Positions 1 through 64,000 of a stretch of DNA of 64,000 nt are shown here, piece after piece. Numbering within the stretch: the stretch's first letter is position 1; every line of letters begins with the position of its first letter. The notes under the pieces are model-generated. The model saw only the letters and a program-made list of their open reading frames with translations. It made no database searches and was not told the DNA's origin. Source of the DNA: Eunapius fragilis (Eukaryota > Porifera > Demospongiae > Spongillida > Spongillidae); contig OY811985.1 of the NCBI GenBank assembly GCA_963681505.1, positions 3,771,271 through 3,835,270 on the forward strand, written 5' to 3'. The translations under genes and the position numbers were made by a program.

Positions 1-435
1 GGTGTCACAGAACTAGAGCTGGGGGTGTAACAGAACTAGAGCTGGGGGTGTAACAGAACTAGAGCTGGGGGTGTCACAGAGCTAGAGCTGGGGGTGTCAC
101 AGAGCTAGAGCTGGGGGTGTCACAGAGCTAGAGCTGGGGGTGTAACAGAGCTAGAGCTGGGGGTGTCACAGAGCTAGAGCTGGGGGTGTCACAGAGCTAG
201 AGCTGGGGGTGTAACAGAACTAGAGCTGGGGGTGTCACAGAGCTAGAGCTGGGGGTGTCACAGAGCTAGAGCTGGGGGTGTAACAGAACTAGAGCTGGGG
301 GTGTCACAGAGCTAGAGCTGGAGGTGTCACAGAGCTGTAGAGCTGGGGGTGTAACAGAACTAGAGCTGGGGGTGTCACAGAGCTAGAGCTGGGGGTGTCA
401 CAGAGCTGGAGCTGGGGGTGTCACAGAGCTAGAGT
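1..435. repeat. 23-bp minisatellite, about 19 copies
   Basis: The unit GGTGTCACAGAGCTAGAGCT plus GGG repeats head to tail from the first base, so the array probably continues to the left of the window. Copies differ mainly by TCAC/TAAC and GAGC/GAAC. One copy has a small insertion near 331. The array stops abruptly at 435. Confidence 0.95.
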
Positions 436-965
436 GGCTTAGGTGGCTTTGCAGCTTTGATTTAAAAAGGCTGGCGTGCACTTAATAAATTTAAATGTCC
501 TTATGTCATATAATTTCAAGCCACATGTACCAAGGCAAATATATCCTGATGCGTGTGGTGTTAAATTTAATGCAATGAATGCCCATATATGTACATGGGT
601 GCCTGTGACTATATTTATGGCTTCATCCATTGAATTCATGGTCTGGGGGAAGCTCAAACAGACATTTGGAACTACACATACAACCTTGGTATTCACACAT
701 GGTTTGCTTTCCATTATTTGTTCCATATTACGTGTACATGTATGTGTGTCCAGTCAGTTTAGTTCCAGCACAGTACCTGTACATGTATTAAGTTCTCCAG
801 GCCACATTTATCCTGTACTGATCAGAACGTGCAAGTGCACCCTTGCTTCCACTGATGAGAAGAACTGGGCATGTGTATTCTGTTGTGTATTTAGAGGTGC
901 CGAGCTAGGTCTTGCTTTGGGAAGGCACTTTGATAGTAGGATTTCACTACAACGAAAGGCTGGAG

Positions 966-1006
<41 letters not shown>

Positions 1007-1381
1007 CATTATATTCGTTGTGGTCATGTCCAGTATGGAGATGGAAGAGGGTTGTGAGGGTACTACCTGTATCTGTACCTGATGAAAAAAATATTGCATA
1101 GGGATTAACTGTGTCTATAGACTCTAGTGAATCACAGCAAAGTACTTATCCCAACAAATATTTCTGATCCAAGTACGAGGCCTCTACGGCTGCACCTGGA
1201 ACTCATATATCTTACCATCACCCACAGCTGTTCATTTACAACTCATATTGTGCTATTTTCCCATATATGGCTCGATACATTTAGTGTGTGGTTGGTTATA
1301 TGTATGTAGCATTGGGGTTTGGGTTGATCAGTCTGTTATAGTTGCTGTATTCAGTGTATTCACATCACCCTTAATTTACAG
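436..1381. other. Gap before the first recognised exon; contains a poly-C run
   Basis: This is either intron or intergenic DNA upstream of the first FERM exon. It holds a run of about 32 C at 971-1004. I looked here for exons of the missing FERM F1 and early F2 lobes and could not support any. The long open frame across 476-1057 is composition-driven and ends in a poly-proline artefact from the C run. Confidence 0.6.
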
Positions 1382-4300
1382 TTGCAGTTGGAGATTATGA
1401 TGAAACGAGGCATACAGCTGGTTACACAAAACCTCTGGAACGGCTATGTCTTGTCCCAGCAACTTACAGGGTGAGCCTTACAATGATGATCTTGTTAACG
1501 TGGATAGCAGGTCACATGATGGGTAACATTGCATATGGGGAGTGGCAATCAGCTGTACTATTGGCGTACCTGTATGTTCTCCATATATGGTATGAATTGT
1601 ATACCCAGTACACGTGTAAGCACAGTTGTGTATGCCTGTGGCTACACGTGTGTATTGTCTGGTTGCCAGGTCTACTGCTGGGACATGTAGGTTAAGCATT
1701 CTTATATTCTTGTACAGCCTTTTGTTTGTTGACAACGTTGCAGTATACTGTAGGAGGATTTATGCCATCTGTACTAATTTCTTTTGCATGTCTCTCTCTC
1801 TCTCATGCGCTAGTCATGTGTGCAATCTTTTTATGCACTGCAGCCAACAAATTACGAGGTGAATTTGATGGAAGAGCACAAAAAGTTGCGAGGCCTTCCT
1901 CGCTCGAGGGCCGAATTTCAATTCACAGAGAGGGCCCGCCAGCTGCCTTGCTATGGGTGCCACCTGTTCGCTGCCCAGGATGAGAACAACAACGCTGTCC
2001 TTGTGGGCAACTCCTACAGAGGTATATCTGTGTTCAAAGAAGGCACTGAAGTGAACTTCTTCAGGTGAGAAAGGAACTGTACATGGTAGGGAAGGCACAT
2101 CTTGTACATGTTCCTATATGCCGGGGGGGGGGGGGGGGGGGGGGGAGGATGGAAGGTATGCTGTTACACTTGTTACACACATATCTTGTTACACACATAT
2201 CTTTATGGGGCTCTGGAGGATTCAGCACCATATCTAAACCCACCCCACCTTCCCCCCACCCCATCCTTCCTCCCCCATTCTCCCACCCCATCCTTCCTCC
2301 CACCCCATCCTTCACCCACCCCATCTTCTCCCACCCCATCCTTCCCCACCCCATCCTTCCCCCACCCCATCCTTCCCCCTACCTCCCACCCTGTCCTTCC
2401 TCCCACCCCATCCTTCCTCCCACCACATCCTTCCCCCACCCCATCCTTCCTCCCACCCTATCCTTCCTCCCCCACTCCCCACCCCATCCTTCCCTTCCTC
2501 CCACCCCATCCTTTCTCCCCTCCAACCATCAATTCGGTGATATCAGTACCTTTGCCACTTATTTTGCTAAGCATAAGTTACTGTGGTGTTTGATGATCTT
2601 GTTGAAGAGAGCGTATTATTGTCTTGCCTTTCAGGTGGCTGAACATGACCAAGATTCAGTACAAAGGAAAACATTTTTTCATCAAGTACCACCCTGTGGA
2701 AGAGGAAGCTGGGGGTCGCAAAGCTGATGAGACAGTTTATAAAGTTGTGTGTGACAACAGGTTCTCTGCCAAACGATTGTGGATGAATGCCATTGAACAA
2801 CACACCTTCTTCAAGTGGGTACCTTTTTTTGGAGGAGATGAAGTGATTGGGGAAGATGGTTCACTGTGTTGTTGGGATTTTTAATAATAAGATGCCTTGC
2901 TGTTAGGAATACCTTAGCAATTCACTAGGCAAAGATAGTGGTAGGAATCACCCCCCTATAGACCCCCTGGGGGTTGGGGGGCGCATTGTCACATATAGGC
3001 ACCCCTTGGGCACATCATCATATTTTGGTTCCCCTAGTGGGCATTTTCAAGTATAGGTACCCTCGGGATATATTGTCTTTTGTAGGCACCCCTTGGGAGA
3101 AGAGGGGGGGGGGGGGGGGGGGGGGGGGGGGTCAGCACCCCTCGATGGCACTGTCATATTTAATAACCCTGTAACCAACAGTGGATATTTTGTTGTGGAC
3201 CAAATACAAATATAAGATGAGCAGGAAGCGGGGTTATATTTGTGGTCACATGCATGTAACATTTGTGTGTGCTGATGGGGTGAACGGCTAATTCCCTCTA
3301 TATGATAGACGCAACAAACCAGATGAACTCACTCGAATCGGATCATTCATCAAGAGGGGATCTGGCTTCAGGTACAGTGGAGTGACATTGCGACAGATCA
3401 GAAGCAAGCAACAAGACAGGCCAAAATCCCAGCCAATGCTGGCTACCCAGTTACAAGTTGAGGTTGGTGAGAGTTCCTTGTAGAATTCCTTATTAACTTG
3501 CATTGTGTGCATGTACAGTGTCTATGCTCATAGTGCAATCTCATTTACAATGCAGGGTGCAATAGTAATAGTGATAAAATTATGGTGTATGAAGGTACCA
3601 CATTGTCTCGCTCTGCTATGTGAATCTCAGTTGTTATCAGCACAATGGTCTCCTTCGTGTACGGGGTTATCCATAAATGATGTCACACTCCAAGGTGGGG
3701 GTTCTAAAAAGTGTATGGGAGATAAATGTGATGGGGGAGGAGGGGGTCTATAATAGCCCTAATTGGCATGAGGTTATTTATGGATGACCCCTACATTGTA
3801 CGTTTTTGCCGCCATCACTTCCCACTCCCTGCATCAGTTCCTTTAAGACTGTACATACATGTACCTGTACATACATGTACCTGTACATACATGTACCTGT
3901 ACATACATGTACCTGTACATACATGTACCTGTACGTACATACATGTACCTGTACATACATGTACCTGTACATACATGTACCTGTACATACATGTACCTGT
4001 ATGACAGGTACATGTACATGTAAGACTGTATGTTCAGCTAGAAATGAAGCATGCAATCAATTTGGCCAGTGGGCCCATTCAGAAACCACCCCATTTGTTC
4101 ATGCCATGTGCCCACCTACATCATCAAAGTGATCCAATTCATTTGTGTATGGTGGCCCACCTACATGTACATCATCAAAGTGATCCAATTCATTTGTGTA
4201 TGGTGTTTTCTGTACACATGTATATGTATATTTTGTGGTACAAATGCATTCACAACATATTTGTTTTTCTTTTATTTGCTTTCACTTGCTAAACCAGAGC

Positions 4301-4574
4301 AATAGCTTCCTTATCGTTCCTTATCGTGGCGTATGTGCACGGCCTTACTGGGAGCAACTATTCGTGTGTTCCTTTGGTTATGTGCCAGGCGTATGTTGTT
4401 AATGGCAGCCATACATGCAGGTGGGTCCCACAAGCAGAGCCGATGATGCCATAACTGGCATGGAGGCATCCGTGGAGATAAATAAATTTCTACAGCGAGA
4501 GCACAAAGTAATGCAGCGAGCCTTCCCTGAAGAGGGCGGGACACAAGGCAACAGGGTGGAGCAAGAAGCAGCAA

Positions 4575-4632
<58 letters not shown>

Positions 4633-6511
4633 TGTGTGTACGTGCGTGTGCGTGCATGTGCGTGCATGTGTGTGTGCGTGCATGTGTGTGTGCATGTGTG
4701 CATGTGTGTGTGCATGTGTATGTGTGTACATGTATCTCTCCGAATGTGTGAATTGAATCATTGATAACCGAGCATCAGTAGTTGAAAGGTTTGTAACAAA
4801 TACTTCGCTTTTGTTACGGCATATCAATAATCACACCATAACTGTTTGAAAACATTTTTGTGTGCTACTTTAGCAAACTTTGAACTTGTGATGTAAATTT
4901 CCTGTAGGAAACCAAAAGCGTCATTTTCAATATCATATTTGTATCCGGTACATGTAAACATGTTACTGTGTACATGGCAGTATTGCAGTCAAGTTCAAGG
5001 ATACATGTGAATGATATCAAGGCAAATAACATGATCTATGCGTAGACAGGGGTATCTTTTGTGGTGGTCATTAATTAGATGGGCAGACCAAAGCCCTCTT
5101 AAAATCCTGATACACATAGTAGCCTCACCGGCTGGCCTTGTGGATAGTGTCACCACAGGGACATTCATAAAAAAGAGTTGTTGTCTACATGTGTACATAT
5201 GTCTACATATGTACCTTGTAATGCTTCAACTGTAACTTATGCATCTTATATGCATGTAGCAATAATATGACATACAGAGTGTGCATGCATTTCCATTCTC
5301 CTGTGTATGTGCATCAATTAGATATTAAACTATATAGCCTTTACCCATTGGTTTTACAAGACAGAAACATTGATGGGAATTAAGGTACTGATGTCCATTC
5401 TTAATACTGGATGGTCATAGTAGAGTACATGTACATGTACACTTACTGCACACTTCTTGTTAAATGGAATTGATGCCAAGAGATTTGAAGATTTGGTGTT
5501 GCTACGTTTATAATCAATATATACACATTAAATTTTGGTTACAATTCATTGTAGCATTGTATTGTTCAATTGTGTTCTGTGATCTCATGTTTAAATTGGT
5601 TCCACCACTGGCTGTGTTTTTTCCCATTGGATTATCCACACCCATCTGTCCATTATGATGATATGTAGGATGCTTGCATTCAATAATAAATTGCTTCCAT
5701 ATGTACAATTACGTGCACATGCCATGTACACATGTACTTCAAAGCACTAAGGAAAGTTTATGTTTTGAATAGAAGTTTGCTTTACATAAATTTATTGCAT
5801 AGATCGTGTTATTTGCTTCTGCCCACTGATGAAGCATTATTTCTTATGTTATAAGAAACACTATTTTTCCAACTGCTACACTAATGACTATGTTACAGGT
5901 TACAGGTATTGCCATGTATGCTATAAATCATACGTGTATGTCTTATGGCCACAGTAAACTGTTCCATGTTCATCTTTCAGACCTCCGACAGCATGCTGGA
6001 AACCACTAGGAAGGAACCTGTAACCATGGAGAAAGATGCCAACAGTTCAGCGCTTACGATTGGTTCTTATGAGACAGGTACGCTAAATATTAGGTACCAG
6101 TAACAATATCTGGGTACCCTCCAACTGAGAACAATGACTATGTATATTGCTTTCATAGTTATTGTTATAACACATGTGCAATCACAGTTAGTGTATGAAG
6201 GTACATGTATATTGCTGGAGTTTGTGTATAAATGAGCACTGGGACAACAAAATCTTTCCTACTCTTTATCTCAATCTAGCCCTATTTGCCTCCCAGGGAC
6301 AATGTTCCAAAGCATATGAAGTTCTCAATAGTTACATATTATTAAATATCATGACTTGCTACTTAGCTAATGAGTGACATAAAACCCACATGCAGTTTTT
6401 GCAATGTTGCTGAACAATGAATGTTTTTCATATTAAGAGTCTCTGCTACCTCGGAGCGCTAGCCCTGCTACAAGATCCAGTGAGGAACCTGTACCCACTT
6501 CAAGATTTTAA
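1382..6511 (+). CDS. FERM-domain (4.1-superfamily) protein, 3' part
   Basis: Seven exons fit: 1382-1470, 1844-2064, 2635-2814, 3309-3462, 4421-4576, 5981-6077 and 6438-6511 (stop TAA). All have GT-AG borders and agreeing phases. The first exon carries GDYDETRH, the GDYD motif near the end of FERM lobe F2. The next two give F2 end and the whole F3 (PH-like) lobe, with [27 protein letters not shown] and the closing EQHTFFK. The fourth has [17 protein letters not shown], the FERM-adjacent motif seen in 4.1, FARP and FRMD proteins. The tail is short and rich in Ser/Glu. Such proteins link membrane proteins to cortical actin. F1 and the start of F2 are missing and must lie left of base 1 or in exons I failed to see. 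I cannot choose between 4.1, FARP and FRMD subfamilies. The last three exons are less certain than the FERM part. Confidence 0.8.
2119..2145. repeat. poly-G run
   Basis: About 26 consecutive G inside the intron between the second and third FERM exons, followed by GGA-rich sequence. Confidence 0.95.
2236..2525. repeat. CCCCATCCTTCC minisatellite
   Basis: Degenerate tandem copies of CACCCCATCCTTCCTCC fill this stretch of the same intron. The pyrimidine bias gives long spurious open frames (poly Pro/Ser on +, poly Gly/Trp on -). Confidence 0.9.
2945..3170. repeat. degenerate ~30-bp repeats ending in a poly-G run
   Basis: Four to five imperfect copies of a unit like GTCACATATAGGCACCCCTT (about 30 bp) lead into a run of about 30 G at 3101-3131. 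All of it lies in an intron of the FERM gene. Confidence 0.65.
3660..3793. mobile_element. MITE with GGGGTNATCCATAAAT termini
   Basis: The left end GGGGTTATCCATAAATGATG at 3663 matches the reverse complement of the right end, GGGGTCATCCATAAATAA, ending at 3791. Both ends are next to TA. The inside is G-rich and without coding capacity. It resembles the 32743-32911 element. Confidence 0.7.
3851..4001. repeat. 16-bp minisatellite TACATACATGTACCTG
   Basis: About nine copies of a near-palindromic 16-bp unit in an intron of the FERM gene. One copy carries an extra GTAC step near 3930. Confidence 0.95.
4577..4732. repeat. (TG)n microsatellite
   Basis: It starts immediately at the splice donor of the 4421-4576 exon, so the donor GTGTGT is itself the first repeat unit. 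It becomes impure TGTGCGTGCA toward the right. Repeat length change could affect splicing at this donor (inference). Confidence 0.95.
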
Positions 6512-6821
6512 TCAGGACACTTCCATGTAAGGACCAGGATAATTTTTAACAGTTTGTATTGCTTTTTATTTTATTTTATCAGGTCTAATGGTTATGTCAT
6601 TGATGAGCAAAATGAACAGAGAAACTTTGGTGTGCATACTGTGTTTATATTGATTAAATTTTTTTTTGGCATTGTGAATTATTGTGTTGATTGTTCTGTT
6701 ACATAGATTTGTACTTCAAATGTTATAAAATAATTCATGAGTGATATTGTTTCCTTATATTTGCTGTGTGTGTGTGGGGGGGTGTTTGCTTTGTGACTGA
6801 CTGTTGGTGTTTTTAAAATGG

Positions 6822-7235
6822 GGCCGTCCTTAGAATTAGGGTGGGGAGGATGTGACTGAGAGGGGGAGGTTACTGCATGTGTGACGTCACAAATTTTAAG
6901 GTTATGTGCATGAACTTATTTTGCGTATTGCATTATCGTTCCAGTGTGTTCCTATATGATAAGAAGAAGCTATGTGCGTCAATGTTTCAATCATACATGA
7001 AATCAAATCCCAGGAAAAATAAAAAAGACCTCCAACTGACATGCCCGAAGTATCTTATGTTGATAATAGTGCCTATGCATGCCCATATATGTCATATAGA
7101 GGAGCATTTCATATCTCCCATTTGTTTTATGTGTATATAATGGGGGAGGGAGGGGGGGGGGGGTTATTAATTTTGTGACACATCGTGACAAGAGGGGTGG
7201 GTCCAAAAAAAACATGTATGACATACTTTATGGAT
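6822..7235. repeat. G-rich patch with GGGGCCGTCC and TGACGTCA ends
   Basis: GGGGCCGTCC at 6822 and GTGACGTCAC at 6884 match the terminal sequences of the MITE at 32743-32911. A second G-rich patch with a run of G lies at 7142-7165, followed by TTTTGTGACACATCGTGAC. This looks like one or two decayed copies of the same element. Confidence 0.45.
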
Positions 7236-8555
7236 TCCCGCAATGTTCAGTGTAACATTAATATCGTCATTTCTTAGGCTTAGGAATGTTTTCATTGCAG
7301 TACATGTACATGTTCTTTATAAATAGACTATTGAATGCATTATGACACTTTGCCATCTGCTACTGTTGAATTCTCATCTCAGTTGAAATTGTGTTCAGCT
7401 ATAACTCGTTAATTTTTTTATCCTATCCAAAGCCATGCTCCATAACTGTCCATACGAATTATTTTTGGCATGAGAATCTAGATCTGGGTTCAATTCACAA
7501 TAGTACATGTATGTGAACTAAAGAACTTAACTTATCAGTATGGTTCAGTGCATGGAAACTTCTAAAACTGATCAGCAGTTGCTTTGTGCAGCAAACTGAC
7601 AGAAGTTGACAGTTTCCATGTGTCTTTACGATGAGTTTTGTTGGTTATTATTATGCATAATATTCTCTTGCTTGAAGACAGAGGGTTGGAGAAATACTCG
7701 GGTTACTAGTGGTGGAGAGAGAAGGGGCAGGAGGGGGAGAAGCTCAAACCATGCGCTTATACATATTGTTGCAATGTCTAGATCAAATTTAAAGCTATAC
7801 TGGCATACATTTGATAAGATGTGGGAAATGGCATGGGTGCGGGTGAGCACTCAAAAGCGTGAAGATCAACCAACTTCAGATACTGATGTGGAGACAGCAT
7901 TCTGTGTGCTCAGTAATGTTTTTACTGGTATCATATTGGAGATCCACATGTGCTCATAAAACGCATGCAATTATTAATGCCATTGCCAAGCTTTTTACCT
8001 AGTGAGATCACCTTACCATCACCTGTAGTCTTGTAGTGAGGAAGAAACAGACAGCATCCCAGCCTGGTACCACATAGGGACACGGTGGGGGGCACTTTTC
8101 AAATTGGGGTTGCTGATGACACCTGATGCCACAACCATTTAAAGAATGGTACACATCAGCCCCTCCCACTTTGAGCTTATGTGGATTGAGCCAGAGAACT
8201 GTCCATGATGTAAGCATGGACACTTCACTCTGTTACAGATATATACTTTGTACAGGGCACCATACATTTTGATGCCCAACGACACAGGGGTTGGTGTAAT
8301 ATGAAGCAGGGACACACAGGTTGGTCCAGAATAGAAGGATTATTAGAATATATACTTTCATAATACAAGAAAGATAAGTGGCTTGCAAAGCAGGTGTCGT
8401 TTAATGAGTGCGGCTAGAACAATTTTGGCGGTATCATTTAATGTCCAGCTGCACACATGTATATATAAAGGAAGAATGAATAATTACGCCCGCCCGCATC
8501 CTGTTTTGAAAAAGAAACTAATAATCAATTTTGCATGGCCGGGGAATAGATACAT
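7236..8555. other. intergenic, nothing recognised
   Basis: No exon with splice support, no RNA gene and no clear repeat. A 117-codon open frame at 7606-7959 has no recognisable motif and no conserved look. Confidence 0.5.
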
Positions 8556-8700
8556 GCCTAGAATCAACTGCATACAATACATGGTGTACATGTATGTGAT
8601 CTACCACCAGGCCACGAATCGCGATATATATCGCGGTGCAGCCCTGGTGGTAGGAAATTAAAAACATACATGTACACCATGTATGCAGTTGATTCTAGGC
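8556..8700. mobile_element. 145-bp near-perfect palindrome
   Basis: GCCTAGAATCAACTGCATAC at 8556 is mirrored by its exact reverse complement ending at 8700. Pairing continues through ACATGGTGTACATGTATG and CTACCACCAGG. The centre CGCGATATATATCGCG (8621-8636) is itself a palindrome. It could be a short foldback/MITE or a structured RNA. Confidence 0.8.
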
Positions 8701-9174
8701 ATTTTTGTTTGCTGTATACATAGCTATCAAAGTTCTTTTAGCTCTTGCCCAGACCCTTAGGAAGCGCACGCAGGGCGCCTGGTATTGCTTACACGTTCGG
8801 TGCATGTGTGGCCTGCTGGTGTGCAATAAACTGTGCGCAGGTGTACGGTTTTGAATAACAGTAGTGGAATTCTAATTTTGCATCCATAACAATTGAACTG
8901 ACAAATCCAGCTAGTATTCCACTATTACCAATCAGCCTTGCCTCCACCCACAGACCCTTCTGATCTCATTACCACGATGACACATGGTTTGCGATAGGAC
9001 AACGGAACCCTGAACTCATGTCCTGCCCACATACACCACAGTTTCCCCCCATCCCATGTAACACCATGTATGCCCCTGGGCATTAGGTATAGATCACACA
9101 ACTAAACCAGGGGGAAGAGGAAGACATACATATCGTCACTCATGATAATGTGCCCATGTGTGTGCACGACACTA

Positions 9175-11412
9175 TTACAATGGCCTTGCCCTCTCTGCAG
9201 CAGGAACAAGATATGTATCCATTTTAGTAGCATCGTTCCTCGTCCCGTCGTGCTCTTGCATAAGAACAGGCTCCCGCAAAGAGCTGCCGCACACAGGCCT
9301 CTTCATGACCACATATTCCCCCCACTCCTCTTCCCCAGGCTCCACAACCACACTCCATCCGTTTTTCCCATTGTGGGCACGTTCTCCGTTGCTGTTAGGC
9401 ATGCTGTCCACCTTTGTGGGCCAGGCATGGAGTCCTGATGGAGACATAAGGACATAGTCCCTATCAGACAGGGCGTCAAGGTTTTCACGTGCCATCACCA
9501 AATTCCGTGTACACAGCGCAGTTGGTCCAGTGCTCACAAATGGGGGGGCATTGTCACCAATGTGGATGCCATCACCCACAGTAGGCGCGCTCTGTCCAAG
9601 CTGTGTAGACAGTCCTACGAGGTTGACATACTGGTGACGTAGCGGAGCAGCAGCAGAGGTGGTGGTGGTGGTGGGGGAGGGTGCAGTGGGAGGCGATGAC
9701 AACATACGTAACACGTTTGGTTGGCTGCCATTGTTTACTCCCCGCGCGTTGCTGCGATCATTACCACCTCTGTCCCCCGTCAGGCTGCCATAGGACCGAA
9801 CGTCCTCATACGTGCTCTGGCCCAACGGACCTTGGCCGCCATGGAGCGGACGAGGGACGTCGTACAGCACCTCCTCGCCACTGCTGGAGATAAAGGAGAG
9901 CTGGGTGCGACCTTCCTGCATGCCGCCATTGTCTAAGCTGCCGCCACACCCGGGTTTGAGTGGGATGGAGGAGGAATGACGCAGGGTCACAAAATCGTAG
10001 TGCTGGTAAGGGTTGACATTCTCGTAAACAGTTTGCAGCTTGTGGTCCACTGTGGTACTGGCGTGAGCGAGAGGAGAGGCGTGGGCAGTGGGAGGTGGCA
10101 GGGTCTTGACGTGGCCCGGGGTGGAGGGAAGAGCGACATCTTCGTAGGATGGAGGCTGCGACGTGGTTCTTCTGGCTCCACGCACGGCGCAGACATCACC
10201 AGCAGAGGCATTGGAGGCGGCGTAGGTGCAGGGAGAGGTCGAGGGTGAGTTAGGCAGGCTGCTGCCAGCAGCAGGCAAATCCACTTCATCGTACTGATGC
10301 ACGACCCGCTTGAAGGTAGGAACTGATATCTGCTTCCTTAGAGTGGAAGGGTGGGAGTCTTCGGTTAAAGAGAGGGAGGAAGTGGAGGAGCAGGAAGAGG
10401 AGGAGCAAGTGGAGGATACGGAGGATAGACGGCTCAGTGCAAAGTCGGTGGACCCTTGCTGACCGCTCTGGACGTCGCCATTCGCATTGCTCACAGGAGT
10501 TGCTTGTTTGGGTGGGTGGGTGACGTAGCACTGATTAGACTGGGCACCCAACGTGCTTGAAGGTAACACGGACCCTGGTTTTGAAGCAAATGTAGCTCCA
10601 GTTGCAGCAGAAAGGGCAGCCTTGAATCCTTCAAAGACTGCCGGCAAAAATCTGAAGTCATACTTTTCAACTCCAAATGGGCCCTTTCTGCCCGACGTAA
10701 ATGTGAAGATGTCATCGTGGCAGTCAAAGCTGCGGATGTATGAGTAAGGCCACACAGCTGCCTGCTTGCCATGAGGAGTGATGATTGACAGCACAGTGGC
10801 AGTGAGGTGGATGTAACAGTCTCCACCGCTGAAGTCTCCCATCTTGCTGAGCGCGTATGTGGGATAACCTTGTGATGAAAAAAAAAAAAAACAGAACGGT
10901 GGTGCAATCGACATACCAAATTCACGAATGGGCATCTTAGCAACAATCACCCCACATATCATATGCCAACCGAGGTCACACTTTAACGTAATTAACACAT
11001 GACGTAAGCAAACGCTCTAAAGTGGGTGGGCACGAACCGCTTGATGTAGCTGTCGTTCTTAAAGACAGCATTTTAAAAATTCTACACTTGTGAAAAAAAA
11101 AGGCTCTCCAGGGTTTCTTCTGGCAATTTCATCCACCATCGCCTAGATCCACCTCAACACATTAACAAACTAGCAAATGCACGTAAGTTGATTTAACTCT
11201 GTAGGCCTATGCTTGCATTGTCGCTGCAAACAGCAGTGGCACGTACAAAAAGGGTTGGTAATGCCACTACAAGGTGTGCCATTTAGCTGCTGCTGGAGTT
11301 AGGCCCATGGCCCACTCTCGGCGCTGCAACTACGGTTTTGAACGAGGACACAACGTACGCAGGTACCCGCGCACACTGTATAGTAACTCACAAACTTACC
11401 AGGTTGCGACAT
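9175..11412 (-). CDS. PTB-domain docking protein (DOK/IRS/FRS-like), 568 aa
   Basis: Two coding exons fit: 11412-11400 (MSQP plus one base, donor G|GTAAGT) and 10868-9175 (acceptor after a long T run, CACAAG). They join as MSQPGYPTYALSKMGDFSGG. Residues 5-90 form an IRS-type PTB domain: the CYIHLT strand, AVWPYSYIRSF, then DIFTFTSGRKGPFG, the FxSGRRxxxG signature that binds NPxpY. The rest is a Ser/Thr/Pro-rich tail with many SH2 docking sites: YDEV (197), YEDV (246), YENV (286), YDVP (340), YEDV (358), YVNL (418), YVLM (476), YVVM (523) and YLVP (557). In animals YxxM recruits PI3K p85, YxN recruits GRB2, and YxxP recruits CRK/RasGAP-type SH2 domains. There is no PH domain, unlike DOK and IRS, and no N-terminal MG myristoylation site, unlike FRS2. 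An upstream exon adding either cannot be excluded. Confidence 0.85.
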
Positions 11413-11470
11413 TAGGCGAGTAGCTTCGAATGGTTAGTGAAAGGTCAAGTTTGCAATAAAACATGGAGCA

Positions 11471-11532
11471 TTTCCGGCTCAAATACCTTTATGACGTCAT
11501 ATACCAAGCTGATTGGCTTATCAACTGATTGG
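11471..11532 (-). promoter_or_regulatory. putative promoter: CRE and two CCAAT boxes
   Basis: Just upstream of the docking-protein ATG (11412), read on the minus strand, lie two CCAAT boxes (11528-11532, 11512-11516), a full CRE palindrome TGACGTCA (11492-11499) and an ETS-like CCGGAAAT (near 11472). The order and distance (60-120 bp from the start codon) suit a TATA-less promoter. Motif presence is seen; function is inferred. Confidence 0.5.
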
Positions 11533-11822
11533 TGCACGGAGCCGCATGTACGTACATGCATTAATTGATATTGAGAGCATAATGATCATATGAGCTAGAA
11601 CGAAGGCCGTGAGTTCGCCGGCCAGGTACGAGGGGAGCGTGGCAGTGGAGGTTTTTGATATGATTTTTCACAACTATCAATGCGGATTGCCTAATCGTCT
11701 ACTACGGATAATATTATAGAAAGGTCGATAAGTGGGTTTGAACCTCCTACCCTCAGTCTGGCCCCCCCCCCCCCCCCCCGCTACTGAGTTGTTACAATAC
11801 TAGGTGCGCGTGACGTAATCGA

Positions 11823-14556
11823 TACTGTAATAGGGCCAAAAAATTTCGGAAGGCAAATATTTTCGGATATTTGCATTTCAGTGCTGTACCGTAAATAATT
11901 GAGCGCAATGGTTTGTTGGTTACGCCTTCTGCCGTAAAGAATTCGAAGATATTTTCGGATGTACACGCTAGTGAAATTGCATTTTGCTTGCTTTGCGTTA
12001 TGTTCTTTTAAGAGACATTCAGCCGATGCGCCTTGTGCGAACGGAAGGATCTTATTACCAAGCTAAAATAACAAGCCGCTTCGTACATACATTCAACAGT
12101 CGATACTACAGTATGCTTAAGGGACAAAAATGTATAACACGTACGGGTAGAAAGCATGCACACAGCATAATCAAAAACCAATTGCATAGTAAGATATACC
12201 ATGCAGCATCCATTGATTACTAGTATTAAACAGGGCCACCCTGTGAGACAGAGGAACTTCTTTGAACAGCTAAAGTAGCCACTACTACAGCAGTAGAAGA
12301 AGCAGCTCACAACTTTTCAGAAGCAGGAGCATCATTAGCACCTGCAGAGATAACATATACATAATGTTGAGGTTAAAATATATACATGTATTGTCCCACC
12401 TGGTGGCACATCAATAACTGCCTCAAATGATCCATCTGTTTGCCTATTCCAGATAAACTGCTGCCCCTCCAGGACTCCTTTAATAGTGTTGAATGCAATA
12501 TAGAAATAACATTGAATTCCTGATCTGGCTTGACCTGATTTCCAAGCATACGCCTAGCGAGAATTTCTATACCAAAGCTTGGCACAGTGTTGACTGTAAT
12601 TCCCAATCGGGCTGGATCAAATTCATGAACAGGTGCTGCACATGTTTGCAGTATAGAGCAAAAAGGATGCTGTATGCCTACTGCTTCCCAGCATTGTTTG
12701 ACTAACTGTTTATCCTCACTCATAGAATTGATAGCTTCAATCATCCAAGCAGCATGCAGAGGCTTAATAAAACTCAACTTCATATTAACCTCAATATTCT
12801 GAATGTTTTGTTGCCTTTCAAGGTGCTCATAAATGCTTTTAGCATACCATGTATTGAAATTCTGGGCCATTTTTTGCTTCAATACTCGGTTGAAGATACT
12901 GTCCAGTGGCTGTAACTCAGAAGTACAGTTGCATGGGTGGTACAATAACATGAATAATGCCATTTTGTTTCAGAAATTCTAACACTGCATGATGTTGTTA
13001 CATGGGACTTATATATATCCATAATTAGTAATGCTGGCTGGGACTGTGCCATATGACTGTGGGCCTTAATGTGTTGAACAAAGGGTATAATTACTTTATT
13101 AATGTAACGTAGTACTGTTTCCTCGTTGGCCCAGTGAGTCTCTGAGTGCCAAATATCCCAAGTAGAAGGAACCGTGACATTTTTTGGAGGATGGTATGCT
13201 ACAGTTTTGCCTTGGTAGAGGATTTGTGGTGGCAACACAACACCAGACATTGTAATTCCCATGACTGCAGTAATCTGGCGCTTGTCAGTCTTCTTTTGCT
13301 ACAATAGATACCTGAATAACAACATGCGGTAAATATTGCAGTAGTGGTATTGAATGCTCAGACACAGCTTCATAATAATTTCACCAAAACGGTGAGCTGT
13401 TTACATATGCAGTTTTATACAGATACAATGCTGATTTGATTTGTGGCAAAAATTCAATAAGATGTTAGATAATTGGCTACGTAGTCTGCAGCCGGAAGGT
13501 TTTTCTTTTTTTGAGAACTTATCACATTAATTCTACAATACAATACTAGTACTAGTAACTTGATGTATACAAACCTCTAACGTATACCGGTACATGCATG
13601 CATAGAGGCCCACCTGAGTTGTTCCAATCACCTCCATTGTGTAGCCCCCAGTAAATGTATAGTGTAGCCCTGTCTCATCTATGTTGATCACGAGCTCAGC
13701 TGGTATTGAGTTAGCCACTATCAAGTCTTTCACTGCTTTCAAGAACTCCGCCTGAATATTCGTGGAAAGTCTTCGGGAACCTTTTTAGCTGCCTTGGTCC
13801 CTTTTCGTTTCACCATGCCTAAATTGATTTAGAAAATGACCGATCGATGACCACTGGACCCCCCCCCCCCGTTCTCTCTTAAATCAAATCCACAGTTTTG
13901 TAGTATAGATATAATGCACGAGCGGTAGCTACGGCGATCTTTCCATTCACGACACCACCAGAGGCGCGCAACGACAGAAGATACAATTTTAGTTTTTCAC
14001 GAATGAACTCTTCCATTTTCGGTGGACGGCCTCTCTTCTTTCTCTGAAGCACAGTCAGCTGCTTACCTGATGATGACGCTTCCACTTCGAATGTTTTCTT
14101 TAGACTGAACGCAGTACTGACAGGTATACCGAAGTTTTTGGAAGCCTTACTAGGACCATGCTCAGCTGCAAACTTTCCAATCTTCGCTCGTACACTTTCA
14201 TCTTTTATGTTGTACCTTCCTCTTGGTCGATAGACTGGGTTAGCCGTGATTGTTTGAATGACAGACGTATTTATCTCCTGGCAGATCGGTGAAATCCATC
14301 TGCTGTGGATTTGGTAGGTGGAATGCCGTGGCTACACTAATTACATCCATTCAACAGCGACCAGGCAAACTGAAACGCGCACGTTTACAACGATCAAGCA
14401 GAAAATTCTCATAATTAGAACTTCTGACATACTACTAGTAGTATTTTCGAATGCAGGTATTGTAAAATTACTGTCCGTGATTTAGCATATGCAAATATCC
14501 GAAAATAATTGCCATCCGAAAATATTGTCCATGCGAAAAATTTTGGCCCTACAGTA
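11823..14556 (-). mobile_element. pogo/Tigger-like (psq HTH) DNA transposon, full length, decayed
   Basis: The ends are inverted repeats. The left end is CTGTA(AT)AGGGCCAAAA; the right end, read in reverse, is CTGTAGGGCCAAAATTTTTC. Each is flanked by TA, the target duplication expected for the Tc1/mariner-pogo superfamily. Subterminal repeats of ATCCGAAAATA appear two to three times near each end and could bind transposase. The inside encodes a pogo-type transposase on the minus strand. A poly-C run at 13859-13871 lies inside it. Confidence 0.85.
12373..14290 (-). pseudogene. pogo-type DDE transposase, frameshifted
   Basis: Read on the minus strand: an N-terminal psq-type helix-turn-helix with RAKIGKFAAEHGPSKASKNF (about 14250-14120), then a basic RGRPPK and EKLKLYLLSLRASGG (13879-14085). 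NIDETGLHYTF at about 13680 carries the first catalytic Asp. After an intron comes KRQITAVMGITMSGVVLPPQ (from about 13290), then LIMDIYKSHVT with the second Asp (about 13020), and NCTSELQPLD with the third (about 12900). The reading frame breaks at least twice: just after SHVTT, and between IVPP and CNCTS. All three acidic residues survive, so the copy is fairly young but dead as read. Confidence 0.8.
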
Positions 14557-15080
14557 CGTTGCTTGGTTTCAATTGACTATTTTAATTTTTAATTTTTAAA
14601 ATGTCTATCAAATTCTACAAAACAAATAAAATCTTGAATAAGTTTGGCAGCTGCTGCGTATCAACAATCTACATAAGGCCATGACGATTTGATTTTTCGT
14701 TTCACGGACTCCGCCGACCGAAACTTAAAAATAAAAAATAAAAAATTCAAAGCCGTTGAGCACGTGACTGGAAGTTTCGAATGGCGTTATGAATGAACAG
14801 TAAAACTTGAAAGTTTGCGGTATGCATCCCTTTCGACTCTTTGCATAGGGGAAACTCGGAAATGAGTTTGTTATCAGCCCGCCGCAGATATATTCACTTC
14901 TTTTTTTTTTTTTTTTTTGCCGCCGCCGCACACCCGACGCCTTATCGGGAATCCGTGAAACGACTTATCGATTTGTCGTGGCCTAAGCTAGAGATAAACC
15001 TACCCGCCGCCATACATGTTTATCGCTAATTCAGTTGTTTAAACTATTTTCATCGTTTTAACCTTTATTCTCCCGCTAAT
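14557..15080. other. AT-rich intergenic, nothing recognised
   Basis: Contains a T run at 14902-14919 and GCCGCCGCCGC. No supported exon or repeat. Confidence 0.5.
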
Positions 15081-15805
15081 CGTCCTTATTTAAGATTTTT
15101 GTCCTTAAATAAGGACGACTGTTTACACTATGTTTTTAAAATGTCTGATCTGTATTTTAGCAAAGTAAAGACGTTTTTTCATGCTGCATTTATCCTTGAT
15201 TACATTAAAACACAAATTTTGTGTACCTACCTATTACGTAGCTGAGTAGTACAGTTGAAAATGTAATAGGTTTGATGGCAGACTCATAAGTTTGACATCG
15301 AAAATCAAGCGGTTTAGATTCAGTTATCTATAAGTTAAAATCTAGTTGTCTCCTATTTGGGATGTATTAATTTTCAGAAACCTAAGCAATTTACATTTAG
15401 AAAATATATAAATATTTGCAATAAACTTTTATAATATTGCAATTTATTTGCTTTTGTCCTTAAATAAGGACGAAATTCAAGTTCCATAAAAATCATGTAA
15501 GATTGATGGTTTAAATTATAGTACATTTAAACTGCATGCAGAATCTAGTTATTAATAGGTATTTATCAGTAAAATCTGGCCAAACAAGGGTGATTTTAAA
15601 ATGGCGAAGCAGTCAATAAAGGCGGGTTCGCGTGTAGTAGGTAGGCTCAAAACGACAATGGGAAAGAAAGGAACGGTATTGCAGGTATGTGGAAGTGGGC
15701 ATAGGAAGAGGTATGTTTCATCAAGTTAAACTGTTCTGTAAAATGTTGCTAAACACGGATGTCTAATTGAGGAGAGCAAGAATAATGGACTTAAATAAGG
15801 ACGAT
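15079..15805. repeat. three copies of a GTCCTTAAATAAGGAC palindrome
   Basis: CGTCCTTATTTAAG faces CTTAAATAAGGACG at 15080-15118. Further copies lie at 15456-15473 and 15787-15803 (CTTAAATAAGGACG). The outermost copies are in inverted orientation, as expected for the ends of a roughly 720-bp element, but no clean target duplication was seen. Confidence 0.45.
15601..15684 (+). CDS. possible orphan first coding exon (28 codons)
   Basis: The sequence opens with AAAATGGCG, a good start context, and runs 28 codons (MAKQSIKAGSRVVGRLKTTM then GKKGTVLQ) to a consensus donor GCAG|GTATGT. The GxxVVGR...GKKGTVL pattern resembles a KOW-like beta turn (weak inference). I found no second exon. It lies between the palindromes at 15.08 and 15.80 kb, so it may belong to a mobile element. 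Confidence 0.3.
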
Positions 15806-16929
15806 TGGAGAATAAAGATTAATGTATATTAACGTTGTTTCGTCGGAATCGCATATGCCGTACATCGGCAGCCATCTTGCATTTTATTTCACATTGAATT
15901 CTAAATGACCTCAGAAAATTGTCGAATTGTATTTTTCAGTGCGTTAAAATAAAGCAATGTTATACAAAATCAAGACAAAAATTAATTAACGTTATCTTCA
16001 ATTATATTAGTGTCATTTTAATTTTAATTTATTGCGCTTCGTTAATAAACTCTTCACAGTTGAATAAACTCCTCTAGCTAGCCCTACAATCGATAACGTG
16101 TCAGGCCGCACCTCAGCCCCACCCCATCCGACAAGAGGTGGATGCGCATCAAATTAGCACAAATAACAATGTAATTAGAATTAACCACCTATTGTGGGTA
16201 ATCGCGTATGTACTATGTAGCGCATCGAAAAACGATCCATCGCTTGATTTGAACCTTCAGCATTAGCATGCTTAGGGGCGGTATGAATCGGGCTGAACTG
16301 TGATTATTCAAAGTGTAGCCAACGAATTTATGAACCATAATGCCAGCCGTCACATTATGTTTGGAGTTTTCATTTGATTTAATTTGTATGAAGACCAAGT
16401 GTTATTTGCATGCATGCACGCATCTATGCAATTTGTGATTGAAAAATCTGCGCGGTACTAAGTATTTAGTGTAGACATGTATGCAAGCCAGTTTAAATTA
16501 ATTGCGTATACTCACTCATATATATGCATGAGGAATATTAATTAACGCATATAGAAGTGCATTTATTTCCATAACACGTAAAGTTCACATCAACAAATAC
16601 TTAGCCACATACTTGAATCCCGGTGCTCCGTTAATTCGTTTGCTTTACGCGTAGATACTTGAGTCCTTATGATACTTTATCGAATTTTCCAGGACACTAA
16701 TAATTAAAGGGTCCGTGTATATTTCGGCCATTTCAAATTCTTAATTATCAAATACTTAGAACACGATTATTTTGCATCGTAGTCTAATTATTCATTTTCA
16801 TTCCGTCATAAATTTAATGCGTACCTGCGTGTTCTAAATATTGGACTGTGCGCTAGCGTACAATAATATTGTAAGTTTCAAATGTTCAATTTTTGGACAA
16901 AATCATGCAAAAGTGAGATAAAATCATAA
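15806..16929. other. AT-rich intergenic with a transposon-end relic
   Basis: No genes recognised. GGGTCCGTGTATATTTCGGC at 16709 matches the terminal sequence (GTCCGTGTATAYTTCCGCC) of the large inverted-repeat element at 27.1-38.3 kb. Confidence 0.5.
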
Positions 16930-17575
16930 TTGAACGGAGGGGGATGGAGTAATGATGTCTCAGAACCAGAACGTGCCACGAGTGCATTCACCACGCCCTC
17001 TTCACGTATATGCCTACTTTACTCGTCGGAGAAGTTGTACCGTAAGTGCGCGTGCATGCATGTACACGTAGTAGTGCATTTAGTCAATGATCACTATCCC
17101 TCTTCACATTTATAAGTACCGCATCACCACGACAACTCTCTTACTTCCCGTAGAACAAAGGCCATACCTACTGGTCAGTACATAGTGCATTTAGTCAGCA
17201 GCCCCTGCTCCCTCCCTTCCTTCCCCTCCCTCCTTTTCTTCTTCTTTCCCCACTTTCTCCTCCCTCCCTCTCTTCCCCTCCCTTCCTTCCCTTCCTTTTC
17301 TTCTCTTCCCCTCCCTTCATTCCCGTCCCACCCTTCCTTCTCTTGCCTCCCTCCCTTCCTCCCCTCCACTCCCTGCTCCCTCTTCTCTTCCTTCTACCCT
17401 TGCCCTCCTCCCTTCCCCTCCCCTCCTCCCGTTCCATCCCACGCCCTCTTCACATCTATATTACCACATCAGGGCAACTCTTTTGCTTTCCATAGACATG
17501 GCCAACCTACTGGTCTATGCATAGTGCATTTAGTCAAAGATCACTACTCATGTTTTCCCTACAGATCTTCTTTTG
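16930..17575. repeat. repeat module A: CACGCCCTCTTCAC segments plus a pyrimidine minisatellite
   Basis: Segments with CACCACGCCCTCTTCACGTA, ATCACCACGACAACTCTCTT and ACTGGTC...GTGCATTTAGTCA flank a CCCTCCCTTCC-rich tract (17205-17440). The same parts in the same order recur at 39.42-40.55 kb, so they form one dispersed repeat family. Confidence 0.65.
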
Positions 17576-18660
17576 GCTCTTCTATGTGTAGGTGAGATCT
17601 GTGTGGCAGTTATGGCATAATGGTTGGTTATGATACATGTGTTCCTGTACTATGAACACAGCACACATCAATTACATGTGAAGCACCTTGCATGCTTTCT
17701 GCAGCCCGAGGCACTCTAATATATATTTTATCACCACACACTCTAGTGGAAATGATAAGTCATTGCTGGAATTGCAATCTGCTAACATTATTATTCTCTA
17801 ACGTGTATCTAAGAAACGAAAATAAGAAGTTCTTAATACAGCAATATTATAATAGACCTATTTTTAGATGATTTGTTAGGTATGATCGCTTTAGTTTTGC
17901 ATTGGATGAGGATGATGCTAAGTTTGCTGTACATGCAAATAAACCACTGGTTCTGTGAACTGGTAATAAAATTCATTTCATGCATGTTGGCAGGAAGTCA
18001 ACTGGTGCATGATAGTCTTAATGTTTGCATGTGATAAGCAACTTCAGTGGCCTAGTTTTGATATGACTTTGCAGCTGTACTGTATACATATAGGTGGAAC
18101 TGCAATCTGATCCTGCATGCATGCAGACACCATGTGATGTAGATGTATGTACACATGGTGCTATGAATTGGTTTATAATGACCACAGCTTGATATGTTGC
18201 AAGTCACAGTAATACTGAAGAGATTTATTAAATCCCTGCACATGTCATGTGTGATATAGTTATACAACAATAAGTAAAAATGAATTCTCAATAAACCAAT
18301 CTGCACCAGCCAGCTGCTATTATGGCTCTATACTGCCACATGTATATATACATACATAAACAACGTTAGTGGCCTTGTTTTGCACTGTGCATGCAGCTGT
18401 ACTGAATAGGTGGAACTGCAATATGATCCTGCAGAGACACCATGTGATGTATGTACACATGAATTGTTAATGTTTTATAATGACCCTAACTTATATATGC
18501 TGCTATGTTTGACTACTGTGATACATTTTGATGTGTTTTCCATGTGTCAATTCACTTTTCAAGTCCCCATTAGGAGATTTTCCCTGGCCTAGTCAGCAAG
18601 TTACTAAACACTGGAAATAAGGCTTGCTTATCATCCATTATTTATAAGGCAAAGGGATCC
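17576..18660. other. intergenic with an internal ~110-bp duplication
   Basis: The block at 18050-18170 (GCAGCTGTACTG, AGGTGGAACTGCAATCTGAT, GACACCATGTGATGTA) is repeated in diverged form at 18371-18475. No supported exon. Confidence 0.55.
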
Positions 18661-19688
18661 CCAGTGGCCTCATTCAAACAGCCGAGCAGTTAAACTACCA
18701 TCAGACACTGTACCTGATGTGCAGACAGTGATGACATATTATGAACAAAATGGAGGAACTATTACTCGGGATTCTCACTTCAGTCAAGATCCACTGGCTG
18801 GAAAAGATAACTTGACTACTGAATGCATGACAAGGTTTCAGCAGCAATTTCCTGACCTTTCTCACAGTGTTGTGAGGCATCTTCGAGAAAGACTGGATGT
18901 ACCTATGCAATGGGACACAAGTTCAGGGTAAGCAATTTGCATTTGAAAATACACGCAAAATTATGTATTTACATAACCTTGCATGAATTGCACAGTTTTT
19001 CTTCGCCTGAAAATATGCGGGTGACATCGGAGATCACAACAGCCTGTGTCAACGAGAAGTATCCTGCTTCCGTTGTCCAAAGTAAGTCACTATCCATGCA
19101 AGAGAGTATACGTTTATATATTCAAACAATGTTTTATAGAAGCCACCAAGAAATACTTCACAACTCTGAAGCGGCGCTCGCGTCTGCAAACAAACAACAA
19201 ACTTCCAGACGCGAGAAAAAAAACAACGAAGACTTCAGCGAAAGCACCACGTACGTTTATGACTATGCAGAATTTATCGCGATGCGTATATTATCATTAA
19301 TCAATAATCATTTGGCATGCAGAAACTTCAGAATCGTAAAGTCGCTTTGTCGGGTTCAACTACTTTAACGCAGGAGCAGAAAGAAAAGTTTTCTGCTATT
19401 CTTCAAATTGAGTACATGTCTTCTGAAGAAAGCGCCGAGGAATCGGGTGAGGATGAGCACATGGGGGAACGATTAAAGCTGCTCCTCATCCACACTCTCC
19501 CGTGAAGAAATCAAAGCGTGAACGAAATGTTCCAATCCCTCGATCGCAAAACAGCAAGAAAAAGAACACCAAGAGCAGCTGAAATGTGCCGCAAACGGGT
19601 GCCGTGGGGAGCTGAACCATCCTCGCCATGCAAGCGGAACTACAGCGAAACCTCCACCATCCTGCCCTGCATGGGCAAAAGTGTCTGA
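18661..19688 (+). pseudogene. decayed multi-exon gene of an unnamed MSSEES family
   Basis: Exon-like blocks end or start at good splice sites: to 18927 (QFPDLSHSVVRHLRERL), 18996-19081, 19140-19250 (KATKKYFTTLKRRSRLQTNN) and from 19317 (KLQNRKVALSG, then EYMSSEESAEESGEDE). The last open frame stops at TGA 19503-19505 after IHTLP. Directly beyond, the same frame stays coding-like for about 60 codons (NEMFQSLDRKTARKRTPRAA, then CRKRVPWG) to TGA 19686-19688. From memory, multicopy genes of cnidarians, sponges and fish share MSSEES, LPWRS, SLD and basic C-terminal motifs, and the stop sits where a Trp is expected. A phase clash before the last exon also suggests decay. Function unknown. Confidence 0.5.
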
Positions 19689-20455
19689 CTGTTAATTTTA
19701 GTTATCGTGACCGTTGTACATGTATTGTATGTATATGTATTGATATTAATAATTTTTTAACTGAACAAAGTTATTATTAAACTATAGGCCTGGTGTAAAA
19801 TAGACATCATAATGTTGTGTATTAATAGAACACCTTTGTATACCTTGTGTAAAGCTATTGCAAATGTTACATTTAACATCATCTTTGCGATGCGCAAACA
19901 TGAGTATTTACCATATTTACACCGTCATGTAAACATCAGGTTTGCGTCGTCGTAAATACAAGTAAATATACGTAAACGTGACCTTTACATCATGTTTACG
20001 TAGTGTTTACTACATGCTCAAACACATTTTTTTACGCAGTGAATTGCTCAATGATATGCTCACTCCATGTGGGTCGGGTTTCTGGAACTTAACTTAAACT
20101 TGTAGTGGCACAAAGTGCACATGATTGATTAGTTGCTGCAGATTAACATTTATTCACCTGCACAAAACACTGATGATATTATCAAAGCATATTATGAACT
20201 CATAGCTTTATTTAATCATGAAGGAATTAAACAATGCTAGGTCATTGAGGTTTAGCTAAAATAAACTATTATTTAATTCATGGTGCACAAATTACAAATT
20301 CACTTGAGAATCTCTCACACAACATATTTTGTATGACATCATAGTCTGTGTTTGTCATCCATGCACCCTTCTTCACACACATGCCACCCTTCTCATGGGA
20401 CTATGTTAATTCACTAGATATAGGGGTCCATTTATGCTTGTGTGTGTGTGTTTGT

Positions 20456-20511
<56 letters not shown>

Positions 20512-21191
20512 CTGTTGGATTCGTATATGGAACCTACTCCCGTAGGTTCCGATACAATACGTTTTCCATGATTATGATAGGAAATACAAGGAAATTTGCA
20601 AAGGTGACCAAGACGGTGTTTATACGTAAGTTTCCAATCTATATAAATTTAATTTCGTGTAATTCCATTTAAGTTTAGAGGCCTTGCGCTTCAGCTTTAC
20701 CCATCCATGTTGCCATAAAATGGTGGCTTGGCCTGCATGTACTCGATTCAATGTGTACCTTATGCCATGGAAGCTAACCTTGACTACTTCAACCATCATG
20801 ATAAACGTGCTCCAGTGAATTCCATGCTGTGACTTGATCCACTAAATATGCTACTAGACGCTGGGAATGGGAAAGCAATGCTTTAGATCTGTCTCCACTT
20901 AAGGATTCGGGACATTGCAGCGTTAATTCCATGCACGGACGGGACGTAGGAAAAGAATTCTAGATAACATAGGTATATCGAAATAATAATTTTAAAAAAA
21001 AAAGTTTGGCTTAACCTCCTTATCACGGACTTCCAACTGCATGCATGGATTTAATAATTAATTTCAACTTATATCATGCGAATCAACTATACGATGGAAA
21101 CACCTTATTTTTAAAAAGTTTCACACCCTTAAAGGTGGATTACAGACCGCTCTAGAACAACGCGTTATTAGTACTCTCGCATTTATAGATC
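19689..21191. other. intergenic with a (TG)n microsatellite
   Basis: A (TG)n tract lies at 20436-20510. Directly after it is a hairpin GGAACCTAC-N4-GTAGGTTCC (20529-20550). A cluster of GTTTAC/GTAAAC motifs is at 19926-20020. No supported exon. Confidence 0.55.
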
Positions 21192-21194
21192 TTA

Positions 21195-21431
21195 AGCCTG
21201 GTTCACAATACGACGCATGCAAGAGCCCACGATGCGTCGCCATAAATGTAAAAAAAACTCTGCTCTGGACTCTGCCATCAATTTTTAATAACGTACCAGT
21301 ATCGGGCGTGGTTTAGGTGTGGTTTATCGCTGCGACGTCGCATCGCGTAGCAGGAATAGAAATTTTTTCTATTCCTGCAATAACCATCGCGTCGCGCATT
21401 GTGGGTTCTTGGTCATATTGTGAACCAGGCT
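21195..21431. mobile_element. PIF/Harbinger-type MITE
   Basis: Inverted termini AGCCTGGTTCACAATA (left, 21195) and TATTGTGAACCAGGCT (right, ending 21431) are flanked by direct TTA triplets at 21192-21194 and 21432-21434. A 3-bp TTA/TAA target duplication is the hallmark of PIF/Harbinger. The 237-bp inside is non-coding. Confidence 0.8.
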
Positions 21432-21697
21432 TTACACTCATGTGATTTTAATTAATATTCAAATACCGCGGCTACTAAAATTTCTCATTGCTACAATTAT
21501 TGTATGCACACATTATATTGCAGCATTATACACTATCTGTTCAAAAATGCTTGTAAACTGCATTATTACTCTATAGAGGCCAAAAGATAGCCAGAAAATG
21601 TTGATGCGCTTCCAATGATGAGGGTGGAGCTTCCGTTGTAGAAGAGACGAACGCTTACTGTTTGCCTCGTCTGTTTAGTGCAAAAATAAATCAACAA

Positions 21698-22464
21698 CTA
21701 TAATCGATTCAATATAATGGCCTCGCGGCTTACTGTCAGAATCAAAAGCCCCGTGGCCGTCATTGAAAATTCCTTGTCACACGTTCCTCGAACAGCTTCT
21801 AGCGAGCTAGATACAAAGATATATAAGGAAGAATATGCCACGATATATGTATATATTAGTGTAAACTCACGCTTTGCCGGTGCAATCAGAATCGGTGCAA
21901 ATGGCGACACGCATGGTGCTATTGGCATCGCAAGTGTTGTTCGGCGCATTCATGAAGTGAACAGTGGTAGAAAAAAAGTACACTCCGCTGTGCAAGAGGG
22001 TGACTTCGCCGGTTAAGACCGCCACAAGTATCTCCAAGGCAAAGGTGCCTTCTTTCAACTGTGGATCATGCAGAATTGAGCATAATTATGGCAAAGATTT
22101 TTTTTAAAAACACGGTAACAAAAGTAAAAGCGCGCCTTACCGAGATATAACCCTTCAAGACAGAGGTACTGTTGGGGAGAAGCGATGCCCTTTCTGTCAA
22201 GCCGGCATGGAAACCGGAGAATATGTACGATCCTTTTAAGGTTGGGCACTATTAAAGGCAAAATAATAATATTGTTACAATTGCATTTGCATATTCTAAG
22301 ATCTTAGCAGAGAAGAATTGAAAAATCAGTGAAGCATGCAGGCAATGTACTGTTCCACAGTATATATAGCTCAAACTCACCGCGCCACACCGCTCAGTTA
22401 AGCATACGCAGCCGATGCCCACCAGAAGACAGACAAAGCTCACTGATTCTGTCCGACCAAGCAT
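21698..22464 (-). CDS. secreted TNF/C1q-like jelly-roll protein, 162 aa
   Basis: Four exons fit with agreeing phases: 22464-22381 (28 codons), 22248-22141 (36 codons), 22058-21871 and 21806-21698 (stop TAG). The first exon is a signal peptide: a hydrophobic core VSFVCLLVGIGCVCL followed by TERCGA. The second has CPTLKGSYIFSGFHAG. The third has GEVTLLHSGVYFFSTTVHF, which resembles the C-D strand region of TNF and C1q domains (hydrophobic-x-GxYxF-x-V-x-F), then STMRVAICTDSDCTGKA. The last has EFSMTATGLLILTVSREA. Two NxT/NxS sites and six or more cysteines fit an extracellular product. The total is 489 nt, exactly 163 codons, which supports the joins. The fold call rests on short motifs. A different secreted beta-sandwich family is possible. 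Confidence 0.65.
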
Positions 22465-22599
22465 TATTTATTTGCTATTCCGAGTTATGGCTAAAGCAAG
22501 CAGCAAGCTGTGCTTAAGTACCCGCGGCAACGGGGAATTGCACACGTAGTCCATGTTATATATTTTGTATTCGGAGTGTGCGATATATGCTAACTTACA

Positions 22600-22760
22600 T
22601 ATGGTTGCGTAACGACCCTTGTTTACATAATTTCGATGTCCGTTACGAGAGCGTTACCCATGGAAGGCGTGCCCGTAACGGACTCGAGATTACTGTAACC
22701 GCTGCACGTGCGCATCTCACGCCGTGAGTGAGGACTCAATTGTTCCAAACCGTCTTGGGT
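22600..22760. promoter_or_regulatory. cluster of CGTAAC/GTTACG motifs
   Basis: GCGTAACGACC (22609), CCGTTACGAGAGCGTTACCC (22639) and CCCGTAACGGAC (22672) lie within 75 bp, upstream of the TNF/C1q-like gene. TCCGTTACG and CGTAACGGA form an inverted repeat. The YAACKG core resembles MYB-type sites (inference). Confidence 0.35.
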
Positions 22761-22779
22761 AGTGAGTCATTGTTCAACT

Positions 22780-23226
22780 TCAGCGGATTCTAATATCACG
22801 AGAGAGCGGAAGTGTTGTCCCCATAGAGGAGTAGGGTCCACCACCATTCAGAGCCTTCCTTCCAATCAACGTATTATATATGCCCACAAACATCTGAAGG
22901 CTGGATCGATTTGCCATGCATGCAGTTATTCCGCTTGAGGGTGATATGCTATTGCCTATGTTAATTGTATTGATACCAATTGCTTGCAAGTTGTCACGGA
23001 GAATGGTGCATGCTCTCGCAATTTCTGCCCTAATCAGAGTGCAGAATCTGAGGAGTTCCGCACCTGCAGAATACTTGACGGAGGTGGATCCAGGAATTTT
23101 AAAAGGTGTGTGGGGGGCACCCAAAATGGTCCCGTACGAGTTCCTCTGCGATGTTTTTAGCTTGTACAGATCAATCAGAGAGATTGCCACCAACCAATTA
23201 GTAAAGTTATCATGTACCACATACAA
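22780..23226 (-). CDS. 148-codon open frame, unrecognised
   Basis: The minus-strand frame is open throughout and looks protein-like: NFTNWLVAISLIDLYKL, GTILGAPHTPFKIPG, ELLRFCTLIRAEIARACTIL, then ALNGGGPYSSMG before the stop. The composition is balanced with no low complexity. I cannot name the family. The opposite-strand frame at 22916-23248 is less convincing. The adjacent minus-strand sequence at 23260-23450 has RLYRYCEAC and AAKPTKPV, weakly like a retroelement integrase zinc finger, and NFTNWL could be integrase-like too. A retroelement origin is therefore possible. Confidence 0.4.
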   Translation of the reverse strand: MYVVHDNFTNWLVAISLIDLYKLKTSQRNSYGTILGAPHTPFKIPGSTSVKYSAGAELLRFCTLIRAEIARACTILRDNLQAIGINTINIGNSISPSSGITACMANRSSLQMFVGIYNTLIGRKALNGGGPYSSMGTTLPLSRDIRIR

Positions 23227-23499
23227 GGAAGTATCAAATTACGCTTAGAAGGTAGGCAAGAATCTGCATGTCATGATTAGCCCGATTGGTAAATTTTGCA
23301 AAGGAACTCAAAACTGGCTTGGTGGGCTTTGCTGCCTAGCAAGCCTCGCAGTATCTGTACAATCGTGTGTTCAATAGCCTGGCCATATCAATCCAGAAGA
23401 CATCCTGCTGAAATATTCACAAATACGGGCCAAGATTTAACACTGTGAAAGCCCTGGTGGCACTGAACAGCTTAAACAAACACCAGTAGCACCCGAAGC

Positions 23500-23625
<126 letters not shown>

Positions 23626-25112
23626 ATATTTATAGCACTTACTAAAAACCTAGTCAGATTAATGGTCCTGGTGAGATTGCTGTCGGGTTTGCTATGATCA
23701 AATGCAAATAAAGTCTCCCATAGAAGACAAGGAACACTTGGAATTCAGATTTATATAAGGTGGTACCAAGTAAAGAGTTCAACGTATATAGCTGATGCCT
23801 CTGTACCTCAAGATCAGAGCGATTTGTGACACACATTTTCACCTATAAGTGCCCGGGGCAGAAAGCTTTTAATAGTTTCAGGGCTTTAATAATGAGTATA
23901 TATGCCATTTGTAATGCACGCACGCGACTGTGACAACTTTGATACTCTCCGCTACTAAATATCGCGATAGGCCCCCTTTTTCACTGCATGTGACTATATC
24001 CCAGACAATTATATACAGTCCATGAATAGTACGCAAATACAATGGTTTCGACCGTTCTTCATATATATATATAGAAGTATAATTGCATTAATGTGATGTT
24101 GAATGGGTTGCTGAGATTTACGTCATAGAGCTATATTAGCCCCACACCTCGAAGATCACTCAATGCTTCTCTCGCCGGAGTACAGAACTTTTCGTTTAGG
24201 TCATATCGACTACTTTTATCTCGATCCGCTTTCGTACTAGATACTTGTTGATCAACTCTTCTTGGATCGGGTCCATTCAATAAATCAGTAATGGAAGCCG
24301 TGTGATAATAATTCTATAGTGTACCACACTTGAACTTCCATTTGTATACTATATATATACTGCCGGATAATTAAAAAATTAAAGCAATCTGTTCAAGTTT
24401 TGGATGTAAGTTTTGGATGTAGGTGGCTTGTCCTCATTTCACCATCAAGATGGTTAACTATTATTGGACAATGTATACATGTGTCATACCTCTATATATA
24501 TTGGTGTGAAGTGGTGACGTAACGCATCATTAAAAAATATTTTTTTGTGCATACGAGCGCTCATACACGCATACATACACACACACACGCACACGCACAC
24601 ATACACACACATACACAATCCATACACACCATGTAACATTCCAGCCCTATATCAGTATTACTAACAGTTTTTTTCCTCATCAGTTGTGCATTGCAGCATG
24701 TACTTCTTGTTGTACCCTGCCGGAAGAGGAACCGCTTTCTGTAGAACGCTCATTCATTTTGATGCATACCATAAGCTATAGCACAAAGCATTTATTTTCC
24801 GCAACTAATGAAGTAAAGGCTCAGAGATCTGTATCGTAAGACAGGCATCGCATTAACTTATAATGTTACAGTTTTGGTACACCCCACCTATTGTTGAAGC
24901 ATCCACAATCCTGCATACATCTATAACATACATTTTGTACAGGCGTGTTGCAGACTCGCACAGTGTCACGTAAAGCAACATTATACAACATGTAACATTC
25001 CTTATTCATTGCTTGCACGAACATGACAATGCTCTTATCTTTTGGCGGAGGAGTAAAATACTCTAGACACCTAAATTATGATTAGCTAGTAGTCTCATGG
25101 AACAGTCACATT

Positions 25113-25175
<63 letters not shown>

Positions 25176-25487
25176 TACTCAAACACGCAAGCACACACAA
25201 ACACACACACAATGATGCAAGCAAAGTTGTGCAAAATGGTATAACTCCAGAACTGAACATTTAAATAAACTGAGCAGTAAATTTTAATAACTACCAATTA
25301 ATAACTTTAAATTAATCACTGGCATGATTTTGGTTTGAATAGCATAATTTTTCAATGCTCAGTTTTGGAGTTATATCAGTTCTACCAATTCACAGATTTT
25401 GCGCTCACCCTGTATACTGAAAAGATCTTTAAAGTTCACGGGAAATGCTATCCAGATGGGTGATTTCTGGACACTGTCCCATATAGA
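23626..25487. other. intergenic with short CA tracts
   Basis: No supported exon. CA-rich stretches occur at 24575-24625 and 25113-25212. A copy of the dispersed GGGTGATTT(n)TGGACACTGTCCC motif lies at 25458-25486, directly before the hairpin. Confidence 0.55.
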
Positions 25488-25775
25488 ACAAGTAAAGAAA
25501 AACATTCTCTAACGAGAAAGTTGGTGGGATATAGGAATTGGAGGCAATGGTGGTGTAAAAAGGAAGGGAACAAGGTTTTGGGAAAAGAAAAATGAGACAA
25601 AAATCCTATATTTAGCACATGTAAATGTAACAGAACCAAAAGAAGTGCTAAATATAGGATTTTTGTCTCATTTTTCTTTTCCCAAAACCTTGTTCCCTTC
25701 CTTTTTATACCACCTTTGCCTCCAGTTCCTATATCCCACCAACTTTCTCGTTAGAGAATGTTTTTCTTTACTTGT
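25488..25775. mobile_element. 288-bp foldback: 131-bp arms, 26-bp loop
   Basis: The arm at 25488-25618 (ACAAGTAAAGAAAAACATTC... to AGCAC) is the nearly exact reverse complement of 25645-25775. The arms differ at only a few bases. A related half-arm lies at 50163-50250 and a diverged hairpin at 29967-30190, so this is a repeat family. A transcript would form a long double-stranded RNA. Confidence 0.9.
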
Positions 25776-26980
25776 TTCGTCTATTTTTAAATATATTGTC
25801 GATGATATCTGCGAATACTGGCAAGTGCTCACAAGTTATAGTTATGACTTAGCCTCTTTAAATAAAGATCGGGCACTTATGCAGTCCCCCCACCCCCAAC
25901 TTCAATTAACGTCACGAGCAGACACCCGCTTGTGTTAAGGATCAGCATTTTACCGAAGCGGGAGGACTCTAACTCGTCGACCGTTTCGATTTTGAAGGTA
26001 TTCCTCTCGTCGTTTAGCTCTCCTCTTTTTTGTTGACGGGAAGGCATTTTGACAAAAACAACTTTGCTAGCCAAAAGTGGTGAAAACTGTGATCAAATGA
26101 AATTCTAATTATAACGCTGCACAAAGATAATTATACGCGAATGTTGCCATGGGAACGCTTCAATTTAGCACTCCGCATTATGATTACGTATGCCAGCTTT
26201 ATTCATATATTCATATATCGAAGATGTCCTTCCAGGAGATTCTAAAGCGATTGGTATCTTTTAAACCGGAGTTATACTCACCCGAGAAGAAGAATTAGAA
26301 GACGACGACGACGATGGAGAAGAATTGGCCTGGGGACGAGGAAAAACACGAGTTTTTTTTTTTTTTTTTTTTTTTGTTCTCTTAAAGCAAACAGTTTGAA
26401 GGCTGAAGCAAAACATTAAAATGAACGTCTTTGCCTTCTGGTTCGATAGCAACAAATCGCTAAACTATCCGTTTCTTGGTACGCGAGTCGCGATTTTAAT
26501 ATGATATTCACGACCCGGGTCAATTTCTATATAGGAACTACTATCGTAGTTCCTGATATATCCACATGACCCACCCATTTTAAACGTTCCATATTGCAAT
26601 ATACATTTTTGCCATACCGCGATAGACATGGGATATACGGAGATAGACGGAAGAATGGACGGAGATAGACGGAAATATACAAAACGTATAATAGCAGGTT
26701 CAGCTGGTGTTCGACCATACACGATGGGATTATATAAATCCACAAGACCCATTTTCTCATAGAACATTTGCATGTCGCGATGCAGCAGCCCTGCGTATGA
26801 ATTGAATTTATTGGTTTGAAATTTATGTCGACGTGTCAGGTGACGATAATTTGCGGCTTGCTTTCTGGAGGATGAATGTGAAAATATTTTAGGTCTCACC
26901 CTGTTCCATCCAGTTTTAAAAGGTCCATCTAACCGTGTAGCTAATTACAGTACCCATTATGTCCTTCCTAACACCCGTCA
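25776..26980. other. region with unassigned minus-strand open frames
   Basis: Minus-strand pieces include MPSRQQKRGELNDERN (about 26050) and a Ser-rich stretch ending at a consensus donor TCTCGG|GTGAGT (about 26282). A 144-codon frame at 26465-26899 contains FYEKMGLVDLYNPIVYGRTP. None is recognised and no consistent gene model could be built. Confidence 0.3.
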
Positions 26981-28254
26981 AATATATGGGACAGTGTCCA
27001 GCAAAATCACCCTTCTGGGTAGTTTTTCAAGTTTTCAATTTTTTTTTTTTTTCATTTTCAGTGAATTCCATAGAGCTTCTATCAAAGGGTCCTTACGGGT
27101 CCGTGTATACTTCCGCCATTCCTAAATTTCATTGGTTTCAATTTTTTCAGAAATTGAGAATTTGCTTTTTCTTCCAATATTTCATTGTTTCATCAAATTC
27201 AATTCATGCAAGTAAGCAATTCCGCCTGTATTCTTTTTGATAGATCTCAAATTTTGAATCAATGCACTGTATATTTCCGCCAGGTCCGTGGATAAAAGTG
27301 CCATTCAATTTTCCAATTCTTCGAATATATTAAAATTTACATTTTCGATCAATTTTTCCAATTTTCACGCAATTTTCTTCAATTTTCTAATTTTTCTAAT
27401 AATTGAAAATTTTAGTTTTTGACCATATTTATGCAATTTTCTCAATTTTGGCATCGTGCATCATTGATTTTTCCGTCGCGCGTTCAATTTTCTATTGTGT
27501 AAAATAATTGGATAATTGCATACTTAAATTTTAACGCATGCTGCCTCATTTCAATTTGTCAAATTTTCATCATCGTAAAAATTGGAATGGAACTGGATCC
27601 TCTTACCTTTGGGTATGGGACGCTCCTCTATACATGTGTATAATCCAATTCGTCCATTCCACGAGGGAGGGCCCCCAATTCAGGATAGTACCCTTGTACT
27701 CCCCCCCTCTTGGTTACTTTCTTTGGCAAGTCCATATGCACGCACGCACTAGTACGGACGCGCGCGCGCGTGCACGGACTAACACTGTCGTCGCTATGGT
27801 GCATGCACGGACTAACACTCTCGTGCTATGGGCGAATTAGATTAACAGGAGGAGCATACTCGTCCCACCCTGGTATAGCCAAGGAAATATCATCATTTGG
27901 CAACAAAACAGATATCTGTTATGTGATAATGGCATCTCATTCTTATTCTTAGTCTTCATTCACTCACTCAGCCATGGAGCAGCATGGCATCCAATTAATT
28001 CGTCCATGCCACGAGGGAGGGCCCCCAATTCAGTTCAAGGATAGGACCCTAGTACTACCCTCTTAGTTACTTGCTTTGGCAAGTCCATATGCACGCATGC
28101 ACGGACTAACACTCTCGTCGCTATGGTGCATGCACGGACTAACACGGGCGAATTAGATTAACAAGAGGAGCATACTTGTCCCATATGCACCCTGGTAGCC
28201 AAGGTAACGATCACAAGGAATCGTCATTTCAATTGGCAACAAACGCTATCTTGT

Positions 28255-28361
28255 TCATGCTGAAGAAAGAAGAGCAGTTAAAAGGCCTAAATATTCAGCA
28301 TGGTCTGATCTAAACACTGCCCCCCAAGTGCTGAACAATAAGAAGTCAAAGATTAAACGGT
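28255..28361 (+). CDS. possible exon inside the inner element
   Basis: An open stretch reads KRYLVHAEERRAVKRPKYSA, then WSDLNTAPQVLNNKKSKIKR, up to a consensus donor AACG|GTGAGT. It is basic and protein-like but matches no family I know. No acceptor-linked partner exon was found. Confidence 0.3.
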
Positions 28362-29966
28362 GAGTCCATGCATGCAATATTGTATCTGAACCTGCGGCAG
28401 CAGGTTCAATATAGGATTGATTGAGGGTTGATGAATACTATAGCAAGTACTGTGGTGAAATAAGTGAGTAAATTACTGAGCACTCTGATGTGTAATTTAA
28501 CTGGATGTAATGTTTACTCAGGTTTTGTCTCTTTGAACCAAGAGATGATACAAGGCAGGTGCATTGCATGCTGCTTGACAGGGCACTAAATAGCAATAAA
28601 AACTTACCAAGAAATGGTAATTTAAAGAAGCGCATGAATGGTTGGCTGACAAATTATGCATTAGATCAGGGCATGCAGCAGTGTGCAAAATAAATTGCTT
28701 GGCTTAGCACTGCATATATGTCGAGAAAAAGCGGCAATGTTCCTAAAATCTGTACTTCAATAAATGCACTATTAACATTTCAGATTGAAATGGAATTGAT
28801 ATGAAGAGCTCAGAGCCATACTTATATGAAACATCATACACAAGAATAGAAGTAAGGGTGAAAGTAGTGACCTTCCCAATACAGTGTTTCCAATAACAAT
28901 AGATGATATACAGGATGATAGATGATGTTGGGCAACAGTCATGTATCTATTTTGGAGGAATAATAATCGTTTTGTTGTTGTCACATCAACTATAAAGGTT
29001 ACAGGTTGGTTGGTGTAGCAATATAATGCTGTTACAATGTGAACAATGATTATCACAAGTGGGGAGGGTGTGGAGGGGATACACATTGCTGACAGTCTTT
29101 CTGGTCAGTATGTATGTGCTGAATAAGATATGTCATAGTGCAATGTGATGTCAAACAAGGCTACAATACAGCCCATATTCATGTGTGTTATATTCTGTGT
29201 ATGTGCACTGTTTGGCATTCAGATTTTATTCAATGACCAGTGTACTCGTGAGGTAAAATAAAATAGCCTGGGTTTTATAATGAGCTCAAAGCATGTGCAC
29301 AGTTGTCTAAATATGTGGGTGAGTGACTGTCATGTGTATGTATGTGGCCAAAAGTAGGCAACAATGAGTGAGTGTAGAGAGACTCATGACACCCCTGCCT
29401 TGAGCAGATAATACATGTACTTCTGATCAAGCAGATTTACATGGGGGACCTATTCCCTTGGCTAACATAACAGCAGACATTGTATGTCAGAACTGTTAGG
29501 AGTTTGAAAGTGGATCATCCCAATTAGATTTGACATACTGACTCCATTGTTTCTTTACACGTTTTGATCCAGCTATATATTCAGTTACATGTATGCATGA
29601 AGCAGACCGTTCACCGCGCTAGGACTGTGTTTGAACACCTCTCAATACAATATCCCACAATACGAGGAGCGCTCATGATGAAGGGTGAATGGGGTTTTTA
29701 TATAGCGGGATGTGGAATACCAGTACTACACTGGTTTTGAGTCCTGCTCTGTGCATCACACATATATGCAGGCTAGGGATTGCCTCAGCATGCTGGTGTT
29801 TCCTCCAGATGTTACATCAACACCCGTAGCTGTTGACAACAATGCTTCAGTTTTGGCTGGCTTCTCTGACAATGTAGGTGACATGCTGCTAGGTAGTGGA
29901 ATATAATGGTGTAGTTAACACCTCCATCTAAAGCCAGGAAAAATAAAGGAAACAAGCAGATAAAAA

Positions 29967-30190
29967 ATTTCTCTTTGGTAAATAGAGTGGGATGTAGGAT
30001 TAGCATTGGTGGTGTAAAAAGCAATGAAACAAGACACATTATGGATTGGTACCAGAATACAACAAGACGGTCCTACATTTAGCAAACTGAAATTCAAAGT
30101 GCATGGTTCTTGGCTAAATGTAGTCTTGTTGTATTCTGGTACCAATCCATACTATGTCTTGTTTCATTGCATTTCTCAAAGAGAATTTTT
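29967..30190. mobile_element. diverged hairpin of the 25.5-kb foldback family
   Basis: GCAATGAAACAAGAC...TACATTTAGC (30020-30084) pairs with GGCTAAATGTAG...GTTTCATTGC (30111-30170). The right arm lacks about 40 bases present on the left (GGTGGTGTAAAAAG side). The GGTGGTGTAAAAAG-N-GGGA(A)CAAG layout is shared with 25549-25575. Confidence 0.65.
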
Positions 30191-30390
30191 AAAAATCTAC
30201 TTGTAAAATAAGAGTAACGAGTATGGTTTGAGCGACATCTATAAATGATCATGTACATGAAGAGCAAAATCAGTCTTCAGGTGGAGAATTTATGGTAGTA
30301 TTAGTTAATGCTCTTCCCTCACATCCATTAACCAATTACATGTCATGATATGAATTTAATACACTAGTTTTATGAATTATATAATAAATA

Positions 30391-30830
30391 GTGAGAGATG
30401 CTGATCCAGTGAGAGGTCTTCCTGCTTTGGTAGCAGATCTTGGTGTGAGAGGTTTGTGGGCTGCCCAGACTGAGGCATTACTTGATATTCGTGTCATGGA
30501 CACTGAAGCCCAGTCATACAGTATAGTCGCACTGTTGATTCTGTTCTCCTATCAGCTGAGTTACCTAGATGCTGTTGAGGCTAGACATGCATCTTTCTCC
30601 CCTTTTGTCACCTCAATTCCTGCTTGTGAAGCTAACTCTAACATGAAGCTTTTAGCAATAAATATACCATTGAAGTGGGGAAAAACCATTAAGTGAAGTG
30701 GCTGGATGGGAAAGGGCGACGTTGGTGTTTGCTATACTAAGAGCCACAAAACTGTGCATAAGAGGAAGCAGAGTGAAATGGAGGAGTGCAGTTCACATGG
30801 ATGATGGGGATGGACTACCCACAATAGAAT
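30391..30830 (+). pseudogene. relic of a multicopy ORF family (retroelement-like)
   Basis: The frame reads VRDADPVRGLPALVADLGVR, then GLWAAQTEALLDIRVMDTEA, YLDAVEARHASFSPFVTS and KWGKT, with a stop at 30694. After a frameshift the similarity resumes as WERATLVFAILRATKLCIRG, SRVKWRS. From memory, blocks like RGLW..Q.....D.RV.DTDA.SY, H.SF.PFV.S and A..RAT.LC.RGSR recur in many invertebrate and algal repeat ORFs linked to reverse transcriptases. The name is uncertain. This copy is broken. Confidence 0.5.
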
Positions 30831-31349
30831 TTGTATGTGCTATTATGTTTGTGCATGTGCTTGAATATATGTTATTTATTCCTTCGTATTTTTTATATTT
30901 TGTTAAGTACTTCTGGTCGGATGCTTCAAAATGAGATGCAGCTAATTTTCATTATGGAACAAAAAGGCTTAAGACGATAGAACTGCATATGTACTTGAAG
31001 CCCATTTCATTACCTGATACATGTATATTGCGCATATGAGTCAGTTATACATAAATGACCAGAAATGTAGTGGCTATTCCATTCACCTATGAAATACTTC
31101 AATACTCACGACAGCAACATTAAGTGAGAACCAGTACACTCAATATCGGCCTTTCAGGATAGTTTACGAATGTACATCAACTTAATTGGAGAAATTTTAA
31201 CATTCATGGATTATTAATTACTTGCATTTTTCTGATATGCTGACCAATAACTAGCTGTATTTATGTTTGCTGCAAACATTGTCAGGGCCATCACCTATTT
31301 ACTGTTGTTGCCGGTAAACAATGCCAGCAAGCTGCAAGTGCTATCATAG

Positions 31350-31700
31350 GCTCCACCTGAATGTTGTATTGCTGCATGCACATGCATGAGGAAATTGTGA
31401 ATGTTATTAGGTCATCATCATGTTGACAGTATAGTACCTGTGTCACAGGAAATTTGGACGGTGACAATATTCAGGTACATCTAGGATTATTCAGACTTCA
31501 GATACATCTAGGATTACTTCAAAATACATTAGGATTACTTCAGGTACATCTAGAATTGCAAGAGGAAGCCCCTCATGGCCCACAGGGACATTAAGAGCGC
31601 TAACGTTCTGGTGAATGGGGACCTCACCTGCTGTAATACGGACTATTCACAATTTCCTCATGCATGTGCATGCAGCAATACAACATTCAGGTGGACAGCT
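31350..31700. mobile_element. ~350-bp MITE with 53-bp inverted ends and internal tandem repeat
   Basis: CCACCTGAATGTTGTATTGC at 31351 is mirrored at 31697, and pairing runs on through TGCATGCACATGCATGAGGAAATTGTGAAT. Inside, an ACATCTAGGATTACTTCAG unit repeats about four times (31470-31560). Confidence 0.75.
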
Positions 31701-31988
31701 GGCTGTACATTTGCTTGTTGTTAGGCAGCCAAATGTTGTGTAATCAAATATTTAATTAAAGCAATGATCATAATTACTGGATTGGAAATAATCACCACAT
31801 GTCCCCCTGTGGAAAACAAGAGGTCTTCTTGTAAAAAGCTGCAGGACAGCTTTAATTCCGATGTACCAATGCCATTCCAAATTACAAACTTTCAAATATG
31901 AAATACACATGCCACTTACAAGTATCTTGAACTTCTGCACAGGGGGTCATGTATGAGGGCAAGGGGGCAGGCAGTCATGTATGAGGGC

Positions 31989-32014
31989 AAGGGGGGGGGG
32001 GGGGGGGGGGGGGG
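31989..32014. repeat. poly-G run
   Basis: About 26 G preceded by a direct duplication of GTCATGTATGAGGGCAAGGG (31945 and 31973). Confidence 0.95.
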
Positions 32015-32097
32015 TATCAGACCACCTTATAACCTCATTGCAAGCCTAGTGGCCAAACGAGTAAAGGTAGTGTGTGCTTCTCTGCCCCAGTAGCCAT

Positions 32098-32265
32098 AGG
32101 TCTTATACAGCCAGCCCCCATGGTAAGGGTAACTTGGTAGTCTTATACAGCTAGCTCCCATGGTAAGGGTAACATGGTGGCTTTATATAGCCAGTCCCCA
32201 TGGTAAGGGTAACATGGTGGTCTTATATAGTCAGCCCCCATGGTAAGGGTAACATGGTGGTCTAC
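32098..32265. repeat. 40-bp tandem repeat, about 4 copies
   Basis: The unit GGTGGTCTTATATAGCCAGC plus CCCCATGGTAAGGGTAACAT repeats four times with few differences, directly before the transposase relic. Confidence 0.9.
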
Positions 32266-32269
32266 AGAG

Positions 32270-32742
32270 CTTCGAACAGAATTAGAATGTCACTCTGTGA
32301 CAAGTTGGACGGAAAGAGCCCAGAGGATCGAAAAATGGGTCCTAGTACTGTGTTGACAAAGGCTGAGGAAGCAATGCTAGCAGCATTCTGTATCAGGTTT
32401 CTGAAATGTGGCTTCCCCATAAATCGTCAATATTATTGCCAAGGTCGTCAAGGCAGATAAACGCAGAAATCCATTTAAGGATGGTAGGCCAGGCTTTTGC
32501 TGGTTTCAGGGTTTTATGCGACGGAACTCTGAACTTACAGAACAATCTGCAGAAATGTTGACAGGGGGGAGGGCAGTTGTAACTGAAGCTGCCATTCGAA
32601 AATGGTTTCATGACATCCAGGCCTATACTGTGGAGGAGGAAGAAGCTGCAGATCTCTTGCAGGCTCCAGAACAAATCTTCAACTTTGATGAGTCGAATAT
32701 TCTCCTTGCCAGGAAGAAGGGGAATGTTCTGGGACCTGTAAA
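32270..32742 (+). pseudogene. pogo/Tigger-like transposase N-terminal part, broken
   Basis: Pieces match the usual order of a pogo-type transposase. GPSTVLTKAEEAMLAAFCIR and KCGFPINR come first. A +1 frameshift near 32425 leads into NPFKDGRPGFCWFQGFMRRN, then GGRAVVTEAAIRKWFHDIQA and QIFNFDESN, the position of the first catalytic Asp. The sequence is cut by the MITE at 32743 and I see no continuation. It is a different lineage from the 11.8-14.6 kb element, which uses a psq helix-turn-helix. Confidence 0.7.
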
Positions 32743-32911
32743 GGGGCCGTTCATAAATTACGTCACGCAGAAGGGGGGGGGGGGGGGGGATATCAGCCAC
32801 TGTGACGATGTATACATTAAGCATACATCAGTATGGGATAATGTGTGACGGGGGGGGGGGGGGGGGGTCAAATTCCGCCATTTTTGCGTGACGTCATTTG
32901 TGGACGGCCCC
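32743..32911. mobile_element. GGGGCCGT-ended, poly-G MITE inserted in a transposase
   Basis: The ends GGGGCCGTTCATAAATTACG and, in reverse, GGGGCCGTCCACAAATGACG are continued by TCACGCA on both sides. The inside has two G runs (32776-32789, 32850-32868) on the same strand. It interrupts the pogo-like transposase reading frame. Confidence 0.8.
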
Positions 32912-33013
32912 AAACTATAAAAGCTTCTTACAAACATCAAAAGAAAATGATATTAATTTAATTAACGCCTTTTTTAGTGCGGAGCAGATGGCATCAGGAA
33001 ACTGTACCGTCAC

Positions 33014-33978
33014 CAACGGGAGGGAGGAGAGGGAGATTGAGGGGATGGAGAGGTGGGGATGAAGGGGATGGAAGGGATGGAGGGGTGGAGAGGGGGAGAG
33101 GATGGAGGGGAGGATGGATGGAGAGGAAGGGATTGGAGGGGGTGGTTGAGGGGTGGAGGGAGGGAGGGGAGGAGGGGTGGAAGGGGGTAGGGGTGGAGGG
33201 GAGGAGGGGAGGAGGGGTGGAAGGGGGTGGATGAAGGGGGTGGAGGGAGGGGATGGAGGGTGGAGGAAGGGGAGGGGAGGATGGGTGGAAGGGGGTGGAT
33301 GGAGGGGCGGAGGGGGTGGAAGGGGTTGGATGGAGGGGGTGAAGGGGGTGGATGAAGGGGTGGAGGGGATGGAAGGGATGGAGGGTTAAGGGAGTAGAGG
33401 GGTGGAGGGGTAGAGGGGATGGAAGGGTAGAGGGGATGGAGGGGTGGAGGGGATGGTTGGGGTGGAGGGATGGAGGAAGTGGAGGGTATGGAGGGTATGG
33501 AAGGGGTGGAGATGATGGAGGGAGGAGGGATGGAGGGTGGAGGGGATGGCGAGGTGGAGGGGGGAGGGGATGGAGGGGAGGAGGGATAGAGAGGAAGGGA
33601 TTGGAGGGGGTGGAGGGGGGATGGAGGGGTGGAGGGAGGGGAGGGGAGGAGTGGAAGGGGGTGGATGAAGGGGGTGGAGGGAGGGGAGGGGAGGAGGGGT
33701 GGAAGGGGTGGATGGAGGGGCTGACGGGTGGAAGGGGTTGGATGGAGGGGGTGAAGGGGGTGGATGGAGGGGTGGAGGGGATGGAGGGTTAAGGGAGTGG
33801 AGGGGTGGAGGGGTAGAGGGGATGGAGGGGTAGAGGGGATGGAGGGGTAGAGGGGATGGTGGGGGTGGAGGGATGGAGGAAGTGGAGGATATGGAGGGTA
33901 TGGAAGGGGGGGGGGAGATGGAGGGATGGAGGGGATGGAGGGATGGAGGGATGGAGGGGATGGAGGGGTGGAGGGGAT
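33014..33978. repeat. purine-rich GGAGGGGATGGAGGGGTGGA minisatellite
   Basis: Nearly 1 kb with almost no pyrimidines other than T, made of shifting GGAGGGG/ATGGAGG units with higher-order repeats (33100-33400 resembles 33585-33790). It gives spurious 344-codon Pro/Ser frames on the minus strand. It is followed by two copies of ACGAGAGTGTTAGTC from the element arm. Confidence 0.9.
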
Positions 33979-34036
33979 AGCGACGAGAGTGTTAGTCCGT
34001 GCATGTACCATAAGCGACGAGAGTGTTAGTCGGTGC

Positions 34037-34838
34037 AAGGACACTTAATTATTACATGGACTGGAAACCACCGCGTAACCTAATACAATAAATTGTCGCA
34101 ATCCTCGTTGCGCCTCGTTCCCAACCTTTTCAGACAAAAAAAGGCTTTTGTGAAGTTGTCTTAGCTTTGGAGTGGCTTACAGTTACAGAAAGCTGTTCTT
34201 TTGTTGAGGTAAACCCGTTATAAGTCTTAAGGATTACGTTAACATACGGGTCTTAGCTTCTACGTGCATGTTTGCCTCGCTACGCTATTTTGGTTAGGCT
34301 CTTGGACACACCGATGAGTAGACATTTGTTATGAAAGGTGTTTCCAGCGCTTAATGGTATGATACAAGTCCTATGTTAGTTTGTATTGAAAAGGATGTTT
34401 CTTAAAGGAAGGGCAAACGATTTTAATCGAACGATGCGCATGTTTTGTTGTCAGGCCACTGCAAATATGGTAATAGTTATGGCCTTATTTAACGTTTCAC
34501 AATATACCAGGATGGTTTCTCTAAGTCCAGATTATATTTACATGATGAACGAACCTATATTTATTTCTATACATTGCCTTGAACTGATGTTTATTAATTA
34601 TTGGTTCATTGCTTATTTTGAATTAGCGATGCCAAAAATGCAGAAAGGGAAGCGAAGAATGGTTTATACATAACAAAAACCAACGTCACAGCACCCCAGT
34701 CAAGTCCCAGTCTTCTGATGCACTATAACAATCACATCGTCGTGTACATGTACTAACTCATTAATAATTCATGAGCAACGAGGATAGCGACATGAATTTA
34801 TTGTGGTTTCCAGTTCATGTAATAATTAAGTGTCCTTG
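34037..34838. mobile_element. 0.8-kb element with GGACACTTAATTATTACATG ends
   Basis: The left end GGACACTTAATTATTACATG then GACTGGAAACCAC is mirrored at 34793-34838. A 95-codon open frame at 34386-34673 lies inside but has no recognised motif. It sits inside the inner large element next to its right arm. Confidence 0.65.
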
Positions 34839-36607
34839 GTCGTTGCATGCGCGCGTCCATACTAGTGCGTGCATGCGTGCAATGGACTTGCCAAAGCAAG
34901 TAACTAAAGAGGGGAGTACTAGGATCCTATCCTTGAACTGAATTGGGGGTCCCTCCCTCGTGGCATGACGAATTGGACGCCATGCTGCTCCATGGCTGAG
35001 TGCATGAGTGAAGAATAAGAATGAGATGCCATTATCACATAACTGAAATATATTTTGATTGATCTCCGTTTAAGCACAATATCTGTTTTGTTGCCAAATG
35101 ATGATATTTCCTTGGCTATACCAGGGTGAGACGAGTATGCTCCTCCTGTTAATCTAATTCGCCCATAGCACGAGAGTGTTAGTCCGTGCATGCACCATAA
35201 CGACGACAGTGTTAGTCCGTGCACGCGCGCGCGCGTCCGTACTAGTGCGTGCGTGCATATGGACTTGCCAAAGAAAGTAACCAAGAGGGGAGTACTAGGG
35301 TACTATCCTTGAACTGAATTGGGGGCCCCTCCCTCGTGGAATGGACGAATTGGATTATACACATTTACAGAGGAAGGTCCCATACCCAAAGGTAAGAGGA
35401 TCCAGTTCCATTCCAATTCTTACGATGATGAAAATTTGACAAATTGAAATGAGGCAGCATGCGTTAAAATTTAAGTATGCAATTATCCAATTATTTTACA
35501 CAATAGAAAATTGAACGCGCGACGGAAAAATCAATGATGCACGATGCCAAAATTGAGAAAATTGCATAAATATGGTCAAAAACTAAAATTTTCAATTATT
35601 AGAAAAATTAGAAAATTGAAGAAAATTGCGTGAAAATTGGAAAAATTGATCGAAAATGTAAATTTTAATATATTCGAAGAATTGGAAAATTGAATGGCAC
35701 TTTTATCCACGGACCCCGCCATTTCCTAATTTCAATCGTTTCATTTTTTTCAGACATTGAAAAATTGCTTTTCCCTCCAATTTTTCATTGTTTCATTAAG
35801 TTCAATTTATAGAAATAAGCAATTCCGCTTATGTTCTTCTTGTATGATCTCATTATTTGAATCAATGCCGTTGTCTATTACCCTGTTGTTAAATTATCAT
35901 ATTTTTTGCATCCTAATTAAGTTGTTGCAGTCTCGTCCCCAGATCAAACGTATGTAAGTACCCCGCTCTTAGCAATACCTACCTTGGTACATGTACATGT
36001 ACTATTCATAAGTCCCGCCTTTGACAAGGAAGCAGTTAAAGCCAAGTTTTTAGAGAAGCAAAGCAAAAGAGGTAGATATGCAGCTATATGTAAGAGAGGG
36101 AAGTTAAAGTTGGAATGGCTCCATTGAGCTATGCCCCCCCCCCCCCCCCCCCCCCACCCCACCACCTCTCCCAGCAACGGGAAGGCTCGTAGCCAGACAA
36201 AATTTGGGAGGGTGGGGTTACCCACCCTACCTCCACCTTTAGTGGCTTACGATAGATACATAAAATCCCATTGGCCTCATCCCTGTAAGCATTCCCCGTA
36301 AGCATTCCACATTACTGCTCACAACTCACACCTTCAGCAAAAGTAGGGTTAATTAAGTATATGTGGGCTTTGTACGCACAAGGCTATGGAAATGCCAATT
36401 TAGGGGCTTTTGCCACTGTTATATTTATTACATGTGCATGTTTATGATCTGCAGAAACATGTGGATACTGAGCCTGCATGTAGCTGCCATCAGTCACCAT
36501 TGGAACATATCACAGGTATAAGGAACACTTCTTTAAATATGGAATTGGTACCAGAATGGACATTTTTGCCCCTTAATTCCCATATGTATTATATCCATCA
36601 CAGCCTC

Positions 36608-36895
36608 TGAAGTATGTGCAGTAGCGAACCAGGCGCACCCATGGCTACTAATCCTTCACTCCTGTTGCATGCTTTTGAAGCTTCTGGAGCCAGCAGCCCT
36701 CGCTCCATATCTTTCTTGACAGACTTGGGTCGCTGCATTGCGAACGCCACAGGTGACATAAGCTCTCTTGCGTACCTCATGCAAAAGCATTCCGTTGCCA
36801 TTCAGAAGGGGAATGCGGCATAAATGTTTTGGGAACTTTGCTTCCAACCTTCTCTCCTTTAACACGCGGTTTACGACAGACGCGGGGAAATCTTG
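36608..36895 (+). pseudogene. relic of a multicopy ORF family inside the outer element
   Basis: The frame reads PRSISFLTDLGRCIANATGD, then LMQKHSVAIQKGNAA and a stop. With a one-base shift it continues NVLGTLLPTF. From memory, LGRR.A..TGE...FL.QRLS.A.QRGNAACVLGTLP is a recurring motif in sponge and cnidarian repeat ORFs; the function is unknown to me. Confidence 0.4.
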
Positions 36896-38320
36896 ATTAT
36901 TTTGGGGAATAATTCCCTCCTAGTCGTTTGAATTATCATTCTTGCAGTTTTTCATATTAAAAATTCAGTACGCATTTGCGACTGCCCTATGGAGTTATAC
37001 AGGCTCGTATTGTCGGACAATTCCGCAAACATGCTGCGCCAGGTGCCATTTGTTTTTCTGTGCAATTCCTGGTCGATCGCACTACTTATACCACTGTATT
37101 GGTTTTCGGTGTATAAAATTGTTTCTTATAGCATTCGCTTTTGCATCCATTTATTAAGTATAGGCTATAGTGTATATCGGAACTGTACCTTGAATGCTGA
37201 GGCACATCGTTAAAACTATAATGGCCTGGCTTTTAAAGGTTACAATACGACAATACGACAATTGTATATGCATGGATTTGACTCCTTATTCTGCAAGTCA
37301 GAAGGAGACTGACTGAATCCTGCCACGATTATACAAGCCTAGTGCATGTAATGAAGATGATGTTAACTAGGTGAATGGCATTAAGAGCTAAAGGTTATAA
37401 AGTCATGCAGCATTTATATTGGTATTCATTGTTCAGCAAGACTGAATCAGATGTATTAATCAATAACTAACTTTTACAGTGAGTGCATAAACGTTTCAAG
37501 GTGTCAGGTGTGAAACCTGGTAGGTCGTTGACAACTATAGTGATGGAAGTGGAAATGCATGGTGTTTTGATATTCCAATGCTGTGGGGTACATAGTGCCT
37601 GATTCACCTGATAAAGATCAAGTAGAAACCTTTACACCTGCACCAATGTGGAGGTAGGGTGGGTTAACCCACCCCCCCCCAAAGTTTTGTCTGGCTACGA
37701 GCCTTCATGTTGCTGGGAAAGGGGGTGGGGGGGGGGGGGGGGGGCGTAGCTCAATGGAGCCACCCCAACGTTAACTTCCCTCTCTTACATAGCTGCATAC
37801 CTACCTCTTTTGCTATGCTTCTCTAATAAACTTGCTTTCTTGTAAAGGCGGGATACATGTACAAATGTAGGTATTGCTAAGAGCGGGGTATTTATATACG
37901 TTTGATCTGGGGACGAGACTGCAACAAATTAAATAGGATGCAAAAAAAAATTTGAAAATTTAACAACAGGGTAATAGACAACGGCATTAATTCAAATATC
38001 GAGATCATATAAGAAGAACACAAGCGGAATTGCTTATCTCTAGAAATTGAACTTTATTAAACAATGAAACATTGGAGGGAAAAGCAATTTTTCAATGTCT
38101 GAAAAAATTGAAACGATTGAAATTAGGAAATGGCGGAAATATACAGTGCATTGATTCAAAAATTGAGATCTATCAAGACGAATACAGGCGGAATTGCTTA
38201 CCTGCATGAATTGAATTTGATGAAACAATGAAATATTGGAAGAAAAAGCAAATTCTCAATTTCTGAAAAAATTGAAACCAATGAAATTTAGGAATGGCGG
38301 AAATATACACGGACTTTTTC

Positions 38321-39420
38321 TCCTTACTGTCTCGGTCTCGGACCCATTTTATTACATCATTGTATGTTCTTGCACGTCCGTTACATGTTCATCGTTACGA
38401 TCGACATGCGTCAGCCCTGACTTCACATGCTATTACATATAGCGACCAATGTCTGATCTGTTACAGGACCCATCAGCATGTTGTTACAGCTACAAAGGTA
38501 CTAAACTAGCAGTTCCATTAAAAATAAATGGCTACTGTTGCCGATGTGCGAGAGTCATGAGCCCACCTTCCTAAACGCTTTGCTTTTCCGAAGCGAAGCT
38601 TTGGAAAGACAAAACCTGTTTTTTGTTCAGCAAAGAGCAAGTGGTTCGATACTTAGCCAAAAACATGCAGGATGTGATGTTCTGCCACACTTGTGACAGT
38701 GACACTGCCTTTAAGATATAGGCAGAATTAAGTCCATTTGTAACTATATGAACATAGCTTTATAATATAGCCATGCTTAGTGAGTGAAAAACCTTTTTAC
38801 ATGCATGTGTCTCAATGCAAGTCAATACAGGGTTTTGTAACTGGAAATATGCCACTGTTATGCTTCAGTAAGCATCTTTTACTCCCAACAGTATACGTAA
38901 CTGTGCATGAGCCTATTGGGGATTCTTCATTGGGGTGGACACTTCCGTCATAAAAGAACAACGACGTAGTAGCGGATCCATGGCATATAGATTGTATCAG
39001 ATACTTGCGCTATGCATTGCGTGAAGATTTTAGAAGTTGTCTTTGCGTCGCGTGCATTTTTTTTTTCATTGATTACAGACAGGCAGGACCATCTCAAAAG
39101 GCTAAATTACAAATATGAAATGCAGAGGCTCTGTGTCTCAAGTTGTATTTTCTAAATGAATGGACGGTGAGTTCAGTTCTATCATAGATTCTATACGTAT
39201 ACTTTATTGCGTACTTTTGGGGGTTTTACAACACAAAAGGCGTTGGCTTCTGGGGCTCCGCCCCAGGCCCCGATGGGGGACCTTCCAGGCTCCCCCTACC
39301 CCTAGCTGGGCGGGAGGGGTGCCACCCTACCGCACCCTAGCTCCCCGGGGCGGCTCCGCCTACACACCCACCATATCTACAACCGGACCACTTTTAGTAT
39401 GGTGGCGACGGCCTGGTAGC
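38321..39420. other. intergenic with a GC-rich patch
   Basis: No supported exon. A GC-rich stretch at 39245-39360 (CTCCGCCCCAGGCCCCG and CTCCCCGGGGCGGCTCCGCC) stands out from the AT-rich surroundings. Confidence 0.5.
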
Positions 39421-40555
39421 ACTATGAGAACGTGCAATGACATGAGTAATGGATGTCTCAGAATGTGCCATGAGTACACTCACCACGCCCTCTTCAGGTA
39501 TACTTCCTACATATACTGCTCAGAGAGGTCCCAGCCAAACGGTACGTAGTATTGCAAAGATCACTATGAGAATGTGCCATGACATGCACTCTTCACCTCT
39601 TCACATTTTTAATACCCCATCATGACAACTCTCCTCTCTCCTTGCATATAGTCACTAGCGCCAATGGTGGGGGGGGGGGTCCAGGTCTTTTGAGCCACGA
39701 TCCTTCCCCTCCTCTCCCTCCCTTACCTTCCCTCCCCTCCCTAGATCCCTTCGATCCTTCCCTTCCTTTCCTTTCCCTCCCCTCCCCTTCCTCACTTCCC
39801 ATCTCCCTTCCCCTGCCTCCCATGCATCCCTTCCCCTGCCTTCCACCTCTCCCCTCCTTCCCCTGCCTCCCACCCTTCCCTCCTTCCCCTGCCTCCCACC
39901 CCTCCCCTCCTTCCCCTGCCTCCCACCCCTCTCCCCTCTCTTTCCCCTGCCTCCCTTCCTCCTCCCACCCCACCCATTCCCTCCTTCCCATGCCTCCCAA
40001 CCCTCCCTCTTTCCCTTGCTTCCCTTCCTCCTCCCACCCCACCCCTCCCTCCTTCCCCTGCATTTCTTCCTCCTCCCACCCCACCCATTCCCTCCTTCCC
40101 ATGCCTCCCAACCCTCCCTCTTTCCCTTGCTTCCTTCCTCCTCCCACCCCACCCCTCCCTCCTTCCCCTGCATTTCTTCCTCCTCCCACCCCTCCCCTTC
40201 CCTCCTTCCCCTGCCTCCCTTCTTCCTCCCACCCCTCGTTTCTCTCCTCCCACTCTCCTCCCTCCCTCTCCTCTTCCTACCTCTCCTACCTCTCCTTCTC
40301 CTCCCTCTTCCTCCCTCCCTGTCCTTCCCTCTCCCTCTCTCTCTCCCTCCCTCTCTCCCCTCCTCTCCTCCCCTTGATCCTTTCTCCCCATCCCTCTCCC
40401 TCCCTTTTATTTTGCTTCAATTATCTCCCACCCTTTCCATTCCACTATTCGTCATTCTCCTCTTCGAGTTGAGCTTACAATTCCCTTCTCTTCCTTGTTT
40501 CTCTCTCCCATTTCACATCTTTTCTCTTTCACTCCTATCCTTGTCCTTCTTTCAA
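39420..40555. repeat. repeat module A, second copy, with 850-bp pyrimidine minisatellite
   Basis: GTCTCAGAATGTGCCATGAG, CACCACGCCCTCTTCAGGTA and CATCATGACAACTCTC parallel 16955-17150. A CCTCCTTCCCCTGCCTCCCA minisatellite follows (39695-40545), with an 80-100-bp higher-order period marked by CCCACCCCACCC. All long open frames here are compositional. Confidence 0.8.
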
Positions 40556-40639
40556 GTTGTGTCCACATAATTATTGTGTTTTTTTCTTTTCTGCATTTTT
40601 TGAAATAGCAAGGTGGGTAATATTTGGAATCAGGGCTCC

Positions 40640-40737
40640 AGTCTGTGCATTAAGGTGGGTGCACGCAGCAACAGATGTCTGGGTTGTCAGTTCATCTGAC
40701 CGGCTGTACCTTGAACCGTGGACAGACCAAAATGTAA
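40640..40737 (+). CDS. possible exon, unrecognised
   Basis: After a plausible acceptor the frame reads APVCALRWVHAATDVWVVSS, then SDRLYLEPWTDQN, up to a weak donor AAAT|GTAACT. A downstream stretch (40771-40843) reads DPMEMDAFLCTLDKITDVVS to TGA, but the phases of the two do not match. The Trp-rich beta-strand look recalls a beta-propeller blade; this is only an impression. Confidence 0.25.
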
Positions 40738-40860
40738 CTGATTGAATATCACACATGTTGTTTATTAACAGCGACCCAATGGAGATGGATGCGTTTCTCT
40801 GCACACTGGACAAGATCACAGATGTGGTATCGAGGGTGGCGTGAATAGAACCGACATATA

Positions 40861-42189
40861 CTTTTAAAATTTTAAATAATTGTCAAAGTTGTGGTTTCCC
40901 TTTTTTATTTACATGTATGTTGCTTGGTATGCATATACATGTACGGTTCTTATACATTTCATGTTATATGCAAACTCGGTCAGAACCGTTCGTCATCAAA
41001 TGCATTCAGTCTTCTGTAGTGAAGGCAGTAGTTCCTAAGGCCTTATTTGGCATTTGCTGCATGCATTCAAATATCGCAGCTGTCACGTTTCAAATCATAA
41101 TCTATCATGCATCAGGCCATCAGTACATGTCTACATGTATGTGTGCATGACGCTATGAGGCCTATATCTTCAGGATAACACACAGACAAAAGCCAGTTGG
41201 CATTTACCCTCTCCCTCTCTTCCATAAGACCCATGGGTACTAAGCATCATATACTGCTCTATCAATGTCCCTGAGTAGGGAAAAACTCTCACTGCCCATT
41301 GTTGGAATCAGGTGATAGAAAATTACATAAAAGTCAGTTGGCATGTACCTATGTACACCTATATGTATGTTCAGACGAATATATGTAGGTGTGGCCAGTG
41401 GCCATGGGTATAGGGATGATCCAGCATACGGCTGCAAGTAGCCATACTTGAAACTTATAAGTTTCAACAGTGGCTCATGCATATGTCTTTTTTGTGTGTG
41501 TATGCGCTGAGAGCCTTTCAACTCCAACAAATCTTGTTCAACACATTAGGCAACCTTGTCTAATACAACTGTGATTAGTGTGCGGATGCATAACAAGTAC
41601 AAAAGCATAAGGCAATGAGAATCAAGCTGCATGTACACATTTTCACAAATACCCATATAGCTTCTAATGATGAGTCGCGGAATATCATAGCTGAACCATC
41701 CATGAGGTCACATTGGAGCCTATGGAGGGTTAGAAAGGAATAGAGTAAATGAAATGGCACATACAGATAACCAGTGTCACATACACGTGCACGCACACAC
41801 ACACACACAGTATGATGAATGTCGTCACTTGCGTCGAGCGGGACAGCCAAGGGTCGGGTCACTTCGCGACTATACCCTAGGCAACGATGTTGCATGCAAC
41901 TCAATGAATTCAATTATATATTTTCAGTAAAACACTAGTTTACTGATATTTTACTAGAATTTCATAGCGCAACATGTTGCCTAGTGCATGGTCGGCTTTA
42001 GTGGTAATCGAATGATACCAAAATGGAGAACAGTTCTGCGTTGTCTCCGTGTCATAAGACTGCGCGCTTTTAGAGACAAACACTCTCACACAGTACGACA
42101 CACCACACTTTGTTTACGCAGCCGATACTGACTGCCATAGAGAAGCGAGGGTAGATATAATGCATAATATGCAATTGCATCTCTGGCCG
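40861..42189. other. intergenic, nothing recognised
   Basis: Contains a short CA tract (41790-41808) and a repeated phrase, AGTTGGCATTTACC / AGTTGGCATGTACC (41192, 41336). No supported exon. Confidence 0.5.
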
Positions 42190-42389
42190 NNNNNNNNNNN
42201 NNNNNNNNNNNNNNNNNNNNNNNNNNNNNNNNNNNNNNNNNNNNNNNNNNNNNNNNNNNNNNNNNNNNNNNNNNNNNNNNNNNNNNNNNNNNNNNNNNNN
42301 NNNNNNNNNNNNNNNNNNNNNNNNNNNNNNNNNNNNNNNNNNNNNNNNNNNNNNNNNNNNNNNNNNNNNNNNNNNNNNNNNNNNNNNNN
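42190..42389. other. assembly gap, 200 N
   Basis: Exactly 200 undetermined bases, so probably a fixed-size or estimated scaffold gap. It ends about 60 bases before the foldback element. Confidence 0.99.
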
Positions 42390-42447
42390 ATCAACCTGGG
42401 ATCGTTGTACAAAATCCAGGCTGGGAATACGATATTTTTTCCTGTGG

Positions 42448-45400
42448 CTTTGATCGTGCTACGTGGTATATAAGCGATCGTACCTCGTACGGTATGTTTC
42501 AACATAAAACAGTATCGTACGTTCATATGTATCGCTCGTATATGTTTATGGTGGATGTGTGAATATTTATGTAGTTTATATTGTGCACCCTTTTTCTATA
42601 TCTGCTCAGTTTGTGGCATGTACATGTAAGCATGCATGTACCATGCCTTCTAATCATGGGACTACCTTCACCCTCTACATGTACACTCTCTACACTAGTC
42701 TGGGGACGGGATGACTTGCTTGCGACAGTCAGTTATCTGGTACACAAACTGCGGTACCTTTACTCAATATGGCATATCTCTCTAGACCATTCATATTCAC
42801 TGCCTTTCTTTCTATCTTACCTTCTCCTCCTCTCCCTAGCTCCTCCTCCTATCTTCTTTCATCCACCCATCCTCCCCCTCCTCCTCCTCCTACTCCTCCT
42901 CATCCTCCTCCTCCTCCTACCTATCTTCCTATTGCATTCATACCTCTCCTCCTCATCCTCCTTTTCCTCACCCTCTCTACCTCCTCCTTCTCCTCCTACT
43001 TATCTTCCTATTCAATTCATCTCTTCCCTCCTCCCCCTCCTCTACCTCCTCCTCCCCTCCTCTACCTCCTCCTCCCCTCCTCTACCTCCTCCCCCCTTCT
43101 CTACCTCCTCCTCCCTATCCTCTACCTCCTCCTTCCCCTCCTTTAGTTCCTCCTCCCTCCTATATCTCCTCCCCTCCTCTACCTCCTCCTCTCCCTCATC
43201 TACCTCCTCCCCCTCCTCCCCCTCCTCTACCTCCTCCCCCTCCTCCTCCCCTCCTCTACCTCCTCCCCCTCCTTTACCTCCCCCTCTACGTCCTCCTCCC
43301 CCACGTCTACCTCCTCCCCTCCTCTACCTCCTCCCCCTCCTCTACCTCCTCCTCCCCTCCTCCCCTCCTCTACTTCCTCCCCTTCCCCCTCCTCTACCTC
43401 CTCCTCCTCTCCTCTACCTCCTCCTCCCCTCCTCTACCTCCTCCTCCTCTCCTCTACGTCCTCCCCCTCTATCTCCTCCTCCCCTTCCTCCCCCTCCTCT
43501 TCTCCTTCCCCCTCATCCTTCTCCTCCCCTCCTCCTCCTCCACCTACCTAGCTTCCTATTGCATTCACACATCCCTCCTCCTACTCCTGTACCTCCTCCC
43601 CCTCCATCTCCTCCCCTATCTCCTCCTCCCCTCCTCCTTCTTATCCTCCTCCATCTCCCACTCCTCCTCCTTCTAGCTTTCTTCCCATTGCATCACCCCT
43701 CCCCCTCCTCTACCTCCTCCCCCTCCTCTACCTCCTCCTCCCCCTCCTTCTCCTCCCCCTCCTCCTTCTCCTCCTCCTCCTCCCCTTCCACCTTCTTGGG
43801 TAGGGAGGGTATTTAATATTAACCACTTTGTTTCAAAGGAAGTGTTCACCTCGATATATGTTTTCACGTAGGAGTCAGCAGAATGTATTTTTTGGGATGT
43901 GCAAACTATATGCAACTAGAAAAGGCTATTATAAGTGATTATTATACAGAGCCTGTGCAAGAACTGAACCCTAGAGCTCTACACAAGGGAATGTATGTTG
44001 GTGTAAGCCTTTTATGATTGTTATTATACCCTTATCAGTACTGATTGTGGGTGGCCAGTGGTTTACATAGACAACCAAGCATGGTAGAATGGTACATGGT
44101 AGAACCTTGTACATGCTCTACATGGAAGTTAGAACAAGTAGTTTACATGCGTGCATGTCATAGCACCAAGGTCTTTCCAAAAAAAAGTACACTATAAATA
44201 AGGAGAGGGGGGGAAAAGAGGAGGGGGGGAGGGTTGTGGAACATCTGATGCCTCTGCCTAATTTTTGGCAGTGCCTACTAGATTGTTGCATTGTCACCTT
44301 TTAGTTGTGAAATAACCAATGATAGGTTATATTGCTAGAACATTATATGTGCTGAAGTGCCAAAATGATTCCGGGTGCTTGCAAATTTACAACACATTGA
44401 CTTACAATACCAATAGTTTAAAGCTGGATAAATAAGGAATTTTATCTTCCAACATATGTCTCTTATCATTTATTTATGCAATGGAAAGGAAGGTAGAAAG
44501 AGGAGGAAGAGAGGGAGTAGGGGAGGAGGAGGAGGAGGGGAAGGGTGGATGCAATGGGAAGGAAGATAGGAGGAGGAGCTAGGAAGAGAAGGAGGGAGAG
44601 GAGAAGGAGGAGGAGGTAGGAGGAGGAGAAGGAGGTAGGAGGAGATGGATGAGGATGAGGAGGAGGAGGAGGTGTGGATGCAATGGGAAGAAAGGTAGAA
44701 GGAGGAGGAGGAGGGGAGGAGGAGGAGAAGGAGGTAGAGGAGGGGGGAGAAGGTGGGGGTGGATGCAATGGGAAGAATGGAAGGAGGAGGAGGGGGAAGA
44801 GGGGTGGATGCAACGGGTAGGAAGGTAGAAGTAGGAGGATGAGGAGGGGAGGTGTGGATCAATCAAAAGAAAGGAGGAGGAGGGGAGGGGGAGGTGTAAT
44901 AGGAAGGAAGGTAGAAGGAGGGAAAATGAGAGGGAGTAAGAGGAGGAGGAGGGGAGGGGAGGAGGGAGGAGGAGGAGGGAGGAGGAGGGGAGGAGGAGGG
45001 GAGGAGGAGGGGAGGAGGAGGGGAGGATGGGTGGATGAAGGAAGATAGGAGGAGGAGCTAGGGAGAGGAGGAGGGAGAGGAGGAGGAGGAGGTAAGATAG
45101 AAAGAAAGGCATTGAATATGAATGGTCTAGAGAGATATGCCATACTGAGTAAAGGTACTGCAGTTTGTGTACCAGATACTGACTGTCGCAAGCAAGTCAT
45201 CCCGCCCCCAGACTAGTGTAGAGAGTGTGCATGTAGAGGGTGAAGAAGGTGGTCCCATGATTAGAAGGCATGGTACATGCATGCTTACATGTACATGCCA
45301 CAAACTGAGCAGATATAGAAAAAGTGTGCACAATATAAACTACATAAATATTCACGGCATCCACCATAAACATATACAAGCGATACATATGAACGTACGA

Positions 45401-45458
45401 TACTGTTTTATGTTGCAACATACCGTAGAGGTACGATCACTTGTAGCACGATCAAAGC
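42448..45458. mobile_element. 3-kb foldback element with minisatellite arms
   Basis: The sequence from CTTTGATCGTGCTA (42448) through GTATCGTACGTTCATATG, GTTTATATTGTGCAC, CATGCCTTCTAATCATGGGA and CTGCCTTTCTTTCTATCTTA is mirrored, nearly base for base, from 45458 back to about 45090. The inner arms are CTCCTCC-rich on the left (42820-43795) and GGAGGAG-rich on the right (44470-45090). A marker, CTTCCTATTGCATTCA, recurs every 100-600 bp. The unique centre (43800-44465) has no coding signal. Confidence 0.85.
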
Positions 45459-46143
45459 GGGGTTCATTTACCTAACTTCAAATTTAAAGGGCGCGACCAT
45501 TACATAATTGCATATTGGAAGAATGGGAATTGGGTTGTTAACGTGAGTGGCGCGACATGTCAAATTACTTTGAAAATCTATATCTCCGTAACGGATAAGA
45601 AAAAACTTAACTATCTGCAGAAATCAATAGCTACAGGACCCTTCTATATACACTCCAAATTTGACATGTTATCGTCACTCTTATATGGAGAAATGTGGAA
45701 TCTTAACCCATTGGGTTAGAGACCTTTGCAACCATGGCATGGAAAATATCTAGAGCACCAAAATCGGTTTGGACTGAGAGAACTGATGTGTAAACAAGTG
45801 TACGAAATTTGAAAAGAAAATAGAGAACCGTTGTGAAGATATGTTGCTTTGTGTAACGTACAATTTTTATAGGGATAAAATTAAAACTCCAAAAGGGTGA
45901 TTTTCCTGGACACCGTCCCATATGTTAGTGCAATTCCGGAACGGAACCAAGTCAGTATACTATTAACACATGTGACTCGTGTGATTGATCGATCGAGTAA
46001 AACCAGATAAGTGAGTGTCTTGCTGGGCACGTTTAACGGGGGTATTTGCGTGATTCACAACATTGGCGTAATCGGCAGGATAGCGCCTATTTTCTTTTGT
46101 TTTGGTTTTGAGCAGACGAACAATGGCAGCGAGGCCGCGTGTC

Positions 46144-46498
46144 CCAGTGGAAAATTCTTGCCCAAGGTTTAGCCAAGATGGCAAGATTTTCGCTTAGATT
46201 ATAAATAAAACTGAAACCAAGATACGTATGAGTTATTAATATATAATCTAGGTATCCATCCTATGGGTTGTGTTAATTTCATGACAACCACTTCCTACTT
46301 TAACATTGCATTTTTAGACATAATCGAATAGATAGAAATGTGTATGGTCATGAAATTAATACAACCCATTGCTAGGATGGATACCTAGATTTTGTATTAA
46401 TTTCAAACTGATAAGTATCTTGGTTTCAGTTTTATTTATAATCTAAGTGAAAATCTTGCCATCTTGCCTAAATCTTGGGCAAGATTTTTCCTCTGGGG
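46144..46498. mobile_element. ~355-bp hairpin MITE
   Basis: The arm 46144-46260 (AGTGGAAAATTCTTGCCCAA, GGCAAGATTTTCGCTTAGAT, TATAAATAAAACTGAAACC) pairs with 46380-46498. The inner pairing GGTATCCATCCTA / TAGGATGGATACC also holds. It lies directly at the 5' side of the Gypsy gag remnant. Confidence 0.8.
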
Positions 46499-46499
46499 T

Positions 46500-47200
46500 G
46501 TCACCTGAGGTTTTCAACAGCGTTAGTGAAGTCGAGGCTGGAAACTTTGGTGATTGGTTGATGTACTTTGAGAGTGTTGCGAAGGTCAATGAGTGGGATG
46601 AAGCGGCGAAACTTGCTTGGCTTATGGTATGACTGACCGCACGAGCCCAGAAGGCGTTCTAGTGACTACCAGCTGACACCTAGGCGGACTATGGAAAAGC
46701 AAAAAAGGCTCTACTATAGCGTTGTGAGCCCGAGGCTAAGAAAGAACTGTTCGTGGCCGAATTTTGAATTGCCAAAAGAAGGCTACGGAAGAATGGGCTG
46801 ACTTTAATAGCGGAAGATTTGCAAAATCTAGCAGAAAAGTGAATTTCCTGATCTTGACCAAACAGCGAGGGAAAAATTGACCCTGCACCAATACCTGGGG
46901 CAAATATCTAACCCACAGATTGCCTTCAGCGTAAAGCAGAGTGTGCCAAAGAGCATAGCAGCTGCAGTAACCGCTACTCTCCAAATGCAATAGGCACTAG
47001 CAAGGTGAGCTAAATAATGAAGGTGACTAACAAAGCAGAAGAGTTGGAAGGAGGAGCATAGTCAAGAGAGGATCGCTTGTTGACCATGATGCAACAGATG
47101 AGTTGCTGCCTGGAGGCAGTTGAAAAAGCAATGTACACTGAAAGACCCATAACAGCAAACAAAGTTCCAGGGGGGTAGCGAAAAACCATCTGCTGGAATT
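46500..47200 (+). pseudogene. Gypsy gag remnant
   Basis: An open piece contains FGDWLMYFESVAKVNEWDEA and KLAWLMV, matching the F..W...FE..A..N.WD...K..WL pattern of retrotransposon Gag capsid domains. It stops at 46632. The following 550 bases are coding-like but full of stops. Confidence 0.65.
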
Positions 47201-47228
47201 TTCATCAGGAGGGACACATTGCTTCACG

Positions 47229-48009
47229 TTGCCCCAGTACACCAAACAGGTCAGAATAGCCTACCACATACAAGGGTCAGGGAAAATGATCACATCCAGT
47301 GTTGGGAGTCATACATTGGAGGGTGATGGGGAGGCTCAAAATAATAATTTTGTTTTAACGATTAATGGATTTTTCTCTAGCTACACTGTAAAAGGGCAAT
47401 TCAACAAGGTTAGCACTCACTTTGTGGTTGACACTGGAGCAACTACTACTCTGATTCGGAAAGATGCTTGGTGCCGGGCTGGTGGAAGCTCAGGAAAACT
47501 CAAACAAATGCCAAAGCTGAGATTGGTTGCTGGTCATCCGTTAGAGGTTCTTGGAGCAGCAAGTTACAGCATCCAACTTGGTGGTCATATGTTTTCGGCA
47601 GATGTGATTGTGATGGATGCATTGACAGAAGAGGGCTGGATTTTTTGGAGGCACACAACTGCACTATACAAACTGGACAGAAGCGTCTTACCTTAGGGAA
47701 TTGTGGGATATCCAACCTTTGAATGGCAATGCACAATCTATTCGGGGAGATGAGAGTGGAATCAACCACATTGCAGTGTCAGTGTGTGAACCCATTACAA
47801 TCCCACCTGCAAGTGAAAGGGAGGTGATGGTAAAGGTTCCAGAAAACCTGAAGGGAACATGGTTTCTTGAAGGCTCTCACCATGGACGATGTGGTGTGAC
47901 TGTGGCAAATGCTTTGTATGAACCTCAATCCGATAGTGTCCCAGTACGACTATTGAACACACACAGCAAATCAATAGTCCTGAAGACAGGTAAAAAATTG
48001 GCACGCTAG
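47229..48009 (+). pseudogene. Gypsy retropepsin region
   Basis: HFVVDTGATTTLI carries the aspartic protease DTG active site (residue about 68 of the open frame). EVLGAASYSIQLGG follows. After a stop (TAG at 47694-47696) a second frame, 47701-48009, covers the spacer between protease and reverse transcriptase, with VCEPITIPPASEREVMVKVP. Confidence 0.8.
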
Positions 48010-48014
48010 AGAGG

Positions 48015-49575
48015 ATGGAAGAGACAGTGATTGGAGGTGTCAAAGAACAAGTACTAAGTGGTGACATTACAGAAAGTGTGAGGCAGAAGTTAACAGATCT
48101 TGTGAACCAGTTGGAGGAAAGCCTGTCTGACAAGGAGAGGACTCAACTCCTGGGGTTGCTGCTGGAATACCATGACATATTTGCACAAGGACCAGGGGAC
48201 TTTGGTTGTACTGGTATACTGAAGCATAGTATCAATATTGAAGGTGTACAACCAGTCCCACAGCAAGTTCGACGAATCTCTCGGGATGAGGTTAGTGGCA
48301 TGCTGAGTGAGATGTTACAGAAGGGTGTGATCAAGAAGTCTGCAAGCCCCTGGACATCTCCAATAGTTTTGGCCCAAGAGAAAGATGGTACTACCCATTT
48401 TTGTGTATAATAAACACAGTCACCAGACGAGATGCCTACCCACAGATAAATGATAGATACCTTGGACACATTATCAGGATCCAAGTGGTTCAGTACACTG
48501 GACCTCATCAGTGGGTATTGGCAGGTCCAGACGAACCCTGCAGACCCAGGAAAAAATAGCCTTTTGTAACCCAGAGGGTCTGTTTGAATTTACAGTCATG
48601 TCATTTGGACTCTGTAATGCACCTGCCACCATTCAGCATCTTATGGACATGATATTAGCTGGCTTGCAGTGGGATGGATGTTTGGTATACCTGGATGATG
48701 TCATCATCATTGGACAAAGATTTCTTGATCATCTTACAAACCTCAGCATGGTTTTTGAGCGCATCCGACAAGCAGGCCTGAAGTTGCAGCCATCCAAGTG
48801 CAAGTTGTGCTGAAAGAGGTGACATTTCTGGGCCATATTGTTTCACAAGATGGGATTACAACTGACCATTCAAAAACTGAACAAGTATCTGAATGGCCAG
48901 TTCCATCATCCTGTACAGAAGTACGCTTCCTTGGACTAGCTAACTACTATAGAAGATTTGTTCAAGATTTTGCAGCAATGGCAAAGCCTTTTCATCGGCT
49001 GACAGAAAGGAATGCCCAGTTCAGGTGGACCACTGAATGTCAGAGAGCATTTGACAAGCGGAAGGACTGCCTTGTCTCAGCACCTATTCTGGCATTCCCA
49101 GATTTTACAAGACCTTTTATCCTGGACCACCGATGCCAGCGACATGGGGATTGTGGTTGTCCTATCCCAAATCCATTATGATGGCTCAGAACGTGTGGTT
49201 TCATATGCCAGCCATGTACTGAACGGAACTATTGTGTGACTAGGAGTGAGTTGTTGGCAGTGGTCACATTTATCCAACACCGTCCCTACCTACTTGGAAG
49301 AGAATTCATTCTTAGAACCGATGATGGTGAATTGAAATGGCTGGCAACTTTTCGAGCATCAGAGTGGCAGATTGCTCAATGGAATGAACAGCTGCAGAGA
49401 ATAATATTACCATTCTTCACAGAGCAGGTCATAAGCATGGTAATGCAGATGCCATGTCCTGGATCCCTTGTCAACAATGTGGAAGGGAGGACACAGAGCT
49501 ATAGTACCAGGATAGATGGCTGTTATAAAGGGCACCAGTTTAAGAGGCAGACCATGAGGAAGTCAGAACCCCGCA
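48015..49575 (+). pseudogene. Gypsy reverse transcriptase and RNase H
   Basis: The early part has SMLxE-like GVIKKSASPWTSPIVL (48320). A frameshift near 48410 precedes SKWFSTLDLISGYWQV. Then come FCNPEGLFEFTVMSFGLCNA and the catalytic CLVYLDDVIIIG (48680). The thumb and RNase H follow with TFLGHIVSQDGI, RFLGLANYYRRFV and TRSELLAVVTF. At least five frame breaks (near 48410, 48790, 49175, 49240 and 49575) make it inactive. Confidence 0.85.
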
Positions 49576-49576
49576 A

Positions 49577-50141
49577 TTGAATGATGAGTCACTGGGAATC
49601 ATAGTTCATGCATTTGAAAAGGGAAAACATCTCAGGGATGATTATGTAAAAGGGAAAGGTCTGGAGACAAGGCGCCTGGTACAGATTTGGGACCAGCTGC
49701 TAATCCAAGATGGAATTCTCTATAGACGCTTTGAAAGCCACCAAAAACCACCAAAGTTCCAAGGACTATGTATTGCAAGTGGTTATTCCAAGGTTGATGA
49801 GGAAATGGATCCTTGAAGAATTACATGCAGGTGTATCAGGTGGTCACCTAGGAGAGGACAAAATGTTGGGACGGCTAAAAGAACGCTATTATTGGCCAGG
49901 TCACTATGCTGATGTGAAGAGTTGGTGTAAGACATGTGAGCTGTGCACCACAAGGAAAAAAGCAGCACCAAAACAGAAAGCACCACTGCAAACATTTGCA
50001 GTAGCCTCTCCAATGCAGCTTGTACATGTAGCTTTGACATCTTGGGTCCATTGCCTGAAAGTCGAAGAGGAAGCAGATACATATTGGTTGCTGGAGACCA
50101 CTTCACACACAGTTAAATATGACAACATGCTACTAATATAG
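49577..50141 (+). pseudogene. Gypsy integrase zinc-binding region, truncated
   Basis: The HHCC finger is visible: LHAGVSGGHLGEDKM supplies the two His, and CKTCELCTTRK the Cys pair. The linker residues RYYWPG and MQLVHVALTSW follow. The frame stops at 50141 before the D,D35E core, which is absent downstream. Confidence 0.8.
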
Positions 50142-50154
50142 GTCTGTTTCTTCA

Positions 50155-50255
50155 ATCAGAAGCCTTGTTCCCTTGCTGTTTACACCACAATCGCCTTTGA
50201 TTCCTATATACCACCAATTTTCTCGTATAGAGAATGTTTTTATTACTTGTCACAC
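50155..50255. mobile_element. single arm of the 25.5-kb foldback family
   Basis: CCTTGTTCCCTTGCTGTTTA, ATTCCTATATACCACCAATT and TCTCGTATAGAGAATG match 25694-25775 at roughly 85 percent by eye. No mirrored partner is nearby, so this is a half copy at the truncation edge of the retrotransposon. Confidence 0.7.
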
Positions 50256-51380
50256 TTGAGGCCGGCCACTCCGTTAAAATGTTTAGTTTCTGGTTGAATG
50301 CCTTCTTCGAAAGTGATGCAGGTGGGTGGGTTATTTTTATATGATTACACAATGTACACGGATACTGCAATATAGGTGCAAGCAAATCTCTCACTTTTTG
50401 GGTCACAAGGCTGATTTAGGATGTTCACATTGCACGTTTATGGCTGAAAGGGATCCCATGCACAAAGAAAGGTGCATCTGGAAAAATTAGCTACTACACA
50501 TGTGTCGCAGTACGGCAAAGTAGAACTCATGCTCAAGTGTTAGATCAGGCAAAGGAATACCAGGTAGCTAGTTAACTGGCAGCAGCAAAGAGATCCAAAA
50601 AAAGAAATGGTTTTCGTTACAGTAAGTTAGTTCACTTACCATAATGGTTCAAATGCTAATCCTTGCCCATGCACACATTTCTTCTTGGAAAGGTTTTAAA
50701 CTATACCTGAAAAGCATTCCTGATAAAAAGCTTCCTGAATTTTATAGATGCCTAAAAAGTCATATGACCTTGGCAGATTGACAACAAGCATCAAAGATGC
50801 ACTTTCAAGCCTAACAGCCCAACAATGGAAAAATTTTGCATTGTTTACGCACGGCATGTTTTGTTGGTTTGATATCAGATAAATTATTTCCGTCCCTGTG
50901 TCATGTGAGACAGTACTATATACATGCAAACCGATTCTTAACAGTGAGCTTGTATCATAAAACATTTACTGCAGCATATGGAAAATGGAGTACCTCTATT
51001 AATTATCACATGGCCCTGCATATTTGTGATGTGATTAGTGGGTTATTGGCTATGAAGGTGTGAGTGGTTATCTTAGTGATAATCGCAACAACAAAAGAAA
51101 CATTGATCACAATTAATGACCACAATTCTGAAGCAGCTTTGTTCATATGCCTGTGAATTAGCAGATTTGATAGCAGAAACACCTGATGCACTGAAAGTTG
51201 TCATATCAGCAGATGCAGAAATTGATGCTTATTCAACATATCCTTACAGCAATCTTTGCAATTCAAAAGACTTGAATTATTTTGAATTGCAATGTAGAGG
51301 TGAAGCCGACAATTGGACAGTAGAATTCCATCACCCAAGTAAAAGCCCACAGACAACTTGTGGAGTTTTGCAAAAAAAAA
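50256..51380. other. region with short unassigned open frames
   Basis: Open frames at 50836-51063 and 51116-51433 (with ACELADLIAETPDALKVVIS) have no recognised motif and no consistent splice model. They end at an A9G33-type run at 51371-51413. Confidence 0.4.
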
Positions 51381-51433
51381 AGGGGGGGGAGGGGGGGGGG
51401 GGGGGGGGGGGGGGTATAATGAGGATGCATTAA

Positions 51434-53139
51434 CACCGCGTCCGCGAGTAAAGTGGGTGAAAACGGCCAAAATTTGGGGGAGGTTTAAAATATAAAAGGT
51501 CCGCTGATTATTATTTTTCTTTTCTGACGCAGGATACTGTTACTACAACTCTTGAGACAACATTTGATGCGTTCAGTGAGAGGACCGTTGGTCTGCCGCA
51601 TGCTATCTACGAGCTGGCAAGTGACCGGTCGACATCAGTGGCATCCGATGTTTTGCTCATACAGCGGTGTTGCTTGTAAAACGATTTTCAACACAAATGA
51701 CAATCCCAAAGTCACAATTTCATTTCAGTTCATATACTGTGCACTTCTGGAACATTTTGAACGTATCGGGGTGGAGATGTATAGCGCTAGGCTTGAATAG
51801 GAGCGCCCAACATGTACTTTATGTAAATCAATCCATACAATAGTGTAAAAGTCCACTAGTCACTGTACCAGTGTTGGCTGCGAATGCGCTCCTTCCCTAT
51901 AGTCACTGGAGCCAGGCTAGCTGTACACAATGTCGCGAGGCAAACTATTTCGGTAAAATAGCATATCGATACACACGTACATGCATTTACACCATTGATA
52001 ACGATAATAAAGATTACAAAATGTTTACTTTCTCTCTGACTTTAATTTTTAAACTAATAACTTTGCTTTTGATTGCTTTATCATGTTCCAAGGGATGTGG
52101 TAGGCATAGTGCAGCCTTGAGATTTTTCAGGGCTTCTGCAGGCTTGATTGTGGGATTACGCTCTACCAATTCTTGAAGGTGTTTTAACATACTGCTTTGG
52201 TAGATTGCTTCCTCTTCCATTTTTCATTCTCATCATGATCACTACCTGCATTGTCCTCATCACTGGCCTTCTTCCTACCAAACAACTTGGTAATTTCTGC
52301 ACGTATTTCATTCTCCCCAGGTAAGGTGTAGCGACCAGGATAGAGTGACGGAAGCTCCTCTAACATAGCACATGGACTCATTTTGTCCGAGGAAACACGA
52401 GCTCCTTGATCAAACATCCTTATTATGTTGTACGGTTCCAAGTATATGCTCGACCATACTGAGCCCCTCCTCGCTGCGGACGCCTAGCCCAACCTTGCAA
52501 TTTGTGTTTATGGTTATGATTCAATGGTTCGCTCCTCTAGCTCTGTTGCCTTTGCTATGTCAATTCTAGCCCTTTTTGCTGCTTTTCTTTGCTCGCTGCC
52601 AGTCGATAGTCGCTTCGGACCTCGTTGCCCAGTACTCCGAGCAAGCGCCACTCCAGGCTCTATACACCATCGCAACCACATCCGCACCTTTTGCATGCGC
52701 TGCCACACAATGGCCATGAACCAACTTTGCATTTGCAACGAAGAGGCTGTTCGGAATTCATTGATCCTAGTTTAACTATTAGTGGTTAGTTAACTGCAGT
52801 ATTTGGACTGGTTTCATAAGCTTCATCGCAATTGTTTGGCGAATGGGCATTTGTTTAAAGGATAAAAACGTAATTTTTATCTCTTGCACAAGTAAGTACG
52901 TGATCGGGAAGGGTTTTAGTATTCGTATTAGCATTCAAAACATGCCTTTTTGAGTACCGAACCGCATTATTAAAAGTATGCATATCTCTTCTACAACACA
53001 TCCATTTGGTACAGGATAGAATAATCCGATAGGTTCTTGTACCAGAATTTCATATAGTGCTTACGACTGCATTACTAGCGGACCTTTTTTTCTTTTAAAT
53101 GCCCCCAAATGGTGACCCAGATTACCCGCGGATGCGGTG
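51434..53139. mobile_element. 1.7-kb TTAA-flanked element with ~75-bp inverted ends
   Basis: The left end CACCGCGTCCGCGAGTAA and right end, in reverse, CACCGCATCCGCGGGTAA are each preceded by TTAA (51430-51433, 53140-53143). Pairing continues through TTTGGGGG and AAAAGGTCCGCT. A TTAA duplication is typical of piggyBac and Kolobok, but neither transposase was recognised inside. Confidence 0.75.
52014..52738 (-). pseudogene. minus-strand ORF fragments inside the TTAA element
   Basis: In minus-strand order: WLRWCIEPGVALARSTGQRG with KRARIDIAKATELEER (52738-52514), then MFDQGARVSSDKMSPCAMLE and GRYTLPGENEIRAEITKLF (52441-52190), then QSSMLKHLQELVERNPTIKP, AEALKNLKAAL and IKSKVISLKIK (52200-52014). 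The last two overlap in different frames, so at least one frameshift exists. The fragments look like parts of one acidic/basic coiled protein. From memory, similar RYTLP-xExEIR and KVxSLK motifs occur in multicopy invertebrate ORFs. It is probably the cargo or transposase of this element. Confidence 0.5.
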
Positions 53140-53143
53140 TTAA

Positions 53144-54440
53144 TTTACATAAACCCTAGAATTGACAAATTTGGGCGTTGTACAAACTTACTCCTCTGTC
53201 TATAATTCCGTAGATAGGGCTCTGTAGTTAAAGCATTTTTTTTTAAAGATAGCTATGAATTGTGAACCTATTTTGGAATAATCAAATCCTTTAACAAACC
53301 ATATGTTACTTCTACAACTGGATGGTGCAAAGAATGAAGTGTGTGAAAATTTGGTTGCATATGTTACATGGATGAGTTTCAAGACACCTGAAATAGAGGG
53401 GGGAAATGGACTATGCAGTTAAAAGCCCAAGACGATTTTTTAATCGTTGTGCTCTTGCATCAGCTGGAAGAAACAGTTCATCCTATTATGTTATTGAGCT
53501 TCCACGATAGCTAGAATGATCAGTGAATTATTTTAGTGTGATCTCAAAATATGTGGGTGCTATTTGTAGGCAATAGTTAATATATCGAGAGCGCGATTCT
53601 CGGCTATAGCTAAACCTTGCGTTTGATTTTTAATTGAATGGAAAATCATGTTTCAAATCAAGAGCGTGATTTACCAGTTGCGCCAAATCAAGTTCTTGAT
53701 CTGTAATGAAATGGATTTGATTCTACAATGAAAAATTCATTTACTGAATTCAGGAAACATAATAAAAATCATATGTACAATCGAAAACGATGATTTGACG
53801 CGCTTTTTTTTTTTTTCCTGTGCAGAGGTACGGCCGTGTCCTAGCTTAACTTTACCAATTGTCTCCATGTGGCCTCCATAAGTTCCAAAAAAGCTATACA
53901 CTTGCTTACATACACATAACCTACCTGCATGTGTTGCGCATCAGCAAACAAACTAGTGTTACTTGGGGTGGGAAATTTTTAATGGCAAGGCGGAATACGT
54001 TCTTGCAGTCCAGTACCTTGCCAAAATTTATCCTCAGATTCAATTTGGCAGGGGGATTACATTTTTCGTGATACATATTCATCCGCTCACTGAGGTCAGC
54101 AGTCTTGAGTTAAGGCATATAATTAATTCCGTTAGAGCGTTTCACACCGATATAGTGATGCAAAATTTTAATAACAAGAACAAGTCCATGCATTATATTT
54201 ACTCTTTCAAGATATTATAAATACCAGTACATATAGTACCACTGTATCCGGCTGTTTTTGGTCTTATTTTCGATCGTTTAGCACGTGAATTGATCGCGCG
54301 TTCGGTGTTTTGCTTGCGTTCTGTGAGTGTTCATTTCCTTAGCATTGCTAGCACACTCACAATCGTAATTTTAAAAATGCGTTATAGCAGTATAACGGTT
54401 AACCCGACAAACTAGGGGGACGAGGAATGTACGCCTACGC
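53144..54440. other. intergenic, nothing recognised
   Basis: AT-rich, with a T run at 53803-53815. A frame at 53963-54220 (FNGKAEYVLAVQYLAKIYPQ) is protein-like but unassigned. Confidence 0.4.
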
Positions 54441-54450
54441 CTGAAAACCC

Positions 54451-54460
54451 GTCTATATAA
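54451..54460 (+). promoter_or_regulatory. putative TATA box of the talin-head gene
   Basis: TCTATATAA lies about 38 bp before the ATG at 54498. If used it implies a very short 5' leader of about 10-20 nt. The motif is clear; its use is inferred. Confidence 0.35.
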
Positions 54461-54497
54461 TGCCTTCGAGTCTTGTGTTAGCAGTTCGGATTCGATA

Positions 54498-57400
54498 ATG
54501 GCTAGCTCAACTGGAAAAGTCGCGATTGAAGTCCAGCTGGTTGATACCAATGACATCAAAACAATAATGGTAGATGAGGCCTTCAATTCCAAGGGAAAGT
54601 TTTCGTATGATCCCACCTCTTCGCTTCTTTCATTACGAATGTTCTGCAGTTCGAGGAAACTATGCTTGTCTGTTTCGCATGCAGCTTCGTTCGTGAGAAG
54701 TATGCCTCTTCCAACAATAAAGATGGAATAGGTACGTTATGTTCACTGTGTGACACACATTTGTTTCTTCTCAAGTCGAACATTTCAGAGGGGAACTTTT
54801 GGCACATTCCATACGCAATGTTGCTTGGCGTGATCACCATGCATATTCAACCATATGCCAATCCGAACCATTGAGAAGGAATTCGTAACATTCGTAGCGT
54901 TAAATAGGGGAGGGGGGAGTTGTTCTTTGTAATGCCGCGTTGTAAACTGTTAGTCTGTACCCCGACCAAAAGGCGTTACAGCAGTGGGGTGGATCACATC
55001 ACCACTATGTTCAGTATAGGTAGTAGTAAAAGTGTACGGTGCACTTTTCTCGTGCCAGATCTGGTATGCATAGTTATATACGAGATATTGACGTTATGAA
55101 GATTGCGCTGTTATAGCAGTCGTGCATGGACTGCCTAAACGCCCTGTAACCATAGATATTATATGAAGGGATCGGAAATGGGGCCTTTTAACACCAACCA
55201 ACAGGTACAATCAGTGTAGTAGCGGAAGTTCAAATAAAATGGAGGATCAAATGACTGGTATTGTTAGCTGCTCCTGATTAGAATTACATAATTTCAAACA
55301 GCCCACTGCAGTATCGCATTAACATCTTGTCACGGGGGGGGGGGGGGGGGGGGGGGGGAGGGGGGGGGGGTAACTCGTGGAATTAAGCACAGGAAGAAAA
55401 AAAAGCGTCGCATCATTTGAACAGAAAATCACACAAAAATCATACGCTTTTTTGTGTGATTCTCTGTTCAATCGCGCAATGATTTCTAAATGATTCGACG
55501 CTTTTTTCCCCTGTGAAGTTTTTTTAATCCTATGAAAAATCATTGCGTGATCTTACACACAAAATCATATTGTGTGTGATTTGTATGTGATTCTTTGCAA
55601 TATCACACAATGATTCCACGCGTTCTTTTTCCCCTGTGTGTCCTTTCCTCTTCCATTATTGCGAACTTTCTTCTGATAATCCTTTTTCATCGTCAGAATT
55701 TCTAGTGGATCCATCGGGGTCCTTGCCATCCCTTGCCATCTTTAAGGTATTCACTAACACTGCGCAGTGTCAATCATGTGGGTTCGAGGGGTTCGATCGT
55801 ACCCCCACTCCGGCCCGGCCAGGTGTCCTACTCCGTCCGTTAAACCAATTAAGCGGGCAACGCCTATGCACGCCTGCTGTTTTATAATTAACTATCATTG
55901 AATGTAACGTTTCGATCGAAAATGGTGTCACGTAAGAGAATCAGATTTAAGCAATCAGATATTTTCGACATTATGCCGATCATAATATGCCATGCATCTC
56001 ATGAGGCTGATGGTATAGATGGCGCAGTCGCTAACCTATAGTCTCTCTCTCTCTCACTCTGATCGCATGCCTGTGTGCATGACGCAGAGAGGTGTCTGAC
56101 CTTGTGTGCACTGATGTGGATGTGTGCACTGATGTGGAGAGGGCTGACCTTGTGTGCACTGATGTGGAGAGAGCTGACCTTGTGTGAACTGATGTGGAGA
56201 GGGCTGACCCTGTGTGCACTGATGTGGAGAGAGCTGGCTGATCTTGTGTGCACTGTGTGAAAAGAGCTGACCTTGTGTGCACTGACGTGGAGTGAGCTGA
56301 CCTTGTGTGCACTGAAGTGGAGAGCGCTGGCTTACAGACTAACATGAATGTCAAAGTAGTAATGCTGATGTGCAGCCTTATACTGTGCATGCAGAAAGCG
56401 CTGATCGGGATACTCAGGGCAGATAGCTAATGAGACAATGATTTAATGGTGTTGAAGCATCTGAAGATTATTGAGCCTTACTGCAGGTCAAAAGTATTGC
56501 TTGCCAACAAATTATTACAAACCAGAGCCAAAATTCTTGTCTCCCAGAACATTTTCAAACGAGTGTAAACAGTCATTTCAGTTGAGTTGGTTACATAAAT
56601 ACCCAGGACTGGCGTACAGTATAGAATTGAATGCAGGGTTTTGCAATTTTTGTGCCTTATTTGTAGTAAAATACAGAGATAAGCTTTGGTTTACTTGTGA
56701 CCAAATCATTTAAGAACTGGGTAAAAGAAATTCTGGCCTCTCACAATATCATAGCATTGCAACTGCAGCTTGCATTGAACTTCCATAAGTCAACAAAGCA
56801 GCCACAAGGCAATATTTGCTTGTATAATTGTCTGTAAAACGTTGTGCATACTGTATTGTGGCAAGCAATGTATTGCTCTCAGAGGAGACAAGTGGAAACT
56901 GGATAAACCAGGAAACATGGAAACGTTTTGTCAATGATGAAAATAATAGCAAACTATGATTCTATTTTGAAGGCTCATCTTGCAAAGCCTATAGACAAAA
57001 GAATGCCACTTATATTTCATCCAAAAATACAGAAAGAAATAATGGATATCATTGGCAAAGAAATTACCCAAAAGTCGATTATAAAAGAGAATCAAAAGGT
57101 GGCGGCTATATGGAGGCCAAGTTACATCTTACATCAAAGAACACATGCATGTCTTTGTTGTCAGCAAAAAATCCGTTCGAAAAGAATTTATACAATTTAC
57201 CACTCGTATTCAAGTCACAGGAAAATCAATAGCTGAACAAATATGTGATGACCTCAAGCTCCTGAGCTTAAATATCAAAAACATCAGAGGTCGGGGATAC
57301 GATGGAGCCTCTAGTATAGGTGTAGTAACCACACTGGAGCTCCAGGAAAAAATCAACACTTGCCACATTGTAGTGGACATTGGGCAGAAACGCATTCAGC

Positions 57401-60400
57401 ATATCAGCATTTCAATCTCCCCCTTATTCCCTGGCAGTTAATCGAACCGCCCTTTCTAAAATCCTGTGCACGGTCCTGCATGTGGCATGGAAGTGTGAAG
57501 CTGTACTTTAGAGAAAAAATGCTGGGTGTTATTTCTGTTCACTGTACCCGCAGGCAAAGAAAATATGGACAAATGGCTCAATGTGACGTACATGTAATCA
57601 TTTCATATTTGCTCATGCAATTTGACTGTATTTGTTCACTCTATCACATACTCTTCTACCGACTTCACCATAAACCCCGTGTCCCCCCAACCTGCCCTCG
57701 TTTTAGCATGTGGCACGCTCAACCCTAGTAAAGTACTGGCGGGCACAATAGTACTACGCAATTCAGGCATTATTACAAGCGGACCACTTTTCAGCGTATA
57801 GGTCAAATTTCCACGGGAAAATAGGGTAAGGCGCGAACCGAATTTTTCAGTGCTCCTAGTTTTTCAAGTTTTCAAATTGTTTGATTCCAAAGAGCTTCTA
57901 TCAAATTGTCGAAATTGGACTATCCATCATCCATCATAAAGTTATTAGGCACTGAATTTATTATTAGCCATACATTTCAATGCGAACGTTACTTTTCTTT
58001 TGCTTGTCCTGGAATTTTTGAACAAGTATCACAAGGGTGATATTGCTGGACACTGTTCCATATAATTATATATAATTTTAATCTTTTATATTTATAATTT
58101 TTATATATCAAAGGAAGAAAATAAACAGCCTACAATAAATGCCACCAAACATATCATGGCCTTTGATACCACTGGAGGATGAGGTGGTGGTGGTGGTGGT
58201 GGTGGTGGTGGTGGTGGTGGTGGTGGTGGTGGTGGTGGTGGTGGTGGTGGTGGTGGTGGTGGTGGTGGTGGTGGTGGTGGTGGTGGTGGTGGTGGTGGTG
58301 GTGGTGGTGGTGGTGGTGGTGGTGGTGGTGGTGGTGGTGGTGGTGGTGGTGGTGGTGGTGGTGGTGGTGGTGGTGGTGGTGGTGGTGGTGGTGGTGGTGG
58401 TGGTGGTGGTGGTGGTGGTGGTGGTGGTGGTGGTGGTGGTGGTGGTGGTGGTGGTGGTGGTGGTGGTGGTGGTGGTGGTGGTGGTGGTGGTGGTGGTGGT
58501 GGTGGTGGTGGTGGTGGTGGTGGTGGTGGTGGTGGTGGTGGTGGTGGTGGTGGTGGTGGTGGTGGTGGTGGTGGTGGTGGTGGTGGTGGTGGTGGTGGTG
58601 GTGGTGGTGGTGGTGGTGGTGGTGGTGGTGGTGGTGGTGGTGGTGGTGGTGGTGGTGGTGGTGGTGGTGGTGGTGGTGGTGGTGGTGGTGGTGGTGGTGG
58701 TGGTGGTGGTGGTGGTGGTGGTGGTGGTGGTGGTGGTGGTGGTGGTGGTGGTGGTGGTGGTGGTGGTGGTGGTGGTGGTGGTGGTGGTGGTGGTGGTGGT
58801 GGTGGTGGTGGTGGTGGTGGTGGTGGTGGTGGTGGTGGTGGTGGTGGTGGTGGTGGTGGTGGTGGTGGTGGTGGTGGTGGTGGTGGTGGTGGTGGTGGTG
58901 GTGGTGGTGGTGGTGGTGGTGGTGGTGGTGGTGGTGGTGGTGGTGGTGGTGGTGGTGGTGGTGGTGGTGGTGGTGGTGGTGGTGGTGGTGGTGGTGGTGG
59001 TGGTGGTGGTGGTGGTGGTGGTGGTGGTGGTGGTGGTGGTGGTGGTGGTGGTGGTGGTGGTGGTGGTGGTGGTGGTGGTGGTGGTGGTGGTGGTGGTGGT
59101 GGTGGTGGTGGTGGTGGTGGTGGTGGTGGTGGTGGTGGTGGTGGTGGTGGTGGTGGTGGTGGTGGTGGTGGTGGTGGTGGTGGTGGTGGTGGTGGTGGTG
59201 GTGGTGGTGGTGGTGGTGGTGGTGGTGGTGGTGGTGGTGGTGGTGGTGGTGGTGGTGGTGGTGGTGGTGGTGGTGGTGGTGGTGGTGGTGGTGGTCGTGG
59301 TGGTGGTGGTGGTGGTGGTGATGCACAAGTGATTGTAATATAATGATGTCAGGGCACGTGTGGTGCAATGCAATTAAATTTAGAATTAGCTTATCATAAC
59401 CAATTTAATAGCGAAATAATGCTTTTAATAAAAGTTGCTACAGGTTAGAATCTGACTTCAATGAATTTTGACATTCAGATAAAAGGTTTGGGTTCAATAA
59501 TTTTTACTCCCTTACTTGATGAAGCATTATGGCTGAATATTAATGCGTATTATGATGACATTGAATTCATTGACTATATTTACAACGTCAATGAAGTTTT
59601 TTTTACCATTTTAAATATATGCTATTTTAATGTAAGAAACTAAGGTTAACAAGGCCGGTAATGTTTATGATGTGTCTAATTAGGTACTCGGGAGTTAAAG
59701 CTACTTATTAATTCATATTAATATTTTTTCAGCAAATGAATACGGTTTGTTCAAACCAGATAAGGTAAATCCAGTATGGCTACAGATGGGCCATATGATC
59801 AAGGACTATTCACTTTGCAATGGAGTAAGTGGGGGGTGAAGCAGACAATTGTTTTTTTTTTTATGCATGCATCCTATACACGACGCATGATCGCAGGACA
59901 TTCTGCAGTATAAGAGAAAGGTCACCCCTTACACCGTGATCATGCCGGACGGAGGCACCAGGAATGTCAAACTGGATACCAGTCGAACAGTGGCGGAGAA
60001 CGTCACGGTTGTGTGCAGTGAAGTTGGTAATGGATAATGCTGGCATGGCATGAGATTTCGAGTTCGCTAAACTGATTTCATCACTCCTTGCATGGCATTC
60101 ATTCGTGTAGAACTAGCAAATCACTATGAATACTCGTTTGAGGCACCTACACCTGCCATGGTAATTATATATGCATGCATATTACATGGTGATGATTGTA
60201 ATTCCCATATGTGCATGCATGGCTCCGTATTGTACATGCATAACCCCAGAAATTGACAAAGCAGGATACAAAATCCAAGAAACGCTCCTCGTCTTCTGAA
60301 AAGAGTAAGTTGTGAGTCAATGTAGAAGTTGCAATATATTAATATCTTACCAGTAGTTAAAAATCACTATTAACTTTAAAATTTATTGAATTAATCTTAC

Positions 60401-60528
60401 CAGTGTTTAAAAATCACTATTAAAAATTTATTAACCGTACCAATGTATTGATGGTATATACCACGATGTCATGCATACAACACAGACGCACACGCACACA
60501 TACACACAACACACACACATACACACAC

Positions 60529-60576
<48 letters not shown>

Positions 60577-62797
60577 CATCGACTTCATCGCGTAGATAAA
60601 ACAAAGTTATTGCGCATGCAAACGATGGGCTTTAAAATTTTATGCAGCGTTGCCCTAATTTGCAAACTCGAAAGAAGCCGCATCTCCCAAAGTTTCTAGG
60701 AAAGGATAGAGGTAAAGTAGCATACGTTTTATTATTCACACAGACGTATGGCTGAAAGCCAATAAAACGTTTGCTGAGCAAGGAGTGGATGAAAACTGTC
60801 TGCTTACGCTGAAACGAAAGTTCGTTGTTGTCGATGCGCCAATCCAGCTTGGTGACTCTTGTAATTTAAACCTTGTTTATGTTCAGGTGAGACCCAACGG
60901 TGTCATGCAACTTTGAGCGATTAATTATTGTAGTGAATGGTCTGGATATGCTCTCTACCCCAAGTGTCGGGACGCCATCATTAGCGGTGTGCATCCTTGT
61001 ACCGAGGATGAAGCCATTCAGCTTGCAGCGCTTCAGTGTTACGTGAAGTTTGGAAAGGGAAGACCAAACTCAATCAAAGTAGCCGAATTTCTGCCACTTG
61101 ATTACGCTGCAGTAAAGGACATAGAACAGACCGTGCTTTCGGCTCATTCAAAACTAAGCGACATGACAGAGGCCGACGGTAAGGTTCTTTACATCCAGTT
61201 TTGTCGTTCCCTTCGTACATACGGGGCGACATTCTTCCTCGTCAACGAGAAACGTAAGGGCAAGAAAAAGTTGGTCCCCACCATGCTTGGGTTCAAACCG
61301 GCTGGAATCTTACGAGTGGACAAGGCTACAAAGCAAGTTATTGCCTTCTGGCCTCTTGATAGCGTGCGCCGCTGGTTAGCCACTGAAGATTTCTTCAAAA
61401 TAGTAAGTCATTTATATGCATGCATTTATGAAAATGGTAACATTATTATAATTATAATTATGCATAATTATTATGTTTTAATACAATAAGGACTTCGGAG
61501 TAGCCTCGCAGCTCATCTATGTAGTGAAAACGGCAGAAGGTCATGCCCTATCCGAACTGCTCTCAGAACTAATCAGTGTAACGGAGAAAATCAAAAAGCT
61601 CACCAGCGAGAATAAAACAGACGAAGACAGTTGCATGAAGTTAGTTTGAAGACACTGGTATTCATGCCTCCCATGACACTACACAAAATCCATATGCAGG
61701 AAGGACGCAGAATTCCGAAAGCCTGAGAGCGCATGCGCCATTGCTGATGATGCCTTGGAGTCAGGAGCAGCCTCTGATGATGCCGTATTTCCCCCGAATG
61801 GGGGCCAATTTCTAAGAACCTCAGATTGCTCATCTCCTAGACACTTGGATTGCCCATCTCCAAGACCACTAGATTGCCCGTCACCAAGATCCTCTTTAGG
61901 TTGCCCATCTCCGGGGTTCTTAGAGTGCCCATCTCCGGGGGCCATAGATTGCCCTTCACCAAGGCCAGGGAGCGGTGAGTTTAGATCATTTTCCGAGATG
62001 TCCAACCCAAGTGAATCGAGCGATAAAAATAGGTTGGTATGCTTGGATTAATAAATCAATGTCTCCCCATAAATATACCACATTGCATGCATCATGCATG
62101 GTTCAATGCAGCACCGGAGTGCAAAATGGCGCTGGAATGCAATTATTAGCCAGGTAACCCCGTCGTTGATACATATGTATAATGTAATATGTTATAAATT
62201 ATCCTTTCCTTAAAAATAAAATAAATAAATAAAAAAGTATTCCCCAGCAATTACCCACAGCAATACAGACACATCCAGCAGACACGACAGAGCATAAAAT
62301 GGTTCTAGCAACACCTCAGAATCCGCCAACCGAATTGATTTCCGTGCCAGCAACTTTTGACTTGCGAGGACCTGCTGGTGCCGGATACTTAACACCTGGT
62401 GCAACAAGTGGAAAAGAATCTGATGCCAAACAGGTGATTTATTATTTCGATCCATTTCTTCTTTTAGATATGGCAGCATGTTCTGCATGCCGCCATATAT
62501 ACGCATATTATATATTCACGGAATGTAATGCAAATTAATTAACTGCGTGCAGTTATTATTTAACTATTCTGAGTACTGAGGTGTAAATTCGTATAATGTT
62601 GTATACATGCGCAGGAAGTGCAGAGGCTGCAGGGGCAGGTTCTTCGGCTTCAATTAGAGCTTCAGATGGCCATGGATCAAACCAAGTATGCAGAACAGAG
62701 AGCAGAATTTGCTGAAAGAAGGGCAGTATTAGCCGAAGAGAGGGCCAAAAGAGCTGAAGACTCATTTCGACTGTCGTGGCAAATATATCAAAAATAA
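54498..62797 (+). CDS. talin-head (FERM F0-F3) protein without rod, 613 aa
   Basis: Twelve exons: 54498-54569, 54650-54731, 59733-59824, 59897-60026, 60111-60160, 60250-60304, 60744-60886, 60965-61402, 61491-61639, 61700-61974, 62261-62433 and 62615-62797. All have GT-AG borders, all phases agree, and the total is 1842 nt (614 codons). F0 (1-82): IKTIM, FEETMLVCFACSFVREKY, NEYGLFKPDKVNPVWLQMG. F1 (83-205): RKVTPYTVIMPDGGTRNVKL, a short Lys/Ser-rich loop, KTFAEQGVDENCLLTLKRKF. F2 (209-303): LVYVQCRDAIISGVHP to SLRTYGATFFLVNEKRKGKK. F3 (305-404): LVPTMLGF, LRVDKATKQVIAFWPLDSVR, RW (Trp 345), DFGVASQLIYVVKTAEG. This F0-F3 order is specific to talin. The RRW and DFG positions, which in talin lie where F3 binds the integrin beta tail, are kept. 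Instead of the linker, 13-bundle rod and THATCH domain of talin (about 2,500 aa) come six C(P/S)SP(R/G) repeats, a Pro/Thr-rich stretch and a 60-aa coiled coil (YAEQRAEFAERRAVLAEERA). AATAAA overlaps the stop. Confidence 0.85.
55335..55371. repeat. poly-G run
   Basis: About 36 bases of G with one A. It is followed by inverted segments around ATCACACAAAAATCATACGC and GCGTCG...CGACGC up to 55640. Confidence 0.95.
56085..56335. repeat. 30-bp minisatellite GCACTGATGTGGAGAGAGCT
   Basis: About eight copies of TGACCTTGTGTGCACTGATG plus TGGAGAGAGC, with partial units. The open frames on both strands across it are repeat artefacts. Confidence 0.9.
56471..57380 (+). pseudogene. hAT-family (ZMYM/TTF-finger type) transposase relic
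   Basis: PRTFSNECKQSFQLSWLHKY, PGLAYS and NAGFCNFCALF match the TTF-type zinc finger at the start of ZMYM1-like hAT transposases. Further on, in changing frames, KEFIQFTTRIQVTGKSIAEQ and NIRGRGYDGASSI match the DUF4371 block with the RGQxYDGA motif. Several stops and frameshifts intervene. It lies in the same orientation as the host gene, within its second intron. Confidence 0.7.
58183..59320. repeat. (GGT)n trinucleotide array, about 379 units
   Basis: 1.14 kb of GGT repeated with a single visible interruption (CGT at 59296) within the second intron of the talin-head gene, about 410 bp before its third exon. The long frames of one amino acid (Val, Trp, Gly; Thr, His, Pro on the other strand) are artefacts. 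Confidence 0.98.
60480..60572. repeat. (CA)n microsatellite
   Basis: Imperfect then pure CA repeat in the intron between the sixth and seventh exons of the talin-head gene. Confidence 0.95.
62112..62153 (+). CDS. possible alternative mini-exon of the talin-head gene
   Basis: ATGCAG|C...GCCAG|GTAACC bounds 42 bases (TGVQNGAGMQLLA). It is in phase with an alternative tenth-exon donor at 62032 (AATAG|GTTGGT), which would extend the linker by RSFSEMSNPSESSDKN. Joining it to the 62261 exon breaks the frame, so it would need another partner or give a short form. Confidence 0.3.
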
Positions 62798-62798
62798 A
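62793..62798 (+). terminator. polyadenylation signal AATAAA overlapping the stop
   Basis: AAAAATAAACC places AATAAA across the TAA stop of the talin-head gene, implying a 3' UTR of only about 15-30 nt if used. Confidence 0.5.
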
Positions 62799-63010
62799 CC
62801 TGCATGGCAACGTCCTCCGTACTATAATATATAGGGAACCCTAGTAGCTAAGTAAACTGCCTGCAACCGGCACAACTATTTATATATATTGTGTTAATTG
62901 TCAGTTAAGTGTTTGCAATTGTTCGCCCTAACCAATGCACTACGAAGTATATGACAAGATTTCCTGCATACTGATATAGAAATGAAAATAACTAGTTCTC
63001 AAAGAAGTCA

Positions 63011-63223
63011 TTAGAGCCTCTCCACTCCGCAGCTTGCTCTCGAAAAAAAAAAGTTCCTTTCTAGTACAAAAGGCCTGAAACAAATATAATTCCCATCCAC
63101 CGCAATCACACCAGTGGGTGTGGCGTAACATTGGAATGCATCTCGTTCCCGTCCATAGTGGCGCCGGGGACGCATGCAGGAATCACTCAAAATCTCGTTT
63201 CCGACATCAAAATATAAATGCAT
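63011..63223 (-). CDS. 70-codon open frame, unrecognised
   Basis: Minus-strand MHLYFDVGNEILSDSCM, RRHYGRERDAFQCYATPTGV and GNYICFRPFVLE look protein-like. It lies just past the stop of the membrane protein gene on the same strand. It could be an alternative 3' exon or chance. Confidence 0.25.
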   Translation of the reverse strand: MHLYFDVGNEILSDSCMRPRRHYGRERDAFQCYATPTGVIAVDGNYICFRPFVLERNFFFSRASCGVERL

Positions 63224-63387
63224 ACTGCGTACAATAGCAAAAAAGGAAACACGCTAGGCATCAACGACATTCCATATAAATATACCAGCAGGTGTTAATA
63301 AACACATTTTAAAAGCAGTCTTAATGCAATATTTTAATTCTTATCTAATCACAGCGGCTATACCAGATTAAAATGACAGTAACTGGG

Positions 63388-63931
63388 TCACAGTTTTATA
63401 TCATCTGTGGCAGCAAGATGATAGACGTCGTTATTGGTACTGAAGTCCTGCATTGCAGAGTACTTTGCTACAGCTCTGCGACGTCTCAAAGCGAAGAAGA
63501 CGACAACCCCAGCAATAGCCAACAATATGACTGCGCTACCGACGCCTACGGGCACGCCAATGGACACCCCTCGCCGAGTGGCGTCTGCTTGCGCCTGGCT
63601 ATCTTTGGGCGGAGCGCCTGTTGTCGGTGGGCTTGTTTCTTTGGATGGAGAAGTGGAAGTCGTTTTCGGAGGCGTTGTAGAACCTGGAAACCGAAACTAC
63701 CCATAGTCAAATACGTTTCTTATGGCTAACGTGGACATTAATTACCTTGTGAGGGGGTGTTAGTTGTAGTTCCTACAAAAGAAATTTAAAATTTAAAATT
63801 ACTGCCAGTATACATGCAATACCTGGAGGAGAAGTTGGAGATGCATAGGTACTGTTGCATCCTCCCGCATTGAGGGGGATTACAGTGTATGGAATAATGT
63901 TCACCCTTGAAATAGGGAAGACCAAGTCAAT
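63388..63931 (-). CDS. type I membrane protein, C-terminal part
   Basis: Three exons fit in phase: 63931-63823 (IDLVFPISRVNIIPYTVIPL, NAGGCNSTYASPTSPP), 63772-63746 (TTTNTPSQ) and 63683-63388 (stop TGA). The ectodomain end is a Ser/Thr/Pro mucin-like stalk (STTPPKTTSTSPSKETSPPT). Then come GVPVGVGSAVILLAIAGVVV and FFA, a single membrane helix, a stop-transfer LRRRR and a short tail (AKYSAMQDFSTNNDVYHLAA) with tyrosines. YSAM fits a YxxM or YxxPhi sorting/docking motif. The acceptor before IDLV has a long pyrimidine tract, so more exons lie to the right of the window. The ectodomain fold cannot be named from this fragment. Confidence 0.7.
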
Positions 63932-64000
63932 CTGCATGTGCAAGGAGGGAGGAGGTGAAGTGCACAATGAGTATCACTAATGTGCCACAAAGAGACATGC

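Follow-up and report, generated by a model that had tools for sequence, protein, structure and literature searches.

A predicted gene for a talin head without a rod, one of seven rodless talin-head loci in the sponge Eunapius fragilis

Introduction

Talin is usually pictured as a single link, its head holding on to integrin and its rod pulling on actin. Its head has relatives in the kindlins, FERM proteins that possess an F0 domain and bind integrin beta tails, and in which a PH domain is inserted in F2. Parts of talin are also known in isolation. The lone talin head has been described as an artificial or proteolytic fragment, either overexpressed or cut by calpain, and TLNRD1, a rod-only talin paralogue that retains a part of talin as a gene of its own, was first seen in sponges and choanoflagellates according to the available text of its description (PMC8287531). 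Among FERM proteins that act on adhesion in an organism without integrins, Dictyostelium FrmA is termed multi-FERM in a reference title in the accessible part of PMC9197732. A survey of part of the open literature on talin yielded no description of a naturally occurring talin gene that lacks the rod.

Here we describe such a candidate gene in a window of 64,000 nucleotides from Eunapius fragilis (the whole stretch of DNA analysed), which would correspond to chromosome 15, 3771271-3835270, of assembly odEunFrag1.1. The predicted protein resembles the heads of talin-1 and talin-2 in domain order, in sequence (42-43% identity from the end of F1 to F3), in the main residues of the integrin pocket and in a basic F1 loop, but it lacks the rod, the vinculin sites and I/LWEQ, has a CPSP and coil tail of its own, carries Glu in place of R118 and has lost part of the F2 patch. 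It represents the same part of the protein as the isolated talin head, whereas here the head is a separate gene with a tail. Unlike TLNRD1, which consists of R7R8 only and is encoded by a single exon, the gene encodes the head only and has talin introns. The kindlins differ in their PH domain, no PH family being found in the window protein, and FrmA differs in having several FERM domains where the window protein has one, a distinction drawn from descriptions rather than from compared sequences.

Results

The gene lies on the + strand of the window at 54498..62797. Its 12 exons join into 1842 nt, which encode 613 aa and end in TAA, and its introns follow GT-AG throughout with consistent phases; rebuilding it from the raw sequence recovered the twelve exons, matching phases and protein length of the original prediction. 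Exon borders were set by eye, guided by talin homology, to give the following features.

54454..54460, + strand: box-like TATATAA, 38-44 bases 5' of the ATG; possible promoter, judged from sequence
54498..54569, + strand: exon 1, start codon and beginning of F0; end and phase as in the sponge talin gene
54650..54731, + strand: exon 2, F0; FERM_f0 at residues 9-89
54732..59732, + strand: intron 2, 5.0 kb; contains a (GGT)379 array and what may be hAT-like remnants
59733..59824, + strand: exon 3, F0
59897..60026, + strand: exon 4, end of F0 and beginning of F1; 130 nt, equal in the talin gene
60111..60160, + strand: exon 5, F1; end unrecovered in the human-query alignment
60250..60304, + strand: exon 6, basic F1 loop, our own model
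60744..60886, + strand: exon 7, last part of F1 and beginning of F2; 143 nt, equal in the talin gene
60965..61402, + strand: exon 8, F2 and first half of F3; equivalents of K324, L325, R358 and W359
61491..61639, + strand: exon 9, end of F3; I396 equivalent
61700..61974, + strand: exon 10, tail; CSSP and five CPSP repeats
62261..62433, + strand: exon 11, tail; single YLTP motif
62615..62797, + strand: exon 12, heptad coil rich in alanine, then the stop codon
62793..62798, + strand: AATAAA polyadenylation signal, overlapping the stop codon; read from sequence

When a human talin head was used as the query for spliced alignment, the borders of exons 2-4 and 8 and the start of exon 9 came out identical to ours. 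Exons 5-7, in the region of the F1 loop, were not reproduced, because the human construct lacks this loop, and these three exons are predicted by our own model and by that of the original prediction. The loop (residues 135-161) holds 7 K/R and 3 D/E. At the other end of the gene, the 3' border of exon 10 was picked for phase, with an alternative donor lying 58 bases further on. As originally proposed, a stop codon and a polyadenylation signal close the locus, the TAA being overlapped by the AATAAA, and beyond them runs a stretch of open frames on the opposite strand. An open frame at 63388-63696 on the - strand likely encodes a membrane protein of the single-pass type, whose short tail ends in NNDVYHLAATDDIKL; no Pfam family matched it above the cut-off.

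The (GGT)379 array in intron 2 spans 58183-59320 (1.14 kb, 99% match) and would appear as (GGU)n in the transcript if the gene is expressed. Open frames at 56465-57441 of the same intron resemble what we take to be remnants of hAT/ZMYM-type transposases; of the two frames scanned there, one gave DUF4371 at E 0.0098, below the cut-off, and the other gave nothing.

The first 404 residues of the protein had been read as talin F0-F1-F2-F3 in order, and this reading held when the 613 aa were searched with Pfam profiles, which detected FERM_f0 at 9-89 (E 1.2e-15), FERM_M at 196-299 (E 8.1e-24) and IRS/PTB at 299-383 (E 1.3e-15). F1 (90-195), where no Pfam family scored above the cut-off, is recognised by alignment only: talin-head sequences from the PDB align to the protein over up to residues 7-408. 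Together, these matches make up an F0-F1-F2-F3 head in linear order. In the ranking of PDB sequences, talin-2 scored 1.3e-79, with talin-1 heads also among the best, kindlin-2 4.7e-12 and myosin VIIb 2e-9, which places the protein nearer to talins than to other FERM proteins; the talin-class match is far beyond chance. From the end of F1 to F3 it is 48% identical to the sponge talin, 42-43% to the human talins and 35-41% to the other rodless heads described below. A kindlin identity was ruled out on the E values (4.7e-12 versus 1.3e-79 for talins) and on the absence of any PH family listed up to E 1. Pfam found one FERM_M and one IRS/PTB stretch in the 613 aa, and no second FERM domain.

We then looked at the rod. 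Pfam found no rod domain in the 613 aa, I/LWEQ and talin R7R8-type bundles included, and searches with four rod families returned nothing on the gene's chromosome, in line with the absence of the rod claimed before. The genome searched comprised 218,937,333 bases in 24 sequences, and the profile searches scored the best candidates only. A separate full-length talin, which the genome was searched for, was found once, with head and rod exons across 13.446-13.468 Mb of chromosome 4. Talin_middle (PF09141) gave three matches, two above the cut-off, both at the full talin, and a third below it on chromosome 19. All nine matches to TLN1-like_RS (PF21865) fell at the full talin, three of them above the cut-off, as did both matches to VBS (PF08913), each above the cut-off; these three families passed the cut-off only at 13.446-13.467 Mb of chromosome 4. 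I_LWEQ (PF01608) matched six times, always above the cut-off, twice at the full talin, once on chromosome 5 and three times on chromosome 21, and on chromosomes 5 and 21 the genome search with the head gave no match at E 0.001 or better. Judged from sequence, the case for a gene encoding a talin head without a rod is strong.

It might be argued that the gene supplies just the 5' half of a talin, the rod being added by trans-splicing or having been misplaced or lost in assembly. A single rod locus was found, and the assembly, described in the accessible text as 218.91 Mb in 23 chromosomes plus mitochondrion with 802 gaps and a BUSCO value of 60% (PMC12616128), makes missing sequence possible; because of the gaps, the BUSCO value and the scoring of best candidates only, diverged or unassembled rods could be missed. 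The rod that was found, however, is accompanied by a head on chromosome 4, tail exons, a stop and an AATAAA are all present in the window gene itself, and six other heads are rodless as well. A split or trans-spliced talin, rejected on the results of the rod-family searches, is in our view highly improbable.

The talin-class F0-F3 head without a rod of the original prediction was supported, and it turned out to have company. A search of the genome with the head, in which only the best candidates were scored (30 of 30), revealed talin F2 exons at E < 1e-20 in eight loci, of which one is the full talin and seven are rodless, namely the window gene and the following loci on chromosomes 4 (C4) and 10 (C10).

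12.771 Mb on C4: C4a, rodless talin-head locus
12.908 Mb on C4: C4b, rodless talin-head locus
2.730, 2.829, 2.931 and 2.962 Mb on C10: C10a-d, four rodless talin-head loci

These siblings were modelled with our own spliced aligner, whose outermost exons are partly spurious at C4b and C10a-d. C10b, C10c and C10d are recent duplicates, with aligned blocks 85-99% identical, and the F2 of C10a has a degenerate look. At the C10 loci the search for F0 exons found none, and the term 'head' there refers to F1-F3, and F1-like exons lying ~11-19 kb before the F2 exons were left unspliced; at C4b only the second half of F0 was clear. For the three recent C10 copies, dN/dS over the F2-F3 exons was 0.89, 0.59 and 0.49 on 6 to 8 changes, with zero synonymous changes in the F1 and F3-end exons, and one pair gave 0.56 for the tail, the start of the C10b tail not having been found; the changes are too few for a conclusion about selection.

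Tyrosine-rich tails occur in at least three siblings. In C4b the tail holds 7 tyrosines (QVYAVP, QTYAPL, DGYMSQF) and is closed by a stop, the C10d tail contains 8, and LYDSPI, VYYSSIV and LYYSSI are found in the C10c and C10d tails. Near C4a, at 12.773 Mb of chromosome 4, a 458-codon open frame with PPLPPKP-like motifs is assumed to belong to the C4a gene. From their shape, the tyrosine and PPLPPK motifs may bind SH2 or SH3 domains.

On chromosome 1, an F2 exon that is only distantly talin-like recurs in a cluster (14.908-15.295 Mb) with 15 copies or more. A copy joined by hand had talin-2 as its best PDB match (1.1e-12) and matched Pfam IRS/PTB at 2.1e-10, and no F0 or F1 exon was matched in the cluster.

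To ask how the window gene relates to the full talin, we compared their introns. Eight head introns are common to both in order and phase (0,1,0,1,0,1,0,0), our own exons 5-7 included; the comparison mixes two queries, between which the end of exon 2 and the start of exon 6 of the full talin differ with equal phase. These shared introns argue against a retrocopy, an origin that was ruled out on the retention of talin head introns in the window gene. Exons 5 and 6 form one exon in C4a, C10b-d and, by one of its models, C4b, a fusion that the window gene would lack, provided its exon 6 is right. The tree places the rodless heads of C4 and C10 apart from the window gene.

When the distant chromosome 1 row was included, the base of the tree was unresolved. 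Without it, three full talins were separated from six rodless rows with branch support of 95/91, C10c not being included in the trees. This division would suit an ancient head-only lineage that predates the split between sponge and vertebrate talins, as opposed to a duplicate that arose in sponges and shed its rod, a history compatible with our preferred explanation that we regard as possible, if doubtful. The rodless rows are, however, long branches, which may attract each other, and the fork is open once the chromosome 1 row is added; moreover, neither joining the window gene to sponge talin (p-AU 0.068) nor joining it to human talins (0.063) was rejected, and the shared head introns are uninformative here, ancestral introns being common anyway. 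In the FERM phylogeny the window protein stays with the talins, as had been predicted, and its joining to sponge talin is neither shown nor rejected.

The branch of the window gene is long, at 0.9 changes per column, and its function may therefore have shifted. A long branch is also what one would see in a decaying or unexpressed duplicate, in which duplication of the head and loss of the rod would have been followed by drift, and the 5-kb intron 2 with its (GGT)379 array and possible transposon remnants, like the seemingly degenerate F2 of the sibling C10a, would fit such a history. Long drift would, however, be expected to leave stops, whereas here 613 codons are open across 12 exons with splice sites and pocket residues intact and with 48% identity to sponge talin over F1-F3, making decay quite unlikely.

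To examine the binding sites, residues were aligned to human talin-1, with the numbering anchored on W359. The window protein keeps K318, K320, K322, K324, L325, V326, R358, W359 and I396; it lacks K272, K316, K343, A360, S365, Y377 and S379, and R277 is Gln in the alignment. The sponge full talin likewise lacks K343 and Y377. In F2, K256 is replaced by Arg and K274 is kept, the lysines being those that we assume to form the membrane patch. It had been suggested that the protein could bind both integrin tails and PIP2: for the former, the F3 integrin site is largely kept, whereas the F2 lysine patch is partly lost, which makes membrane binding less sure. According to the available text of a study of human talin (PMC2958305), W359 with I396 contacts the integrin tail, binding to which is weakened in vitro by R358A and W359A; L325R prevents activation, and both W359A and L325R cripple talin1 in cells. 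In the same source, R358A stops peptide binding yet largely rescued cells, so that conservation of residues is an imperfect guide.

Rap1-contact positions in F0 and F1 were taken from the accessible text of PMC8131925. Of the F0 positions, K15 is unchanged, R30 is replaced by Ser, and R35 is Lys, a mild change; in F1, the contact Arg118 is Glu in the window protein and Arg in the sponge talin. As R118E impairs Rap1-dependent activation by human talin in that account, where R35E did not, we infer that Rap1 control of the window protein is weak, and the change of R118 to Glu leads us to prefer a role as a competitor or in clustering over one as an activator.

An alternative is that the protein serves as a docking adaptor for non-integrin receptors, its F3 using the PTB fold to hold some other NPxY-like tail and its own tail acting as a scaffold. 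The siblings lend themselves to this: the C4b and C10d tails have 7 and 8 tyrosines (QVYAVP, QTYAPL, LYDSPI, VYYSSI), R358 is lost in C4b, C10a and C10b, and W359 is lost in C10a, while C4a keeps both of these residues and not L325. In the window protein, however, R358, W359 and L325 are all present and the tail contains no more than 3 tyrosines, and we judge a docking adaptor unlikely.

After F3, a 225-residue tail replaces the rod. The CPSP repeats noted earlier were counted as five, plus one CSSP. For the coiled coil likewise foreseen, an alanine-rich heptad pattern is present, hydrophobic residues or Ala occupying 13 of 14 a/d positions of a hand-picked 50-residue stretch, with 1 of 20,000 shuffles as good; the Pfam Alanine_zipper match (E 0.012), on the other hand, fell below the cut-off. 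A genome search with residues 404-613 returned the gene's own three exons and 38 weak, low-complexity CPSP/coil matches (best E 0.005), and no donor for the tail was found with this query.

Discussion

From these features we lean, without great assurance, towards the window protein being an integrin-tail binder without a rod, which occupies or pre-clusters integrins for or against the full talin; the competitor role is a proposal. Its F3 would bind the NPxY/F tails of sponge beta integrins. Talin is autoinhibited by a contact between F3 and R9, and a head without a rod would not be held shut in this way, nor would it transmit force to vinculin or actin. Through its coil the protein may oligomerise and so gather integrin tails, and the SP-rich tail could be tuned by proline-directed kinases, both of these roles being suggested by composition alone. 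The net effect would be to occupy or pre-cluster integrins that the full talin would otherwise couple to actin, which would make the protein the natural equivalent of an isolated talin head.

Potential partners are present in the genome, where Integrin_beta exons gave 32 matches on chromosomes 1, 10, 18 and 20, and where candidate integrin beta tails read NPLF..NPRY and NPLF..NPIF. The integrin cytoplasmic-tail family gave three matches in the genome, none above the cut-off, and one of these three loci had no NPx[YF] frame.

Experiments in other organisms offer analogies. In rat neurons, as reported in the accessible text of PMC4604251, overexpression of the talin head brought a rise of 30% in active beta1 integrin and a fall of 48.8% in pY397-FAK; the head blocked the effect of kindlin-1 on growth and acted as a dominant negative. 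The talin head is tied to integrin clustering in Drosophila in the part of PMC4230843 available, and in Dictyostelium without FrmA, adhesion foci persist and cells stick more (PMC9197732, likewise from partial text).

For the related sponge Ephydatia muelleri, the available text of PMC6820919 reports two talin homologues in the transcriptome. In that work, talin-2 and FAK came down with integrin beta while vinculin did not, and dorsal adhesions showed integrin beta stain with no vinculin stain; of the seven integrin beta paralogues, three were recognised by the antibody. As the precipitate analysed was a high-molecular-weight fraction, the E. muelleri talin-2 may well be full length.

Taking the seven loci together with the distant cluster, one may tentatively, and with considerable doubt, envisage in freshwater sponges a class of rodless head adaptors that splits integrin occupation and clustering from force. 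If so, siblings with tyrosine or PPLPPK tails would answer the engagement of integrins with phosphotyrosine or SH3 signalling, while the coiled window protein would cluster or block integrins, and rodless heads would give rise to vinculin-free integrin complexes, such as those reported in Ephydatia muelleri.

A talin head encoded apart several times would show that evolution has split integrin occupation from mechanical coupling. The rodless heads would be a natural test of what a lone talin head does, and the mirror image of the rod-only TLNRD1. If confirmed, the finding bears on why some sponge integrin complexes are without vinculin.
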